Positions 1 through 64,000 of a stretch of DNA of 64,000 nucleotides are shown here, piece by piece. Source of the DNA: Curtobacterium sp. MCSS17_015. GTDB taxonomy: Bacteria; Actinomycetota; Actinomycetes; Actinomycetales; Microbacteriaceae. Position numbers and translations under genes: made by a program. The stretch covers positions 186,001 to 250,000 of the forward strand of contig NZ_CP126256.1 in assembly GCF_003234265.2 (NCBI RefSeq), given 5' to 3'. The notes under the pieces were generated by a model. The model made no database searches and was not told where the DNA came from. It saw only the letters and a list, made by a program, of their open reading frames with translations. Each line of letters opens with the position of its first letter. Position 1 is the stretch's first letter.

Positions 1-1
1 C

Positions 2-607
2 ACCGCGGTCGCCGTCGCCTGGGACGGCCGGGTCCGCGGGCTCGTCGTCGTCTCGGACACCGTCGCACCCGGTGCCGCCGAGGCCGTCGGGCACCTGCAC
101 GACCTGGGGCTCGAGACGATGCTCCTCACCGGGGACGCTGACGGGGTCGCCCGGAGCGTCGCGGCCCAGGTGGGCATCAGCCGCGTCACGGCCGGCGTCC
201 GACCGGAGGACAAGTACCGCATCGTCACCGAGCTGCAGGCCGCCGGCAGGACGGTCGCCATGGTCGGTGACGGCGTGAACGACGCCGCCGCGCTCGCCGC
301 CGCCGACCTCGGCATCGCCATGGGCACCGGGACCGACGCCGCCGTCGAGGCAGCCGACATCACCCTCGTCCGAGCCGACCTGCGCGCCGCCGTCGACGCG
401 GTCCGACTCTCCCGCCGCACCCTCCGCACCATCAGGACGAACCTGTTCTGGGCCTTCGCCTACAACGTGGCGGCGATCCCGCTCGCGATGGCCGGCCTGA
501 TGAACCCGGTCATCGCCGGCGCCGCCATGGCGCTGTCGTCGGTCTTCGTGCTGACGAACAGCCTCCGCCTCCGCCGTTTCCGCTCCGTCGACGCGGGCGC
601 ACGGTGA
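2..607 (+). CDS. Heavy-metal P1B-type ATPase, C-terminal part (5' end outside window)
   Basis: The window opens inside this gene; 201 codons remain. P1B ATPases pump Cu+ or other soft metals across the membrane using ATP. The visible part is the end of the P domain, with the LLTGD segment (about 41 codons in) and the hinge motif MVGDGVNDAAAL that binds Mg2+ during dephosphorylation. Two closely spaced hydrophobic segments at the C terminus match the last two membrane helices of the P1B family. The phosphorylation motif DKTGT, the CPC metal site and any N-terminal metal domain lie upstream, so the metal cannot be assigned. The TGA stop overlaps the GTG of the next gene (GTGA), so the two are translationally coupled. 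Confidence 0.93.
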   Translation, partial: TAVAVAWDGRVRGLVVVSDTVAPGAAEAVGHLHDLGLETMLLTGDADGVARSVAAQVGISRVTAGVRPEDKYRIVTELQAAGRTVAMVGDGVNDAAALAAADLGIAMGTGTDAAVEAADITLVRADLRAAVDAVRLSRRTLRTIRTNLFWAFAYNVAAIPLAMAGLMNPVIAGAAMALSSVFVLTNSLRLRRFRSVDAGAR

Positions 608-1053
608 GCGGGCACGGCACGACCACGTGGTCGACGGCCGCGCAGGCGACGCTGCACTGCCTGACGGGGTGCGCGATCGGCGAGGTCCTCGGCATGGTGA
701 TCGGCACCGCGACCGGGTTGCACGACGTGGGGACGATCGTGCTGTCGATCGTGCTCGCCTTCGTGTTCGGTTACGCCCTGACCATGCGCGGTGTCCTGCG
801 CTCCGGCCTGTCGTTCCGTGCCGCGCTCAGCGTGGCGCTCGCCGCGGACACGGTGTCCATCGCCGTCATGGAGGTCATCGACAACACGGTGGTCGTCGCG
901 ATCCCGGGAGCACTCGACGCACAGCTCGACCAGTGGCTGTTCTGGGATGCGCTGGCCCTGTCGCTCGTCATCGCCTTCGTGGTCACGACGCCGGTGAACC
1001 GGGCTCTCATGCGCCGGGGCCTCGGGCACGCGAAGGTGCACGGCCACCACTGA
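604..1053 (+). CDS. DUF4396 domain integral membrane protein
   Basis: A 149-residue protein with four hydrophobic segments. It opens with the HCLTGCAIGEVLGM signature that marks DUF4396 proteins, and the His and Cys in this motif are candidate metal ligands. The C terminus is His-rich (GHAKVHGHH). The GTG start overlaps the stop of the metal ATPase, and DUF4396 genes are often found beside copper genes, so a role in metal handling is likely but unproven. The function of the family is not known. Confidence 0.85.
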   Translation: MSGHGTTTWSTAAQATLHCLTGCAIGEVLGMVIGTATGLHDVGTIVLSIVLAFVFGYALTMRGVLRSGLSFRAALSVALAADTVSIAVMEVIDNTVVVAIPGALDAQLDQWLFWDALALSLVIAFVVTTPVNRALMRRGLGHAKVHGHH

Positions 1054-1122
1054 CGTCGGCAAGGGGCGACCACCGGGGCCACCACGCCGACGAATCGTCG
1101 TTCGGAGCCTACGGAAGGCACC

Positions 1123-3033
1123 ATGGACGGCATGGCAACGACGAAACCACCCGCCTCCGGGGCCGTGACCGCCGACGGCGGCCCCCTCGGAGAGCCCGTG
1201 ACCACCACCCCGCGCCTCCGGACGTGGGTGTTCTGGCCCGCTGCCGTGATCGTGCTCGGCTTCGTGGCCTGGACGCTCATCGCCCCCTCCTCCGCCGAAG
1301 CCGTGTTCCTCGCGCTGCAGGGCGGCATCGTCCGCAACTTCAGCTGGTACTACGTCCTCGTCGCCGCGTTCTTCGTGGGCTTCTCGCTCTTCGTGGGCTT
1401 CGGCAAGTTCGGTGACATCAAGCTCGGGAAGGACGCCGACGAACCCGAGTTCTCCACCGGGTCCTGGTTCTCGCTGCTCTTCGCGGCGGGCATGGGCATC
1501 GGGCTGGTCTTCTACGGCGTCTCCGAACCGCTGAGCCACTTCGCGTCCCCGCGCCCGGGCGTCACCGGGTCTGAGAGCGAACTCGCGCAGCAGGCCCTCA
1601 CCCAGACGTTCCTGCACTGGGGACTGCACGCCTGGGCGATCTACGTCGTCCTCGGCCTGGCCCTGGCGTACGCGATCCACCGCCGCGGCCGCCCGGTCTC
1701 GATCCGCTGGGCACTCGAACCGCTCCTCGGCAGCCGGGTCCGTGGGGGCTGGGGCAACCTCATCGACGTCATCGCCCTCATCGGCACCCTGTTCGGCGTC
1801 GCCACCTCGCTCGGCCTCGGCGTCATCCAGATCGGTGCCGGACTGGAAGCCGCGGGCATCGCCGAGAGCAGCCTCGTCAGTCAGCTCGCGATCATCGCCG
1901 TGATCACCGCCGTGACGATCGTGTCCCTGGTCACCGGTGTGACCAAGGGCATGAAGATCCTGTCGAACTTCAACCTCGTGCTCGCCGCGGCGCTGCTGCT
2001 CTTCGTCCTCATCGTCGGGCCGACCCAGTTCCTGCTCCGCGACTTCGTGCAGTCGATCGGCGCCTACCTGCAGAACCTGGTCGGCCTGTCGTTCAACGTC
2101 ACCGCCCAGCAGGGCGCGGCCGGCGAGGAGTGGCAGGGCGCCTGGACCACGTTCTACTGGGGCTGGTGGATGTCGTGGGCGCCGTTCGTCGGCATCTTCA
2201 TCGCCCGCATCTCGAAGGGCCGCACGGTCCGGCAGTTCGTCTTCGGTGTCCTGCTCGTCCCGACCGCGCTCACGTTCCTGTGGTTCGCCGTGCTCGGTGG
2301 TGCGGCGATCCACCGCCAGACGGACGGTGCCGGTGGCCTGATCGGTGCCGACGGCACGGTCGACGTCGAGGGGTCGCTCTTCGCGCTGCTCGGGGACCTG
2401 CCGGCCGGGGTCGTCCTGACCTTCGGCGCGATCCTGCTCATCGGCGTGTTCTTCGTCACCTCGTCCGACTCGGGGTCGCTCGTGATGGCGATGATCGCGT
2501 CCGGCGGGGACATCGAGCCGAAGAACTGGCTCCGCGTCTTCTTCGCGACGGTCTCGGCCCTGCTCGCCGTGGCCCTGCTCCTGACCGGCGGGTTGAACGC
2601 GCTGAAGACGGCGGCGATCACCACGGCGCTGCCGTTCAGCGTCGTGCTGCTGCTCACCTGTTGGGCGACGATCATCGCGTTCACCCGTGAGCGCCGTGCG
2701 TACGACAAGGCCGAGCGGGCACTGCTGCTCGAGAAGGTCGGCGAGTACTACGGGCTCGAGGTCGACGCACCCACCGAGCGCCCGCTCGGCAGCGGGCTCG
2801 CCCGTCCGTGGCGCGCGGTGAAGGAGCGGGTCCGCGGACGCCGAGCAGCCGTCGAAGCGGTGCCGAGCGGTGTGCTCGGCTCCACCCCGGCCGAGCGGAT
2901 CGCGCTGTCGGACGATCCGGTGCCGGGCACCGAGACCGTCTCGCCCGACCCGGTTCTCGACCCGCGGCTCGACGCTCGGTCGGACACGCCGCCGACCGGA
3001 GACGGGGTCGAGGAGTCGCGCACGGAGCGCTGA
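1123..3033 (+). CDS. BCCT family glycine betaine/choline/carnitine transporter
   Basis: A 636-residue secondary transporter of the betaine-choline-carnitine family, which imports quaternary-ammonium osmolytes with Na+ or H+. About 12 membrane segments run from residue 35 to 530. Family landmarks include the GMGIGLVFYGVSEPL segment and the Trp-rich stretch WGWWMSWAPFVGIFIARISKG, which supplies the aromatic substrate box. The hydrophilic C-terminal tail of about 100 residues (charged, then Pro/Asp-rich) resembles the osmosensing tails of BetP-like carriers, but this cannot be proved here. The ATG is preceded by GGAAGG at 7-base spacing. A strong hairpin follows the stop. The substrate is not decidable from sequence. 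Confidence 0.93.
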   Translation: MDGMATTKPPASGAVTADGGPLGEPVTTTPRLRTWVFWPAAVIVLGFVAWTLIAPSSAEAVFLALQGGIVRNFSWYYVLVAAFFVGFSLFVGFGKFGDIKLGKDADEPEFSTGSWFSLLFAAGMGIGLVFYGVSEPLSHFASPRPGVTGSESELAQQALTQTFLHWGLHAWAIYVVLGLALAYAIHRRGRPVSIRWALEPLLGSRVRGGWGNLIDVIALIGTLFGVATSLGLGVIQIGAGLEAAGIAESSLVSQLAIIAVITAVTIVSLVTGVTKGMKILSNFNLVLAAALLLFVLIVGPTQFLLRDFVQSIGAYLQNLVGLSFNVTAQQGAAGEEWQGAWTTFYWGWWMSWAPFVGIFIARISKGRTVRQFVFGVLLVPTALTFLWFAVLGGAAIHRQTDGAGGLIGADGTVDVEGSLFALLGDLPAGVVLTFGAILLIGVFFVTSSDSGSLVMAMIASGGDIEPKNWLRVFFATVSALLAVALLLTGGLNALKTAAITTALPFSVVLLLTCWATIIAFTRERRAYDKAERALLLEKVGEYYGLEVDAPTERPLGSGLARPWRAVKERVRGRRAAVEAVPSGVLGSTPAERIALSDDPVPGTETVSPDPVLDPRLDARSDTPPTGDGVEESRTER

Positions 3034-3053
3034 CGGCGCCGACGACACGACGG

Positions 3054-3091
3054 ACGGGAGGCCCGGTACCAGCTGGTACCGGGCCTCCCGT
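3054..3091. terminator. Bidirectional terminator hairpin, GGGAGGC family
   Basis: A perfect 19-base inverted repeat with almost no loop (arms 3054-3072 and 3073-3091, core CGGGAGGCCCGG...CCGGGCCTCCCG). It sits between two convergent genes, the BCCT transporter and the small acidic protein. There is no U-tract, which is common for actinobacterial terminators. The same core recurs at 12969, 19762 and 41910. Confidence 0.75.
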
Positions 3092-3119
3092 CGTGTGGTC
3101 GGCGCATGCGCCGCGGCGC

Positions 3120-3293
3120 TCAGGCCTCGGAGTCGTCCTCGGCGGGCTTGTCCTCTTCGGGGTTGAAGTGCGAGGCGTCGCCGACGAACCCGGCGGCGAG
3201 GCCCTCGGGCTCGTTGGGGACCGTGCCGTCGTCGCCCAGACCCTCCGGCTTCGGCGTGCCCTCGGGGTCGTGCGCCGTGCTGTCGTTGCTCAT
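3120..3293 (-). CDS. Small acidic hypothetical protein
   Basis: A 57-residue protein rich in Asp, Glu, Gly and Pro with no membrane segment or known domain; probably disordered. Two adjacent ATG codons exist at the 5' end; the second is chosen because AAGGAG lies 6 bases before it and only 3 before the first. It follows the SDR gene at 3335 by about 40 bases on the same strand and probably ends that operon. Its N terminus (MSNDSTAH) resembles that of the gene at 41955-42275, which also neighbours an SDR gene. The function is unknown. Confidence 0.65.
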   Translation of the reverse strand: MSNDSTAHDPEGTPKPEGLGDDGTVPNEPEGLAAGFVGDASHFNPEEDKPAEDDSEA

Positions 3294-3334
3294 CATGTGC
3301 TCCTTCGCAGTGCTGGCCGGGTGCTGCACGTCCG

Positions 3335-4222
3335 TCAGAAGGCGGGGGTGCCGCCGGCGACCGTGATCGTCGACCCGGACTGGTAGCTCGATTCTGGACT
3401 GACGAGGTGGACGTACGCCGCACCGAGCTCGGCCGGCTGACCCGGTCGACCGAAGGGCGACTGCTGCCCGAACGTCGAGACGGTCTCGGCATCGTCGGAG
3501 CCGGGCTGCAGCGGGGTCCACACCGGACCGGGCGCGACCGAGTTGACCCGGATGCCCTTCGGCGCGAGCTGCTGGGCGACCGCCTCGGTGAAGAGCTTGA
3601 TCGCGCCCTTCGACACGGCGTAGTCGATCTTGTCCGGCGACGGGGTGGACGCCTGGATCGAGCCGGTCGTCACGATCGTCGAACCGGGCTCGAGGTGCGG
3701 GACCGCCGCCTTCGTCAGCCAGAACAGCGAGTAGATGTTCGTCTTGAACGTCGAGTCGAACATCGAGGTGTCGAGGGTCAGGATGTCGTCGTTGCTGTCC
3801 ATCCGGCCGGCGACCATGACGAGCGTGTCGAGGCCGCCGAGCTCGTCGACGCCCTTCTGCACGAGGTCGATGCAGTACTGCTCGTCCGAGATGTCGCCCG
3901 GGAACAGCACGGCCTTGCGACCCTCGCCCTCGAGCAGGTCGCGGACCTCCTCCGCGTCCTCCTGCTCGTCGGGCAGGTAGGAGAGCACCAGGTCGGCGCC
4001 CTCCCGGGACAGGGCGATCGCGGCGGCCCGGCCGATGCCGGAGTCGGCACCCGTGACGATGCCACGGAAGCCCTCCAGACGGCCCTTGCCGACGTAGCTC
4101 TGTTCTCCGTGGTCCGGCTTCGGGTCCATCTTCCACGCGGCCCCGGGCAACGACTGCTCCTGCTTCGGGAACGGCGGCACCGGGTAGAGGGTGGTCGGGT
4201 CCTTCTTCTCGTACTGGCTCAT
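3335..4222 (-). CDS. SDR family oxidoreductase (YghA-like)
   Basis: A 295-residue short-chain dehydrogenase/reductase with a long N-terminal extension (QYEKKDPTTLYP...), typical of the YghA/general-stress SDR group. The NAD(P)-binding motif is TGADSGIG and the catalytic tetrad includes the Ser of TTGSIQ and YAVSK. One feature is odd: the structural NNAG motif is replaced by MVAG, whereas the paralogue at 40969 keeps NNAG. The gene starts 20 bases after the glgX stop on the same strand, so the two are probably cotranscribed. The substrate is unknown; osmotic or general-stress induction is known for relatives. Confidence 0.9.
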   Translation of the reverse strand: MSQYEKKDPTTLYPVPPFPKQEQSLPGAAWKMDPKPDHGEQSYVGKGRLEGFRGIVTGADSGIGRAAAIALSREGADLVLSYLPDEQEDAEEVRDLLEGEGRKAVLFPGDISDEQYCIDLVQKGVDELGGLDTLVMVAGRMDSNDDILTLDTSMFDSTFKTNIYSLFWLTKAAVPHLEPGSTIVTTGSIQASTPSPDKIDYAVSKGAIKLFTEAVAQQLAPKGIRVNSVAPGPVWTPLQPGSDDAETVSTFGQQSPFGRPGQPAELGAAYVHLVSPESSYQSGSTITVAGGTPAF

Positions 4223-4242
4223 CGGTCCACTGTCCTCTCGGG

Positions 4243-6261
<2,019 letters not shown>

Positions 6262-6398
6262 GCTCCGTTCTACCGGTCGGCGACTGAACCCGACGCCGAT
6301 CGGCGTACCCCGTTCCCGTTCGGCTCGCCCCGGGGTGCCGCGACGAGCGACCCGCCGCGGTGCTCGCGCTTCGCGGACAGGCATGGGAACATCAGATC

Positions 6399-7391
6399 GT
6401 GACCCATCTGCGCCCGGAACCGGGGACCCCTGACGGGTTCCGTGCCGTGCGCCTGGAAGGCACGAGCGAGACCCGCCCCGCGGTCCTCGACGACACGTAC
6501 GGCACCGGGGGCGGGATCGGCGACGAGCGGTCCGCCTTCCGCTACACCGGCGCCGGCGACGCCGACCTCTCGCTGAGCGGTTCCGCGGTGGAGGGGCGCC
6601 GCACCGGCACGATGGAGCCGCGGCCCACACACATCCTGTTCTGGATCGGGGACGGCACAGCGGTCATCGTCGACGAGGACGGCACGCGCACCGTGGTCCG
6701 ACCCGGCCAGCCGTTCCTCCTCGCCGCCACGGTCCGGTACGGCTTCGAGGCCGCGACGAGCCGCGTCTCGATGCTCCACCTGTCCGACCGGTTGCTCCGC
6801 GCGGCGCTCGCCGCCGACGGCGCGCAGGTCGTCGGGCCGCTCCGGTTCCGCCGGACGGTCTCCGCGACCGAACTGGCCGACCTCCGGAGGGTGCTGCAGT
6901 CCCTCGGGCGGACCATCACCGACCCGGACGTCACCGGCCGCCAGCGCGCCGAGCTGAACCTCCGGGTCGCCCGGGTCGTCGTCGGGACCTTCCCCGTGGA
7001 CGTGCCGGCGACCACGAGCAGCGAGCGGCTCCGGGACGCCCTGACCTACATCCAGGAGCACGCCCACACCGTCGTCACCCTGGCGGACATCGCCGCAGCC
7101 GCGGGCATGAGCGCGCGCGGGCTGCAGCAGTCCTTCAACCGCTCGGTCGGCGTCTCCCCGCTGTCGCACCTGCGGAACGTCCGGCTCGACGCCGTGCACG
7201 AGGAGCTCCTGGGCGCCGATCCGCTCTCGTCGTCCGTGGCGGAGGTCGCCCGGCAGTGGGGCTTCGCGCACCTGGGCCGGTTCTCCGGTGCGTACCGGGA
7301 ACGGTTCGGGGAGCTGCCGAGCGCGACCCTGCGAGGCGGCGGCAGCGCCAGCAGCGGCTCCGACGACGGCGCGGGCAGCGCCGACGCCTGA
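6399..7391 (+). CDS. AraC family transcriptional regulator
   Basis: A regulator of about 330 residues. The N-terminal cupin-like ligand region is followed by a C-terminal AraC double helix-turn-helix of about 100 residues (LRDALTYIQEHAHTVVTLADIAAAAGMS ... FAHLGRFSGAYRERFGE region). The GTG at 6399 is preferred to the one at 6360 because a weak GAACAT hexamer ends 6 bases before it, a leaderless arrangement. The gene diverges from glgX, but no evidence links their regulation. The Ser/Gly-rich C-terminal tail is probably disordered. A paralogue with the same layout is at 62047. Confidence 0.85.
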   Translation: MTHLRPEPGTPDGFRAVRLEGTSETRPAVLDDTYGTGGGIGDERSAFRYTGAGDADLSLSGSAVEGRRTGTMEPRPTHILFWIGDGTAVIVDEDGTRTVVRPGQPFLLAATVRYGFEAATSRVSMLHLSDRLLRAALAADGAQVVGPLRFRRTVSATELADLRRVLQSLGRTITDPDVTGRQRAELNLRVARVVVGTFPVDVPATTSSERLRDALTYIQEHAHTVVTLADIAAAAGMSARGLQQSFNRSVGVSPLSHLRNVRLDAVHEELLGADPLSSSVAEVARQWGFAHLGRFSGAYRERFGELPSATLRGGGSASSGSDDGAGSADA

Positions 7392-7461
7392 CCCGGTCGT
7401 CCGGCGACGGTCCGGAGGTGCCCCCTCGTCGGGCAGGCCCGTCGTCGGTGGGCCTGGCCGG

Positions 7462-8202
7462 TCAGGGCCGGTGCGCGTCGACCGCGGCCCGGGCTGCCCG
7501 GACCACCTCGGCGTCGGTCTCGAAGTGCCCGGTCCCCGCGTCGCCGGCGCCCATCGGCACGCCTCCGTGCGCGGCGTCGGCGAGCCGCTTGGCGGAGAGG
7601 TGCACGGCCGCCGCGCCCGCGTCGAGGAGCACGGGGACGTCGGCCGGGGTGACGCCGGCACCCGCCATGACCTGCACGTCCCCGGCCACGGCGACCATCC
7701 GCGCGATGGTGTCCGCACCGACGAGCGCGGTCGCGGCACCGCCCGAGGTCAGGACGCGGGTCAACCCGAGGGCGCCGAGCCCCGCGGCTGCCGTGACCGG
7801 GTCGGCAGCGTGGTCGATCGCCCGGTGCAGCGTCACCTCGGCGTCGGGGCGCTCGGAGCGTGCGGCGTCGACGAACCGCGCGAGCGCACCGGTGTCGAGT
7901 GTTCGGTCCCGGCGGAGGGCGCCGACGACCACGCCGGCTGCACCGGAGCGCAGGACGGCGACGAGTTCGCGGACCATGAGCTCGACCTCGTCGGTGTCGT
8001 GCACGAAGCCGCCCGGACGGCACCGGACGAGGACGTGCACCGGCGGACCCGCCGCGACGGCCGCCTCGACGAGCCCCTGCGACGGGGTCAGCCCGCCGAG
8101 TTCGAGTGCGCTGCAGAGCTCGACCCGGTCGGCACCGCCGGCGAGGGCCACCGCGGCACCGACGGGGGAGGTGACGGCGATCTCGAGCGCTCGGGCGCTC
8201 AC
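7462..8202 (-). CDS. cutC: CutC family TIM-barrel protein
   Basis: A 246-residue CutC/PF03932 protein. Family motifs are present: CRPGGFVH, LHRAIDH, RVLTSGG and VHLSAKR. CutC was first described in copper tolerance, but its biochemical role is doubtful and the fold is that of a TIM-barrel enzyme. The GTG start overlaps the stop of the M81 gene (GTGA), so the two are coupled. This catabolic context, with a ROK repressor upstream, argues for an enzyme role rather than copper homeostasis. It converges with the AraC gene across about 70 bases. Confidence 0.85.
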   Translation of the reverse strand: MSARALEIAVTSPVGAAVALAGGADRVELCSALELGGLTPSQGLVEAAVAAGPPVHVLVRCRPGGFVHDTDEVELMVRELVAVLRSGAAGVVVGALRRDRTLDTGALARFVDAARSERPDAEVTLHRAIDHAADPVTAAAGLGALGLTRVLTSGGAATALVGADTIARMVAVAGDVQVMAGAGVTPADVPVLLDAGAAAVHLSAKRLADAAHGGVPMGAGDAGTGHFETDAEVVRAARAAVDAHRP

Positions 8203-9740
8203 GCGTGGGCTCCGAGCCGCCGGTCGGACGCCGGGATGACCCGGGCGGACAGGTCCGGCGGTTCCGGGAAGGTCCGGTCGAAGGGGAACACCGGCCGCTC
8301 GATCCGGTGGTGGCCGAGGCGCTCGAGGTCCTGGTCGACGCCGCCCGGGGTGAGCGCGAGCATCCAGTCGGCCGCCATGTCGTACAGCTCCGGTTCCAGG
8401 TAGCCGATCTTCACGACGACCAGGTCGGCGCTGTGCGGGTCGAGGTCCAGGTCGGTGAAGTCGTGCTCGTGGTGGTACGGCTTCCGGAGCTCGGTGAGGA
8501 TCGCGAAGACGCTGCCGACCTGGAGGACGACCTCGGTCCGGGCGTTCCGGTCGCCGTGCTTGACCGCGTGCACCCGCCCGGTCATCGTCAGTGGTCCGGC
8601 GTGCAGGTCGTCGACCTCGGCTCCTGCGGTGACGGTGACGGTCGCGCCGACGCCGGCCTCGACACACGTGGCGACCGCGGCCGGACCGGGGACGCTGGCG
8701 TAGAGCACGACCGGGCCGTCGTCACTCCGGAACTCGTCGCGGGCGAGCAGCTGGGTCAGGCCCCACGTCATGTCGCCCGAGCCGCCGGCGGTCGGGTTGT
8801 CGCCGGAGTCGGACACGAAGTACGGGCGTGCGGCTCCGGGGGCGAGGGCGGCGGCGAGGCACTCGTCGAACGACCCGGTCGGGGCGACGAAGGCGAAGTC
8901 CTCGCGGGCGTCCCAGAAGGCCCGTGCCAGGCGTTCGGCTCCGGCCGTGACCGCGCGCTCGTCCCATCCGGTGACGACGGTGACGGCACGGTTCCGCGGC
9001 TGGTCCGCCCAGGCGTACCCGACCCAGATCGCGGCGTCGAGCACGCCCTCGCCTCGTTCGACGTCGGACACCTGCGCGTACACGGACGCGGCGGGCTCGA
9101 TGCGGGTCGAGGTCTTCTCACCGGGCAGCAGGACCGGGATCGGGATCCAGGCCTTGACCGGCCGCTGCGCCCCGACGGGACGGGTGGTGAGCACGTCGAC
9201 GAGGTTGCGGACCGCGCGCTCCTTGGTCTCCATGGCGTCCTCGTGCGGCGCCATCCGGTAGCAGGTGATCAGGTCGCACTGGTGCGCGAGTTCCCGCGAG
9301 ACGTTGCCGTGCAGGTCCATCGACGCGGAGACGACCACGTCCGGGCCGACCACCGCGCGGATCCGTTCGAGCAGGGTGGCCTCGGCGTCGTCGAGCCCCT
9401 CGACCACCATCGCACCGTGGATGTCGTACCAGAGGCCGTCGATCGTGGTGTCGGCCGCGATCGCGGACAGCCGGTCGGTGATCTCGGTGCTGAGTTCCTC
9501 GAAGTCGTCGCGCGGCACGACCCCGCCGGGCAACGCGTGCCCGATGAGGGCGCCACGGAACTCGGCCCGCTCGGACAACGGCCCCAGGAAGTCGTACCGG
9601 GCGACGACCTCGTCGCCACGGTCCGGGTGGAAGGCGGCCGCCGGGGTGCGCGTCGGCGTGAACGTCGACGTCTCGATGGCCAGGCCGGCGATGGCGATGA
9701 CCGGACGACGGGCGCTGGCGGTGGTTCCGGTCTCAGACAC
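8199..9740 (-). CDS. M81 family metallopeptidase (MlrC-like)
   Basis: A 513-residue cytoplasmic protein of the M81/microcystinase C family, zinc hydrolases thought to act on short or modified peptides. Recognisable features are an Asp/Glu/His-rich N-terminal half with YDIHGAM, SMDLHGNVS and YRMAPHEDAMETKERA, and the SDSGDNPTAGGSGD loop in the C-terminal half. It starts inside the end of the upstream ROK regulator gene (8-base overlap) and its stop overlaps the cutC start, forming a ROK-M81-cutC operon. Opposite lies a dipeptide-type ABC importer, so the substrate is probably an imported peptide or peptide conjugate. Confidence 0.88.
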   Translation of the reverse strand: MSETGTTASARRPVIAIAGLAIETSTFTPTRTPAAAFHPDRGDEVVARYDFLGPLSERAEFRGALIGHALPGGVVPRDDFEELSTEITDRLSAIAADTTIDGLWYDIHGAMVVEGLDDAEATLLERIRAVVGPDVVVSASMDLHGNVSRELAHQCDLITCYRMAPHEDAMETKERAVRNLVDVLTTRPVGAQRPVKAWIPIPVLLPGEKTSTRIEPAASVYAQVSDVERGEGVLDAAIWVGYAWADQPRNRAVTVVTGWDERAVTAGAERLARAFWDAREDFAFVAPTGSFDECLAAALAPGAARPYFVSDSGDNPTAGGSGDMTWGLTQLLARDEFRSDDGPVVLYASVPGPAAVATCVEAGVGATVTVTAGAEVDDLHAGPLTMTGRVHAVKHGDRNARTEVVLQVGSVFAILTELRKPYHHEHDFTDLDLDPHSADLVVVKIGYLEPELYDMAADWMLALTPGGVDQDLERLGHHRIERPVFPFDRTFPEPPDLSARVIPASDRRLGAHA

Positions 9741-10917
9741 GGGTGCTCCTGTTCCTGGTGGTCCGCAATGGGATGGGTGCCGACAGTTCCTCGAGCGAGG
9801 CGGCGAGCCCGCGCTGCAGGGCGAACTGGCCGGCGCCGACGAGGCCGGCGTCGGCCCCCAGCGAGGCGCGCTCGATGACGAGGTGCTGCGTGACGAGCGG
9901 GTGGCAGCTCTCGTAGAGCTGGCTCCGCACGGCGGCGACGAAGGGGTCGAGGGTGGACAGGATGCCGCCGAGGGAGACGGCGTCCGGGTTGAAGAAGTTC
10001 ACGTTGGCGGCGAGCACCTCGCCGAGGTAGCGCCCGGCCAGGCGGACGGCGCGGGTCGTCTCCGGGTGCGCCTCGGACGCCAGGCGGACCACGTCCTGCG
10101 TGGTGCTGACGTCCACGCCGGCCTCGCGGAGGATCCGGACCAGGGCGGCCCCGGACGCCACGGTCTCGAGGCAGCCGGTGTTGCCGCACGAGCACGGGGT
10201 GTCACCCGCCGCGTCGATCCGCACGTGCGTGATGTCCCCCGCGGCGCCGGTCGAGCCGCGGTAGAGCTGCCCGTCGATGACGATCCCCGCGCCGATCGCC
10301 GACCCGGCCTTCACCGTGATCGCCTGCCGTCTGGTGGACGGCTGCACGGTCTGCTCGCCCGCGGCCATGCAGTTCGCGTCGTTGTCGATCGCGGCCGGCA
10401 CCCCGAAGTGCTCGGTGAGCCACGCGGCGACGGGGAAGCCGTTCCAGCCCGGCATCCGGCTCGGCAGGTCGACGACGCCCGCCGCGACGTCGACCGGACC
10501 CGGGAGGCTCAACCCGACCCCGCGCAGCCCGTCGCGTCCGCGTTCGGACACCAGGGCGTCGAGGAGCGCCGCCAGCGCAGCCAGGCCCGCGGTGGGACCG
10601 TCGGCGAGCGCGAACGGGACGGTCGAGACCGACTCGAGCGCGCCTCCCGGCAGGACGATCCCGATCCGGACGTGACCGCCACCGACGTCGGCGGCGACCG
10701 CGTACTCGTCGGTCCCGCCGATCCGGAGGACCTTCCGGGGCCGACCACCCGTGGAGACGTCGGTGCCCTCCTCCGCCAGGATGCCGTGGCCGAGGAGCTG
10801 CCCGACGACGTGCGACACGGTCGACGGAGCGGCGCCGAGCAACTGCGCGATCTCGGTGCGGCTCGACGCCTGCCCGCTCGCGATGAGCTCGAGCACGCGG
10901 GAGCTGAGGTCCGGCAC
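9733..10917 (-). CDS. ROK family transcriptional repressor
   Basis: A 394-residue ROK regulator (NagC/XylR/Mlc group). The N-terminal winged helix-turn-helix (about residues 5-65, with RTEIAQLLGAAPSTVSHVV) is followed by a sugar-kinase-like domain with an AADVGGGHVRIG nucleotide loop and the zinc motif CSCGNTGCLE. The GTG at 10917 is chosen because TTGGAGAAAGTC gives a GGAG site 7-8 bases upstream; an earlier TTG overlaps that site. It heads the M81-cutC operon and faces the ABC importer. It probably represses both divergent operons until a sugar or amino-sugar ligand appears. Confidence 0.9.
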   Translation of the reverse strand: MPDLSSRVLELIASGQASSRTEIAQLLGAAPSTVSHVVGQLLGHGILAEEGTDVSTGGRPRKVLRIGGTDEYAVAADVGGGHVRIGIVLPGGALESVSTVPFALADGPTAGLAALAALLDALVSERGRDGLRGVGLSLPGPVDVAAGVVDLPSRMPGWNGFPVAAWLTEHFGVPAAIDNDANCMAAGEQTVQPSTRRQAITVKAGSAIGAGIVIDGQLYRGSTGAAGDITHVRIDAAGDTPCSCGNTGCLETVASGAALVRILREAGVDVSTTQDVVRLASEAHPETTRAVRLAGRYLGEVLAANVNFFNPDAVSLGGILSTLDPFVAAVRSQLYESCHPLVTQHLVIERASLGADAGLVGAGQFALQRGLAASLEELSAPIPLRTTRNRSTRV

Positions 10918-11013
10918 GACTTTCTCCAATCGGCGTCGTCCGAGCGCGGTGCTCGCCCGACTGCTCCGAGCCTACGGGGCAGGAGTGGTGGTCCGCGCTT
11001 TCCACCGTTCGGC

Positions 11014-11048
11014 AGAAACAGACTATTTACACGAGAACGTTTGTTTTT
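11014..11048. promoter_or_regulatory. AT-rich divergent promoter region with imperfect inverted repeat
   Basis: The only clearly AT-rich part of the 240-base gap between the ROK repressor and the substrate-binding protein. It holds an imperfect inverted repeat, AGAAACAGAC (11014-11023) and GTTTGTTTTT (11039-11048), matching at 8 of 10 positions. It is a candidate operator for the ROK protein; no footprint-level evidence exists in the sequence. Confidence 0.4.
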
Positions 11049-11157
11049 CCAACGACTTCGGCCATTGACTGTGGTCGTGCCACCGGGGCCTGGTCCTGAT
11101 CGCACTCCTGTCCCTCCACCACGCCGACGATGGCGTCCTCGCGCAAGGAGACACCGC

Positions 11158-12954
11158 ATGACCAAGCCCCGTCGCTGGGCCCTCCTCACCGGAGCCGCGC
11201 TCGCGGTGAGCGCACTGCTCGCCGGGTGTTCCGGGGGCGGTTCCGCCACCACCGGCACGACGTCCGACGAGATCGACTACGCGCTGCCGGCGAACTTCAC
11301 GCCGAACTGGATCCTCCCGATCGGCACCGCGGCGCACCTCAACACGAACAACGGCTCGATCGCGCAGTCGCTGTACGAGCGCCTCATCGCCTACGACGGG
11401 TCCACGGGCAAGATCGCGTGGAACAAGGCCGGGTCCGTCGCGACCGCTGCCGACTTCGCCGACGACGGCACGAGCGTCACGATCACGCTGGGGGACCGGC
11501 ACTGGTCCGACGGTGAGCCGATCACGAGCCGCGACGTCGAGTTCTGGTTCAACCTGATCAAGGCGAACGCGCAGGACTGGGGTTCCTACTCCGAGGGCAA
11601 GGCGCCGGACAACTGGACGTCCTTCACGACCGTCGACGACACGCACTTCACGATCGCGTTCGACCAGGCGTACAACCAGGACTGGATGCTCGCCAACCAG
11701 CTGAGCTACATCATCCCGCTCCCGCAGCACGCCTGGGACAAGACGAGCGCCTCGGCCGAGGTGACCGACGCCGACCGCACCCCCGAGGGCGCGAAGCAGG
11801 TCTGGAAGTACCTCAACACCGCCGCCGGCAAGATCGCCGACTACGACTCCGACCCACTGTGGAAGACGATCTCCGGCCCGTACGGCCTGTCGTCGTTCAC
11901 GACCGCGGGGAAGGTCCAGCTCACCGCGAACGGGAAGTACGACGGTGGCGAGAAGGCGTCCATCAAGACGGTCAACCTGCTGCCGTTCACCACCGCCGAC
12001 GCCGAGACGAACGCGCTGCGCTCCGGGGCGGTCGACTACGGCTACATCAACGCCACCGACCTCGACCAGGAGGACTCCTTCACGGCGAAGGGCTACGAGG
12101 TCGACCCCTGGACGGGCTGGGCGATCACGTACATGCCGTACAACTTCAACAACCCGGACATGGGCGCCGTCTTCAAGCAGCTGTACGCCCGCCAGGCCGT
12201 GCAGATGTCGATCGACCAGGAGTCGCTGTCGAAGGTCGTCTTCAACGGCACCGCCACCTCGACCTACGGGCCGATCCCGCAGGCGCAGGAGTCCGACTAC
12301 GTCTCCGACGTGCAAGAGGACAACCCCTACCCGTTCAGCACGAAGAAGGCCACGGCACTGCTGACCGGTCACGGCTGGACCAAGCAGGGCGGCACCATGG
12401 TCTGCACCGACGCGGGCAACGGTGACGACCAGTGCGGCGAGGGCGTGGCCGAGGGCACGGAGTTCACCATGCAGGTGCTCTCGCAGTCCGGCTCGACCGT
12501 GACCGACAACATGATGAGCGCCATTCAGTCGTCGCTCGCGAAGACCGGCATCGGCTTCACGATCAAGACCGCGCCGGTGTCGAGCGTCCTGTCGCAGACC
12601 CCGACCTGCACCCCGGACGAGGCGAGCTGCGACTGGGACCTGTCGTTCTTCGGCACCGCTGGCAGCTGGTACTTCCCGGCCTACCCGACCGGTGAGTCGC
12701 TCTTCTCGACCGGCGGCTCCGCGAACTTCGGCAGCTACTCGAACAAGGAGGTCGACGCGCTCATCGACGCGACGACCACCTCGACCGACACGAGCGCCGT
12801 GCAGGACTACAGCGCGGCCGTCGCGGAGGACCTGCCGGTGATCTGGCTGCCGAGCCCGGACTACCAGATCTCCGTCAAGAAGAGCGGCCTGACCGGGTTC
12901 GACCAGGACTCGCTCGCGAACTTCCACCCCGCCCAGTGGAAGTGGAGCAAGTAG
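11158..12954 (+). CDS. ABC transporter substrate-binding lipoprotein, peptide/nickel type (SBP family 5)
   Basis: A 598-residue lipoprotein. The signal sequence ends in the lipobox LLAGC, with Cys24 as lipid anchor, followed by a Gly/Ser/Thr linker. The mature part has the SBP_bac_5 architecture used for oligopeptides, nickel or glycosides. AAGGAG lies 9 bases before the ATG. It leads an operon with two permeases, a fused ATPase and a ROK kinase. A 43-base perfect hairpin follows the stop, which would let the binding protein be made in excess over the permeases. The linked M81 peptidase suggests a peptide-type ligand, but this is an inference. Confidence 0.92.
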   Translation: MTKPRRWALLTGAALAVSALLAGCSGGGSATTGTTSDEIDYALPANFTPNWILPIGTAAHLNTNNGSIAQSLYERLIAYDGSTGKIAWNKAGSVATAADFADDGTSVTITLGDRHWSDGEPITSRDVEFWFNLIKANAQDWGSYSEGKAPDNWTSFTTVDDTHFTIAFDQAYNQDWMLANQLSYIIPLPQHAWDKTSASAEVTDADRTPEGAKQVWKYLNTAAGKIADYDSDPLWKTISGPYGLSSFTTAGKVQLTANGKYDGGEKASIKTVNLLPFTTADAETNALRSGAVDYGYINATDLDQEDSFTAKGYEVDPWTGWAITYMPYNFNNPDMGAVFKQLYARQAVQMSIDQESLSKVVFNGTATSTYGPIPQAQESDYVSDVQEDNPYPFSTKKATALLTGHGWTKQGGTMVCTDAGNGDDQCGEGVAEGTEFTMQVLSQSGSTVTDNMMSAIQSSLAKTGIGFTIKTAPVSSVLSQTPTCTPDEASCDWDLSFFGTAGSWYFPAYPTGESLFSTGGSANFGSYSNKEVDALIDATTTSTDTSAVQDYSAAVAEDLPVIWLPSPDYQISVKKSGLTGFDQDSLANFHPAQWKWSK

Positions 12955-12968
12955 CCCACTGAGTCCCT

Positions 12969-13011
12969 CCGGGAGGCGCGGTGCGGGTCCGACCCGCACC
13001 GCGCCTCCCGG
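12969..13011 (+). terminator. Intra-operon hairpin after the binding-protein gene
   Basis: A perfect 19-base stem with a 5-base loop (arms 12969-12987 and 12993-13011) in the 90-base gap between the substrate-binding protein and the first permease. It has the GGGAGGC core seen in other hairpins of this window. Placed inside an operon it probably acts as a partial terminator or a 3' mRNA stabiliser, as REP elements do after malE. The left arm word CCGGGAGGCGCGGTGCGGG recurs exactly at 30783. Confidence 0.7.
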
Positions 13012-13044
13012 GGGAGTCCCGTCAGCAGCGACAACGGAAGCAGC

Positions 13045-14004
13045 ATGACCACTGCCCTCTACCTCACCCGCCGCGTCCTGCAGGCGCTCGCGGTGATCCT
13101 CATCGTCACGATCGTCGTGTTCTGCCTCCTGCACGCGCTGCCCGGCGGGCCCGCCCGCGGCGTACTCGGCGTCGCCGCGACCCCCGCGCAGATCGCCACG
13201 TTCAACCAGGCGCAGGGCCTCGACCAGCCGTTGCCCGTGCAGTACCTCCGGTTCCTCGGACGGCTGCTCACCGGCGACCTCGGCACCTCGTACACGCTCA
13301 ACGAACCGGTCTCGCAGCTCATCCAGGAGCGCATCCCGAAGACCCTCGTCCTGACCGGGCTCTCCGCGGTGCTCGGACTGGTCGTCGCGATCCCGGTCGG
13401 CATGTGGCAGGCGGCCCGACGCAACGGAGCGATCGACTACGCCGCCACCGCACTGGCGTTCGTCTTCTACTCGACGCCCGCGTTCTTCCTCGGCCTCGTG
13501 CTCATCATCGTGTTCAGCCAGCAGCTGCCGTGGCTGCCGTCCCAGGCGCCGAGCGGCACCACCCTCGCCGAGGTGTTCCAGCAGCCGGCCGGACTCGTCC
13601 TGCCCGTGCTCACCGGCGCCCTCGCGATGATCGCCGTCTTCAGCCGGTACATGCGCGCGGCGACGCTGGAGAACCTGCAGGAGGACTACGTGCGCACCGC
13701 CCGCGCGGGTGGCTCGTCGACGACGACGATCCTCCGCCGGCACGTGTTCCGGAACTCGTTGACGCCCGTCGTCGCGATGCTCGGCTACTACCTCCCGGTG
13801 CTGTTCGGCGGCGCCCTCGTCACCGAGCAGCTGTTCAACTACCCGGGCATGGGGTTGCTGTTCTGGAACGCGGCGCAGACGTCCGACTACCCGACCCTGC
13901 TCGGCTGCGTGCTCGTCATCTCCGTTGCCACCGTCATCGGCACCCTGCTCGCCGACGTGGCACAGTCCGTGATCGACCCGCGAGTGAAGGCAGGCCGCGC
14001 ATGA
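13045..14004 (+). CDS. ABC transporter permease, DppB type
   Basis: A 319-residue inner membrane permease with about six membrane helices. The first helix precedes a periplasmic loop (PGGPARGVLG...) and the cytoplasmic EAA-like loop (YVRTARAGGSS) contacts the ATPase. It matches the DppB/OppB family in length and layout. GGAAG lies 6 bases before the ATG. Its stop overlaps the start of the partner permease gene (ATGA). Confidence 0.93.
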   Translation: MTTALYLTRRVLQALAVILIVTIVVFCLLHALPGGPARGVLGVAATPAQIATFNQAQGLDQPLPVQYLRFLGRLLTGDLGTSYTLNEPVSQLIQERIPKTLVLTGLSAVLGLVVAIPVGMWQAARRNGAIDYAATALAFVFYSTPAFFLGLVLIIVFSQQLPWLPSQAPSGTTLAEVFQQPAGLVLPVLTGALAMIAVFSRYMRAATLENLQEDYVRTARAGGSSTTTILRRHVFRNSLTPVVAMLGYYLPVLFGGALVTEQLFNYPGMGLLFWNAAQTSDYPTLLGCVLVISVATVIGTLLADVAQSVIDPRVKAGRA

Positions 14005-14891
14005 CCACCGTCCAACTCGCCCCCGAGACGCCCGGGGCACCCGTCGCCGCCACCGGGTTCCGGCTGGCCGCCCGCCGCTTCCGGCACAACACACTCGCCG
14101 TCATCGGCCTGGTCCTGCTCGTCGTCATCGTGCTGTTCTGCTTCGTCGGACCGTTCCTGTACCCGACCGACCAGACGCACACCGTGCTCGAGCAGGCGAA
14201 CCAGGGCCCGAGCGGCGCGCACCTGCTCGGCACCGACGCCGTCGGCCACGACGTCCTCGGCCGTCTGATGTACGGCGGGAGGGTGTCGCTCATGGTCGGC
14301 ATCGCCGCGGGGCTGCTGGCCACCGTCGTCGGCACGCTGTGGGGCTCGGTCGCCGGGTACGTCGGCGGCTGGGTCGACGCGGCCATGATGCGCGTCGTCG
14401 ACGCCGGCATCGCCATCCCGGCGCTGTTCATCCTGCTCGTCATCTCGGCGATCACCACCCCGGGCGTCTGGGGGCTCATCGTGATCCTCGGCTTCGTGTC
14501 CTGGCTCGTGCCCTCCCGGCTCATCCGCGCCGAGACCCTGACGCTGAAGAACCGCGACTTCGTGCTCACCCTCCGCGCCATCGGTGGCTCGCACGCCCGC
14601 GCGATCGGCCGGCACCTGCTGCCGAACTCCGTGTCGACGATCGTCGTCGCCGCGACGTTCCAGGTCGCCGACGCGATCCTCCTCGTCGCCTACGTCTCCT
14701 ACCTGGGCCTCGGCGTGCAACCGCCGGCGACGGACTGGGGCGGCATGCTCTCGGCGGGGCTCACCGCCGCCTACTCCGGTCGCTGGTGGCTGATCGTGCC
14801 GCCGGGACTCGCCGTGATCCTCGTCGTCTGCGCACTCAACGCGGTCGGCGACGGACTCCGGGACGCATTCGACGTGAAGGGCCGCGGATGA
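14001..14891 (+). CDS. ABC transporter permease, DppC type
   Basis: A 296-residue permease of the DppC/OppC family: an N-terminal cytoplasmic segment, the first helix (about residues 35-55), the family signature HLLGTDAVGHDVLGRL, then five more helices and an EAA-like loop (LTLRAIGGSHARAIGRHLLPN). The ATG overlaps the dppB-type stop and its own stop overlaps the ATPase start, so the subunits are translationally coupled. Confidence 0.93.
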   Translation: MTTVQLAPETPGAPVAATGFRLAARRFRHNTLAVIGLVLLVVIVLFCFVGPFLYPTDQTHTVLEQANQGPSGAHLLGTDAVGHDVLGRLMYGGRVSLMVGIAAGLLATVVGTLWGSVAGYVGGWVDAAMMRVVDAGIAIPALFILLVISAITTPGVWGLIVILGFVSWLVPSRLIRAETLTLKNRDFVLTLRAIGGSHARAIGRHLLPNSVSTIVVAATFQVADAILLVAYVSYLGLGVQPPATDWGGMLSAGLTAAYSGRWWLIVPPGLAVILVVCALNAVGDGLRDAFDVKGRG

Positions 14892-16597
14892 CCGCCACCG
14901 AACCGATCCTCGCCGTCGACGACCTCGGCGTGCACTTCAGCACCGAGTCCGGCGACGTGCACGCCGTCCAGGGCGTGTCCCTGACCGTCGCGCCGGGCGA
15001 GACCCTCGCCCTCGTCGGGGAGTCCGGCTCCGGCAAGTCCACCGTGGCGCTCGCCGCGATGGGGCTGCTCTCCGGCAACGCCACCGTCACCGGCAGCGCC
15101 GTGGTCGACGGGCACCAGGTCGTCGGCGCGTCCGAGCCGTCCCTGCGGTCCCTGCGTGGCCGGACGGTGTCGGTGGTGTTCCAGGAGCCCGCCACCGCCC
15201 TCGACCCGCTCACCCGGGTCGGGGCGCAGATCGCCGAGGTCGTCCGCAACCACCGGCAGGTGTCCGCCGCGGCCGCCGCCGCCGAGGCCGTCGACCTCCT
15301 CCGCCGCGTGGGAATCCCGTCCCCGGAGGACCGCGCGAAGGCCTTCCCGTTCCAGCTCTCCGGCGGGCAGCGGCAGCGCGTCGTCATCGCGATGGCGATC
15401 GCCAACGAGCCGGCGCTCCTCATCGCCGACGAACCGACCACCGCCCTCGACGTCACCGTGCAGGCCGAGATCCTCGAACTGCTCCGGGCGCTCGCCGCCG
15501 ACACCGGCACCGGCGTCCTGCTCGTCACGCACAACATGGGCGTGGTCGCGGACTTCGCCGACCGCGTCGCCGTGATGCTGCACGGGTCGATCGTCGAGAC
15601 CGGTGGCGTCGAGGACGTCCTGCTCCGGCCGCAGCACGAGTACACCGGGCGGTTGCTCGCCGCGGTACCGCGCCTCCGGACGGCCGAGGCCGTCGACGGT
15701 ACCGCGGACGAGCGTCCGGTCGTCGTGGACCGGCCCGCCGCAGCCGACCCGGCCGGGAGGCCCGACACACCCCCGGTGGTCGACCTGCGGGACGTCACGG
15801 TCACCTTCGGTCGTGGCGCCCGCGCGGTGCACGCCCTGCGCGGCATCGACGTCGAGGTCCACGCCGGGGAGACCGTCGGCCTGGTCGGCGAGTCCGGCTC
15901 CGGCAAGTCCACCGCGGCTCGCGTCGCCCTCGGCCTCGTGCGCCCCACCACCGGCAGCGTCCGGCTGTTCGGCGCGGACCTCCGGCGGACCCGAGGTCGG
16001 GACCGCCTGGCGCTCCGCTCCGGCATCGGCGTCGTGCTGCAGGACCCGGTGGCCTCGCTCGATCCGCGGATGTCCGTCGGCGAGTGCATAGCAGAACCGC
16101 TCGCCGTCCACCGCCGGCGGACCTCGGCCACCGACCGTCGCCGCCGCGTCGACGAGGTCCTGGACGCCGTCCGACTGCCCCGCACCCTGGCCACCCGCGC
16201 CCCGCGAGAGCTCTCGGGCGGGCAACGCCAGCGGGTGAGCCTCGCCCGGGCGCTCGTGCTCGAGCCCCGGCTGCTCGTCGCCGACGAGCCGACCAGCGCG
16301 CTCGACGTCAGCGTGCAGGAGGCCGTCCTCGAGGTCCTCACCGACCTGCAGGCCGACCTGGGCTTCGCGTGCGTGTTCGTCTCGCACGACCTCGCCGTCG
16401 TGCAGCGGTTCGCCGAGCGGGTCGTCGTGATGCGCGCCGGGGCGGTCGAGGAGCAGGGGCCGACCGGCGAGACCCTCCTGCACCCCACCACCGACTACAC
16501 CCGGCGGCTGCTCGCCGCGGTGCCGGTGCCCGACCCGGTGGTGCAACGGCAGCGCCGGACCGAGCGGCTGGCCTCCCTCGCCGCGGTGACCCGGTGA
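14888..16597 (+). CDS. Fused dual ABC ATPase (DppD-DppF type)
   Basis: A 569-residue protein carrying both nucleotide-binding domains that are separate DppD and DppF subunits in E. coli. Each half has a Walker A (GESGSGKS, residues 44-51 and again about 290 residues later), an LSGGQRQR signature, a Walker B followed by the DEPT(T/S)ALD switch, and an oligopeptide-transporter C-terminal segment. The linker between halves is about 35 residues and Ala/Pro/Asp-rich. This fusion occurs in many actinobacteria. The stop overlaps the GTG of the ROK kinase gene. Confidence 0.94.
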   Translation: MTATEPILAVDDLGVHFSTESGDVHAVQGVSLTVAPGETLALVGESGSGKSTVALAAMGLLSGNATVTGSAVVDGHQVVGASEPSLRSLRGRTVSVVFQEPATALDPLTRVGAQIAEVVRNHRQVSAAAAAAEAVDLLRRVGIPSPEDRAKAFPFQLSGGQRQRVVIAMAIANEPALLIADEPTTALDVTVQAEILELLRALAADTGTGVLLVTHNMGVVADFADRVAVMLHGSIVETGGVEDVLLRPQHEYTGRLLAAVPRLRTAEAVDGTADERPVVVDRPAAADPAGRPDTPPVVDLRDVTVTFGRGARAVHALRGIDVEVHAGETVGLVGESGSGKSTAARVALGLVRPTTGSVRLFGADLRRTRGRDRLALRSGIGVVLQDPVASLDPRMSVGECIAEPLAVHRRRTSATDRRRRVDEVLDAVRLPRTLATRAPRELSGGQRQRVSLARALVLEPRLLVADEPTSALDVSVQEAVLEVLTDLQADLGFACVFVSHDLAVVQRFAERVVVMRAGAVEEQGPTGETLLHPTTDYTRRLLAAVPVPDPVVQRQRRTERLASLAAVTR

Positions 16598-17532
16598 TCG
16601 ACGGCCGTGCCCCGGGCAGGCGCGAGGTCGTGGCCGGCATCGACGTCGGTGGCACGAACACCAAGGTCCTCCTCGCCACCACCGACCTCGAGGTCCTGGA
16701 CCGGGTCGACCTGCCGACCCCCGCGCACGACGGCGGGGACGCGATCCTGGACGCGGCCGAGGCGGCGGTGCGGTCCCTGCTCGACCGGCACCGGGCCTCC
16801 CTGGCGGGTGTCGGGGTGGGCGCTGCCGGCGTCGTCGACCCGACCACGGGCACGGTGCTCGTCACCGCGAACTCGTTCACCGGGTGGGCCGGGTACGGCG
16901 TCACCGACGCCGTCGCCGCACGGCTCGGGGTGCCGGCGACGCTCGACAACGACGTGAACGCGTTCCTGCTCGGCGAGGTCGCCGCCGGTGCCGTCGCGGG
17001 GGAGCGGGACGTGCTCGGGATGACCCTCGGCACCGGCGTGGGCGGGGCGCTCGTCCTCGACGGCACGCTCTTCGGCGGCCCGCACGGAGCGGCCGGGGAG
17101 ATCGGCCACGTCCCCGGCTTCGGTGACACCGTCTGCACCTGCGGCGGGCGCGGACACCTCGAGACCGTCGCCGGCGCCCGGGGCATGGCGGACCGCTACG
17201 CCGCGAGCACCGGGCGACGGCTCGGCACGCACCAGGTCGCCGAGGCCGCACGGGCGGGGGACCCGGACGCGCACGCCGTGTTCGCGACCGCCGGGTGGGG
17301 TGTCGCCCGTGCCGTCCTGCTCACGGCGGGCATCCTCGACGTGACGACCGTCGTGATCGGCGGCGGGGTCGCACGGTCGTGGGACCTGCTCGCGCCGGTG
17401 ATCAGCGCGGCCCTGGCGGACGAACCCCCGGTGAGCGGGGCGACGATCCGCGTGGAGCCGTCCACGCTCGGGTCGGACGCCGTGGCGCTCGGGGCGGCGG
17501 CGCAGGTGCGGCGGCTCGTGGCTCGGCGGTGA
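16594..17532 (+). CDS. ROK family sugar kinase
   Basis: A 312-residue ROK kinase without a DNA-binding domain. The phosphate loop is GIDVGGTNTK near residue 13, and the catalytic Asp lies in LDNDVNAFLLGE. The zinc motif reads CTCGGRGHLE: His replaces the usual third or fourth Cys (CxCGxxGCxE), a variant known in some glucokinases. The GTG overlaps the ABC ATPase stop (GTGA). It probably phosphorylates the sugar part of whatever the linked importer brings in; glucose or an amino sugar is possible. Confidence 0.87.
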   Translation: MIDGRAPGRREVVAGIDVGGTNTKVLLATTDLEVLDRVDLPTPAHDGGDAILDAAEAAVRSLLDRHRASLAGVGVGAAGVVDPTTGTVLVTANSFTGWAGYGVTDAVAARLGVPATLDNDVNAFLLGEVAAGAVAGERDVLGMTLGTGVGGALVLDGTLFGGPHGAAGEIGHVPGFGDTVCTCGGRGHLETVAGARGMADRYAASTGRRLGTHQVAEAARAGDPDAHAVFATAGWGVARAVLLTAGILDVTTVVIGGGVARSWDLLAPVISAALADEPPVSGATIRVEPSTLGSDAVALGAAAQVRRLVARR

Positions 17533-17658
17533 ACCCCGGCTGGGGGAGCTGCTCCGCAGGAGCGGCCGACCAGACGCACCGCTGACCCGCGCGGGGTCGG
17601 CGACTGACGTCGGGCTCCGGCGGACCGGCTGCCCATCCGCGCGGGTTACGGTGCGGGG

Positions 17659-18117
17659 ATGACCTCACCGGCCTCGGACGACGCACTCGCCGAACTGGCG
17701 GACGCCGTCCTCCGCGTGGCCCGGGAGCTCGACCCGACGGGCCCGCGGTCCGTCGACGTCGTCCCGTTGACCGGCACCGAGGTGCTGGTGATGCGCTGGG
17801 TCGACACGAACCCGGGCACCACCCCGAGCGCGACGGCGGAGGCGACGGCGCTGCGTCGGAGCAACCTCAGCGTCGCGCTCGGGTCGCTCGTCGCGAAGGG
17901 CATGGTCGAACGTCGGACGCACCCCGACGACGCCCGACTCGCGCAGCTGTACCCGACGGCGCTCGCGGCCGAGAGCATCGGCCTGCTGCGGGCGCGGTGG
18001 ACGGAGGCCCTGCGTGCGGCCCTCGACGTGCGGGGTGTCGACGCTGCCGCCGTCACGTCCGCCGTCGGCCTGCTCCAGCGGATCGAGGACGGGCTCAGGC
18101 CACCGCGCGGCGGATGA
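17659..18117 (+). CDS. MarR family transcriptional regulator
   Basis: A 152-residue winged-helix regulator. The DNA-recognition region contains ATALRRSNLSVALGSLVAKGMVERR followed by the beta wing HPDDARLAQL, as in MarR/SlyA proteins. A TACGGT hexamer (17647-17652) ends 6 bases before the ATG, so the message is probably leaderless. The last 23 bases overlap the end of the convergent DUF1801 gene. The target and ligand are unknown. Confidence 0.85.
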   Translation: MTSPASDDALAELADAVLRVARELDPTGPRSVDVVPLTGTEVLVMRWVDTNPGTTPSATAEATALRRSNLSVALGSLVAKGMVERRTHPDDARLAQLYPTALAAESIGLLRARWTEALRAALDVRGVDAAAVTSAVGLLQRIEDGLRPPRGG

Positions 18118-18553
18118 GCTCGGCGACCGCCTGCTCGTCGGCTGCCGAGAACTCCGGCGTCACCGCGAACGAGGTCGGCCAGAACGAGCCGTCGTCGAGC
18201 GCCGCGGGGTCCTGGAACCCGAGGGTCGCGTAGCGCGCCGTGAACTTGGCGGCGTCCTGGAAGAAGAAGACCACCGAGCCGTCCTTCGCGTAGGCCGGCA
18301 TCCCGTACCAGAGCTTCGGCGCGAGGTCGGGAGCGACCTCGAGCGCGATGCGGTGGATCCGTTCCGCCAGGCCGCGGTCCGGCTCGGGCATCGCGGCGAT
18401 CTTGTCGCCCACGGCCTGCGCATCGAGGGCGGCCTTCTCGGCCTTCGACGTGCCGCGCTTGCGACTGGCCTTCACCTCGGCCGCGTGCTCGCGCATCGCG
18501 GCGCGCTCCTCCTCGGTGAAGGTGCTCTCGGAGGTCTCGTCACGTGCTGCCAT
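18095..18553 (-). CDS. DUF1801 (YdhG-like) domain protein
   Basis: A 152-residue soluble protein. The N-terminal 50 residues are charged and helical, and the remainder is the DUF1801 fold with the landmark LWYGMPAYAKDGSVVFFFQ. Relatives are related to frataxin-like iron chaperones, but no function is proven. AAGGGA lies 6 bases before the ATG. It overlaps the convergent MarR gene by 23 bases and diverges from the aldo/keto reductase. Confidence 0.82.
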   Translation of the reverse strand: MAARDETSESTFTEEERAAMREHAAEVKASRKRGTSKAEKAALDAQAVGDKIAAMPEPDRGLAERIHRIALEVAPDLAPKLWYGMPAYAKDGSVVFFFQDAAKFTARYATLGFQDPAALDDGSFWPTSFAVTPEFSAADEQAVAELIRRAVA

Positions 18554-18607
18554 GGGAGGTCCCTTCGTCGGTGAGCATCACGGTAGCGCCGTGGCAGGCT
18601 CGGGTCC

Positions 18608-19651
18608 ATGACCTACATCGCTGCCGACGACCGCTACGACTCGATGACGTACCGCCGCACCGGCCACTCCGGCCTCGACCTGCCGCTGCTGAGCCTCGGC
18701 TACTGGCACAACTTCGGTGACGACGTGCCCTTCGAGACCCAGCGCGCGGTGAGCCGCCGGGCGTTCGACCTCGGCATCACCCACCACGACCTCGCGAACA
18801 ACTACGGCCCGCCCTACGGCGCCGCCGAGGTCAACTTCGGCCGGCTCATGCGTGAGGACTTCGCTCCGTACCGCGACGAGATGGTCGTCTCGACGAAGGC
18901 CGGCTGGGACATGTGGCCCGGCCCGTACGGGCAGGGTGGCGGCTCGCGCAAGTACGTGCTCGCCTCGCTCGACCAGTCGCTGCGCCGCACCGGCCTCGAC
19001 TACGTCGACGTCTTCTACTCGCACCGCCTCGACGCGTCCACGCCGCTCGAGGAGACGATGGGCGCCCTGCACACGGCCGTCCAGCAGGGCAAGGCGCTCT
19101 ACGTCGGCATCTCGTCCTACGACGCCGACCGCACCCGCCAGGCCGCCGCGATCCTCCGCGACCTCGGCACGCCGCTGCTCATCCACCAGCCCTCGTACTC
19201 GATGCTCAACCGTTGGATCGAGACCGAGGGGCTGCTCGACGCAGCCGGGGATCTCGGCTTCGGCGTGATCGGGTTCACGGCGCTCGCGCAGGGGCTCCTG
19301 ACCGGCAAGTACCTCGACGGCGTCCCGGAGGGTTCCCGCGCCGCTGCCGGCAAGTCCCTCGACCCGTCGACGATCACCCCCGAGGTCGTCGAGCACCTGA
19401 ACGCCCTGAACGCCGTCGCGGAGTCCCGCGGACAGACGATGGCGCAGCTCGCCCTGGCATGGGCCCTCCGTGACGAGCGGGTGACGTCGCTCGTGATCGG
19501 CGCGTCGCGCGTCGAGCAGCTCGAGGACAACGTCGCGGCGCTCGCGAACACCACGTTCTCGGACGAGGAGCTCCGCACCATCGACGAGCACACCGTCGGC
19601 ATCGCCGACGTCGACCTGTGGGCGGGAGCCCGCGCCGGCGAGGTCTCCTGA
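18608..19651 (+). CDS. mgrA: Aldo/keto reductase, L-glyceraldehyde 3-phosphate reductase type (YghZ/MgrA-like)
   Basis: A 347-residue NADPH-dependent aldo/keto reductase. Motifs include DLANNYGPPYGAAE (active-site Asp/Tyr region), the catalytic Lys in VVSTKAGWDMWPGPYGQGG, YVDVFYSHR with the catalytic His, and the C-terminal NADP-binding GASRVEQLEDN. The GPYGQGGSRK-like loop distinguishes the YghZ group, which detoxifies L-glyceraldehyde 3-phosphate. A weak CAGGCT hexamer 7 bases before the ATG suggests a leaderless start. The symbol reflects family assignment, not direct proof. Confidence 0.88.
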   Translation: MTYIAADDRYDSMTYRRTGHSGLDLPLLSLGYWHNFGDDVPFETQRAVSRRAFDLGITHHDLANNYGPPYGAAEVNFGRLMREDFAPYRDEMVVSTKAGWDMWPGPYGQGGGSRKYVLASLDQSLRRTGLDYVDVFYSHRLDASTPLEETMGALHTAVQQGKALYVGISSYDADRTRQAAAILRDLGTPLLIHQPSYSMLNRWIETEGLLDAAGDLGFGVIGFTALAQGLLTGKYLDGVPEGSRAAAGKSLDPSTITPEVVEHLNALNAVAESRGQTMAQLALAWALRDERVTSLVIGASRVEQLEDNVAALANTTFSDEELRTIDEHTVGIADVDLWAGARAGEVS

Positions 19652-19680
19652 TCCGGCGCGAGCCGTCCCGCTCGGCCCCG

Positions 19681-19730
19681 AAGTGTCACCAGCGCACCTC
19701 CAGTTCGACACTTGCCAGGCCAAGTGTCAA
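19681..19730. repeat. AAGTGTC inverted and direct repeat cluster
   Basis: Three copies of the word AAGTGTC/GACACTT lie within 50 bases: direct at 19681, inverted at 19707 and direct at 19722. The second and third form a perfect 8-base inverted repeat GACACTTG-N6-CAAGTGTC (19707-19728). It lies between the aldo/keto reductase and the MFS gene. It could be a regulator binding site or a small interspersed genomic repeat; no second copy exists in the window. Confidence 0.5.
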
Positions 19731-19761
19731 CGACGCCGGCCGTCGCGGCCGACCGCAGGGA

Positions 19762-19814
19762 CCGCCGGACGGGAGGCTGGGCACCAGCTTCGGAACGCGC
19801 CTCCCGTCCGGCGG
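19762..19814 (+). terminator. Hairpin of the GGGAGGC family
   Basis: A perfect 16-base stem (arms 19762-19777 and 19799-19814, sequence CCGCCGGACGGGAGGC and its complement) with a 21-base loop that itself contains a GCTGG/CCAGC pairing. It lies about 110 bases after the aldo/keto reductase stop and before the MFS gene, so it probably ends the upstream transcript. Confidence 0.65.
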
Positions 19815-19936
19815 GTACCCTGGACAGGCAATCCAGCAACAACCGTGTATCTACCGGACGCCGGCACCCCGGCGGACAGCGGCGGCACCCGATGGGTCCG
19901 TCCGACAGGGGCGGGCCGAGAAGGCACACCCCCACC

Positions 19937-21160
19937 ATGCTCCAACCGCGTTCCACCAGCGCGTCCCTGATCACCCTCGCCGGGCGGTCCTACTTCCCCA
20001 TCGCCTTCATCGCGCGGCTCCCGTTCGCGATGATGGTCGTCGGCGTCCTGACCCTCGTCGTCGCCGCGCGTGACTCAGTCGCCCTCGGCGGTATCAACTC
20101 CGCGTCCGTCGGCATCGGGTCGGCGCTGTTCGGTCCGCTCGTCGGTGCCGCGGCCGACAAGTACGGGCAGCGGGCGGTGCTCGTCCCCGTCGGGCTCGCC
20201 AACGCGGTGCTGCTCGGCGCGCTCCCCTTCGTCGTGCAGAGCGCCGCGCCGGACCTCGCCGTCCTTGCGATGTCCTTCCTCATCGGCGCGAGCGCGCCGC
20301 AGGTCGCGCCGATGTCCCGCACCCGGCTGGTCGCGATCATCCGGAACCGGATGGACCCGAAGCGGCACGAGCGGGTCCTCAGCGGCACGATGGCGTACGA
20401 GTCCGCGGCCGACGAGACCGTCTTCATCGTCGGGCCGTTCCTGGTCGGCGTCCTCGCGAGTGCGATCGCGCCCTGGGTCGCCGTGGCCGGGGCCTCCGTG
20501 CTGACCTTCGTCTTCGTGACGGCGTTCGCACTGCACCCCACCGGTCGGCTCACGCTCGGGCACGCGTCCGACCCCCGGCCGGCGCCGGCCCGGGAGCTCC
20601 TCCGGCCCCGCCTGGTCGTCGTGGTCGTCGGCATCCTCGGCATCGGGTTCTTCTTCGGGTCGACCCTGACTTCGCTGACGGCGTTCATGGCCGACCACGG
20701 GGGATCGTCGCGCGCCGGTCTGCTCTACGGCCTGATGGGCATCGGCTCGGCCGGGCTCGCGCTCGGATCGGCGGCGTTCCCGCGGGCCTTCCGGCTCGGC
20801 TGGCGGTGGCTGGTGTTCGGCGCCGTGCTCCTGGGCTCGGCGATCGTCTTCGCCACCGCGGACTCCGTGCTCGCGGTCGGGATCGTCCTCGCGGTGATGG
20901 GCATCGGCATCGGTCCGACCCTCGTCACGCAGTACAGCCTCGGGTCTGACCGTTCACCGGTGGGCCGCTCGGCGACGACCATGACGATCCTCGGCTCGGC
21001 CGTCATCGTCGGGCAGTCGATCGCCTCGGCCGTGGTCGGCGAGGTCGCGGAGCGTGCCGGTACGCCGGCGGCGATGGCGTTCCCGGCGCTGGCCGCCGCC
21101 GTCGTCGTCCTGGCCGGCGTCGGCAACCTGGTGCTGTCCCGCCGCGACGCAGCGCGCTGA
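19937..21160 (+). CDS. MFS transporter
   Basis: A 407-residue major facilitator protein with about 12 membrane helices. The loop between helices 2 and 3 has the short form GAAADKYGQR of the MFS A-motif. The central loop (LHPTGRLTLGHASDPRP) is short. No family-specific signature was recognised; drug or metabolite efflux is the most common role for proteins of this size. No clear ribosome site is visible before the ATG at 19937, so the start is less certain. The gene is monocistronic, between hairpins and the convergent Mrp operon. Confidence 0.85.
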   Translation: MLQPRSTSASLITLAGRSYFPIAFIARLPFAMMVVGVLTLVVAARDSVALGGINSASVGIGSALFGPLVGAAADKYGQRAVLVPVGLANAVLLGALPFVVQSAAPDLAVLAMSFLIGASAPQVAPMSRTRLVAIIRNRMDPKRHERVLSGTMAYESAADETVFIVGPFLVGVLASAIAPWVAVAGASVLTFVFVTAFALHPTGRLTLGHASDPRPAPARELLRPRLVVVVVGILGIGFFFGSTLTSLTAFMADHGGSSRAGLLYGLMGIGSAGLALGSAAFPRAFRLGWRWLVFGAVLLGSAIVFATADSVLAVGIVLAVMGIGIGPTLVTQYSLGSDRSPVGRSATTMTILGSAVIVGQSIASAVVGEVAERAGTPAAMAFPALAAAVVVLAGVGNLVLSRRDAAR

Positions 21161-21172
21161 CGACGAGGCCGT

Positions 21173-21301
21173 TCACCTCGGCCGAGCGCGGCGACGAACC
21201 TCGGGAACGACCGATCCGGGGACCGCGCGGAGCGTGAACTGGTCGAGATCGGGCACGGTGAAGGCCGCGTACCCGTGCTCTGGCGTGAACAGCGATCCCA
21301 T
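21173..21301 (-). CDS. Possible small protein after mnhG
   Basis: A 42-codon open frame begins one base after the mnhG stop (TGACATG) on the same strand. The codons show the same strong G/C third-position bias as neighbouring genes. The translation (MGSLFTPEHGYAAFTVPDLD...) matches nothing recognised. No ribosome site is visible, so expression would depend on coupling to mnhG. It may be non-coding. Confidence 0.3.
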   Translation of the reverse strand: MGSLFTPEHGYAAFTVPDLDQFTLRAVPGSVVPEVRRRARPR

Positions 21302-21302
21302 G

Positions 21303-21665
21303 TCACTCGGTGTCGTCCACCAGCAGGTCCTCGTGCCGGTAGTCGCCCGAACGCAACCCGGCGCGGGCGATCATGTGCGTCGACACCGGCACGAGCGCCA
21401 GCTGGAACACCAGCGCCGGCAGCACCACCCAGAGCACCGTCCACGTCCAGACGGCGACGACGACCGCCGCCAGGCAGCAGGCCAGCCCGAGCACCTGGGG
21501 CTTCGCCATCGCGTGCAGCCGGACCAGCGGGTCCGGGAAGCGCACGATGCCGATCGCCGCGGCGAGGGACAGCGAGGCCCCCACGAGGAGCAGTGCGAGG
21601 GCGATCCACGCGCGGATGCCGGCGTCGTCGAGGAACGCCTGCAGCATGTCCGTCATCTCGGTCAT
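21303..21665 (-). CDS. mnhG: Mrp Na+/H+ antiporter subunit G
   Basis: A 120-residue membrane protein with three helices and the MnhG signature GIVRFPDPLVRLHAMAKPQ. It is the last of six overlapping mnh genes, and the ATG overlaps the mnhF stop. In the Mrp complex, subunit G sits with E and F in the sodium-transporting part. Confidence 0.93.
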   Translation of the reverse strand: MTEMTDMLQAFLDDAGIRAWIALALLLVGASLSLAAAIGIVRFPDPLVRLHAMAKPQVLGLACCLAAVVVAVWTWTVLWVVLPALVFQLALVPVSTHMIARAGLRSGDYRHEDLLVDDTE

Positions 21666-22075
21666 CGCCGGCCTCCCGCGGTGTGGCCGTGCTCGTCCTC
21701 GGCTGCGGCGTCGTCGGCCTGACCGGCGACGGTGGCCTCGTCGGCTGCCTCCACGGCGTGCTCGGGGGTGGTGGCGTCCATGCCCTCGTCCTCCGGGTCG
21801 GTCGACGGGGTGACCGCGCGCGCGACGGCGACGGTCGCGAAGACGCTCGTCGCGGCGATGACGACCAGCACGGGAACGGCGCTGAGGTCCTGCCGGATCA
21901 CCACCGCGGCGGCGATGACGAGCAGCACGGTGGTGAGCACCATGTCCGACCCGATCATCCGGTCGAGGATCGTCGGCCCGCGCACGATGCGCCCGACCGC
22001 GAGCGCCAGGGTGACTCCGAGGAGCACCAGCACGAGGGCGACCCCGACGGCCATGACGGCGAGGGCGGCGCTCAC
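21662..22075 (-). CDS. mnhF: Mrp Na+/H+ antiporter subunit F
   Basis: A 137-residue protein with three membrane helices and the MnhF motif GPTILDRMIGSDMVLT in the first 55 residues. About 48 C-terminal residues after the last helix form an acidic tail (rich in Asp, Glu, Ala and Thr, with HGH near the end) that ordinary MnhF proteins of about 90 residues lack. The GTG start overlaps the mnhE stop. Confidence 0.92.
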   Translation of the reverse strand: MSAALAVMAVGVALVLVLLGVTLALAVGRIVRGPTILDRMIGSDMVLTTVLLVIAAAVVIRQDLSAVPVLVVIAATSVFATVAVARAVTPSTDPEDEGMDATTPEHAVEAADEATVAGQADDAAAEDEHGHTAGGRR

Positions 22076-22653
22076 CGGGTCACCTCCGGCAGCGGCTCGG
22101 ACAGTTCCGACACGTCCTGCTTCGAGCCGATCGCGCGGATCACGAGCGCCTCGATCGTCAGCGCCTCGCGGCGGGCGTGGTCGACCTGCTCGACACGCTC
22201 GGTGTCGAGCACGTGCAGGAGCAGGCGTCGTCGGCGCAGGTCCTGGTCGATCACGTACGAGCCGGGGACGAGCGAGATCGCGATGGTGGACAGGGTGAAG
22301 GTCATCTCCGACGTGGTGTGCAGCTGGACGAGGACGATCGAGCTCCTCCGGACGCCCCGGGGTCGGACCGCCACCCACGCGATCCGGAACGACGCGACGA
22401 CGACGTACCCGGCCCAGACGACGAGGAACCGCAGCACCTGGAGCACGGAGAACCGAGCGGACAACGGCACCGGCGGCAACGGCAGCAGCTGCGTGACGAG
22501 CAGCGCGACGACGAGCCCACACAGCAGGGTGAGCGGTGTCCAGTTGCCCCAGAGCAGTGCCCAGAGCACGGTCAGCCCGGCGACGAGGGGCACGTCGTAG
22601 CGCCACGCCAGTGCCATCCGGCGGGCGTTCGTGAACCGGCGGACGTCCGTCAT
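22072..22653 (-). CDS. mnhE: Mrp Na+/H+ antiporter subunit E
   Basis: A 193-residue MnhE subunit: two or three N-terminal membrane helices and a soluble C-terminal domain that includes the family region LVQLHTTSEMTFTLSTIAISLVPGS, here seen around residues 108-135. The ATG overlaps the mnhD stop and the TGA overlaps the mnhF start. Confidence 0.93.
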   Translation of the reverse strand: MTDVRRFTNARRMALAWRYDVPLVAGLTVLWALLWGNWTPLTLLCGLVVALLVTQLLPLPPVPLSARFSVLQVLRFLVVWAGYVVVASFRIAWVAVRPRGVRRSSIVLVQLHTTSEMTFTLSTIAISLVPGSYVIDQDLRRRRLLLHVLDTERVEQVDHARREALTIEALVIRAIGSKQDVSELSEPLPEVTR

Positions 22654-24377
22654 CGTGCCGCACCCCCGAGCACGGCCTGCACGTAGCGGTCCGGGGACTC
22701 GAGCGACTCGGCGGCGCGGGTCGCGTAGCCGTAGAGCGGTCCGGCGACGACCGTCAGGGCGACGGACCCGAGCACCGCCACGGTCGTCACGGCGACGAGC
22801 ATCGGGGGCAGTTTCGTCCGGGCGTGCTCGGACGACGGCGCCTCGCCGTGCTCGTGCGTGTCCGACTTCGTCGGGTCGTCGAGCGTACCGATCGAGCCGT
22901 CCCCGGCCGGGGCGCGCACGACCGCGGCCCGCGCACCATCGCTGGCGGAGCCTCCCGGCCGGTCGTCGCCCTCCGGCACGGTGACGGGGGCGGGTTCCGG
23001 CGCGCGCAGGTGCTCGTGCGGTTCGGCGACGCTGGCGTGCGGCGCCGCGGCCTCGGCGGCGGGCTTCGGCCGCCAGAAGGCGGCGTCCCAGACGCGCATC
23101 AGCGCGTACAGGGTCAGGAGGCTCGTCACGACTCCGGCGCCGATCGTCAGGTAGGCCAACGGCGAGCCGTCCTCCGCCGCTGCGCGGAACAGACCGAGCT
23201 TGCCGATGAAGCCGGAGAACGGCGGGATCCCGCCCAGGTTGAACGCCGGGACCAGGTACAGGGCCGCGAGCAGGGGTGCCGCCGTGAGGAGGCCGCCCAG
23301 CGAACGGGTGGAGGTGGTGCCGCCGACCCGCTCCATGAGCCCGGAGACCAGGAACAGCGTGGTCTGCACGACGATGTGGTGCACCGTGTAGAAGACCGCC
23401 GCCGCCGTGCCGACCACCGACCCGAGGCCGATGCCCATCACCATGAAGCCGATGTGGCTGATCAGGGTGAAGGACAGCAACCGTTTCACGTCGGTCTGCG
23501 ACACCGCGCCGAGCACCCCGACGATCATCGTCAGCGCCGCGACCACGAGCAGGACCGTGTTGAGCTGCGGCCGGGGGAAGATGATCGTCTCGAGCCGGAT
23601 GATCGCGTAGATGCCGACCTTCGTGAGCAGGCCGGCGAACACCGCGGTGACCGGTGCGGGGGCGGTCGGGTAGGAGTCCGGCAGCCAGAACGCCAGCGGG
23701 AACACCGCCGCCTTGATGCCGAAGCCGATGAGCAACATCGTGTGGAGCAGCAGCTGGACGTGCTCGGGCAGGTCGGCCACCCGTTCGCTGATCTGCGCGA
23801 TGTTCACGGTGCCGGTCGCGCCGTAGACCAGGCCGATGGCGGCGAGGAAGATCGACGACGAGATGAGGCTCGTGATGATGTACGTCGTCCCGGCCCGCAC
23901 GCGCTGCACGCTGCCACCGACGGTGATGAGCACGTAGCTCGCCACCAGGAGCATCTCGAACGCGACGTACAGGTTGAACAGGTCGCCCGCGATGAACGAG
24001 TCGAGGACGCCCGCGGCGAGGACGAGGTACGTCGGGTAGAAGATCGTGACCGGGGCGTCCTCGTCGTCGTCGGCCAGGCCCTGGCCGATCGAGAACAGCA
24101 GGACGACGAGCAGCACCGACGCCGACACGGTGAGGAGCAGGGCGCTCAGCCGGTCGACCACGAGCGAGATGCCGTACGGCGCCTGCCAGCCGCCGACCTG
24201 CACGACGATCGTGCCGTGCCGGTCGACGAGGACCATGAGGGCCACGGCCACGGCGACCGCGATGACGAGCACCGCGACCGTGATCGCACGCTGCAGCTGC
24301 TGGTGGCGGAGCAGGCCGAGGGCGACGGCGGCGCCGAGCAGGGGGACGAGGACCAGGAGCGGGACGAGGGAGGTCAC
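22650..24377 (-). CDS. mnhD: Mrp Na+/H+ antiporter subunit D
   Basis: A 575-residue proton-channel subunit homologous to complex I NuoL/M/N. It has about 14 membrane helices, with the conserved Glu in FEMLLVASY, the Lys in LLTKVGIYA, and HHIVVQTTLFL. The C-terminal part has a long hydrophilic insertion of about 85 residues (Ala/Pro/Glu/Asp-rich, with several His) between the penultimate and last helices, unlike typical MnhD of about 500 residues. The GTG start overlaps the mnhC stop. Confidence 0.94.
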   Translation of the reverse strand: MTSLVPLLVLVPLLGAAVALGLLRHQQLQRAITVAVLVIAVAVAVALMVLVDRHGTIVVQVGGWQAPYGISLVVDRLSALLLTVSASVLLVVLLFSIGQGLADDDEDAPVTIFYPTYLVLAAGVLDSFIAGDLFNLYVAFEMLLVASYVLITVGGSVQRVRAGTTYIITSLISSSIFLAAIGLVYGATGTVNIAQISERVADLPEHVQLLLHTMLLIGFGIKAAVFPLAFWLPDSYPTAPAPVTAVFAGLLTKVGIYAIIRLETIIFPRPQLNTVLLVVAALTMIVGVLGAVSQTDVKRLLSFTLISHIGFMVMGIGLGSVVGTAAAVFYTVHHIVVQTTLFLVSGLMERVGGTTSTRSLGGLLTAAPLLAALYLVPAFNLGGIPPFSGFIGKLGLFRAAAEDGSPLAYLTIGAGVVTSLLTLYALMRVWDAAFWRPKPAAEAAAPHASVAEPHEHLRAPEPAPVTVPEGDDRPGGSASDGARAAVVRAPAGDGSIGTLDDPTKSDTHEHGEAPSSEHARTKLPPMLVAVTTVAVLGSVALTVVAGPLYGYATRAAESLESPDRYVQAVLGGAAR

Positions 24378-24862
24378 GGGCGGGCCTGCTCTCGGTCGGT
24401 GTCGTGCGGGGTGGTGACGTGCGGGTCGTCCGCGTCCTCCGGGGCCTTCGGGTCGCGCCGTGCACGCGGGTCGTCCTCTTCCGCCAGCTCGGGGTCGTCG
24501 TCGGCCGGGTCGTCCCGGTCGTGGCGGATCGCGACGTCGGCCTCGTCCACCTCGACCTCGTCGGCGCGGGACAACCGCCAGGAGCGGTGGATGAGCGCGA
24601 GGAGGAACGCGCTGACGGCGAAGGTGATGACGATCGCGGTGAGGGCGAAGGCCTGGGGGAGCGGGTCGGTGATGCCGTCCGCGGTCTTCCCGATCGGCGG
24701 GTCGCCCGCGGCGCCGGACATGGTCAGCAGCAGCAGGTTGAGCGCGTTGCCGAGCAGGAGGAAGCCGAGCAGCATCCGGGTCAGGGAGCGTTCGAGGAGC
24801 AGGTAGACGCCGCACGAGAACAGCACGGCCATCGCGATGACGAGGACGAGGGTGACGGTCAT
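24374..24862 (-). CDS. mnhC: Mrp Na+/H+ antiporter subunit C
   Basis: A 162-residue protein homologous to NuoK. Three helices occupy the first 95 residues, with the family region GFLLLGNALNLLLL and the DPLPQAFALTAIVI segment. About 65 acidic residues follow (long Asp/Glu/Pro/Arg stretch), an extension absent from standard 110-residue MnhC. The ATG overlaps the stop of mnhA. Confidence 0.94.
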   Translation of the reverse strand: MTVTLVLVIAMAVLFSCGVYLLLERSLTRMLLGFLLLGNALNLLLLTMSGAAGDPPIGKTADGITDPLPQAFALTAIVITFAVSAFLLALIHRSWRLSRADEVEVDEADVAIRHDRDDPADDDPELAEEDDPRARRDPKAPEDADDPHVTTPHDTDREQARP

Positions 24863-27747
24863 GCGTTGGTTCCCTCCATGGTGTCAGCGGTGGCGGTGTC
24901 GGTGCCGGTGGTGCGACGGTCCGCGATGCGCTGGCGGTCGACCTCGGCCCCGAGCGAGCGGAGGACGTCGAGCACGAGCCCGACCACGACGAGGTAGACG
25001 CCGATGTCGAAGAACGTCGCGGTGACGAACTCGACGTGCCCGAGCACCGGGACGGTCGCCTCGAAGAACTCGGAGTAGAGCGCCTCCTTGCCGGCGACCA
25101 TCGGCACGATCGCGGTGACGGCCGCGGTGGCGACCCCGAGCCCGAGGAGACGGCCGGCCCGGATGGGGGCGGCCGCACCGAGTTCGGCCGGACCGCCCGC
25201 CAGGTACCGGGCGGCGAGGGCGATGCCGGCGACCAGACCACCGGCGAAACCACCACCGGCCGAGTTGTGGCCGGCGAACAGCAGGTACAGCGACAGCACG
25301 ATGAGCCCGTGGAACAGCAGGCGGACGACGATGTCGAGCAGCGCGGAGCGTCCGGTCGGGATCGCGGCGCTCGTCGGGAGCCACGCGCGGGGTTCGCCGT
25401 CGGCCCGGTCGTCGCCGCTCGCGACCGACGAGGGCATGTCCCGGAGGCGGGGCAGGGTGTCCTCGCGGGAGTTCACGAAGATGAGGCTCGCGACGCCCGT
25501 CGCCGCGGCGACCACGACGGTGAGCTCGCCGAGCGTGTCCCAGCCACGCAGGTCGACCAGGGCGACGTTGACCACGTTGAGTCCGTGCCCGAAGGAGCTC
25601 GTCAGCGCGGGCAGGTCCGGCCAGAGCGGTTCGGCGGTACGGGCGGAGGCGGCGACGATGACCACGATCGCGAGGGTGATGCCGGCCAGGGCGGCGAAGA
25701 GGGCCCGGAGCACGCGGAAGCGCGAGGGGTTGGCGGTTCCGATGCGCGGGGGCAGCCGACGGAGCACGAGCACGAAGGCGATCAGCGTCACGGTCTCGAC
25801 GACGAGCTGCGTGAGCGCGAGGTCGACGGCGCCGTGCAGCAGGAAGAGCATCGCGGTGCCGTAGCCCGTCACGCCGACCAGGACGGCCGCGGCGAACCGG
25901 GTCTTCGCGGCGAGGACGGCGACCGCGGCGGCCGACATCACGAGGACCACGGGGATCTGCCCCCAGGTGTCGGCGAAGCGGACGTGGAACGACCACGGAC
26001 CGCCGACCACGAGGTTCGCGATGGCGCCGGCGACGAAGACCGACAGGATGACGGTGAGGTAGTAGGGGAGCGAGCCGCGCTGGAGACCGGCGGTGAGCCA
26101 GGTCGCGAAACGGTCCAGGCCGCGCATCATCCGGCGGTAGTTCGCGGACGCCGACGGGGAGCCCGCCAGGCGGTGCTGCACGGCCTCGACGCGGGTGCGG
26201 AGCAGGAAGAGGACGGCGCCGCCGACGAGGGTCAGCGCCGAGATGCCGAGAGCCGGTTCGAGACCGTGCCAGAGCGCCAGGTGCGGGACCTCGCCGGAGC
26301 CGTGCCGTGCTGCGGCCGCGGCGGACTCGAAGCCGTGCGCGACGAACGGGGTCGCGAGCCCGAGCACGAGGCCCGTGACGCCGAGCACCGACGGGACGAC
26401 GCCCAGGCCGTGCAGTGCGTGCGGCTCGGTCTGCGGGACGCCGGACTTCCGCGCGAAGGTGCCCCAGAAGAACCGGCAGGAGTACGCCACCGTCAGGACG
26501 GAGCCGAGCGTGACCCCGACCAGTGCGACCCAGGCCCACCCGGCGTCGGCACTGTGCAGCTCCTCGACGAACCCGGTGAGCACGGCCTCCTTCGCGACGA
26601 AACCGATGAGCGGTGGGATGCCCGACATCGAGGCGAGCGCGAGCACCGCGACGGCCGCGAGCCACGGCAGCCGACGCCCCACACCGCTGAGCTTCCAGAG
26701 GTCACGGGTGCCGGCGACGTGGTCGACCGTGCCGACGACCAGGAACAGGGTCGACTTGAACGTGGCGTGGGCGACGAGGAGCACGACCCCGCCGAGGGCG
26801 AGTTCCGGCACGCCCCACCCGCTCGCGAGCACGAGGAACCCGAGCTGGGCGACCGTCCCGTAGGCGAGCAGGAGCTTGAGGTCGGTCTGGCGGAGGGCCC
26901 GGTACCCGCCGACGAGCATGCCCAGCACCCCGAGGACGGTGATCGTCTCGCGCCACCCGTCGAGCAGCGCGAACGCCGGAGCGAGCCGGGCGACCAGGTA
27001 GATGCCGGCCTTGACCATCGCGGCGGCGTGCAGGTAGGCGCTGACCGGGGTCGGCGCGGCCATCGCTGCGGGCAGCCAGAAGTGGAAGGGGACGATCGCG
27101 GACTTCGTCAGTGCGCCGACGAGCACGAGCACCACGGACACCGACACGGCGGTGCCGGTCGGCGGTGCGGCGATGATCCCCGACAGCGAGGTGGTGCCGG
27201 CGGCGACGGACACGACGACCAGGCCGGCCAGCATCGCGAGCCCGCCGGCCGTGGTGACCACGAGCGCCTGCATGGCCGCAGCGCGACTGGCACGCTTGAC
27301 GGCGTCGTGCCCGATGAGCAGGTACGAGAAGACCGTCGTGGCCTCCCACAGGACGAACAGCACGATGACGTCGTCGGCGATCACGAGGCCGTACATCGAC
27401 CCGGCGAAGGCGGTCAGCACGCCGGCGAACCGACCGAGTCCGGGCTCGTCGTCGGGGAAGTACGACGCGCAGTAGACGAGCACGAGGGCTCCGACCGCGG
27501 TGACCACGAGCGCGAGCACCCACGACAGCGCGTCGACCCGGAACGCCAGGTCGAGGGCGAGTTGGGGGATCCAGCGCACCCGCTCGGTGACGCCGGTCTC
27601 GAGGGCGGACCGGGTCTGCGTCAGGGTGAGGACCGCGGCGGCCACGGGGGCGAGGGCGGCGACGAAGAAGACGCGGCGCCCCAGCAGGGGGGTGAGTGCG
27701 GGGACGACGAGTGCGATGACGCCGAACGCGATGAGGACGGTGGACAA
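24859..27747 (-). CDS. mnhA: Mrp Na+/H+ antiporter subunit A fused to subunit B
   Basis: A protein of about 962 residues heading the Mrp operon. Residues 1 to about 500 form the NuoL-like proton channel (FVLWEATTVFSYLLIGHD, GALTKSAIVPFHFWLP). Then come the MbhD/DUF4040 and MbhE-like segments, and residues 820 to about 930 form the MnhB domain (HNSAGGGFAGGLVAG), a separate gene in Bacillus. The TTG at 27747 is chosen because AGGAGG lies 8 bases upstream; a GTG at 27756 overlaps that ribosome site. The complex exports Na+ and supports pH and salt tolerance. Confidence 0.94.
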   Translation of the reverse strand: MSTVLIAFGVIALVVPALTPLLGRRVFFVAALAPVAAAVLTLTQTRSALETGVTERVRWIPQLALDLAFRVDALSWVLALVVTAVGALVLVYCASYFPDDEPGLGRFAGVLTAFAGSMYGLVIADDVIVLFVLWEATTVFSYLLIGHDAVKRASRAAAMQALVVTTAGGLAMLAGLVVVSVAAGTTSLSGIIAAPPTGTAVSVSVVLVLVGALTKSAIVPFHFWLPAAMAAPTPVSAYLHAAAMVKAGIYLVARLAPAFALLDGWRETITVLGVLGMLVGGYRALRQTDLKLLLAYGTVAQLGFLVLASGWGVPELALGGVVLLVAHATFKSTLFLVVGTVDHVAGTRDLWKLSGVGRRLPWLAAVAVLALASMSGIPPLIGFVAKEAVLTGFVEELHSADAGWAWVALVGVTLGSVLTVAYSCRFFWGTFARKSGVPQTEPHALHGLGVVPSVLGVTGLVLGLATPFVAHGFESAAAAARHGSGEVPHLALWHGLEPALGISALTLVGGAVLFLLRTRVEAVQHRLAGSPSASANYRRMMRGLDRFATWLTAGLQRGSLPYYLTVILSVFVAGAIANLVVGGPWSFHVRFADTWGQIPVVLVMSAAAVAVLAAKTRFAAAVLVGVTGYGTAMLFLLHGAVDLALTQLVVETVTLIAFVLVLRRLPPRIGTANPSRFRVLRALFAALAGITLAIVVIVAASARTAEPLWPDLPALTSSFGHGLNVVNVALVDLRGWDTLGELTVVVAAATGVASLIFVNSREDTLPRLRDMPSSVASGDDRADGEPRAWLPTSAAIPTGRSALLDIVVRLLFHGLIVLSLYLLFAGHNSAGGGFAGGLVAGIALAARYLAGGPAELGAAAPIRAGRLLGLGVATAAVTAIVPMVAGKEALYSEFFEATVPVLGHVEFVTATFFDIGVYLVVVGLVLDVLRSLGAEVDRQRIADRRTTGTDTATADTMEGTNA

Positions 27748-27960
27748 GCGGGGCACCTCCTCGGGGGTCGGGCTGCAGTCCGGCTCTCTTGGTTCCTCAC
27801 AGCCTACGGAGAGGTGGATGGGCAGACCCTGTGGAGTCCGTCAGGTTCGCCCGCACGGGTGCATGCTCCGCATCCAGGTCGGCGGTCGGCCGACCCGTCG
27901 AGCGCCGGGACCTGGGATGATCGTCAGCGGTGCGCGCTCGGCGTGCCGTGGAGGTGACCG

Positions 27961-28581
27961 GTGGACGCAGCAGAACAGATGGTGCTGCAGCTCGTCGGCA
28001 CCCCGTGGGCGTTCCTCGCCGTCGGACTCGTGCTCGCGGTGGGCAGCGTCGCGGTGTTCCTCCCCAGTCAGGCGATGGTCGTCGCGATCGGCACGCTCCT
28101 GGTCGGCGGGGACGGCGGTCTCCTGCCGGTGGTGTTCCTCGTCGTCGCGGCGACGATCGGCATGGTGCTCGGGGACCTCGGGCTCTACCACCTGGCGCGA
28201 TCCGCGGACCTCGGCTCGAGGTCGTGGTTCACCCGACCGAAGGTCAGCAAGGCACGGGAGGCGATCGACGAGCGGTACCGCGCCGCCCCAGGTCGCATCG
28301 CCGTCCTCGGTCGGTTCATCCCGATGGGACGGCTCACGACGAACCTCGTCGGCGCCGACAGCGGTCTCGACGTCCGGCGCTTCCTGCTCAGCTGCCTGCT
28401 CGCCGACGTCGTCTGGGCGGCCTACTGCGTCGGCATCGCGGCGGCCACCGGCGGGTGGAGCCGCGACCGGCCGTTCCTCGTGACCGTGCTGGCGGTCGTG
28501 GCCTCGATCCTCCTCGGGCTCGGCATCTCGGCGGTCGAGAAGGCCCTGCGCCGACGCGGTGAGGCGGCGGCTGCGGCCTGA
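27961..28581 (+). CDS. DedA family membrane protein
   Basis: A 206-residue inner membrane protein of the DedA/VTT family, whose members are implicated in lipid flipping and envelope homeostasis. The core shows the re-entrant motifs: Pro in VFLPSQAM, the acidic GDLGLYHLAR segment and the conserved GRFIPMGR. GGAGG lies 5 bases before the GTG. It is divergent from the Mrp operon across about 200 bases. Confidence 0.9.
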   Translation: MDAAEQMVLQLVGTPWAFLAVGLVLAVGSVAVFLPSQAMVVAIGTLLVGGDGGLLPVVFLVVAATIGMVLGDLGLYHLARSADLGSRSWFTRPKVSKAREAIDERYRAAPGRIAVLGRFIPMGRLTTNLVGADSGLDVRRFLLSCLLADVVWAAYCVGIAAATGGWSRDRPFLVTVLAVVASILLGLGISAVEKALRRRGEAAAAA

Positions 28582-28701
28582 GCCGCCCGCACCGAGCTGA
28601 TCGAGCCGCCCGTCCCGCGCGGCTCGGACCGCCCATCCCGCCGGGGGGCCGACGAGTCGGGCCCGTAGCGTGGCCGTACCGTCCGTGTCCGAAGGAGAAC
28701 C

Positions 28702-29610
28702 GTGCCCGCGCCGAGCCTCACCGACCTCGTCCCCGACCCGACCGCGCTCGAGACGCTCGACACCGGCAGCACGTGGGCGGAGGGGCCCTGCTGGATCCCC
28801 GCCACCCGCACGCTCCGCTGGTCCGACATCCCCGGGGACCGTGTCCTGCAGTGGTCGGCGGCGGACGGCGCCGTCACGGAGTACGCCACGGGGGTCGAGT
28901 TCACCAACGGCCGGACGCTCGACCGCGACGGCTCGGTGGTGCAGTGCTCGCACGGGCTCCGGCGCGTCGAGCGCGACCGGGACGGCACCGTCACGCCGGT
29001 GACCACGAGCTGGGGTGCGGTCCGCTTCAACTCCCCGAACGACGTCGTCGTCACGCGGGACGGCAGCGTCTGGTTCACCGACCCGGCGTACGGCATCACG
29101 CAGCCGCGCGAGGGACACCCGGGCGCGCGGGAGTACGGCGACCACTGGGTGTTCCGCTGCGGGCCGGACGGCGAGGACCTCCGGCCGGTCGTGCTCGACG
29201 TCGACGAACCGAACGGACTGGCCTTTTCGCCCGACGAGCGGGTGCTCTACGTCGCCAGTTCCGACCGAGCCCGGCCGGTGATCCGGGCCTACGACGTGGT
29301 GACGGACGGCGACGCCGCTCCCGGCCTGCCCGGCGTCCGGGTCAAGAACGGCCGCGACCTCGTGCGCTTCGCGCCGGGTGAGGGTGTGCCGGACGGCATC
29401 CGCGTCGACGAGGGGGGCCGGCTGTGGTCGTCCTCCGCCGTCGGGGTGTTCGTGCACACCGCGGACGGCACGCGCATCGGCACGGTCCCCGTGCCCGAGG
29501 TCGTCGCGAACCTCTGTTTCGGCGGCGACGACGGCCGCACCCTCTTCGTCACCGCGACGACCTCGGTGCACCGCATCCGGACCACGACCCGGGACGCCGC
29601 CCGCCGCTGA
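28702..29610 (+). CDS. SMP-30/gluconolactonase family protein
   Basis: A 302-residue six-bladed beta-propeller of the SMP-30/LRE family, metal-dependent lactonases of sugar catabolism. Candidate metal ligands follow the family pattern: Glu in WAEGPCWIP, Asn in NSPNDVVV, DEPNGLAFS, and the later VPDGIRVDEGG. AAGGAG lies 5 bases before the GTG, with a TACCGT hexamer at 28677 about 20 bases upstream. No sugar operon surrounds it, so the lactone substrate is unknown. Confidence 0.9.
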   Translation: MPAPSLTDLVPDPTALETLDTGSTWAEGPCWIPATRTLRWSDIPGDRVLQWSAADGAVTEYATGVEFTNGRTLDRDGSVVQCSHGLRRVERDRDGTVTPVTTSWGAVRFNSPNDVVVTRDGSVWFTDPAYGITQPREGHPGAREYGDHWVFRCGPDGEDLRPVVLDVDEPNGLAFSPDERVLYVASSDRARPVIRAYDVVTDGDAAPGLPGVRVKNGRDLVRFAPGEGVPDGIRVDEGGRLWSSSAVGVFVHTADGTRIGTVPVPEVVANLCFGGDDGRTLFVTATTSVHRIRTTTRDAARR

Positions 29611-29627
29611 CGTATCCTGGCTCGGCC

Positions 29628-30779
29628 ATGCAGTGCGACTACTTCGACCGCGGGGTGTGCCGGTCGTGCACCCTGATGGGCCAGCCCTACGGCGACCAGG
29701 TGCTCGACAAGGAGCTCCGCACCCGTGAGCTCCTCCACGACGCGGTCGAGGCGGCCGGCGGCCCCGGGGCGGTCGAATGGCTGCCGGCGGTCACGAGCCC
29801 CGAGTCCGGCTACCGCAACAAGGCGAAGATGGTCGTCGGCGGTTCGGTGCAGCACCCGACGGTCGGCATCCTGGACGAGCGGCAGCGCGGGGTCGACCTG
29901 CGGCACTGCGGCATCTGCACCCCGGGCATCCAGCGCGCGCTCCCCGTGCTCGCCGACTTCGTGTCGTCGGCAGGGCTCATCCCCTACGACGTCCGGCAGC
30001 GCCGGGGCGAGCTGAAGTACGTGCTCGTCACCGAGTCGCCGGACGCCGAGCTCATGGTGCGGTTCGTCCTCCGCTCCGAGGGGCAGCTCCCGCGACTGCG
30101 CGAGCACCTCGACGCGCTCCGACGGGTCCTGCCGCAGGCGGTCGTCGTGACGGCGAACCTGCTGCCCGAGCACAAGGCCGTCACCGAGGGGGACCGGGAG
30201 GTCGTCCTCACCGAGCAGCAGACCCTCCCGATGCGCCTGGGTCCGGTGACGATGCACCTGCGCCCGCAGAGCTTCTTCCAGACGAACACCGCCGTCGCGA
30301 CGCAGCTGTACGCCCAGGCGTCGTCGTGGATCGACGAGGTCGACCCGGTGTCGATGTGGGACCTGTACTGCGGTGTCGGTGGCTTCGCCCTGCACGCCGC
30401 TCGTCCGGGCCGCGCGGTCACCGGGATCGAGACGAGCCGTGAGGCAATCGTGTCCGCCAAGCAGTCCGCGCGCGAGGCGGGTCTGTCCGACGTCCGGTTC
30501 GCCGCCGACGACGCGACGGCGCACGCCCTGCGCACGCGGCCCGGTTCGACGCCGGAACTCGTCGTGGTGAACCCACCCCGGCGCGGCATCGGGGCCGAGC
30601 TGTCGGGGTGGTTCGAGACGTCGGACGTCCGTCACGTCGTCTACTCGAGCTGCAACCCGGTGACCCTCGCGCGCGACCTCGCGGCGATGCCGTCGTTCCG
30701 GCTGCGGCGGGCCCGCGTCCTCGACATGTTCCCGCAGACGGGGCACCTCGAGGCCGTCACGCTGCTCTCGCGGGACTGA
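29628..30779 (+). CDS. rlmC: 23S rRNA (uracil(747)-C(5))-methyltransferase RlmC
   Basis: A 383-residue SAM-dependent RNA methyltransferase of the RlmC/RlmD/TrmA group. The N terminus holds the Fe-S cysteine pattern CDYFDRGVCRSC plus a later HCGIC. The Rossmann motif is WDLYCGVGGFALHA. The target-binding NPPRRG loop and the catalytic Cys in YSSCNP are intact. RlmC proteins begin directly with the MxCxYF motif and lack the TRAM domain, as here. TATCCT (29613-29618) lies 9 bases before the ATG, giving at most a 2-3 base leader. Confidence 0.93.
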   Translation: MQCDYFDRGVCRSCTLMGQPYGDQVLDKELRTRELLHDAVEAAGGPGAVEWLPAVTSPESGYRNKAKMVVGGSVQHPTVGILDERQRGVDLRHCGICTPGIQRALPVLADFVSSAGLIPYDVRQRRGELKYVLVTESPDAELMVRFVLRSEGQLPRLREHLDALRRVLPQAVVVTANLLPEHKAVTEGDREVVLTEQQTLPMRLGPVTMHLRPQSFFQTNTAVATQLYAQASSWIDEVDPVSMWDLYCGVGGFALHAARPGRAVTGIETSREAIVSAKQSAREAGLSDVRFAADDATAHALRTRPGSTPELVVVNPPRRGIGAELSGWFETSDVRHVVYSSCNPVTLARDLAAMPSFRLRRARVLDMFPQTGHLEAVTLLSRD

Positions 30780-31800
<1,021 letters not shown>

Positions 31801-31825
31801 CGCCCGAGCGTCGCGCAGCCGATCG

Positions 31826-31859
31826 GAAGCGCCCCACGACCTCGGTCGTGGGGCGCTTC
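31826..31859 (+). terminator. Terminator after the Rpf gene
   Basis: A perfect 15-base stem with a CTCG tetraloop (arms 31826-31840 and 31845-31859), 25 bases after the stop. It lies between convergent genes and could serve both. Confidence 0.8.
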
Positions 31860-31887
31860 GTCGTGGCGCTCCGGTCGCCGGCGGTGC

Positions 31888-32940
31888 TCAGCCCCGAGCG
31901 CTGACCGCGCCCGTCCGGTGGTGGGCCAGCCAGCCGTCGACGTCATCAGAGCGCAGGGCGATCGTCAGCGCGGTGAGTTCCCCTCGGTCCACCTCGACGT
32001 AGTCCTGCCCGTCGGGGCTGGTGCCACCGCCGGCGGTCGGCAGCGTGAACGTCTCGAGGTCCTGCGGTCGGACGGAGCGGAGCGACCAACCGAGGTCGAC
32101 GACGGCCCCGAAGGTGAGACCGGGATCGACGGAGAGGTACTCGCTCGTCGAGGTCACGAACTGCTGCAGGGCCCCCGGGTCGGTCAGGGTGCCCTGCGAG
32201 AGCACCTTCTCGAGGAGTCCGCGGATGAAGGCCTGCTGGTTCCGGACCCGCGTGTGGTCGGCGTCGGCGAAGGCGTACCGCTCGCGCACGAAGGTGAGCG
32301 CTTCCGCTCCGTCGAGCTCGTTCGGCCCCGCCGCGAAGTGGTGTCCGCGAGCGTCGAAGGCCTCCGGGGACCGGACGGTGACACCACCGAGGGCGTCGGT
32401 CATGCCGGCGAACCCGGCGAAGTCGATCTCGGCCACGTGGTCGATCCGGACGTCGAGCAGCTGCTCCACGGTCTGTACGGTCAACGGCACACCTCCCCAC
32501 GAGTACGCCGCGTTGATCTTCGCCCTGCCGTGGCCCGGGACGTCGACCCACGAGTCGCGCAGGATCGACATGAGGGAGACGTGCCGCCGGTCGCCCGCGA
32601 TGTGCGCGAGCATCAGCGTGTCCGAGCGGCCGCCGATCGTCCCGTCGTGCTCGGGGTCGAGGTGTGCGCGCGAGTCCGACCCGATGAGCAGGACGTCGAC
32701 CGCGTCGTCGGCGTCCGCCGGTCGGTCGCCGGTCGGGAAGGTGTCGTCCAGCACGGTGTGCCCGGCGTCGTACCGCTGCGCGAGTCCGCCGATGAAGGTG
32801 CTCACGACCACGGCGAGGACCACCGCGACGGCGGTGAGCGACCCGGCGGCCACGAGGACCGCCGTCAGCCACGCTGGTCGGCGTCGAGCGGACGGCGCGG
32901 TTCGGTGAGCGGGCGGCGCCGCGACCCGGCGACCGGACAT
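31888..32940 (-). CDS. LytR-CpsA-Psr (LCP) family ligase
   Basis: A 350-residue membrane-anchored LCP protein that transfers wall polymers from a lipid carrier to peptidoglycan. A short cytoplasmic N terminus is followed by one helix (about 24-50), then the LCP domain with VLLIGSDSR, the Arg/Asp pair in GRSDTLMLAHI, ILRDSWVDVPGHG and KINAAYSWGG. There is no LytR_C tail, in contrast to the paralogue at 37319. AGGGAG lies 4-5 bases before the ATG. It converges with the Rpf gene. Confidence 0.91.
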   Translation of the reverse strand: MSGRRVAAPPAHRTAPSARRRPAWLTAVLVAAGSLTAVAVVLAVVVSTFIGGLAQRYDAGHTVLDDTFPTGDRPADADDAVDVLLIGSDSRAHLDPEHDGTIGGRSDTLMLAHIAGDRRHVSLMSILRDSWVDVPGHGRAKINAAYSWGGVPLTVQTVEQLLDVRIDHVAEIDFAGFAGMTDALGGVTVRSPEAFDARGHHFAAGPNELDGAEALTFVRERYAFADADHTRVRNQQAFIRGLLEKVLSQGTLTDPGALQQFVTSTSEYLSVDPGLTFGAVVDLGWSLRSVRPQDLETFTLPTAGGGTSPDGQDYVEVDRGELTALTIALRSDDVDGWLAHHRTGAVSARG

Positions 32941-33015
32941 GGGACTCCCTGGAGACAGGTCGGCCCTGATGCCGACCCATCCAGCGTCTCACATATCGGA
33001 TACCAGCGCCAGGTG

Positions 33016-33435
33016 TCAGTCGTCCGGTCGCGACGGCCCGGCGCCTGCGAGGATCGCGCTGAGGTGCCGCCGGAGGTCGGGGTCGTCCGGCAGGACCTCG
33101 CGCTCGATGTGCTTCGCGGTGTCCCACATCGTGCGGCCGTGCTCGGTCACCGTCACGACGCGCCGCCGTCCGTCGGCGGGGTGTGGACCGCGCTCGATCA
33201 TCCCGTCACGCTCGAGTCGCTCGAGGGTCCGTGACATCGTCTGCGGCTGCACGCGGGCCGTCCTGGCGATGACGTCGGCGCCCGTCGGGCCGTTGCGGAG
33301 CGCGATGTCGAGTGCGATGAGCGCCGCATGGGGCAGTCCGATGGCCCGGAGTCGTTCGTCCCACTCGCGTTCGACGGCCCGTGCCGCTGCGGCCAGCAGT
33401 CGTCCGATCGGCCACTGCGCGGGCTCGTCCTCCAT
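33016..33435 (-). CDS. MarR family repressor, probably of the adjacent MMPL exporter
   Basis: A 139-residue MarR protein: dimer helices, HTH (ADVIARTARVQPQTMSRTLERLERDGMIER) and wing (ADGRRRVVTVTEHG). TAGACT (33447-33442) ends 6 bases before the ATG, so the message is probably leaderless. The divergent gene encodes an MMPL exporter and the short gap holds a 12-base perfect palindrome, the classic MarR-exporter arrangement. Confidence 0.88.
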   Translation of the reverse strand: MEDEPAQWPIGRLLAAAARAVEREWDERLRAIGLPHAALIALDIALRNGPTGADVIARTARVQPQTMSRTLERLERDGMIERGPHPADGRRRVVTVTEHGRTMWDTAKHIEREVLPDDPDLRRHLSAILAGAGPSRPDD

Positions 33436-33484
33436 GCGGCGAGTCTACGGTGGGGGCATCGGACGACCTGGTGCGCCAGAGTGT

Positions 33485-33511
33485 TCAGCATGCTGACTAC
33501 TCGTGTACGCT
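33485..33511 (+). promoter_or_regulatory. MarR operator and promoter of the MMPL gene
   Basis: The perfect palindrome TCAGCATGCTGA (33485-33496), with AGT/ACT outer matches, overlaps the expected -35 region. TACGCT (33506-33511) is the -10, and the GTG start follows 7 bases later, so transcript and reading frame begin together. A dimer bound here would block the exporter promoter. Confidence 0.65.
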
Positions 33512-33518
33512 CGCCGTC

Positions 33519-35654
33519 GTGTCCCGCCTCCTCCGCATCGCGATCCCCGCCCTCGTCGTCCTCGCGTGGCTGGTCGTCGCCGCGATCGGCGGCCCCTTCG
33601 CCGGCCGCATCTCCGAGGTCTCGACGAACGACCAGACCTCGTTCCTGCCGGCGTCGGCCGACGCGACCGCGGTGCAGGACCGCAGCAGCGACTTCCGCGA
33701 CGCCACCGGTGCGCCGGCGATCATCGTGCTCGAGCGCGACGGGGGGCTCCGCCCCGGCGACGGCGCCGCGGCGGAACGGGTCGCCGACGCACTCGGGGAG
33801 CGCGACGACGTGGACCAGGTCAGCCCCGCCATCCCGAGCGCGGACGGCGACGCGGTCGAGATCGTCGCGACGCTCACCGCCGCCGCCGAGCCGGGGAACG
33901 CGGTCGACGCGATCCGCACGGACCTCGACGCCGCACTGCCGGACGGACTCAGCGGGCACGTCACCGGACCGGCGGGCTTCACCGCCGACCTGACCGCGGC
34001 GTTCGCGGGCATCGACGGGCTGCTGCTCGGTGTCGCGCTCGCCGCGGTGCTCGTCATCCTGGTGGTCGTCTACCGGTCGCCACTGCTGCCGTTCCTCGTG
34101 CTCGCCACGGCCGTGTTCGCCCTCACCGCGTCGATCCTCGTCGTGTGGGCGCTCGCGAAGGCCGGTGTCGTCACGGTGAACGGGCAGGTGCAGGGCATCC
34201 TCTCGATCCTCGTGATCGGTGCCGCGACCGACTACGCGCTCCTCTACACGTCCCGGTACCGCGAGGCCCTCCGTGACCACCGCACGGGGTGGGACGCGAC
34301 CAAGGCCGCGCTCCGGGTCTCCCTCGAGCCGGTCATCGCCTCGGGCGGCACGGTCGTCGTCGGTGTGCTGTGCCTCCTGCTGTCCGACCTCGACTCGAAC
34401 AAGGCGCTCGGGCCGGTGGCGGCGATCGGCATCGTGTCCAGTGTGCTCGCCGCCCTGACCCTCCTGCCCGCGCTGCTGCTCTGCTTCCGCCGTGCCGCGT
34501 TCTGGCCGCTCCGTCCCGCGTTCGGCAGCGCCCACCCGGTGCTCACCGGACCGGACGCACGCGGGCTCTGGGCGCGCGTGGGTCGGCTGGTCGGCGGGCG
34601 CTCCCGGACGGTCTGGGTCGTCTGCACGGTCGGACTCCTCGTGATGGGCACGGGACTGATCGGCCTGCGCGCCGACGGGGTGCCGCAGAGCGACCTCGTG
34701 ATCGGGCAGTCACCGGCGCGCGACGGCCAGACCGTGCTCGCCGACCACTTCCCCGGCGGCTCGGGCAGCCCCGCGCTCGTCCTCGGTGACGCCGACCGCA
34801 TCGACGAACTCGCCGACGCGGTCGCCGACGTCGACGGCGTCGACGGCGTGAGCGCTGCTGCGCAGGACTCGCCGTCCGGCTCCGTCCCGGTCGCGGCCGG
34901 CAGCGCGGCCGGCGCCCCCTCCGGTGTGTCCGCTCCAGGGCCGACCGTGTCCCGCGGTCAGGTGCTCCTCGAAGCGACCCTCGCCGACCCGGCGGACTCC
35001 ACGGCGGCCGAGCAGACCGTCCGCGAGCTCCGCACCGCCGTGGAGCGCGTCGACCCCGGCGCCCTCGTCGGTGGCGTGACGGCCACGGCGATCGACACGA
35101 ACGACACCGGCATCCGCGACCGGACCGTCATCATCCCCGTCGTCCTCGCCGTGATCCTGCTCATCCTCATGCTGCTGCTCCGGAGCGTCGTCGCGCCGCT
35201 CGTGCTCATCGGCAGCGTCATCGTGTCCTTCGCGGCCGCGCTCGGCGTGGGGGCGCTCGTGTTCGACCACGTGCTCGGGTTCCCCGGCGCGGACCCCGCC
35301 GTGCCGCTCTACTCGTTCGTCTTCCTCGTGGCGCTCGGCGTGGACTACAACATCTTCCTCATGACACGGGTGCGTGAGGAGACCCTCCGCCACGGCCCGC
35401 GGGAGGGTGTGCTCCGCGGACTCGGGGCGACCGGCGGGGTGATCACCTCGGCCGGGGTGGTGCTCGCCGCGACCTTCGCAGCACTCGGGGTCATCCCGAT
35501 CCTGTTCCTCGTCCAGATCGCCTTCGTCGTCGCGTTCGGCGTCCTGCTCGACACCGTCGTGGTCCGATCGCTGCTGGTCCCGGCGCTCGTGCTCGACCTG
35601 GACCGCCGGGCCTGGTGGCCCTCGCGCCTCTCGCGCCGACCCCGTGACATGTGA
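33519..35654 (+). CDS. MMPL/RND family exporter
   Basis: A 711-residue MMPL transporter with two repeats, each an extracytoplasmic domain followed by five or six helices. The family residues GAATDYALLYTSRYRE (first half) and ALGVDYNIFLMTRVREE (second half) form the proton relay. MMPL proteins export lipids, drugs or siderophores. The second porter domain contains a Pro/Gly/Ser-rich loop. The start GTG is set by the -10 seven bases upstream. It is regulated by the divergent MarR protein. Confidence 0.92.
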   Translation: MSRLLRIAIPALVVLAWLVVAAIGGPFAGRISEVSTNDQTSFLPASADATAVQDRSSDFRDATGAPAIIVLERDGGLRPGDGAAAERVADALGERDDVDQVSPAIPSADGDAVEIVATLTAAAEPGNAVDAIRTDLDAALPDGLSGHVTGPAGFTADLTAAFAGIDGLLLGVALAAVLVILVVVYRSPLLPFLVLATAVFALTASILVVWALAKAGVVTVNGQVQGILSILVIGAATDYALLYTSRYREALRDHRTGWDATKAALRVSLEPVIASGGTVVVGVLCLLLSDLDSNKALGPVAAIGIVSSVLAALTLLPALLLCFRRAAFWPLRPAFGSAHPVLTGPDARGLWARVGRLVGGRSRTVWVVCTVGLLVMGTGLIGLRADGVPQSDLVIGQSPARDGQTVLADHFPGGSGSPALVLGDADRIDELADAVADVDGVDGVSAAAQDSPSGSVPVAAGSAAGAPSGVSAPGPTVSRGQVLLEATLADPADSTAAEQTVRELRTAVERVDPGALVGGVTATAIDTNDTGIRDRTVIIPVVLAVILLILMLLLRSVVAPLVLIGSVIVSFAAALGVGALVFDHVLGFPGADPAVPLYSFVFLVALGVDYNIFLMTRVREETLRHGPREGVLRGLGATGGVITSAGVVLAATFAALGVIPILFLVQIAFVVAFGVLLDTVVVRSLLVPALVLDLDRRAWWPSRLSRRPRDM

Positions 35655-35666
35655 CACGCTGATCGC

Positions 35667-36317
35667 ATGCCAGTCCCCTCGACCCAGCCCGCCGCCGAGC
35701 GCAAGCTCCTCCGCGACACCGTGCAGGACAAGATCCGGACCGCGATCATGGACGGCACGCTCGAGCCCGGCGAACGACTCAACGACGACGACCTCATCGC
35801 CTGGCTCGGCGTCTCCCGCACCCCCATCCGTGAGGCGCTGGCCGAACTCGCCCGCGCCGGACTCATCGAGATGGCCCCGAACCGGTACACCCGGGTCGCA
35901 TCGCCGTCGGCAGCGGAGCTGCTCGACGCCTACCAGACCCTCGGTGTGATCTACGGCGGTGTCGTCCGGCTCGCCGTGCCGCGCTTCACCGACGCCGAGC
36001 GCCGCAGGGTCGTGGGCACGCTCGACGACGTGCTCACCCGACTCGGCAAGGGGCAGCAGGCCGAGATCGCCCACGACGGCGCCGGCATCTACTCGATGTG
36101 GGCGGACGCCTGCGGCAACGCGTCGCTCGAACAGCTCTGCCGGTCGACCACCGACGGCCTCGCCTACAAGCTGCGCGTCCCGGAGATCGCCGAGGTCGTC
36201 CCGCCCGAGGTGGTCGCGCCCCGCATCCGGGAACTCCGGGACGCCGTCGTCGCCCAGGACCCGATCGCCGCTGAGCTCGCGATGGAGGCCGCGCACCTGC
36301 TGCCGAGCCGGGACTGA
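35667..36317 (+). CDS. GntR family transcriptional regulator (FCD subfamily)
   Basis: A 216-residue regulator. The N-terminal winged helix contains GERLNDDDLIAWLGVSRTPIREALAELARAGLIE. The C-terminal all-helical FCD effector domain has lost some of the usual metal-binding His residues. A CACGCT hexamer ends 6 bases before the ATG. The start is only 12 bases after the MMPL stop, so readthrough is also possible. The ligand is unknown. Confidence 0.87.
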   Translation: MPVPSTQPAAERKLLRDTVQDKIRTAIMDGTLEPGERLNDDDLIAWLGVSRTPIREALAELARAGLIEMAPNRYTRVASPSAAELLDAYQTLGVIYGGVVRLAVPRFTDAERRRVVGTLDDVLTRLGKGQQAEIAHDGAGIYSMWADACGNASLEQLCRSTTDGLAYKLRVPEIAEVVPPEVVAPRIRELRDAVVAQDPIAAELAMEAAHLLPSRD

Positions 36318-36333
36318 CCGTGCCGCAGCCGGA

Positions 36334-37170
36334 CTAGCGGGGCAGCGCGCCGGTCACGAGTGCGGCGGCCCACAGCGCGACGATCGCCGCGACGGCGCCC
36401 GCGTGCCACCACGCGTGCATGACGAGCACGGCGGCGAACTCCCGCAGGAACGCGCTCGGGACCGACTGCCGCGCGGTGGGCGCCCCGAGCACGCGGGCAT
36501 CGAGCCCCGCGGGCCGAGCCGTGATCGCGGTGCGCATGACGTGGTAGTCGTTCGTCACGACGAGCGTCCGCCCGCCGATCCCGGCGTCGTGCAGGACCCT
36601 GCGGGAGAACCGGAGGTTCTCGCGGGTGTTCCGGGAGCGCGGCTCGCGGTGCACGAGCCCGGACGGGAGGCCCTGGTCGACGAGGTACTCCGCCATCGCG
36701 TCCGCCTCGGTCCGGTCCTCGTCGTCCCCCTGCCCGCCCGAGACGACCACCACGGGCGTGCGGCCGGCGGCGTCCGACCGGCGGAACACCTCGATCGCAC
36801 GGTCGAGCCGGGACCGCAGCATCGGCGACACCTGCCCGTGCACGAGCCCGCACCCGAGGACGACGACCGCTTCGGCCTGCTCCGTCACGCGGACGTGTCC
36901 GTAGGCGACGGCCGCCCCGAGGAACACGAGGAAGGCGGCGGCGACGTACCCGGCGACCGCCACGACGAGCACGAGGGCCGCGGAACTGACCGGGGTGCCG
37001 AGGCCTGCGAGCACGACGACCAGGGCGTCGAGCGCCAGGAGCGCGACCCCCACCACCAGGGCGAGGAGCCGGGTGAGGCTGCGGGCGCCGCGGCGCAGGG
37101 CGCGGACACCGTTCCCGACCAGGAGGGCTGCGACCAGGGCGCAGCACACAGCGAGGACGGACAGGAGCAC
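36334..37170 (-). CDS. YdcF/SanA-like membrane protein (DUF218)
   Basis: A 278-residue protein with three or four N-terminal membrane segments, a DUF218 domain (VVVLGCGLVHGQVSPMLRSRLDRA ... VVSGGQG ... TNDYHVMRT) and a final hydrophobic segment. DUF218 proteins such as SanA/YdcF are tied to envelope integrity. Three in-frame starts exist (37194, 37173, 37170). The GTG at 37170 is preferred since TACGGT ends 6 bases upstream, matching the leaderless pattern of this genome. It is divergent from the second LCP gene. Confidence 0.82.
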   Translation of the reverse strand: MLLSVLAVCCALVAALLVGNGVRALRRGARSLTRLLALVVGVALLALDALVVVLAGLGTPVSSAALVLVVAVAGYVAAAFLVFLGAAVAYGHVRVTEQAEAVVVLGCGLVHGQVSPMLRSRLDRAIEVFRRSDAAGRTPVVVVSGGQGDDEDRTEADAMAEYLVDQGLPSGLVHREPRSRNTRENLRFSRRVLHDAGIGGRTLVVTNDYHVMRTAITARPAGLDARVLGAPTARQSVPSAFLREFAAVLVMHAWWHAGAVAAIVALWAAALVTGALPR

Positions 37171-37318
37171 CATGCGACCGTACTGGGCGACCATGTGCGG
37201 ACGGGCCACGCTGCGGCGGAGGTGGGCCGGGCCTCCCGGAGGGATCCGTACAGGTCCGTCCAGCTGCGTCCAGCCGGAATCCATGTCATCCGCGTGCCCC
37301 ACCGTTATGGTTCTCCCC

Positions 37319-38827
37319 GTGACGAACGCACCCGAGGAGACCAGGCCGCGCCGTGCCGACCGCGCCGTGCCGCCCCGCCACGGGCGCCGGAAGCGCCACT
37401 GGGGGATCGTGCTCCCCGCGGTGGCAGGCGTCCTCACGATGGCCGTGCTGCTGAGCGGCGGGTACGCGGCGTACGCGTACAACCGTCTCGCGAGCAGCGT
37501 CACGAAGGTGGACGCGATCGGCAGCGCGCCCGCCGCGGAGGACGACGTCGACGGCAGGGCGATGAACATCCTGCTCGTCGGGGACGACCACCGACCGGAC
37601 AACGCCACCCCCGAACAGCTCGCCGAACTGAGCACCGAGTCGGACGGCGGTGCGACCAACACCGACACCATGATCGTCCTGCACATCGCCGCCGACGGCC
37701 GCAGCGCGACGATGATCTCGTTCCCGCGGGACTCCTACGTCGACATCCCCGGCGTCGGCAAGGGCAAGCTCAACAGCGCGTTCCACTACGGCACCCTCGA
37801 CGGTGGCGGTGACAGCGGCGGCGCGAAGAAGCTCATCGCGACGATCCAGGACCTCAGCGGTCTGACGATCGACCACTACGTCCGGGTGTCGCTGCTCGGG
37901 TTCTACGAGATCGTCAAGCAGCTCGGGCCGGTGAACGTCTGCCTCAACCAGGCCGCGAAGGACTCGTACTCGGGCGTCGACCTGCCCGCCGGGGTGTCGG
38001 AGCTCGACGCCAAGCAGGCCCTGTCTTTCGTCCGCCAGCGTCACGGCCTGCCGAACGGCGACCTCGACCGCCAGGTCCGCCAGCAGTACTTCCTGTCGCA
38101 GGAGGCGCGGAAGATCCTGTCGGCCGGCACGCTCCTCAACCCGGTGAAGACCACCAAGATCATCGACGCGATCGGTGACTCCGTCGAGACCGACCAGGGC
38201 CTCGACCTGCTCTCGCTCGCGCGGCAGATGAGCAACCTCCGTCCGTCGAACATCAAGTCCGCCACCATCCCGATCCTCGGCACCCCGACGGTCTACCCGA
38301 ACGGGTACGCGCTGTCGGTGGTCGAGGTCGACACCGTCGGCATGCCCGCGTTCGTGCAGGGCCTGGTCGGCGAGGCGCCGGCGTACACGGAGGCGAAGGC
38401 CGCCGACCCCGCGTCGGTGTCCGTCACGGTGTCGAACGGCAGCGGTGTCACCGGTGCGGCGGCCGCTGCGAGCGAGGTCCTGACCGCGCGCGGGTTCCAG
38501 GTCGCCACACCCGGGTCCTCGGACACGACGGCGACGACGATGGTGCAGTACCCGGTCGGCCAGGAGGCCCAGGCCAAGGCCGTCGCGGCCGTCGTCCCCG
38601 GCGCGGTGCCGGTCCAGAGCACCACGGTGCAGGGCGTCACGCTGGTCCTCGGCACGGACGGGAAGACGCCCACCGCTCCGGCGGCGGCGCAGCCCGAGGC
38701 CCCGGCGCAGCCGTCCGAGCAGGCATCCGAGGAGGCCGAGGCGCCGCAGTCGTCGGAGGCAGCGGAGCCGAGCCCCTCGTCCACGGCCGTGCACGAGTAC
38801 GGCCAGGAAGGCGTCTGCATCAACTAG
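37319..38827 (+). CDS. LCP family ligase with LytR_C domain
   Basis: A 502-residue LCP protein. One N-terminal helix (about 33-53) is followed by the LCP domain (MNILLVGDDHRPDN, TNTDTMIVLHIA, SFPRDSYVDIPGVG, KLNSAFHYG) and a C-terminal LytR_C domain (about 355-450). An Ala/Pro/Ser/Glu-rich tail ends with a Cys. The domain order equals that of mycobacterial and corynebacterial Lcp proteins that attach arabinogalactan or similar polymers. TATGGT (37306-37311) ends 7 bases before the GTG, so the message is leaderless; an ATG at 37307 would lie inside the -10. Confidence 0.91.
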   Translation: MTNAPEETRPRRADRAVPPRHGRRKRHWGIVLPAVAGVLTMAVLLSGGYAAYAYNRLASSVTKVDAIGSAPAAEDDVDGRAMNILLVGDDHRPDNATPEQLAELSTESDGGATNTDTMIVLHIAADGRSATMISFPRDSYVDIPGVGKGKLNSAFHYGTLDGGGDSGGAKKLIATIQDLSGLTIDHYVRVSLLGFYEIVKQLGPVNVCLNQAAKDSYSGVDLPAGVSELDAKQALSFVRQRHGLPNGDLDRQVRQQYFLSQEARKILSAGTLLNPVKTTKIIDAIGDSVETDQGLDLLSLARQMSNLRPSNIKSATIPILGTPTVYPNGYALSVVEVDTVGMPAFVQGLVGEAPAYTEAKAADPASVSVTVSNGSGVTGAAAAASEVLTARGFQVATPGSSDTTATTMVQYPVGQEAQAKAVAAVVPGAVPVQSTTVQGVTLVLGTDGKTPTAPAAAQPEAPAQPSEQASEEAEAPQSSEAAEPSPSSTAVHEYGQEGVCIN

Positions 38828-38887
38828 CGCTCGCGTGCGACGGACGGCGGGCGGCAGTGCCCGGGTGCGCGCGGGTAGGTTCGAGGG

Positions 38888-39670
38888 GTGACCAGCACCG
38901 CGCGCCCGATCACCCTCATGACCTACAACATCAAGAACCCGGACCCGGCGCACGACTGGCCCGCCCGTCGGCCCGTCGTGCTCGACCTCATCCTTCGGCA
39001 CGACCCCGACCTGGTGTGCGTGCAGGAGGCCTTCGACCACCAGATGGACGACCTCCGGGCCGGGTTGCCCGACCACGCCGACATCGGCCAGGGGCGCGAG
39101 GGCGGCACCGCGGGCGAGCACCCCGCCGTCTTCTACCGCCGCGACCGCTTCCGTCCCGCCGACTCCGGCTCGTTCTGGCTCTCGGACACCCCCGACGAGC
39201 CGGTCTCGAACACGTGGGGCAGCCTGTACCCCCGCATCGCGAACCACGTGCAGTTCCTCGACGCGGAGGGTCCGACCTTCACGCTGCTGACCACCCACAT
39301 GGACCACGAGCGGGGCCCGCACGGCGACGAGGTCCGCGGGCGCAGTGCGGCGCTCATCGTGCAGCGGCTGTCGGTCGTCGACGGGCCGGTGCTCTTCGCG
39401 GGGGACTGCAACGAGCCGTTCGGGGCGGGTGCTGCCGCGCAGGTCTTCACCGACGCCGGTTACACGGACGCGTGGGCCGTGGCCGGGGACCCCGACGACC
39501 GGACGGCGTCGTACAACGAGTGGCAGCCGCCGGTGGCGAGCGGAGAGCGCATCGACTGGGTGCTCACCCGCGGGGTCGCCGGCGTCGACCGCGTGGTGAT
39601 CGACCACGACGGGCCCGAGACCTGGTTCGCGAGCGACCACTTCCCGGTGGTGGCGACGATCCGGGTCTGA
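38888..39670 (+). CDS. Endonuclease/exonuclease/phosphatase family protein
   Basis: A 260-residue metal-dependent phosphodiesterase/nuclease fold. Motifs are MTYNIKN, VCVQEAF (metal-binding Glu), TTHMDHE, AGDCNEPF (catalytic Asp/Asn) and the terminal ASDHFPVVA. No signal peptide is present, so it is cytosolic. TAGGTT (38876-38881) ends 6 bases before the GTG (leaderless). The substrate could be DNA, a sugar phosphate or a lipid. Confidence 0.88.
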   Translation: MTSTARPITLMTYNIKNPDPAHDWPARRPVVLDLILRHDPDLVCVQEAFDHQMDDLRAGLPDHADIGQGREGGTAGEHPAVFYRRDRFRPADSGSFWLSDTPDEPVSNTWGSLYPRIANHVQFLDAEGPTFTLLTTHMDHERGPHGDEVRGRSAALIVQRLSVVDGPVLFAGDCNEPFGAGAAAQVFTDAGYTDAWAVAGDPDDRTASYNEWQPPVASGERIDWVLTRGVAGVDRVVIDHDGPETWFASDHFPVVATIRV

Positions 39671-39694
39671 GCCCCACCGGTCTGAGCCCCACCG
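39665..39694. repeat. 15-base tandem duplication
   Basis: GTCTGAGCCCCACCG occurs twice head to tail (39665-39679 and 39680-39694), starting within the last codons of the phosphodiesterase gene, so the stop codon TGA is duplicated in frame. It is probably a replication-slippage product. Confidence 0.7.
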
Positions 39695-39745
39695 GTCCGC
39701 CCCGGCCCGGACGGACGGGATCGGGTCGGCCCTCGGCAGGTCCGC

Positions 39746-40468
39746 TCAGCAGGTCCGTGTCGCGTGGACCGGCATCGGCGACCCGATGACGGTCACGGTG
39801 GACTCCTGCGTCAGGACGGACACGCCGTTGTCGCCGTCATCGTCGTGGTCGGACGGCCATCCGGGCGCGAGCAGCAGCTGCCACGCCTCGGCGTCCTCGG
39901 ACCCGAGTGACTCACGCTCGTCCGCCGGGGCGTGCTCGATGCGGGAGCGGACGTCGTCGCCGACCTGCACCCCGTCCGGGCCGGACAGCTCGACGGGCGA
40001 CCCGAGGCGTGACCGGACGTGGTCGCGCAGGACCCGGATCTCGACCCGGTTGCCGGCGGCCGCGGGTTCGCGAAGCGCTGCCACGCGGAGTGCGCCGCCC
40101 CAGGTCGAGGTCGTGCTCGCGGGGACACACCGGCCGGCATCGCCGACCGCGGTCTGCGTGCGCGCGGGTGTCCCGAGCAGGCGGTTGAGGACCCCGACGG
40201 TGTGCTTGGCGTCGCGCATCGACACGACCGACACGGTGCGGTCGTCGGAGCGCAGGACGATGGACTCGGCACCCAGCTCGACGGCGTCGACGGTGCGCAG
40301 CGCTGCCGCGGAGACGGGGCGCCAGCTCGGGACCGGGGTCGGCGTCGAGGTGGGCTCGGCCGCTGCCGCTCGGTCCTCGTCGTGACCGGGCAGGCGGTCG
40401 ACCGACGCGCCACCCGCCACGAGGGCGAGCACCACGGCGCCGATCGCCATCACGGTCCTGGGGGTCAC
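39746..40468 (-). CDS. Hypothetical membrane-anchored or secreted protein
   Basis: A 240-residue protein with an N-terminal hydrophobic segment (about 5-22) followed by a Thr/Pro linker, so it is exported or anchored. The remainder is mixed alpha/beta with two Cys residues (one near position 113, one at the C terminus) that could form a disulfide. No domain was recognised. TAGCGT (40481-40476) ends 7 bases before the GTG start. It converges with the phosphodiesterase gene. Confidence 0.72.
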   Translation of the reverse strand: MTPRTVMAIGAVVLALVAGGASVDRLPGHDEDRAAAAEPTSTPTPVPSWRPVSAAALRTVDAVELGAESIVLRSDDRTVSVVSMRDAKHTVGVLNRLLGTPARTQTAVGDAGRCVPASTTSTWGGALRVAALREPAAAGNRVEIRVLRDHVRSRLGSPVELSGPDGVQVGDDVRSRIEHAPADERESLGSEDAEAWQLLLAPGWPSDHDDDGDNGVSVLTQESTVTVIGSPMPVHATRTC

Positions 40469-40658
40469 TCGCTCGACGCTAGCTGCCCGTGCCCCGATGC
40501 ACGACGGGTGTTACCGAAACGGGGCCGCACCGTCACCGGACCGTGATCTTCCGGTGGGGACACGTCACCCGCGCCGGAACGCCGGGACGGGAGGCGCGAC
40601 GCACCGAGCCCGGGAGTCCCCCGACCGCACGCGCCCGGCTCCGCGTAGCGTCGTCGGC

Positions 40659-40865
40659 ATGGCGGAGTACGTGGTGGACAGCACGGGGGACAACGCGGCG
40701 CACGGCGTCGACCTCATCGACGGCGATGCGCCGCCCGTCCGGATGATCGTGCACGGGGACCTGCCCGACTCCCTCGAGCACGACGGCCGGACCTGGACGC
40801 GCACCGGCGACGCGGAGGACCAGGGCGACGACGCCCCGCCGATCTCGGTGTACCGACCCGTCTGA
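40659..40865 (+). CDS. Small acidic hypothetical protein
   Basis: A 68-residue soluble protein rich in Asp and Gly, opening MAEYVVDSTGDNAAHG. No domain was recognised. TAGCGT (40646-40651) ends 7 bases before the ATG, the same promoter-start arrangement as its divergent neighbour, which supports a real gene. The function is unknown. Confidence 0.65.
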   Translation: MAEYVVDSTGDNAAHGVDLIDGDAPPVRMIVHGDLPDSLEHDGRTWTRTGDAEDQGDDAPPISVYRPV

Positions 40866-40968
40866 TCGGCGGAGACCCCGGCCGGCTCCGTCGGGGTCCA
40901 TCCGGAGTGCGCGGCGGGGGACATCCGCCTGAACGGGAGCGGGTGCCCGGCTGCGTACCGTCTGGCGC

Positions 40969-41880
40969 ATGACGGACCAGCGGATCGACCAGTACACCAT
41001 GCAGGACCCGACGAAGCTCTACGCCGACAAGAAGCCGGACGAGCAGTACCTCGAGGGTGCCGGCACCGACGCCGAGATGGCGGAGAACACGCCTGCCGAC
41101 CACGGTGAGGACACCTACCGCGGCTCGGGACGACTCGAGGGCCGCAAGGCACTCGTCACCGGTGGCGACTCGGGTATCGGCGCGGCCGTCGCCATCGCCT
41201 ACGCCCGCGAGGGTGCCGACGTCGCGATCGTCTACCTGCCGGAGGAGCAGGAGGACGCCGACCGCATCGTCGGGCTCATCGAGGCGGCCGGTCGCAAGGC
41301 CGTCGCGATCCCCGGGGACATCACCGACCTGTCGTTCTGTGAGCAGCTCGTCGAAACGGCCGTGCAGGAGCTCGGCGGCCTCGACATCCTCGTCAACAAC
41401 GCCGGCAAGCAGCAGAACGTCGACGACATCACGAAGATCTCCGACGACGAGTTCGACGAGACGTTCAAGACGAACGTCTACGGCACCTTCCGCATCACGA
41501 AGGCGGCCGTCCCGCACCTGAAGCCGGGCTCCACGATCATCAACACCACGTCGATCCAGGCCTACGCGCCGTCGCCGCACCTCGTGCACTACGCGGCCAC
41601 GAAGGCGACCGTGAACAACATGGCGAAGGGGCTCGCCGCGCAGCTCGCCCCGAAGGGCATCCGCGTCAACGCCGTCGCCCCGGGCCCCATCTGGACCCCG
41701 CTGCAGCCGGCCGGCGGCCAGCCGCCGGAGGCGCTGCCCTCCGCCGGCGAGCAGACCTACCTCGGTCGCTGGGGCCAGCCCGCCGAGCTCGCGCCGGCGT
41801 ACGTGTTCCTCGCCAGCGGCGAGTCCTCCTACGTGGTGGGCGAGACGCTGCACGTCGACGGCGGCATGCCGACGCCGTAG
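40969..41880 (+). CDS. SDR family oxidoreductase (YghA-like)
   Basis: A 303-residue SDR with the long N-terminal extension of the YghA/general-stress group (YTMQDPTKLYADKKPDEQ). Motifs are TGGDSGIG, NNAG, NTTSIQ and YAATK, all intact. It is a paralogue of the gene at 3335, sharing the QDPT-LY start region and the APGPIWTPLQP segment. TACCGT (40956-40961) ends 7 bases before the ATG (leaderless). A 17-base hairpin follows the stop. Confidence 0.92.
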   Translation: MTDQRIDQYTMQDPTKLYADKKPDEQYLEGAGTDAEMAENTPADHGEDTYRGSGRLEGRKALVTGGDSGIGAAVAIAYAREGADVAIVYLPEEQEDADRIVGLIEAAGRKAVAIPGDITDLSFCEQLVETAVQELGGLDILVNNAGKQQNVDDITKISDDEFDETFKTNVYGTFRITKAAVPHLKPGSTIINTTSIQAYAPSPHLVHYAATKATVNNMAKGLAAQLAPKGIRVNAVAPGPIWTPLQPAGGQPPEALPSAGEQTYLGRWGQPAELAPAYVFLASGESSYVVGETLHVDGGMPTP

Positions 41881-41909
41881 TCAGCGCTCCGGCGGTCACG
41901 CCGTGACGG

Positions 41910-41947
41910 ACGGGAGGCCCGTGGCTCGCCAGCCACGGGCCTCCCGT
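41910..41947. terminator. Bidirectional terminator hairpin, GGGAGGC family
   Basis: A perfect 17-base stem with a CGCC loop (arms 41910-41926 and 41931-41947, core ACGGGAGGCCCG and complement) between the convergent SDR gene and the 106-residue gene. Outer GTGAC/GTCAC bases extend it past a two-base bulge, as in the hairpin at 3054. Confidence 0.75.
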
Positions 41948-41954
41948 CACGCGG

Positions 41955-42275
41955 TCAGCGCGTCCCGCAGGTCCGCGCCATCGTCTCGAGGAGCTCCCGG
42001 GCCGCGAGGGCGGCCGCCAACTCGACCTCGACCGGGTTGATGCCGACGGCCTGCTCGAACTCGCGGCGCCGGGCCTGCAGCGCGACCGGGACCTCGGGTC
42101 GTTGCGGCAGGACGGCGATCGCGGCGGCGGCGGCCTCGAACGCGCCGTCCGGCCGGCCGAGGAACTCCCACATCGTGCGGACATCGTGCGCGACCTGCTC
42201 GGGCGTGCTGCCGAACTCGAAGCCGGCGGAGGCCATCGTCGCGAGCCCGTGGGCGGTGGAGTCGTTCGGGGACAT
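41955..42275 (-). CDS. Hypothetical protein
   Basis: A 106-residue soluble, mostly helical protein (MSPNDSTAHGLATMASAGFE...). No domain was recognised. Its opening resembles that of the small protein at 3120 (MSNDSTAH), and both neighbour a YghA-like SDR gene. A GACGAT hexamer ends 6 bases before the ATG, so the message may be leaderless. The stop is 8 bases from the shared hairpin. Confidence 0.7.
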   Translation of the reverse strand: MSPNDSTAHGLATMASAGFEFGSTPEQVAHDVRTMWEFLGRPDGAFEAAAAAIAVLPQRPEVPVALQARRREFEQAVGINPVEVELAAALAARELLETMARTCGTR

Positions 42276-42483
42276 GGCGGCATCGTCACACATCCGGCCG
42301 GGACACGCACGCGCCCGGAGTGCCTCGGTCGCGTACTCCGTTGTCCCCCATCCTGCCGACCCCCGTACCGGGGATGCTCGCCGGTCCGGATCTACGGGAG
42401 GATCGACGTGCGGACAGGACGTCCGCACCCCCGGACGCTCCGGCCACGACCTGACCGTGCGCGTCCCGGACACGGAGGGCACG

Positions 42484-43176
42484 ATGCTCGAGGACACCAG
42501 CGCCGACACGATGGCTGCCGCTGCGGCTGCGGCGACCCTGCACCTGCGGATCAGGATCGTGGGGGCGACGGTCGACCTGCTCCGCGACGTTCCGTTCCAC
42601 GAGGCCCGTCCCGAGCACGTGGCCGAGCGCCTCGACATCAGCACGTACGAGCTGCAGCAGCACTTCCCCTCGTGGGACGGACTCGTCCTGGCCGCGGTGG
42701 ACCGTTGGAACGGCGCCCGGATGGACGAGGTCACCCGCGAGGTCGGCGACGGCAGCACGGTCGACCTCCTCCGCGCGATCGTCGCCTCGAACGCCGAGGA
42801 CCCGGCGCTCATGCGCCTGCTCGTCGCGCTCCTCAGTGTCGCGGGCAACCCGGAGCACCCGATGTCGACGTACCTCCGCTCGCGCTACCAGCTCTTCTTC
42901 GCGCAGGTGAAGCGCGGCCTCGAGCACGACATCGCCGTCGGGCGTGCACCGCACACGATGGACCCGCGCCGTGGGGCGGAGCAGCTCATCGCCCTGTACG
43001 AGGGGCTGCAGCTGCAGGCGCTCCTGCGCAGCGAACTCGACCTCGTGGCGGCCTTCGACCGTGCGGTGGCGCGGCTCGAGCGCGGCTGGATGGAACGGTA
43101 CGAGGCACACGCGCAGCGCCGGCTGTCGACCTGGTCCGACGTGTCCTGGTCGGACGACGACAACTGGTCGGCCTGA
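42484..43176 (+). CDS. TetR family-like transcriptional regulator
   Basis: A 230-residue helical regulator. The DNA-binding part (about 20-70) reads RIVGATVDLLRDVPFHEARPEHVAERLDISTYELQQHFPSW in short pieces: a degenerate TetR helix-turn-helix with the FPS..D.L end that matches TetR N-terminal domains. The C-terminal 150 residues are a TetR-type ligand domain. GGAGGG lies 4-5 bases before the ATG; an upstream in-frame GTG has no such site. The target is unknown. Confidence 0.78.
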   Translation: MLEDTSADTMAAAAAAATLHLRIRIVGATVDLLRDVPFHEARPEHVAERLDISTYELQQHFPSWDGLVLAAVDRWNGARMDEVTREVGDGSTVDLLRAIVASNAEDPALMRLLVALLSVAGNPEHPMSTYLRSRYQLFFAQVKRGLEHDIAVGRAPHTMDPRRGAEQLIALYEGLQLQALLRSELDLVAAFDRAVARLERGWMERYEAHAQRRLSTWSDVSWSDDDNWSA

Positions 43177-43281
43177 CGTCCGTCGCGTGACGCGAGCGGG
43201 CGCTGGCCGCTGGCCGCACCCGCTGGGTCGGTGCCGAGGTGCGCCCGGGTAGGCCGGGAGGCCCAACGGAAGGAACCGATC

Positions 43282-43476
43282 GTGGCAGCACCGAACCCCA
43301 TCCAGATCCAGAAGTACCTGAGCGGCATCGACTACCCGGCCTCGAAGGACGACGTCGTGTCGACCGCCGAGAAGGAGAACGCTCCCGACGACGTGCTCGA
43401 GGCGCTCCGTGCCATCCCGGACGGCGAGTACGACGCCCCGACCGCCGTCTCCAGCGCGGTCTCGGACGCGAGCTAG
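43282..43476 (+). CDS. DUF2795 domain protein
   Basis: A 64-residue protein matching the DUF2795 pattern: IQKYLSGIDYPASKDDVVSTAEKENAPDDVLEALRAIPDGEYDAP. These small helical proteins are widespread in actinobacteria and have no known function. AAGGA lies 7 bases before the GTG. Confidence 0.85.
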   Translation: MAAPNPIQIQKYLSGIDYPASKDDVVSTAEKENAPDDVLEALRAIPDGEYDAPTAVSSAVSDAS

Positions 43477-43495
43477 CGGCCATGCCCGCGCCGAG

Positions 43496-43555
43496 CCTCG
43501 CGCTGGCGGACAGGTCCCGTGGCCAGGAGCCCGGACGATGTCCGCCGGGGCGAGG
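43496..43555. terminator. Hairpin between convergent DUF2795 and ThrE genes
   Basis: Inner arms GGCGGACA (43505-43512) and TGTCCGCC (43539-43546) and outer arms CCTCGC (43496-43501) and GCGAGG (43550-43555) form an interrupted stem. Its location between two gene ends supports a terminator. Confidence 0.5.
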
Positions 43556-43596
43556 TTCGGCTGCGTGACGCGGTCTCCGGCGGCACCGCGGGCGCG

Positions 43597-45099
43597 TCAC
43601 CAGCGCGGGACGGACCCGTTCCCGGGGTCGTAGCCCGAGTCGCGGATGACCGGCATCGCGGTGGTGTCGCTGTGGACCGAGTGCACCTCGACCCGACGCC
43701 CGCGACGGAGCGCTCGGCGGGCACCCGGCGTCGCGAACAGCCCGCCGAGGACGAGTCCGGCGCCGATAGCGAGCGCGACCGTGACGGCCGACCCGAAGTC
43801 GAGCACCGAGCTCGACGACCCGCTCATCACGTTGAGCAGTGCGTTCGACACCGCGACGCCGGGGAGCAGTGCGCCACAGAACGCCGGCACCGCGATGGCC
43901 GCCACGGCGGTCCGCATCCGCACGGCCGCGTAGGTCGAGAGCACGCCGAGCAGTACCGACGCGACGAAGGTCGCCCCGAGCAACGGCAGCCCGAACGCCT
44001 TGAGCTGCCAGAGCGCCGCCCCCGCCGCGACCGAGAGCACCACGGCGACCGGGATCACCCGCGCGCTCGCCTGCTGCACGAAGCAGTTCGCCCCGGCGGA
44101 CACCACGGTCAGGGACAGCGAGGCCCAGAGCGGCAGGGCCTGGGTGACGATGCCCGACGGGTCGACCTCGAGCCGGAGCCAGTGGGTCAGCGCGATGCCG
44201 GCCGGCACCCCCACGACGATCGCCGCGATGAGCATGCCGATGGTGAAGGCCCGAGCCACGGCCATCGCGCGGAACCCCGAGATCGCGTCCTGCGCCCACG
44301 TGACGAGTTGCACGTGCGGGAGCAGGAGCACCACGAGCGCGGCCACCATCGTCGCCGCCCCGGTCGGGGTGAGCACGCCGGCCCCGATCGCCAGGGTGCC
44401 GATCACCGACGCCACGGCGCCCTGCGCGCCGGACACGAAGAACTGCGGGTAGCCCCGCCCGGTCAGCCACCGCCCGGACACGATGATGCCGAGCATGAGG
44501 ACGAACGCCCCGAGGCCGGCCCGCCAGCCACCGCCCGCCTGCATGGCGATCGAGGTGCCGAGGACCGACAACCCCACGTCGGCGAGCCACATCGGCCACC
44601 GCGGCGGCATCCGGAGCACCGCCACGAGCGCGTTCACGGCGCTGGTCATGTCCCGGTCGTCGTGGATGACGTCGTCGACGATCTGGTTCGCCCACGCCAG
44701 GCGGGCGAGGTCGGAGCCGTCCGAGCGGGTGCTGCGGACCTTGACGAGCGGTGGGCCGTCGGTGGGGGAGTACTGGATCGTCACGGCGCTGCCGGAGAAG
44801 TCGAGGTCGAGCGGTGCGAGGTTCCACTTCGTGGCGACCGCGATGACGGCGGTCTCGACGCTCCGGGTGTCGGCCCCGGAGGCGAGCATCACCTCGGCCA
44901 GGTCGAGACAGAAGTCGACGATCTGCCGGGCGGAGTACTGCTCCCGCAGCGACCGGGTGTCCGGCTCGACGTGTTCGTAGATCGTGCCGCGCAGTCGGGC
45001 GCGGACGTCGCGCATGTCGTGCTGGGCGACGCTCCGGGCCCTGGAGTGCGGTCGGGGTGGACGGCCCGGCCGCGGGCCGGGGAGGAGCGGTTCGGCCAT
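43597..45099 (-). CDS. ThrE family threonine/serine exporter
   Basis: A 500-residue membrane protein. A soluble N-terminal part (about 35-160, with DFCLDLAEVMLASGADTRSVE) is the ThrE/DUF1212 domain, followed by about ten membrane helices ending in the DUF3815-like region. ThrE exports threonine and serine in Corynebacterium. CACAAT (45111-45106) ends 6 bases before the ATG, supporting a leaderless start. A hairpin separates it from osmC upstream. Confidence 0.9.
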   Translation of the reverse strand: MAEPLLPGPRPGRPPRPHSRARSVAQHDMRDVRARLRGTIYEHVEPDTRSLREQYSARQIVDFCLDLAEVMLASGADTRSVETAVIAVATKWNLAPLDLDFSGSAVTIQYSPTDGPPLVKVRSTRSDGSDLARLAWANQIVDDVIHDDRDMTSAVNALVAVLRMPPRWPMWLADVGLSVLGTSIAMQAGGGWRAGLGAFVLMLGIIVSGRWLTGRGYPQFFVSGAQGAVASVIGTLAIGAGVLTPTGAATMVAALVVLLLPHVQLVTWAQDAISGFRAMAVARAFTIGMLIAAIVVGVPAGIALTHWLRLEVDPSGIVTQALPLWASLSLTVVSAGANCFVQQASARVIPVAVVLSVAAGAALWQLKAFGLPLLGATFVASVLLGVLSTYAAVRMRTAVAAIAVPAFCGALLPGVAVSNALLNVMSGSSSSVLDFGSAVTVALAIGAGLVLGGLFATPGARRALRRGRRVEVHSVHSDTTAMPVIRDSGYDPGNGSVPRW

Positions 45100-45135
45100 C
45101 GCACCATTGTGCATCCCGTCACCGGGGAGACGGAC

Positions 45136-45172
45136 GCAAGGCCCACCCACCGGACCGGTGGGTGGGCCTTGC
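45136..45172 (-). terminator. Terminator after osmC
   Basis: A near-perfect palindrome of 37 bases centred at 45154 (GCAAGGCCCACCCACCGG, A, and its complement), 20 bases past the osmC stop. It ends the osmC message before thrE on the same strand. Confidence 0.8.
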
Positions 45173-45192
45173 ATCAGGAGCGTGCTCGGTGC

Positions 45193-45633
45193 TTACTGCT
45201 CGAACGTGGCGTGCAGCTCGATGTCGACACCGGTGAGGGCCTTGCTGACCGGGCAGGTCGCCTTGGCCTCGTCGGCGGCCTTCAGGAAGGCCGCCTCGTC
45301 GATGCCGGAGACCTCGCCGGAGACGGTGAGGACGATGCCGGTGAGCTTGAAGCCGCCGGCCGAGTCCGGGCCGAGCGAGACGTCGGCCTTGACGTCGAGG
45401 GACTCGACCGTGCCGCCGGCCTCGCCGAGGATCGCGGAGAACTGCATGGCGTAGCAGGACGAGTGCGCTGCGGCGATGAGCTCCTCGGGGCTGGTGGTGC
45501 CACCGGCCTCGTCGGCGGCGCGCTTCGGGAAGGACACGTCGTACGTGCCGACCTTCGAGCTGGAGAGTTCGACCTGGCCGGAACCGTCGTTGAGGCCGCC
45601 GTTCCAGGCGGTGCGTGCGGTGCGCGTGGGCAT
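45193..45633 (-). CDS. OsmC family peroxiredoxin
   Basis: A 146-residue OsmC/Ohr family hydroperoxide reductase. The two redox cysteines lie in AAHSSCYAMQ and EAKATCPVSKAL, as in OsmC, and the Glu of TSPEELI and an N-terminal Arg complete the site. AAAGGAG lies 5 bases before the ATG. A GAAC-N4-GTTC palindrome sits about 60 bases upstream. It probably detoxifies organic peroxides in stationary phase or under osmotic stress. Confidence 0.92.
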   Translation of the reverse strand: MPTRTARTAWNGGLNDGSGQVELSSSKVGTYDVSFPKRAADEAGGTTSPEELIAAAHSSCYAMQFSAILGEAGGTVESLDVKADVSLGPDSAGGFKLTGIVLTVSGEVSGIDEAAFLKAADEAKATCPVSKALTGVDIELHATFEQ

Positions 45634-45691
45634 GGCCGCTCCTTTCGTTCGGGGTGCGGGCCGGATGTGACCCTCGATGCCGAGTCAACCG

Positions 45692-45707
45692 GAGAACGCT
45701 CGTTCTC
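45692..45707 (-). promoter_or_regulatory. GAAC-N4-GTTC palindrome upstream of osmC
   Basis: GAGAACGCTCGTTCTC is a perfect 16-base palindrome in the gap between osmC and the divergent alcohol dehydrogenase. The GAAC-N4-GTTC core matches the actinobacterial LexA (SOS) box core, although the flanking bases differ from TCGAAC...GTTCGA. Other peroxide or MarR-type regulators are equally possible. Confidence 0.35.
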
Positions 45708-45805
45708 GCAACCGTTGCACAGGCGGGACGCAGAATGTCACCGCTGCTCGTCCCACGGCCCCGGTGCCGCTCCGCCGAGATGGACGACAGGTGTAGCTTT
45801 ACGGC

Positions 45806-46849
45806 ATGCGTGCAGTCGTGTTCGAGCAGTACCAGACGTTCCCCTCCCTCACGGAGGTCGAGAAGCCCGCGCCCGGGCCCGGCGAGGTGCTCCTCAAGGT
45901 CGCCGGTGCCGGAGCCTGCCACTCCGACGTCGCCGTGTACCGCGAGTTCCAGGAGGGGCAGCCCGGCGCACAGCGGCCCGGGTTCGTCCTCGGACACGAG
46001 AACTCCGGCTGGGTCGAGTCCGTCGGGGACGGCGTCACCGGCTTCACGGAGGGCGACGCGTACCTGGTCTACGGCCCGGTCGGCTGCGGCCACTGCCGGT
46101 ACTGCTCGAAGGGGCAGGACACGTACTGCGAGAACGCCGCCACGAACCCGTACATGGCCATCGGCCTGGGGCGCGACGGCGGAATGGCGGAGTACGTGAC
46201 CGTCCCCGCCCGCAACCTCGTGCCGCTCGGGGACGCCGACCCCGTCGCGGCCGCACCCCTGAGCGACGCGGCCCTCACGCCGTACCACGCCGTCAAGAAC
46301 TCCCTGCCGAACCTGGCCGGCGGCGGGAAGTACGCGCTGGTCGTGGGTCTGGGCGGCCTCGGGCAGATCGCCGTCCAGATCCTCACCGCGCTGACCGGCG
46401 CGACCGTCATCGCGACGGACATGAAGGAGGACGCCATGGCGCGCGCTGCCGAGCGCGGCGCGATCACCGTCCCCGGCGGTCCCGACCAGGTCGCGCGGAT
46501 CCGTGAGATCACCGGCGGCAAGGGCGTCGACGCGGCGTTCGACTTCGTCGGCGCGACCCCGACCATCCGGACCGCTCAGGCGTCGATGGCCGTCGGTGGT
46601 CGCTTCACCGTGGTCGGCATCGCCGGCGGCACCACCGAGTGGGACTTCTTCTCGACGCCGTACGAGTCGACGATCACGAACACCTACTGGGGCACCATCG
46701 AGGACCTGCACGACGTCGTCGCGATGTACCGCGCGGGGCAGATCGAGCCGGACGTCGAGCGGTACGCCCTCGCCGACGCGCTCGAGGCGTACCGCAAGCT
46801 CGAGGCCGGCGAACTGTCCGGCCGCGCGGTGGTCGTCCCGACGCTCTGA
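45806..46849 (+). CDS. Zinc-dependent NAD(P) alcohol dehydrogenase
   Basis: A 347-residue medium-chain dehydrogenase. The catalytic zinc ligands are Cys in GACHSDV and His-Glu in GHENSGWV; the structural zinc cysteines are CGHCRYCSKGQDTYC. The Rossmann motif is VGLGGLGQIA. The DMKED segment after it suggests NAD preference because of the acidic residue. TAGCTT (45794-45799) ends 6 bases before the ATG (leaderless). It is the last gene before conjugation-type sequence begins. The substrate is unknown. Confidence 0.92.
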   Translation: MRAVVFEQYQTFPSLTEVEKPAPGPGEVLLKVAGAGACHSDVAVYREFQEGQPGAQRPGFVLGHENSGWVESVGDGVTGFTEGDAYLVYGPVGCGHCRYCSKGQDTYCENAATNPYMAIGLGRDGGMAEYVTVPARNLVPLGDADPVAAAPLSDAALTPYHAVKNSLPNLAGGGKYALVVGLGGLGQIAVQILTALTGATVIATDMKEDAMARAAERGAITVPGGPDQVARIREITGGKGVDAAFDFVGATPTIRTAQASMAVGGRFTVVGIAGGTTEWDFFSTPYESTITNTYWGTIEDLHDVVAMYRAGQIEPDVERYALADALEAYRKLEAGELSGRAVVVPTL

Positions 46850-46872
46850 CCGATCAAGAAGGGCACCGTCGA

Positions 46873-48327
46873 GTGGACATCGGTTTCGACGGCGCTCTCG
46901 GTGAATGTCGCGTCCCGCTCGCCAGGGACCTGCGCTCCGGGACGATGCTCTACGCATCGTGGGAGGACGTCACGATCGGCATCGCCGGCCCCCGCGTCGG
47001 GAGAACGACCGCGCTGGTCGTCCCGGCGATCCTCGCCGCTCCCGGCGCCCTGTTGACGACGTCGAACAAGCCCGACACCGTCGAGACGACCCGCAAGCTG
47101 CGCGACGAGGTCGGCACGACGTGGGTGTTCGACCCGCAGCAGGTCGTCGACGAGGAGCCCACCTGGTGGTGGAACCCGCTCTCCTACGTCACCGACGACA
47201 CCACGGCCGCGAAGCTGGCCGGGCACTTCGCCGCCGGCTCCCGCGAGCCCGGCGACGAGGGCGACGCGTACTTCGACCCCGCCGGCAAGAACCTCCTCGC
47301 CGGGATGCTGCTCGCTGCCGCCCTCGACGGGCGCGCGATCACCGACGTGTTCACGTGGCTGACCGACCCCGACAACCGCGAGATGGTGTCGGTCCTCCGA
47401 AGCGGCGGGTACCCGCTCGTGGCGGACGCCGTCGAGTCGGAGACGCGCGCCCCTGAGCGGCAGCGTGCCGGTGTGTACGGCACGGCTCGGAAGATGGCGG
47501 GCTGCCTGCAGAACAGCCGCATCGGCCGGTGGGTGACGCCCGTCGGCGGGAACATGCGCGGCGACCGCCGCCCGCAGTTCAACCCGGACGAGTTCGTGCG
47601 CGGCACCGACACCCTCTACTCGCTCTCCAAGGAGGGTGAGGGCACGGCCGCACCGTTGGTGACCGCGCTGACCGTCGCCGTCGTCGAGGCAGGCGAGCGC
47701 CTGGCGAAGACGCAGGCCGGTGGCCGCATGGCCACGCCGCTGCTGTGCATCCTCGAGGAGGCCGCGAACGTGTGCCGGTGGAAGGACCTCCCGGATCTTT
47801 ACTCGCACTACGGGTCGCGCGGGATCCCGATCGTGTCGATCTTCCAGTCCTGGTACCAGGGCGTCGACGTGTTCACCCTCGCCGGCATGCGGAAGCTGTT
47901 CAGCGCCGCCAACGACGTCGTGTACCTCGGCGGTGTCAAGGAGACCGAGTGGCTACGGGAGCTGTCGGAGCTCATCGGCGACTACGACCACGAGACCATC
48001 TCGTACTCGATGAACAAGGGCGTCCGGTCGACGAGCGTGCAGAACACCCGCCGCCGCATCCTCGACCCATCCGAGCTCGCAGGGCTACCCCGGGGACGTG
48101 CGATCCTGATCGCGTCGGGTCTGCGGTCCTCAATGGTGAAGACGGCACCCTGGTACGAAGGCCCGGAGGCCGAGAAGGTCCGCGCGTCGATCACCGCATA
48201 CGAGGACGCCGCCCGGGCCGAGCGCACGGGGTCGACGTCGCCGCTGGCGTCGCCGTTGCCGGCGGGGGGCAACCCGTGGCTGAACGCCTCGACGGTGCAG
48301 CCGATCGAGGCGGAGGACAACCGATGA
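46873..48327 (+). pseudogene. TraG/VirD4-like coupling ATPase lacking its N-terminal membrane part
   Basis: 484 residues of a type IV coupling ATPase of actinobacterial mobile elements. The nucleotide loop is GPRVGRTT at residues 39-46, with Arg where Walker A has Lys. LLCILEEAANVC is the Walker B. SYSMNKGVRSTSVQNTRRRILDPSEL and the GLRSSMVKTAPWYEG tail are typical. Family members begin with about 100-200 residues including membrane helices; here the frame begins 24 bases after the alcohol dehydrogenase stop, so that part is missing. The GTG at 46873 has only a distant AAGAAGG. It is probably a decayed remnant. The next gene overlaps by ATGA. Confidence 0.8.
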
Positions 48328-48752
48328 GCGCCGTCGCGGAGTGGGACGGCCACGGCCACGGCGACGACGTCGACGAGGCCGACGAGGTGCTCGAGGAGCC
48401 GGAGACGTTCTATGGCTCGGCCGACGAGTTCGTGCGAGAGTTCCTGATCGTCACCTACCGCCGCGAGGTCAGCCCGAAGGGCGACTTCCGGTGGGACCCC
48501 CGCTGGTGGATGCACCCTGAAGCCGTCGCGCGTCTCGATGCCCTCTGGCGCACCTGGGAGCACTTTCGGGGCGACGGAGCGACCGGGATGAGCGTGTGGT
48601 GGCGTGACCACGCCGATCACCACATGAGCGTCCTGCTGAGCTCCGCGGGACCGTTCGCCAAGACGTCCGGAACCACGGAGCCAGGCGACCCGCTGCCCTA
48701 CACAGCACCGCCGCCCGGATTGTTCATCGGCGTCCGCAGCATCGCCGACTGA
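48324..48752 (+). CDS. DUF4913 domain protein
   Basis: A 142-residue protein. An acidic N terminus is followed by the DUF4913 domain: FYGSADEFVREFLIVTYRRE, RWDPRWWMHPEAVARLDALWRTWEH and GMSVWWRDHADHHMSVLL. DUF4913 genes nearly always follow TraG-like ATPases in actinobacterial plasmids and integrated elements, as here (ATGA overlap). The function is unknown. Confidence 0.88.
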   Translation: MSAVAEWDGHGHGDDVDEADEVLEEPETFYGSADEFVREFLIVTYRREVSPKGDFRWDPRWWMHPEAVARLDALWRTWEHFRGDGATGMSVWWRDHADHHMSVLLSSAGPFAKTSGTTEPGDPLPYTAPPPGLFIGVRSIAD

Positions 48753-49013
48753 ATACGTCGGGATAGGTGCGACACCGGTGCTGCAGCGCGACGGTTTCTC
48801 CTGCGGGAGATGCTGCGCATTCACCTGACCCGGAGGAACAGAACCCACGGTGCCGCGCTGTCCGTCCTGGCCCAGGGTGACAGCGGTGATGACATCTGCC
48901 GACCTCCTCGACCACCCGGTCGCGAGTGCTTTAGTCGCGCGACGGAAGGGTCATGAAAGAAAGTGCGCCCCGTGCCGCATCGGTGGGGGACCAGGGTCGG
49001 TTACGATCCGACG

Positions 49014-50012
49014 GTGCCCCGTGTGACCCTCGCTGACGTCGCTCGCCACGCGGGGGTCTCGAGAGCCGCCGCCTCCCTCGTGGTCCGAGACGAGGGAAGG
49101 CTCAGCGAGGCGACCCGCAATCGTGTTCGCGCCTCCATGCACGAGTTGGGATACGTCTACCATCGCGGTGCGGCATCCCTGAGGATGCAGAACACCTCTA
49201 CCTTCGGGCTGATCGTGACGGACCTCACTAATCCGTTCTTCGCCGAGATGACCGTCGGGTTCGAGGAACGTCTCGAGCGCGACGACCTCCTCGCGTTCGT
49301 CACGAACACCTTCGACCGACCCGGCCGGCAGGAGGCTTTGGTCCGCAGCATGATTGAACGGGGCGTCGACGCGCTCGTGGTCGTTCCCGTGCAGACCGAG
49401 GCGGGTACTGCGACGATCGATGCAGGAGGCCTACCAGTCCTCGCAGTGACCCGTCGTCCGGAGGATGGAATTGCGTATCTGGGGCCCGACGACCGAGTCG
49501 GCGGTCACCTCGCAGCGCGTCACCTCATCGACCACGGGCATCGACGTTTGGTCTACCTCGGGGGACCGCGCCACGGTTCCGCCCGCAAGGAGCGGATCGC
49601 TGCCGTCAGAGAGGAACTGGCGGCAGCGGGAGGAACTCTCGTCGCAGACCTCGACGGGCGGACCTCTCTCGGAACGGGGCGGGACGCTGGCCGGGTCCTC
49701 CTCGATAGCGGCGTCAGCTTCGACGCGGTCATCTGTCACAGCGACGAGATCGCGTTCGGGTTCGCGGCAGCGCTCCGCACGGCTGGTCGAGCGCCGGCGA
49801 GCGTGCCCATGGTTGGGTTCGATGGACTCGCGGCCGGCGCCGTCATGGACCCACCGCTGACCAGCGTCTCCGTCGGCCCGGGACGGCTCGGCGCGTACGC
49901 GGTCGACGTGCTCACAGGGCTCCGAGCGGGAGCCGAGCCGACGACCGAACTCCTGACGCCTCAGCTTCTCGTCCGCTCGTCCTGCGGATGCGCGGACGAC
50001 CAGGATCCCTGA
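49014..50012 (+). CDS. LacI family transcriptional regulator
   Basis: A 332-residue LacI/GalR regulator. The N-terminal HTH and hinge are VTLADVARHAGVSRAAASLVV and ELGYVYHRGAASL. The sugar-binding-protein fold follows, including TDLTNPFFAEMT and the VPMVGFDGLAAG segment. The tail ends SCGCADDQ. TACGAT (49002-49007) ends 6 bases before the GTG, a leaderless start that overrules an upstream in-frame ATG at 48963. It probably controls the sulfatase operon that follows, through the 29-base inverted repeat at 50068. Confidence 0.92.
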   Translation: MPRVTLADVARHAGVSRAAASLVVRDEGRLSEATRNRVRASMHELGYVYHRGAASLRMQNTSTFGLIVTDLTNPFFAEMTVGFEERLERDDLLAFVTNTFDRPGRQEALVRSMIERGVDALVVVPVQTEAGTATIDAGGLPVLAVTRRPEDGIAYLGPDDRVGGHLAARHLIDHGHRRLVYLGGPRHGSARKERIAAVREELAAAGGTLVADLDGRTSLGTGRDAGRVLLDSGVSFDAVICHSDEIAFGFAAALRTAGRAPASVPMVGFDGLAAGAVMDPPLTSVSVGPGRLGAYAVDVLTGLRAGAEPTTELLTPQLLVRSSCGCADDQDP

Positions 50013-50059
50013 TCCGAGACACCCGCACGGCAGCGGTAGCGGTCCCCCTCCAACGAGAG

Positions 50060-50096
50060 TAGGGTCTGCTGGATCGATCTAGTAGATCGATCCAGC
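50060..50096 (+). promoter_or_regulatory. LacI-type operator with possible -10 before the sulfatase gene
   Basis: A perfect 13-base inverted repeat, GCTGGATCGATCT-AGT-AGATCGATCCAGC (50068-50096). Each arm contains the self-complementary word GATCGATC with a central CG, the pattern of LacI-family half-operators, so two dimers or one tetramer could bind. TAGGGT (50060-50065) just upstream is a plausible -10, so a bound repressor would sit at the transcription start. Confidence 0.65.
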
Positions 50097-50128
50097 AAAT
50101 CGTCAGCGTCGCCGAAAGGACATCATCC

Positions 50129-51490
50129 GTGGCCGCAGTCCAAGGAACCCGCCCAGACATCGTGCTCGTGCACGGGCACGACCTCGGCCGGTGGCTCACC
50201 GTCTACGGCATGCCCTCGGTGCCGAGCACCGAGATCCAGGCGTTCGCTGACCGCAGTGTCGTCTTCGACAACGCTCACGCGGCAGCACCACTGTGTTCGC
50301 CGGCCCGCGCATCGCTCTTCACGGGCCTCGCGCCGCATCGACATGGCGTCCAAGGCCTCGCGCACCACCAGTGGCGGTACCGCCACAACGTCCTCACGGC
50401 TCCGGAACGCCTCCGCCCGCTCGGTTACCGGTCCACACTGATCGGCCTGCAGCATGAGAACGCCGACCCGTCCGTGCTCGGTTTCGACGAGGTCGGCGGC
50501 GTCGGGTTCCTGCCCCGAGCGCACCAGGTAGTCGACGCCACATCGGCGTGGCTCGAGGACCTCGCACCGCGGGCCGAACGTGAACCGCTGTTCCTGACGG
50601 TCGGCGTGTGGGAGGTGCACCGCCCGTGGCCGGCCGAGGACTACACGCCCGCCGATCCCGCGGCGGTGGACGTGCCGGACTACCTCCCGGACAACGCCGA
50701 CACCCGCGAGGACATCGCCGCGTTCCACGGCTCGATCGCGCAGTTCGACGACGCCATGGGTACGCTGTTCCGCCGCATCGACGAGGTGCTCGACCCGGCG
50801 ACGACCCTGGTCGTGTTCACCACGGACCACGGGGCGGCGTTCCCCCGCGCGAAGAGCACGCTCTACGACGCCGGTACCGGGGTCTCGTTCATCGTGCGCC
50901 CCCCGACGGCGTGGAACGTCGCTCCGGGGCGGCGCGAGCAACTCGTCAGCCACCTCGACATCGTCCCGACGCTCCTCGAACTCGCCGGCGGCGACCTCGA
51001 CGCCGGACTCGAGGGGCAGAGCCTCATCCCGGTACTCGCTGACGGCGTGCCGGACGAAGACCGTGCAGTCGTGACGGTCAAGAGCCACCACGACGCGTAC
51101 GACCCGATACGCGCCGTCCGCTCCCGCGACTTCGCGTACATCCGCAACTTCACCGATGGCCCGAAGCTGACCCTGTCGCTCGACCTCGAGAACAGCCCCA
51201 CCAGGCGAGGGATGGGCGACGCGCACCTCGAACCCCGCCCTCGCGAGGAACTCTACGACCGCCGCGTCGACCCAGACGAACTCACCAACGTGGCGGCGCA
51301 GCCCGAGTACGCGCCCGTGCTCAGGACCTTCGCCACCACCCTCGACCGCTGGATGGACGACACACACGACCCGGTCCGACGCGGCGAGGTCGAACTCCCC
51401 GCTCACCGTGACCGTGAGGTCGACGCGCTTCCGGCCGTCCCCACCGTGTCAGCACCGCATCCCACCATCACCCAGACCGAGACGAACTGA
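50129..51490 (+). CDS. Type I sulfatase (formylglycine-dependent, N-sulfoglucosamine-sulfohydrolase-like)
   Basis: A 453-residue sulfatase. Cys56 in the signature CSPARASLFTG is the residue converted to formylglycine. The metal-binding start reads VLVHGHDLGRWL, the SHDLG-like form of heparan-N-sulfatase relatives, with TTDHGAAF later. No signal peptide is present, so it works in the cytosol. AAAGGA lies 7 bases before the GTG. The maturase that could activate it is encoded at 53097, and a sugar-porter MFS lies between them, so the substrate is probably a small imported sulfated sugar or ester. Confidence 0.92.
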   Translation: MAAVQGTRPDIVLVHGHDLGRWLTVYGMPSVPSTEIQAFADRSVVFDNAHAAAPLCSPARASLFTGLAPHRHGVQGLAHHQWRYRHNVLTAPERLRPLGYRSTLIGLQHENADPSVLGFDEVGGVGFLPRAHQVVDATSAWLEDLAPRAEREPLFLTVGVWEVHRPWPAEDYTPADPAAVDVPDYLPDNADTREDIAAFHGSIAQFDDAMGTLFRRIDEVLDPATTLVVFTTDHGAAFPRAKSTLYDAGTGVSFIVRPPTAWNVAPGRREQLVSHLDIVPTLLELAGGDLDAGLEGQSLIPVLADGVPDEDRAVVTVKSHHDAYDPIRAVRSRDFAYIRNFTDGPKLTLSLDLENSPTRRGMGDAHLEPRPREELYDRRVDPDELTNVAAQPEYAPVLRTFATTLDRWMDDTHDPVRRGEVELPAHRDREVDALPAVPTVSAPHPTITQTETN

Positions 51491-51500
51491 GGACCATCAC

Positions 51501-52862
51501 GTGACCACCATGTCTGCGACGAAGCAGCGCACGCCCTGGCTCATCTACGCCTTCGGCGCCCTGGCCGAACTGCTCTTCGGCTACGACACCGGCATCATCG
51601 GCGTCGCCATGCTCTCCATCCACGGTGAGTTCGACCTCACCCCGGCGGAGCAGGGCTTCGTCGTGAGCTCCCTGCTGCTCGGCGCCGCCATCGGCGTCGG
51701 GACCGCTGGACGGCTCGCCGACCGCCTCGGACGGAAGCCGGTGATCCTCATCACCGGCATCGTCTTCGCCGTCGGCGGCCTCGTCGCAGCGCTCGCTCCG
51801 AGCGTCGTGGTCCTGGTCATCGCACGCCTCGTGATGGGTCTCGGCGTCGGCGCATCCGCCGTCGTGGTGTCCGTGTACCTCGTCGAGGTAGCGCCCACAC
51901 GGCACCGCGGGAAGATCGGCTCGCTCGGCCAGCTCGCCGTCGTCACCGGTGTTCTCGTCGCCTACCTCGTCGGCTACGGCCTCCAGCCCTCCGGCGATTG
52001 GCGGCTCATGCTCGGCCTCTCGATCGCACCGGCACTCATTCTCGTGGTCGGGCTCGCCCTGATGCCCGAGACGCCGCGTTGGCTCGTCGCTCACGGACGA
52101 TCCGATGACGCGCGTTCCTCGCTCGGCCGCCTCGGGCGCCCGGACACGGCGAGCATCGAGGTCGCCGACCTCGAGCGTGCGCACGCCGCAGACGCTCGCT
52201 CGGGTCTCAGTACCGGCGAGGTGATCCGACGTATGTTCGCGCCGGCGGTTCGATCTCGGACCTGGGCTGCGATCGGGCTCGCTGTCCTCGTGCAGTTCGT
52301 CGGGACCAATTCGATCCTCTACTTCGCCCCGACCACGCTCGTGCACGCAGGATTCGGCGAGACCGCAGCCGTGACCGCCAACCTCTCCGTCGGTGTCGCG
52401 AACGTCCTCTTCACGCTCCTCGGCATGACGCTGGTCGACCGGATTCCCCGTCGGCGACTCCTCACCATCGGCACCATCGGCATGATCGCCGCGATGGGAG
52501 CCCTGTCGATCTACACCACCGTCGAACCGGACCCGTCGCCGACCGGCGCCTGGGTGACCCTCGTCAGCATGATCGTGTTCCTGTCCGCGTTCGCCCTGTC
52601 CTGGGGTGTGTGCGTGCGCGTGGTCATCTCCGAGCTGTTCCCGTCCGCGATCCGAGGAACCGCCGCCGGCCTGGTCCTGGTGCTGAACTGGCTCGCCAAC
52701 TTCGTCGTCGGGCAGACCTTCCCGTCGCTCCTCGCGTTCAGTGGGGCTCTCAGCTTCGCGATCTTCGCCGTCGTCGGCGTCCTCGCGCTGGTGTTCATCG
52801 GAAAGATGCTCCCCGAGACCGGCGACGGCCGCAGCCTTGAAGAGGTCGACGAACGAGCATGA
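51501..52862 (+). CDS. MFS transporter, sugar porter family
   Basis: A 453-residue 12-helix carrier of the sugar porter family. Diagnostic motifs: GYDTGIIGVAML near the first helix, GRLADRLGRKPV (loop 2-3), VEVAPTRHRGKIGSLGQL, PETPRWLVAHGR at the central loop and the SELFPSAIRGTAAG loop before helix 11. GAGGA lies 7 bases before the GTG at 51501. It starts 10 bases after the sulfatase stop, so they share a message. It is likely to import the sulfated substrate or its desulfated product; the substrate itself is unknown. Confidence 0.92.
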   Translation: MTTMSATKQRTPWLIYAFGALAELLFGYDTGIIGVAMLSIHGEFDLTPAEQGFVVSSLLLGAAIGVGTAGRLADRLGRKPVILITGIVFAVGGLVAALAPSVVVLVIARLVMGLGVGASAVVVSVYLVEVAPTRHRGKIGSLGQLAVVTGVLVAYLVGYGLQPSGDWRLMLGLSIAPALILVVGLALMPETPRWLVAHGRSDDARSSLGRLGRPDTASIEVADLERAHAADARSGLSTGEVIRRMFAPAVRSRTWAAIGLAVLVQFVGTNSILYFAPTTLVHAGFGETAAVTANLSVGVANVLFTLLGMTLVDRIPRRRLLTIGTIGMIAAMGALSIYTTVEPDPSPTGAWVTLVSMIVFLSAFALSWGVCVRVVISELFPSAIRGTAAGLVLVLNWLANFVVGQTFPSLLAFSGALSFAIFAVVGVLALVFIGKMLPETGDGRSLEEVDERA

Positions 52863-52868
52863 CGCGGC

Positions 52869-52899
52869 GGTGGCCGAGGGATTCAAGCTCTCGGCCACC
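52869..52899 (+). terminator. Hairpin after the MFS gene
   Basis: A perfect 10-base stem GGTGGCCGAG / CTCGGCCACC (52869-52878 and 52890-52899) with an 11-base loop, 7 bases past the MFS stop. It splits the sulfatase-MFS unit from the maturase gene, 200 bases downstream, and may be a partial terminator. Confidence 0.6.
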
Positions 52900-53096
52900 C
52901 CGTCATGCCCCGCCTGGTCGAACCACGGACCCTGCACGAGCACCACGGTCACGACTGATGGGCGCCGCCCGGACGGGACGTTCGCGTCCAGTATCCCCAC
53001 GCCCACGCCGATGCGTCGGATCGCTGCTCTTTGCGGTCTTGCACCGCGGGATGGGCCTGAGTACTAGTGCCGTCGACCAGAACGGAGAATGAGACC

Positions 53097-54149
53097 GTGA
53101 CCGAGAACTCAGCGGACCGCGCACACGACTGCTGCGCACCTACCGACCGCTCGGCATTGCTGACCGGTTCCCGGCTGCCCCTTGTCGCGATGGACACGGC
53201 CGGAACCCAGGACAGCACCATCCGTCACACGATCCGTCGGGCTTCCATACCTGCGCAGACGTTCCTGATGGGTGACGGGCAGGGCGATGGGAAGTGGGGC
53301 GATGGTGAAACCCCGGTGCATCCGGTGACGGTGTCCGCGTTCGACGTCGACACCACGAGTGTCACCAACGACGACTTCGCCCGTTTCATCGACGCCACCG
53401 GGTACCGCACCGAGGCTGAGACGTTCGGCTACTCGGCCGTGTTCCACCTCGCTCTCGACGCCGACGATGCGGACATCCTGGGACAGCCGCCCCAGACGCC
53501 GTGGTGGTTCGGAGTCCGCGGTGCGGACTGGCGTCACCCGGGCGGTCCACGCTCCTGCATCGACGGGCTGGGCGACCACCCGGTGGTGCATGTCTCGTGG
53601 AACGACGCTCAGGCGTATTGCGACTGGGCAGGTCGGGCGCTGCCGACGGAAGCGCAGTGGGAGGCCGCGTCGCGCGGCGGTCTCGACCAGGCCCGGTACC
53701 CGTGGGGCGACGACCTCGGCGCCGCTGACGGCGACGGGCGGGACTGGCGGGTGAATATCTTCCAGGGCTCGTTCCCGACCTCGAACACGCTGGACGACGG
53801 GTTCCTGACGACGGCGCCGGTACGGACGTACGAGCCGAACGGCTACGGGCTGTGGCAAACGGTCGGAAACGTGTGGGAGTGGTGTGCCGACGCCTTCGAC
53901 GTCGGCACCTACGCCCGCGACGCTGCATCCGGAACGGCGTCCGACCCTGCCGGACCTGGTGCCGTCCGCCCAGATGCGCCGCGGGTGATGCGCGGCGGCT
54001 CGTACCTGTGCCATGACTCGTACTGCAACCGCTACCGCAACGCCGCTCGTTCACAGAACACGCCGGACTCATCGATGGGGAACGCCGGCTTCCGCACCGT
54101 CTCCCGCGGGATGAACGACGGGGCGGCTCGGCTGGAAGGCATGGCGTGA
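53097..54149 (+). CDS. Formylglycine-generating enzyme (sulfatase-modifying factor)
   Basis: A 350-residue aerobic FGE that oxidises the sulfatase CxPxR cysteine to formylglycine. The C-type-lectin-like FGE-sulfatase domain covers about 47-338. The copper/active-site pair is Cys305 and Cys310 in GGSYLCHDSYCNRYRNAAR, equivalent to human Cys336/Cys341, so this is a true FGE and not a cysteine-less homologue. The N-terminal DCCAP segment is also typical of actinobacterial FGE. GGAG lies 9 bases before the GTG at 53097. Its stop overlaps the DUF202 start. Confidence 0.94.
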   Translation: MTENSADRAHDCCAPTDRSALLTGSRLPLVAMDTAGTQDSTIRHTIRRASIPAQTFLMGDGQGDGKWGDGETPVHPVTVSAFDVDTTSVTNDDFARFIDATGYRTEAETFGYSAVFHLALDADDADILGQPPQTPWWFGVRGADWRHPGGPRSCIDGLGDHPVVHVSWNDAQAYCDWAGRALPTEAQWEAASRGGLDQARYPWGDDLGAADGDGRDWRVNIFQGSFPTSNTLDDGFLTTAPVRTYEPNGYGLWQTVGNVWEWCADAFDVGTYARDAASGTASDPAGPGAVRPDAPRVMRGGSYLCHDSYCNRYRNAARSQNTPDSSMGNAGFRTVSRGMNDGAARLEGMA

Positions 54150-54532
54150 GCATTGAGGATCTGTCCCCGGTAAAGGACCGACGGTTCCCACGCGGGGTGT
54201 ACCGACACGGGGCGGAGCCGGATGCCCGGTTCAGTCTCGCGAACGAGCGGACCTTCCTCGCGTGGATCCGCACCGCGCTCGCGCTGCTCGCCGGTGGAGT
54301 CGCGTTGGAGGCGCTCGGACTGAGCATTCAACCCGGTTTCCGGTTTGCAGCGTCCCTGCTGCTGATCGTCACCGGGATCCTCACCCCACTGCAGGCGTGG
54401 ATCGGATGGGTCCGGTCAGAGCGAGCCCTGCGCCAGGGCACATCGTTGCCGGCCGCAGCGCTCGCGCTGCCGATCGGGATCGCGGTGATCGTGGTCGGGG
54501 TGCTGATCTTCCTCGGTGTCGTGTTCCGGTGA
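54146..54532 (+). CDS. DUF202 (YidH-like) membrane protein
   Basis: A 128-residue protein. The DUF202 signature ARFSLANERTFLAWIRTALALLAGGVALE precedes three membrane helices (about 40-60, 65-85 and 105-126). It resembles E. coli YidH. The GTG overlaps the FGE stop (GTGA) and the TGA overlaps the next GTG, so it is tightly coupled to the maturase. The function is unknown. Confidence 0.88.
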   Translation: MSIEDLSPVKDRRFPRGVYRHGAEPDARFSLANERTFLAWIRTALALLAGGVALEALGLSIQPGFRFAASLLLIVTGILTPLQAWIGWVRSERALRQGTSLPAAALALPIGIAVIVVGVLIFLGVVFR

Positions 54533-54885
54533 CCGACTCGGGCCGGCAGGTCTTCGACCCTGGGCTGCAGCCGGAACGCACCGCCCTCGCGTGGCGGAGA
54601 ACCGGGTTGGCGATCACCGTCGCAGCCCTGGTCGCAGTGCGGATCCTGCCCGAGGTACTGGGCCCCTGGGCGATCGTGCCCGCTGGCCTCGGCCTCGCCG
54701 CCGCAGTTGCAGTCTTGATTGCCGCTCATCGACGACACCAGGCCGTTCACCGCACGCTCATCGACGCAGATACTGATCGCGTTTCCCTGCCGTCCGGCGC
54801 ACTACCTTTCGCCGTCACCGTTCTCGTCACGGGAGGCGGCATCGCAGCCGCGATCGTCGTCCTCATGACGCACCTCGAGCAGTAG
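54529..54885 (+). CDS. DUF202 (YidG-like) membrane protein
   Basis: A 118-residue second DUF202 protein with the DPGLQPERTALAWRRTGLAI signature and three membrane helices. It resembles E. coli YidG in size and layout. The GTG overlaps the previous stop (GTGA). It is the last gene of the sulfatase locus. The function is unknown. Confidence 0.86.
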   Translation: MTDSGRQVFDPGLQPERTALAWRRTGLAITVAALVAVRILPEVLGPWAIVPAGLGLAAAVAVLIAAHRRHQAVHRTLIDADTDRVSLPSGALPFAVTVLVTGGGIAAAIVVLMTHLEQ

Positions 54886-54984
54886 TCGGAGGAAGGGCCG
54901 GCAGGTAACCGTTGGCTTTAGCTGGTCCCTGCATCACCGCCGTGAGTCCGAGCGCCGCTAAACTCCGGTCCGCCTCGGAAAACT

Positions 54985-55120
54985 ATAGGTTTTTGAGACG
55001 CAGTCGTGAGACAGTTGGCGGCTCGAGCGAGTCCAGTGTTTCTGCGCGTCTGGATTGTCTCGAAAAGTCGTCTCGACGCGGTTGGTGCTTCAGCGGGTGG
55101 TCATAGGGTTTTCTGAGACA
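54985..55120. repeat. res-like recombination site of the adjacent serine recombinase
   Basis: Five copies of TGAGAC/GTCTC(G) lie in 130 bases: direct at 54994, 55007 and 55114, inverted at 55057 and 55070. Two copies follow a run of T (GGTTTTTGAGAC and GGTTTTCTGAGAC) and one mirrors it (GTCTCGAAAA). The spacing in pairs or singly, immediately before a resolvase gene, is that of resolvase binding sites. The region is also more AT-rich than its surroundings. Confidence 0.65.
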
Positions 55121-55125
55121 CTTGC

Positions 55126-55719
55126 ATGGTGAGACTGCTCGGGTATACGCGTATCAGCACTGGAGCACAGGACGCGACACTGCAAGTTGATGCGTTGGTC
55201 GCGGCGGGGGTGCAGGAGCGGGACATCTTCGCTGATGTCACTTCGGGCCGAAAGGAAGCTGCTGCTCGTCCTGGGATGGGCCGGCTGCTCGAGCACGCCG
55301 CTGCCGGCGACACGGTCGTGGTGTGGCGGGTTGATCGGCTCGGCCGATCGCTCGTCGACGTATTGAGCACGGTGGCGATGTTGGGGGAGCGGGGCATCGG
55401 TGTCCGGTCGGTGTCGGACGGGATCGACCCGGCGACGTCGACGGGTCGGCTGATGTTGAACCTAATGGCGACCCTGGCGGAGTACGAACGCGAGCTCATC
55501 GTCGAACGGGTCACCGCCGGCATCGCTGCAGCGCGGGAGTCAGGGACCCGGTTCGGGCGTCCGCCGTCGGATCCGAAGATCATCGCTCGGAAGCTCGCGA
55601 TCGTGAACGAAGCACGAGCCGCTGGCCACACTGCCGCGGATGCCGCGGAGTTGGTGGGGTGGTCGCGGGCGACCTTGTACCGGCATCAAGCGCAGGCTGC
55701 AGCGCCCGTAGACGAATAA
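55126..55719 (+). CDS. Serine recombinase (resolvase/invertase family)
   Basis: A 197-residue recombinase of resolvase size. The catalytic Ser11 lies in GYTRISTGAQD, the Arg cluster in WRVDRLGRSLVDV, and the long helix in LMATLAEYERELIVERVTAG. The C-terminal Hin-type HTH is HTAADAAELVGWSRATLYRH. It probably resolves or inverts DNA at the repeats just upstream. No transposase accompanies it, so it may be a leftover of a Tn3-like element or plasmid. Confidence 0.93.
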   Translation: MVRLLGYTRISTGAQDATLQVDALVAAGVQERDIFADVTSGRKEAAARPGMGRLLEHAAAGDTVVVWRVDRLGRSLVDVLSTVAMLGERGIGVRSVSDGIDPATSTGRLMLNLMATLAEYERELIVERVTAGIAAARESGTRFGRPPSDPKIIARKLAIVNEARAAGHTAADAAELVGWSRATLYRHQAQAAAPVDE

Positions 55720-56465
55720 CCAAGGTGTTCGCGGAAGCTACCCGACTGCATGGACCCTGGCGCCCCGAGAAAGGGTGACGTAATCTCGCCTTCGCTGCAC
55801 CGCGGGCCGCGGGAGCTCGACCCCCTGTTACCGGGCTGGCCTCGTCGAGAGGATCGTTTGGAGCTCGACGGCGTCGCAGCGCGAGGGTGCCTGCCCTAGA
55901 CCCGAACCAGTGGCAGGCGCCCTCGCCGCACAGGAGGCCCGATCGAGCTGCCTCCAGAGTCTTGCTGCGGCCAGGGCGGCCCACCCCATACTCACCCGAA
56001 GAGCAGTGGCACGGACCACCCTGGCCGGTCTTACGGGAGCGATTCGAAGTCGAGTCCCTGTCGGTTTGGTGCTCACCTGCATCTTGGTCGGTTCCCGATG
56101 TTGCTGCTGCTGCAACGGGTCTAGACGCTTGCGCACATCTGTTGCAGAGGAGCGCGATACCACTCCAGAGCAACACGGCATGGGCGCCTGAGCACTGTCG
56201 CACTGGGGTATACCCCAAAACAACACCGAGGCCTGAACTTGAAGGTGATAGAGGCGAACAAATCGGAGCAGGCGGGCAAGCCGATGACTGACGCGTGCAT
56301 CAGTCGGAAATCCCGCCCTTCGGACTAGACACTCGCCGCTCCGTGTCATCGGTGGCAGCGTTGGGCTGTTACCGGCGGGTAGGAGCGGGGATCAGCCTGG
56401 CGCACTGCTCGTCACTCATGAGTCGGAGCTGGCCGAACCGATCAGTTGGGTGTAAAACTGGTGGC
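55720..56465. other. Gene-poor region between recombinase and toxin-antitoxin pair
   Basis: 746 bases with several short open frames on both strands but none with convincing start signals, domain motifs or the third-position bias of neighbours. It contains a 12-base palindrome GGGGTATACCCC (56205-56216). It could be decayed mobile-element DNA; no terminal repeats or transposase fragments were recognised. Confidence 0.5.
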
Positions 56466-56843
56466 ATGACGGTTGCAGCGGAGGTTCAGCACGGGCGGGT
56501 GACTCGGCTCGACATCCATGAGCTCGTTCGCGAGCTCAATGGTGCTCTCGGACCGACGCTGGTAGCTGCGGCCACCGGAAGCAAGGACCGGAAGCTCCCG
56601 ATCAAGTGGGGCAAGGACGATGGCCCACGTCCCGGCGCTGACTTCGAGCGCCGTCTCCGCCTGATGTCTCGAACGTGGAGCGTCGTCGCCGAACACGAGG
56701 GTGCACACGTCGCCCGCGCGTGGTTCATCGGCGCGAACCCTTTCCTCGGAGAGCGCACCCCGCTCACTGCGATCCGCGATGACGACGCCGCTCAACTCGG
56801 CCGCGCCGCCCAGTCCTTCATCGACGGCACTGTCGACGCGTGA
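56466..56843 (+). CDS. Xre/MbcA/ParS family antitoxin
   Basis: A 125-residue protein. The N-terminal half is a degenerate Xre-like DNA-binding region (LVRELNGALGPTLVAAATGSKDRKLPIKW). The C-terminal half is the toxin-binding domain of DUF2384/MbcA antitoxins (VARAWFIGANPFLGERTPLTAI). A TAAAAC hexamer lies 7 bases before the ATG, so it may be leaderless. The stop overlaps the GTG of the RES toxin gene, the usual antitoxin-first order. Confidence 0.85.
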   Translation: MTVAAEVQHGRVTRLDIHELVRELNGALGPTLVAAATGSKDRKLPIKWGKDDGPRPGADFERRLRLMSRTWSVVAEHEGAHVARAWFIGANPFLGERTPLTAIRDDDAAQLGRAAQSFIDGTVDA

Positions 56844-57613
56844 GCGTCCGCGCTCCCCGGACCTGCACCACCACAGGCTTGCGCCTCCTCCCATCAGCTG
56901 GCGACATCGGGTATCGAATCGCGAAGAACACCTACGCCCCCATCTCCGCGCCAACCCGACGGGACGCCGGATCACACCAAACGGAACGCTCCAGTTGGGG
57001 CCGGTACGACTCCGTTGACACCGCAACCCTCTACACAGCTGACTCCCGATCGGGCGCGTTCGCGGAGGTCCTCGCGGGATTCAAGCTGCCGCTTGGGACC
57101 GGCAGCGCCCTCGAAACCGACGCGGCAGCCCTTGGTTTGACGCTCGAGGAGTTCCTTGCGGACGTTGCCGCGGACTGGGAGGAACGCGCCTTCATGCAGA
57201 CCGGCACCCTGCCCCGGTCATGGCGCGACGACCGCACGACACTGGTGATTGAGCACCCGGCGGAGGGGTGGCTTGTCGATATTGAGCACCCGGACTCAAT
57301 CAGTGCGCTGGAGTCGAGCCTTCGAACGCACCTCCTGGTGGGCGGCTACGCGGCGTTCACCACCGCCGCGCTTCGCGGAGACGACCGCGCGCTCACCACC
57401 GCAGTTGCCGACATCGTGCATGACGCACGCCTCGACGACGGCTCACGTCCGCTCGGCATCCACTTCGGTAGCAAGCACGGCGGATCCTGGTGCCGCGCGC
57501 TGTGGCTCGACCGAACCGACAGCCACCTCACGGTCACCAGCAGTGAGGCGATCACGCTCGAGGATCCCGACTTCCGAACCGTCACCCGCCGCTTCGGCAT
57601 CCGCGCCTTCTAG
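56840..57613 (+). CDS. RES domain toxin (NAD+-degrading)
   Basis: A 257-residue RES protein. Candidate RES residues are Arg26 in GYRIAKN, Tyr65 in TATLYTADS and Glu76 in SGAFAEVLAGF, with a later GSWCRALWL segment. RES toxins such as MbcT of Mycobacterium and Res of Pseudomonas deplete NAD+ by hydrolysis or phosphorolysis. The GTG overlaps the antitoxin stop. The C-terminal half is longer than in the shortest RES toxins (about 160-230 residues). Confidence 0.85.
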   Translation: MSVRAPRTCTTTGLRLLPSAGDIGYRIAKNTYAPISAPTRRDAGSHQTERSSWGRYDSVDTATLYTADSRSGAFAEVLAGFKLPLGTGSALETDAAALGLTLEEFLADVAADWEERAFMQTGTLPRSWRDDRTTLVIEHPAEGWLVDIEHPDSISALESSLRTHLLVGGYAAFTTAALRGDDRALTTAVADIVHDARLDDGSRPLGIHFGSKHGGSWCRALWLDRTDSHLTVTSSEAITLEDPDFRTVTRRFGIRAF

Positions 57614-57974
57614 ACGCGGCCGAGCCTCGCAGCCCCGACTGGCAATGCCGATGTATATGTGTTTGTCGGATATGACCCGCGCGGGCCGTGTAGGGGACGA
57701 TTTGCCGAGTGCTTCATCCGCAGGGTCAGGGATCTTCGGGTGACCTCGCGGGTGGAGATGACGAGTTCGCGTGCGAGCGCGATTGCGAAAAGGCAATCCG
57801 GCGCTATCGGTCGCAATCTGCAGGTGACATGTGTCCCTCTTCCTGGCCGGAGGTGCGGCCTGGGTGTGCGTCCCGGCGATGTTCACCGCACCAGTGACAA
57901 GCGGCCGGCTTGTGGACGTGGTCATCACGTTGCCACCATCGCCGGTGGTCGACTTGAGAGCAGAATTCGCGTCG
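57614..57974. other. Intergenic region between RES toxin and choice-of-anchor-G type gene
   Basis: 361 bases between convergent genes. A few short open frames overlap on both strands without start signals or recognisable motifs. A CCACC-ATCG-CCGGTGG inverted repeat near 57932-57950 might form a weak hairpin. No gene or clear terminator can be supported. Confidence 0.45.
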
Positions 57975-59816
57975 TTAAGAGGGTGATGTGCTCGTCCGGC
58001 GGAGGTCTATCACGGCCGGGCCCACGGTTGACTTCGCGAGGTCGATGCCCGCTGTGCCGGTGGGGAGCAGCGCGCTGAGGAGGCGAATGCGGAGCGCTGT
58101 GACGGTGTAGGCACCGCTTCGTACAGCTGTTCCATTCCGAGTTCCGGGTTTGTCGTCGTGCGCGTTGACCGTGATGGAAAGCAGGCTCGGGAGGCGGTCG
58201 GTGACGCTGCCGATCGCGCCGAGAAGTGGCCGAGCGGCAGCGGCGATGGTGCTGCCGAGCGAACTGACCGTCGTGAAGAGTGTCGAGGTCAATGTGGAGA
58301 CGATGACGGTGGGAAGGCTGGTGAGGAGTCCGGATACCAGTGCGCTGACGACGCCGGTGAGCAGGCCGAGGTTCAGCCCGAGCAGGGTGGTGCCCACGGT
58401 CAGGTTGGACTGGCGGTTGATGATGGCTTCGACTCCGCTGTTCATGCGGATGTTGAGTTGCACCAGTGGCGCGGTGATGAGGTTGAGGTCGACGTCGAGG
58501 GCGACGCGAACCTGAAGCGTGTTGAGGGCGGTGATGAGTGCTGTGGTCACGCGGCCTGTCCAGGCGTCGAGGAGTGTGCCGACGCGGGTGGAGATGCCGT
58601 CGAGGACCGCTGCGTTGATGACGAGTTCGGTGTTCGGGGGGAGACCGTTGAGGCCGCTGTCGCTGTCCCCGAGCAAGTGGGCAAGGTCGACGCGGATCTT
58701 GCCTGAGGACAATTCGACGCTGACGGTCCCGTCCGTGAGGGTCTCGGTGAGGAGAGGGCGGACCGCTCCGGCGACGTCGGCTCCATCGACAGTGACGGTG
58801 CCGGAGACGGTGCCCAAGCGAAGCCCGTTGGTGAGCGCTCCGACGATGTTCTGCTGAAGGGCCTGGGAGAGGAGCCCGTTCGTGCCGGAGAGTTGTGCGA
58901 TAGAGCTCTGCAGGGTCGTCACCGTGGTGTCGACACTGCTGACGAGCGATCCGACGAGAGGACTCTCGACGCGCAGCCCCAGACCAGCGACCCCGTAGTC
59001 CCGGACGAGATGCACACCTGCGGGGAGAGCCGCGGCTCGCGAGACGGAGCTGACCGTCATGGCATCAGCGGAGCCGGCGGGGCTGCTTCCCGTCACGTTG
59101 GTGCTTGCGCCGCCCCAAATTGCGTCCCGCAGCAGGGCGCAGCCGTCGAGCTCTGCGCTTGATGCGACGGCGCCGACCTCGAGGCCGACGTCGCTGACTC
59201 CGCTCAGTGCGGGGAGTGCCTGGCTCAGGGTCAGCGATGCCGGCTCTGGAAGACGGTCGGGAGGCGTCGAGTCGGTGACAAGGACACCGCCAGAATCGTT
59301 GACGAGGCCGGAGGCTGCCACCGATTGGCCCGTGGCAGTGGCCTTCGCGTATTGGTTCACCGCGCCGGCGGAGCCGGCGGGGAGACCGACGCCGAGCCCG
59401 GTGAGATCGAGTCCGAGGACATCGCCGAGGACGTCGACGTTCAACGGGTTCCCGAACGCGGCGACGGTCGGGGTGCTGGTGATCTCCGGAGCGGTCACCG
59501 GATCCACGGTCGCGCTGCTGGTGCTGGGCTTGGTCACGTCGAGGCCGTGCACGCCGGCGACGGTGTCGAGGTCGACGCCGGTGAGCGTGCCGCTGACGAA
59601 GCGGCTTGACGACTGCGTCGTGTAATCGGAGTCGGATCCGCATCGGAATGCCGAGGTGCCGATGTCGCCGTGCGTCCACTCCTGGTCATTCCACGACGCG
59701 GTGGTCGATGTGACTCCAGGGAGAACGATCGCCAGCACTGCGACGGTGGCAACAACGGCGATCCCTCGAGCTCCCCGACCGGATACACGCTGCCGCCAGG
59801 AGCGTGCGCCGATCAT
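57975..59816 (-). CDS. Choice-of-anchor G type surface protein without a visible anchor
   Basis: A 613-residue exported protein. Its N terminus has positively charged residues, a hydrophobic helix (about 18-36) and the sequence ASWNDQEW (40-47), which matches the SipW-cargo motif of the protein at 61119. The mature part is low in Cys and rich in Val, Thr, Leu, Ser and Gly, with many short beta-prone repeats (LDLTGLGVGL, TVTTLQSSIAQL), as in choice-of-anchor G proteins. No LPXTG-like motif or C-terminal helix is present. The ATG overlaps the upstream stop (ATGA). It is the final gene of the operon. Confidence 0.8.
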   Translation of the reverse strand: MIGARSWRQRVSGRGARGIAVVATVAVLAIVLPGVTSTTASWNDQEWTHGDIGTSAFRCGSDSDYTTQSSSRFVSGTLTGVDLDTVAGVHGLDVTKPSTSSATVDPVTAPEITSTPTVAAFGNPLNVDVLGDVLGLDLTGLGVGLPAGSAGAVNQYAKATATGQSVAASGLVNDSGGVLVTDSTPPDRLPEPASLTLSQALPALSGVSDVGLEVGAVASSAELDGCALLRDAIWGGASTNVTGSSPAGSADAMTVSSVSRAAALPAGVHLVRDYGVAGLGLRVESPLVGSLVSSVDTTVTTLQSSIAQLSGTNGLLSQALQQNIVGALTNGLRLGTVSGTVTVDGADVAGAVRPLLTETLTDGTVSVELSSGKIRVDLAHLLGDSDSGLNGLPPNTELVINAAVLDGISTRVGTLLDAWTGRVTTALITALNTLQVRVALDVDLNLITAPLVQLNIRMNSGVEAIINRQSNLTVGTTLLGLNLGLLTGVVSALVSGLLTSLPTVIVSTLTSTLFTTVSSLGSTIAAAARPLLGAIGSVTDRLPSLLSITVNAHDDKPGTRNGTAVRSGAYTVTALRIRLLSALLPTGTAGIDLAKSTVGPAVIDLRRTSTSPS

Positions 59817-60559
59817 GATGCGCCCCGGAACCGTCGTTGTCGCAACGTGAATCCGGTGATGATCAGGGCCACACCGATCAGGCACGGCACGACGACCCCA
59901 GTGCCGGTCCATGCCAGGACGGACGGAGCAGGACGCGTCGATGAGACCGCTGGACGCTCCGCACCGTTGTTGTCCGGCGTTAGAGAGCCTGGAAGGGAGC
60001 CAGTGTCGGTGGTTGCGGTGACCCCGATGCCGACGGTCGCGGTCAGTCCCATGAGGCTTTCGTCGCTGGCGGCAGCAGCGGTGTCAGGAAGTGAGAACTC
60101 GACGAGGAGGAACGTCTCGCCGTCCGCACGGGGATGCGGGACGGTGAGCGCGGTGCGCCCGGCCGGCGAGGTAGGGCTCGGGCGGACGATCGGGTGGGGG
60201 GCGGCGCACCAAGGAGCGGATCGCATCTCCTGCCATTCCTCATCGCACGCGGTCACGGCGATTTGAAGGCCGCGGGGGTGGGCGACGAGGTCGCCGTCCT
60301 TCCGGACGTCGAGGTCGAGTCGCACGGTCCCGTCACGGTCGACGCGGGTGTGAATCTGCCAGAACGCAGGTTGACCTGGTGCGAGGTCGGGGATGTCGAG
60401 GTGGCTGCGGTCGGTGTCGAGTGTGAGCCCACCAGGGGTCCCTGTTTCTGGCGCAGGGTGCCAGACCGTCGCGGCAGCAGACGTGGCGCTGAGGATCCCG
60501 ATCACACCGCACATGAGAGCGCCGCCTGCGAGGACACCGATCCGCCGTGAACCGGTCAT
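59813..60559 (-). CDS. LAWTG cell-wall-anchored surface protein
   Basis: A 248-residue protein with a normal Sec signal peptide (about 1-30, ending SATSAAA). The C terminus has a sortase-type sorting signal: LAWTG at 215-219, a hydrophobic helix and a charged tail (RQRRFR). LAxTG is the motif of class E sortases in actinobacteria. The region in between has four Cys residues including CDEEWQ and WCAAP. No sortase is encoded in the window. It lies between the SipW peptidase and the 613-residue protein, with overlapping starts on both sides. Confidence 0.85.
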   Translation of the reverse strand: MTGSRRIGVLAGGALMCGVIGILSATSAAATVWHPAPETGTPGGLTLDTDRSHLDIPDLAPGQPAFWQIHTRVDRDGTVRLDLDVRKDGDLVAHPRGLQIAVTACDEEWQEMRSAPWCAAPHPIVRPSPTSPAGRTALTVPHPRADGETFLLVEFSLPDTAAAASDESLMGLTATVGIGVTATTDTGSLPGSLTPDNNGAERPAVSSTRPAPSVLAWTGTGVVVPCLIGVALIITGFTLRQRRFRGAS

Positions 60560-61122
60560 GCTACGTCTGGCCCGCGTCGTGGTGGCCAGAACGCCCAAAT
60601 GATCACGACTCCGACCATCGCAACGAGCAGCCCGCGCAGAAGGTGACTGTCGAGGGCCTGGAGGACTGAACCGACGGCGGGCGCTGAGGCGATCGTGAGT
60701 TGCGCGTCGCGTACGACGTAGGGGGCGCGATCGGGTGTGGCGTTCGCGTCCCCGCGCAGGGTCAGCGAGCGTGCCTCCCGGTCGGAAGGGACGTCGCCGA
60801 CGGCGATCACTCGGTGAGTGACGGGCAGCACGGAGCCGGGTCGGGGGACCGTAACGACTTGTCCCGTCTGTATCTCACTCGCTGCCACGGAGCGAGCGAC
60901 GACGACAGCTCCTGTGGGGATCGTGGGACTCATCGATCCAGTCGTCACGACGATGAGTGACAGGCCAGCAATCGTGGCGACTGCCCACCACGCGATGCAG
61001 ATGAGCCCGATGATGCCGCTGACGGTGACCACACTTGTCCGAACGACATCGTGCAGCGTTCGCTTCGCTGGTGCTTGCCTCGGTGCGGCGGTGGAGGCGA
61101 GCTCGGTGTTCACCTGGGTCAC
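60556..61122 (-). CDS. sipW: SipW-type signal peptidase I
   Basis: A 188-residue membrane peptidase. One N-terminal helix (about 32-60) precedes the catalytic Ser63 in TTGSMSPT. The general base is His103 in VTHRVIAV, not Lys, the hallmark of the ER/SipW type. A second helix lies at the C terminus (about 165-182). In Bacillus, SipW cuts the TasA and TapA precursors. Here it follows a TasA-like gene with a GTGA overlap and precedes the LAWTG protein with ATGA, so it is a dedicated processing enzyme. Confidence 0.92.
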   Translation of the reverse strand: MTQVNTELASTAAPRQAPAKRTLHDVVRTSVVTVSGIIGLICIAWWAVATIAGLSLIVVTTGSMSPTIPTGAVVVARSVAASEIQTGQVVTVPRPGSVLPVTHRVIAVGDVPSDREARSLTLRGDANATPDRAPYVVRDAQLTIASAPAVGSVLQALDSHLLRGLLVAMVGVVIIWAFWPPRRGPDVA

Positions 61123-61805
61123 GCTGATTCGGCCGTGAACTCCCACGCCGGTGCCACAGTCCGCCCTTGCAGGGCATCGAGTTCGAAGCCCGCTGGCAGG
61201 GCAGGACTGGTGGGCAAGGAGACCTCGAAGCAGTACGCCTGGGCGGATCCCGAATTCGCTGCCAGCGCTTGCGTCACCGTAGCCCCTGCCGTCCCCAGGG
61301 AACCGCTTGCGATGACGGCTGCGGGGTCGTTGAACGTCGCTGCGCTGCAGGATGCTGACGTCGCCGTCGTAGCGACGCGAACCTGCAGTGCATCCCACAG
61401 AATCTCGTCCGCGTCAGCGGTCGTGATGCCGGCCGCGGGCGTCGCGGACTCGAGGCGAAGCGTTCCTGCAACGGATCCCGAAACCGTGCGGAGCGCCACC
61501 GCAGCGTACGACGCTTCGCCCGGCGACAGCGCGAGCGCGTCTGCTGTGAAGGTCATGCCCTGGCCCGGGTTCGTTTCCGCTTGGGTCCATCCGGCCGTGA
61601 AGGGTGCTCCGGCGACGCTTTGCTCGACCTCGAACGTGGATGTACCAACCCCAGCGCCTCCAGCGCCGTTCCCGCCGAACACCCATTCCGTGTCCGTCCA
61701 CGCGGCGAGGGTGAATCCAACCCCACCGACGACGAGAGAACCGCCGGCTGCGAGGGCGAAGATCTTGGTGCGCCGAGAAGCGGGCGCGGTGGACTGTCCT
61801 GACAT
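61119..61805 (-). CDS. Alternate-type signal peptide protein, TasA/CalY-like
   Basis: A 228-residue exported protein. The alternate-type signal peptide (KIFALAAGGSLVVGGVGFTLAAWTDTEW, seen as pieces over 14-41) marks SipW substrates. The mature domain (about 190 residues) is beta-rich with a low-Cys Thr/Ala composition, and two Cys residues (in ASCSAA and QAYCFEV) may form a disulfide. AGGAG lies 6 bases before the ATG. It is the first gene of the operon and could form surface fibres as TasA does. Confidence 0.85.
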   Translation of the reverse strand: MSGQSTAPASRRTKIFALAAGGSLVVGGVGFTLAAWTDTEWVFGGNGAGGAGVGTSTFEVEQSVAGAPFTAGWTQAETNPGQGMTFTADALALSPGEASYAAVALRTVSGSVAGTLRLESATPAAGITTADADEILWDALQVRVATTATSASCSAATFNDPAAVIASGSLGTAGATVTQALAANSGSAQAYCFEVSLPTSPALPAGFELDALQGRTVAPAWEFTAESA

Positions 61806-61912
61806 CGTTGCTCCTGATCCCTGTTCGCCGACGGTGGCAGGAGTGGTTGGTTCCTGCTGCCGTGGCGATCTGGTGAGGATCTCCGACGACCCCCGTCAGC
61901 GATGTTTCGGTG

Positions 61913-61941
61913 ATCTTGTCAGCAGCGGGAAGCTCTCGCAA
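61913..61941 (-). promoter_or_regulatory. Putative promoter of the SipW operon
   Basis: On the minus strand TTGCGA (61941-61936) and CAAGAT (61918-61913) are 17 bases apart, leaving a leader of about 100 bases. Upstream, GTTCG-N5-CGAAC (61953-61967) is a possible operator in the AT-rich part between this operon and the AraC gene. Confidence 0.4.
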
Positions 61942-62046
61942 GGCGAAAGTTTGTTCGTTTCTCGAACGGTTGCAGGCTCAAGGCGCGGGACGTGAAGGCG
62001 TCCGGGCAAGGGGATGCTCGGCGCGATTCGTGGTAGAACCCCTGCT

Positions 62047-62988
62047 GTGAGCGTGCCTACCTTCGTCGACGTTGCGACGACGAACGCTGATGAAGCAGCT
62101 CAGGCGATCAGTCAGAGCTTTGGGTACACGGCAGCCCTGTCCGCGGGGGCGTTGTCGTACCGTCAGCGGGTTGTCGGCGGCGATGCCGTCACGATCGCCG
62201 ATTTGGAGCTCGGCGCCAAGCTGCAGGTCGATCTCGATGCCACTGATGAGGTGATGCTCGTCCAGGTGGAGTCAGGCACCTACGCGTACAACCCGTGGGG
62301 CTCAGAGCAGGTGATCGGTCAGGGCGAAGCGTTCTTGATGCCACCTGATCAGGGATTACAGTTCAGCATCGACCACGCCACGGTCTCGACATGCTCGTTC
62401 TCGGCAGGGCTGCTCCAAGAAATCGCGAGCGAGCTGTGGGACGTCGAGCATGTCCAGCTGCGAGAGGGCGCGGTACGCCCTCTCGATGCCGCGCAGCACT
62501 GGTTGTGGCGCCGGACCGTTGAGGAATACCGGCACCAGGTCCTTGAGACACCGGAGATCTACGCCGATGAGCTGCTCCGCGATCAAGCGTCCCGGTACCT
62601 GGTTGTCAGCGCGATCACTGCGTTCGGCCTCGTCGAAACGCCGATCCGCTCCGCTGCGATGCCGAGTGCCGCGGTGCGACGCGCTATCGCCTACATCGAC
62701 GATCACCTTCAGGAATCGATCACGTCGCAGGACATCGCCTCGGCAGCCCGGCTGTCGCAACGAGGGCTGTCACTGGCGTTCCAACGGGAACGTGGCCAGT
62801 CACCCATGCAGTACGTGCGGCTCGCTCGTGTTGCCGGCACCCGAAGGGCTCTGCTGTCGGCGGACCCCACTCGGGGTGATTCAGTGACCGCCGTCGCGGC
62901 AGCCTGGGGTTTCAGCAATCCCGGACGTTTCAGCGCGCTGTATCGAGCGACGTACGGCGAGAGTCCGCGCGAGACCCTGACCCGCTGA
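62047..62988 (+). CDS. AraC family transcriptional regulator
   Basis: A 313-residue regulator with an N-terminal cupin-like domain and a C-terminal AraC HTH (AIAYIDDHLQESITSQDIASAARLSQRG ... GFSNPGRFSALYRATYGESPRE). It has the same layout as the regulator at 6399. TAGAAC (62034-62039) ends 7 bases before the GTG (leaderless). It is divergent from the SipW operon across 240 bases and is the natural candidate for its regulator. Confidence 0.86.
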   Translation: MSVPTFVDVATTNADEAAQAISQSFGYTAALSAGALSYRQRVVGGDAVTIADLELGAKLQVDLDATDEVMLVQVESGTYAYNPWGSEQVIGQGEAFLMPPDQGLQFSIDHATVSTCSFSAGLLQEIASELWDVEHVQLREGAVRPLDAAQHWLWRRTVEEYRHQVLETPEIYADELLRDQASRYLVVSAITAFGLVETPIRSAAMPSAAVRRAIAYIDDHLQESITSQDIASAARLSQRGLSLAFQRERGQSPMQYVRLARVAGTRRALLSADPTRGDSVTAVAAAWGFSNPGRFSALYRATYGESPRETLTR

Positions 62989-63026
62989 CTCCCGTACGCG
63001 ACCGTGCTTGTGATGGGGACGGAGAA

Positions 63027-63047
63027 CGGGGGTTGGTGAGGCCCCCG
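63027..63047 (+). terminator. Terminator-like hairpin after the AraC gene
   Basis: A 6-base G/C stem (CGGGGG / CCCCCG) with a 9-base loop, 38 bases after the AraC stop. Confidence 0.45.
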
Positions 63048-63236
63048 CCCTCCCTTCCCAGAACCCTGATTCCTCCCTGGGGCACTCTCATCCTGCCAGC
63101 CCGAAGCTCAGCGCCAAGCGTTTTCGGTAACGATTTCGGTCAGCTACGACTCGACGGTTGGTTGCAACGTCGCACCGTGCCGTTTCCGTCCAACTGCTAC
63201 CGTCAACGTCACGCACCGGTTGGTTACCGGAGCGAA

Positions 63237-63277
63237 GGCGGCGTGGCGCGGCTCCTGATTCGTCACGCCACGCCGCC
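63237..63277. terminator. Strong hairpin in the gap before the GAF gene
   Basis: A perfect 12-base stem with a 17-base loop (arms 63237-63248 and 63266-63277). No gene end lies nearby on either strand, so it may end an antisense or small RNA, or be a repeat. Confidence 0.5.
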
Positions 63278-63486
63278 GCTTACTCCTCCGCGCGCGCGAG
63301 GACACCAGTTGTCCATCCCTGCGTGATCGCCGAAGGTGAAGCAGTGAGGCTTCGGACACCGCCGTGGCGTTGGCACCTCCGTCATCGGTCGGGCGTACTG
63401 CTTGCGCAGTGATAGCACTGCGCTTGTAGCGCCATGGTGCCCGGCATGGTGACTCGAGCTCGTCGCGGGCCGCTTACAGTGGCGGT

Positions 63487-64000
63487 GTGGATGGCGTGAC
63501 GGTTCGGGCAACGCTTGTGCACGAGCTCGACGTCATCGGGGGAGACCCCGTTGAGCGATTCGACCGCGTTGCTCGGCTGGCGCGGGACGTGTTTGGAGCG
63601 CCGATGGCGTTCTTGAACCTCGTCGACGACGACACCGTGCACACCCTCACCCCACAGACATCGACCAGTCGTCGGGAGATACCCGCACGGGGGAGTTTCT
63701 GCGCGGAAACCGTGCTCCACGACGAGCCCACTTTGGTGCCTGACGCTCGCGCCGATGCCCGGTTCGCGACGCTGCCGGTGGTGCAGACGCTCGGAATGCG
63801 CTTCTACGCTGGCGCACCAGTCAGTGTGCGAGGCACACGAGTTGGATCGGTGTGTGTCATGGACACTCACCCGCGGGTCCTGGCCGATAGCGATGTCATC
63901 CTGCTGCAGGACCTCGCCACGTGGGCAGGCCGGATCCTCAGCAATGACGGCAGCGACGCTGGCTCGGGAACCGACGCCAGCACGCTCACACCTGATTCGC
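63487..64000 (+). CDS. GAF domain protein (3' end outside window)
   Basis: At least 171 residues of a GAF-domain sensor. The domain spans about 15-150, with the family segments FGAPMAFLNLVDDDTVHTL, SFCAETVLHDEP, LVPDARADARFATLP and GSVCVMDTHPR. This FCAETV type often binds small ligands or a chromophore and heads histidine kinases, diguanylate cyclases or regulators. TACAGT (63475-63480) ends 6 bases before the GTG (leaderless). The output domain lies beyond the window. Confidence 0.85.
   Translation, partial: MDGVTVRATLVHELDVIGGDPVERFDRVARLARDVFGAPMAFLNLVDDDTVHTLTPQTSTSRREIPARGSFCAETVLHDEPTLVPDARADARFATLPVVQTLGMRFYAGAPVSVRGTRVGSVCVMDTHPRVLADSDVILLQDLATWAGRILSNDGSDAGSGTDASTLTPDS

Follow-up and report, generated by a model that had tools for sequence, protein, structure and literature searches.

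DUF202 protein pairs as recurrent neighbours of sulfatase genes and candidate oxyanion exit channels related to Vtc1

Why should two DUF202 proteins be encoded directly behind a formylglycine-generating enzyme (FGE) in a sulfatase locus? The window analysed here, a 64,000-nucleotide stretch of the genome of Curtobacterium sp. MCSS17_015, raises this question. Intracellular cleavage of sulfate esters leaves a bacterium with a doubly charged ion that it has to get rid of, and to our knowledge there are few exit routes for intracellular sulfate. The pair as a sulfate exit would be a concrete, testable candidate, giving a function to a broadly distributed domain that includes YidG and YidH of E. 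coli and, if true, a simple bacterial model of the yeast polyphosphate channel.

Six genes lie on the forward strand between positions 49014 and 54885. The first (49014–50012, in a reading frame opening at 48963) encodes a LacI-family regulator matching PF00356 and PF13377. It is followed by a perfect palindrome at 50067–50097, with 15-nt arms around a 1-nt centre, which occurs once in the genome, 31 bases 5′ of the sulfatase start, and is likely to be a LacI-family operator. The sulfatase (50129–51490; SGSH_C and PF00884, E 4.1e-30, 105.6 bits against a cut-off of 25) is a type I enzyme of the Cys type, its C-x-P-x-R motif being present as CSPAR. Next comes a sugar-porter MFS transporter (51501–52862 from its predicted start codon; PF00083, E 6.5e-102; TIGR00879 above cut-off), which is likely to import the sulfated substrate. 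The FGE (53097–54149, in a frame opening at 53067) would start at the GTG at 53097, which is preceded by GGAGAA. It scores 236.3 bits against PF03781 (curated cut-off 23.3; E 5.6e-70) and the stretch YLCHDSYCNRYR, near its C-terminus, holds both cysteines of CHDSYC, which we take to be the catalytic pair, in agreement with its earlier description as a true FGE with both active-site cysteines. No signal peptide was recognised in the sulfatase or the FGE. DUF202-A (54146–54532; PDARFSLANERTFLAWIRT), of the YidH type, resembles Vtc1, and DUF202-B (54529–54885; DPGLQPERTALAWRRT) is of the YidG type by alignment. Both pass the PF02656 cut-off of 23.4 bits, with 63.8 bits (E 2.1e-17) and 52.9 bits (E 5.1e-14) respectively, and a genome-wide search gave exactly these two DUF202 matches. 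Start and stop codons overlap as GTGA between FGE and DUF202-A (54146–54149) and between DUF202-A and DUF202-B (54529–54532). The initial annotation had placed the six genes in a single run. All six are present, with the last three overlapping start-to-stop, but they may form two transcription units, because an inverted repeat at 52869–52899 (15-nt arms, 87% complementary) and a gap of 234 bases from the transporter stop to the preferred FGE start separate the transporter from the FGE. The repeat possibly marks the end of the first unit, its role as a terminator being unsure since no T-run follows it in the sequence. Neither the FGE nor either DUF202 protein matched the defence-system profiles, and DUF202-A had no match in phage records.

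A likeness to the E. coli yidFGHIJKL cluster (L003) had been pointed out, and it stands in kind: both loci hold a Cys-type sulfatase without a signal peptide, a DUF202 A and B pair, a maturase-derived gene, a transporter and a regulator. The families of the last two differ, as had been said, with an AraC-family regulator and a sodium symporter-family transporter in E. coli against LacI and MFS in the window, where nothing corresponds to YidI. The part of the parallel that fails is YidF as the counterpart of the FGE. YidF has no Pfam match at E 0.1, and its match to TIGR03942, a profile of radical-SAM maturases, begins only at profile position 160 (best stretch 160–245 of 363); judged by this match, it is the remnant of a radical-SAM maturase (anSME) without the radical-SAM part, and the two maturase families are unrelated. 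Short YidF-like forms in seven loci (L003, L063, L064, L172, L173, L178 and L186) start with MTG[SC] and enter the maturase profile at positions 161–164, and the relatives at the place of YidF are full length in L137, L141, L147 and L175. In a plasmid locus of Serratia entomophila (L055) a sulfatase, a regulator and both DUF202 proteins, A and B, form one run with a full-length maturase, as in the window, but the maturase is an anSME in place of FGE, the transporter is a PTS and the regulator is of the GntR type.

Is the association more than chance? In a survey of 75 actinobacterial genomes, 9 of 83 DUF202 loci had FGE no more than 10 kb away where 0.54 were expected (P 3e-9, with related genomes counted singly and two congener pairs among the matches). 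SulP permeases were found within 5 kb of at least 5 of the 83 loci (0.45 expected) and sulfite-oxidase-family genes within 5 kb of at least 6 (0.62 expected), the expectations coming from full per-genome counts and the observed numbers being lower bounds. The survey left out G003, G009, G123, G145 and one weak row of G072. Among the best 80 of 585 relatives in genome_contigs, 21 loci had a Cys-type sulfatase and/or maturase within 5.5 kb and 7 further loci another sulfur marker. Sulfatase was the commonest neighbour family among the examined loci (31 loci with the LtaS-like L091, 30 without it). The PF00884 proteins of L091 and L097, which are LtaS-like and have no C-x-P-x-R motif, were not counted as sulfatases. 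One locus titled Chryseobacterium (L137), the DUF202-A of which groups with Enterobacter and is likely to be contamination, is still inside the count of 16 of 80. On the DUF202-A tree, built from few columns and with unsettled bootstrap, the sulfatase/maturase label, which was also given to L091, L097 and the FGE-like protein of L128, requires 24 changes, at least 16 of them forced by starred branches, and the linkage to sulfatase recurs many times on it. The initial annotation had proposed DUF202 pairs as an unrecognised component of sulfatase systems, with a lack of enrichment beside such genes as the result to speak against it. The survey, neighbour counts and tree instead support the pairs as a recurrent and enriched companion of sulfatase and maturase genes.

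The range of partners bears on what the pair might do. The maturase beside DUF202 is exchangeable, being either FGE or a radical-SAM anSME, and among the anSMEs are relatives of E. coli YidF that have the full length. An alkylsulfatase accompanies DUF202 in L070 and L150, a soluble sulfite oxidase ends 4 bp before the pair in L059, a SoeABC-like operon lies beside it in L058 and an MBL-rhodanese protein overlaps it in L056. In three loci of one Coriobacteriia-type family (L092, L228 and L229) a SulP sulfate permease overlaps DUF202 or sits just upstream. This wide partner set, together with the recurrent sulfatase linkage, argues for the handling of sulfate or sulfite and against the pair aiding sulfatase maturation through membrane placement or the supply of copper or oxygen to FGE, which is the least probable of the readings weighed here. 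The overlap of the FGE and DUF202 genes in the window would fit a maturation role, as would the occurrence of FGE in 10 of 15 Microbacteriaceae genomes with DUF202 against 7 of 44 without (Fisher P 5e-4, the weak match of G003 counted as positive and G009 left out). Those 7 FGEs are nevertheless true ones (>200 bits), and the pairs of G007, G034 and G035 come without PF03781 or PF00884 among the matches listed; a dependence of FGE on DUF202 is not supported. As the same pair adjoins radical-SAM maturases and sulfur genes that need no formylglycine, copper supply and maturation were set aside as its main role; of the three functions first guessed, release of sulfate fits best, while copper supply and membrane placement are disfavoured.

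If sulfate is to leave, it has to be formed inside. A hydrophobic N-terminal segment was found in none of 32 linked Cys-sulfatases (30 loci), using a hydrophobicity rule on the 60 residues before the domain rather than a trained predictor. Since 30 of 30 unlinked actinobacterial sulfatases were also without a signal peptide, this is a necessary property that does not discriminate for specificity. The sulfite-oxidase-family proteins linked to DUF202 are mixed: three of the nine inspected, all abutting DUF202, look cytosolic (L059, the first of L109, and L122), four have membrane segments N-terminal to the catalytic domain (the second of L109, L225, L226 and L227) and two, from the Streptomyces-like L079 and L113, have a Tat-type signal, which is also present in a third, more distant protein (L084). 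The idea that DUF202 generally goes with a cytosolic sulfite oxidase was therefore dropped, and with most of these enzymes outside the cytosol their enrichment is no general pointer to sulfate made inside and at most indicates sulfite leaving. The mixed placement makes an oxyanion channel less probable and a general channel more so. That DUF202 assists the import of sulfated substrate or sulfate seems improbable: some loci do hold SulP and ABC transporters, but the linked loci already have importers (MFS, PTS, ABC or sodium symporter), and beside sulfite-forming or sulfite-oxidising genes it is exit, not entry, that is needed. SulP is itself able to carry sulfate, which counts against an exit channel.

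DUF202 is not exclusive to sulfur loci. No sulfur marker lies within 5.5 kb in 102 of 162 examined loci, a non-random sample made up of 58 regions of the Actinomycetota survey (20 of the survey regions picked partly for FGE proximity), the window, 22 plasmid regions, E. coli and the best 80 of the 585 genome_contigs relatives. The nearest relatives of the window DUF202-A on the tree (L046, L048 and L045) are also unlinked, in genomes without PF00884 among the matches listed. Both observations count against an exit channel. The first also favours a channel for anions in general or for osmotic relief, not specific to sulfur and often recruited by sulfate-releasing operons because these load the cytoplasm with anion, a reading which is unlikely but deserves weight. 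The 117 of 198 immediate neighbours of marker-less loci that were Pfam-scanned show no dominant family (MFS_1 is the best with 7 of 117), which speaks for such a channel, as does the known homologue, a polyanion channel; this reading sits less well with sulfatase as the commonest neighbour and with the enrichment of FGE, SulP and sulfite-oxidase-family genes.

That homologue is Vtc1, a channel subunit of the eukaryotic VTC polymerase (PDB 7ytj, 8i6v and 9umg). A DUF202-A profile matches Vtc1 (E 1.1e-7) and the membrane domain of Vtc3 (E 0.0069), the single window sequence reaching only 0.029 against Vtc1; from the profile match and the common ANERTFLSW motif the membrane domains are homologous. 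The available parts of one study (PMC9911596) place K24 and R31 of Vtc1 in the pore lining and report that mutation of channel residues in any VTC subunit abolished vacuolar polyphosphate. In the alignment R28 and R35 of DUF202-A from the window stand opposite these two residues, so that the pore-lining basic residues are matched in place. R28 is kept in 98% of 81 A-type sequences, R35 being constant by construction in a set defined by the letters NERT. In 98% of 72 B-type sequences the arginine of ERT is kept, without an obvious equivalent of K24; this, and the higher synthesis in vitro of Vtc1 K24A/R31A (PMC9911596, same parts), count against an exit channel. VTC carries polymerase and SPX domains and makes polyphosphate, whereas the bacterial pairs stand alone, consist of two unlike subunits and often neighbour sulfur genes, and both window proteins match DUF202 only in Pfam, with no polyphosphate polymerase domain. 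The Vtc1 homology could also mean that bacterial DUF202 conducts polyphosphate or phosphate and that the sulfur linkage is incidental. This is very improbable given the enrichment of FGE and SulP; PPK2 lies within 10 kb of 0 of 83 loci, weak evidence with 0.50 expected.

The best explanation, tentative and with a little less than an even chance, is a sugar-sulfate utilisation island with the DUF202 pair as an oxyanion exit channel. It draws on directly observed gene content, the absence of signal peptides, enrichment and recurrence, and the Vtc1 homology. The MFS porter would bring a sulfated compound in, FGE would turn the CSPAR cysteine of the sulfatase into formylglycine and the cytoplasmic sulfatase would free sulfate within the cell. 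DUF202-A and DUF202-B would then form a hetero-oligomeric membrane channel on the five-subunit plan of Vtc1/3/4, the NERT helix lining the pore, and pass sulfate, or sulfite in other loci, outward. More doubtful is the wider proposal that DUF202 pairs are widespread, unrecognised two-subunit exit channels for cytoplasmic sulfate or sulfite, with eukaryotic VTC as a specialised relative.

Two papers considered as links between DUF202 and sulfatases proved, in their accessible parts, to contain only DUF2023/DUF2027 (PMC10434189) and only DUF2029 (PMC5819568). YidH was a D-alanine exporter candidate in a screen, and D-Ala accumulation hardly changed when it was expressed, according to the available portion of PMC10299036. 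Like the proposed DUF202 channel, the putative sulfate exporters PSE/YeiH and the putative sulfite exporters TauE have been proposed to carry sulfate or sulfite of cytoplasmic origin out of the cell (excerpts of PMC11582611); these belong to other transporter families, set apart from DUF202 here by name only.

The six-gene run described in the initial annotation was confirmed in full on the + strand of the Curtobacterium genome (3.32 Mb, one contig, in which the window spans 186001-250000). It comprises a LacI-family regulator (49014-50012), a Cys-type sulfatase with the motif CSPAR (50129-51490), a sugar-porter MFS protein (51501-52862), an FGE with the stretch CHDSYC (53097-54149, the longest ORF opening at 53067), DUF202-A (54146-54532) and DUF202-B (54529-54885), with GTGA start/stop overlaps joining the last three. 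A perfect palindrome with 15-nt arms (50067-50097), present in a single copy in the genome and 31 bases upstream of the sulfatase, is likely to be the regulator site. Given an inverted repeat (87%) 3' of the transporter gene, the sulfatase-porter and FGE-DUF202-DUF202 segments may be separate transcription units. A search of the genome gave one PF00884 among the matches listed, one PF03781 and two DUF202 genes, both of the latter in this locus. The island is flanked by genes for a TraG/TraD-type coupling protein upstream (46639-48327) and a serine resolvase downstream (55126-55719), an arrangement that suggests a position inside or next to a mobile element.

The proposed parallel to the E. coli yid cluster holds for the sulfatase and the DUF202 pair, which both loci possess, but not for the maturases, which are unrelated. 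In E. coli K-12 yidG is of the DUF202 B-type and yidH of the A-type, yidJ encodes a Cys-type sulfatase (CTPAR), yidK a sodium symporter and yidL an AraC regulator. YidF has no match in Pfam; its similarity to TIGR03942, the profile for the anaerobic (radical-SAM) sulfatase maturase (E 5.4e-21), starts only at profile position 160. Maturases of full length (367-376 aa) adjoin DUF202-B, in the place of YidF, in three Enterobacteriaceae loci (L141, L147, L175) and in L137, while short forms of 162-178 aa are found in Escherichia, Citrobacter and Klebsiella (L003, where 115-612 is yidF, L172, L173, L178, L186, L063 and L064). The short forms retain the MTG start and their profile match begins at position 161-164, so YidF looks like a maturase that has lost its radical-SAM part through internal deletion, keeping the start and the C-terminal part. 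The record of L137 is titled Chryseobacterium sp. and its yid locus is Enterobacter-like, probably contamination of that assembly. The Enterobacter sp. EA-1 maturase adjoining a DUF202 pair (L139:8699-9832) is split into three reading frames.

Linkage of DUF202 to FGE, suspected from the window, exceeds chance. Of 83 DUF202 loci from 75 actinobacterial genomes, 9 (in 8 genomes) have a gene of the FGE family within 10 kb, where gene density predicts 0.54 (P 3e-9), and five have one within 2 kb, where 0.14 would be expected. In Microbacteriaceae (60 genomes minus G009) true FGE, defined as >200 bits, occurs in 10/15 genomes with DUF202 and 7/44 without (Fisher P 5e-4). The relation is obligate in neither direction, as three genomes (G007, G034, G035) have the pair with no PF03781 and no PF00884 among the matches listed, and a congener (G031) has FGE and no DUF202. 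For the best 80 of 585 relatives in genome_contigs, a Cys-type sulfatase lies within 5.5 kb in 16 loci (L137 included) and a maturase without sulfatase in 5 more; SulP alone (3), sulfite oxidase (1), MBL-rhodanese (2) and alkylsulfatase (1) bring the loci with any sulfur marker to 28/80, the weak L128 and L190 being left out. Across all 162 loci, a biased collection and not a random sample, the commonest neighbour family by clustering was sulfatase (31 loci, 30 once the motif-less L091 is removed), followed by an ABC-type family (24 by membership, largely a single mycobacterial cluster) and anSME (15). Mapped on the 156-row DUF202-A tree, the sulfatase/maturase label required 24 changes, at least 16 of them forced by well-supported branches, versus 38 in shuffles; the linkage is thus clustered, yet has been gained or lost many times.

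The partners extend beyond FGE, and their common denominator is oxidised inorganic sulfur. Within 5 kb of the same 83 loci, SulP permeases occur at five or more (0.45 expected) and sulfite-oxidase-family genes at six or more (0.62 expected); PPK2, the polyphosphate control, occurs at none (0.27 expected). In L092 and L228 the SulP gene and DUF202 overlap; in L229 SulP precedes DUF202 by 0.3 kb. In Mycolicibacterium rufum (L059) 4 bp separate the pair from the end of an upstream sulfite oxidase gene, whose product has no signal sequence. In Rhizobium (L058) a molybdopterin/Fe-S/DmsC operon continues into the pair; the Fe4S4 domain of its large subunit begins at residue 15, leaving no space for a Tat signal, and the operon appears SoeABC-like, though no NCBIfam model names it as such. 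In Rhodococcus jostii pRHL3 (L056) a putatively persulfide-dioxygenase-like MBL-rhodanese protein overlaps the pair, with TusA, DsrE and rhodanese genes nearby. L070 combines an alkylsulfatase, an MBL enzyme that is not known to need formylglycine, with FGE and the pair.

A profile of 19 A-type sequences matched Vtc1 chains (E 1.1e-7) as well as the membrane domain of Vtc3 (E 0.0069), placing the membrane domain of Vtc1, by sequence comparison, in DUF202. According to passages of PMC9911596, the VTC channel is formed by the first helices of five subunits and lined by basic residues including Vtc1 K24 and R31, the latter at the narrowest point; channel-residue mutations in any subunit abolished vacuolar polyP, although Vtc1 K24A/R31A raised synthesis in vitro. 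K24 and R31 align with R28 and R35 of the window DUF202-A. R28 is conserved in 98% of 81 A-type sequences, a set selected by NERT, and 98% of 72 B-type sequences retain the ERT arginine. The most economical reading is that A and B would form a hetero-oligomeric oxyanion channel in the membrane that lets cytoplasmic sulfate or sulfite out; we infer its channel nature, the ion and the direction alike. A less specific anion channel is a serious rival, because 102/162 loci lack any sulfur marker within 5.5 kb, the 117 immediate neighbours scanned at these share no common theme, and the nearest relatives of the window pair (L046, L048, L045) are unlinked, with no PF00884 among the matches listed for their genomes. 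In the open-licence literature covered, which took in DUF202 and PF02656/COG2149, YidG with YidH, and YidF and YidJ, no report of a link between DUF202 and sulfatases was found, apparent co-mentions being false matches by their passages. The known candidate sulfate exporters in passages of PMC11582611, YeiH/PSE, belong to other families.

The 32 Cys-sulfatases of 30 linked loci have no hydrophobic N-terminal segment; this is non-discriminating, since 30/30 unlinked controls likewise have none. Those linked sulfite-oxidase-family proteins that appear to be cytosolic come from L059, L109 (first gene) and L122. Several membrane segments precede the catalytic domain in those of L109 (second gene, 10697-12346), L225, L226 and L227, which lie directly downstream of DUF202 and account for the enrichment within 2 kb (a single DUF202 gene was found in each of L225 and L226), and those of L079, L084 and L113 carry a Tat-type signal. 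These anchored or Tat partners would fit sulfite exit and oxidation outside, if the catalytic domains face outward; they do not demonstrate that sulfate arises inside the cell and count against the simple picture.

LTA-synthase-like PF00884 proteins without the C-x-P-x-R motif also occur near single or paired DUF202 genes (L091, L097). A DNA gyrase B-domain gene (640 aa, L060:8661-10583) lies inside a mycobacterial arylsulfatase-SulP-DUF202-FGE cluster; its protein cluster recurs in L043, L124, L132, L138 and L187, and a Gordonia locus (L062) likewise has an annotated gyrB.
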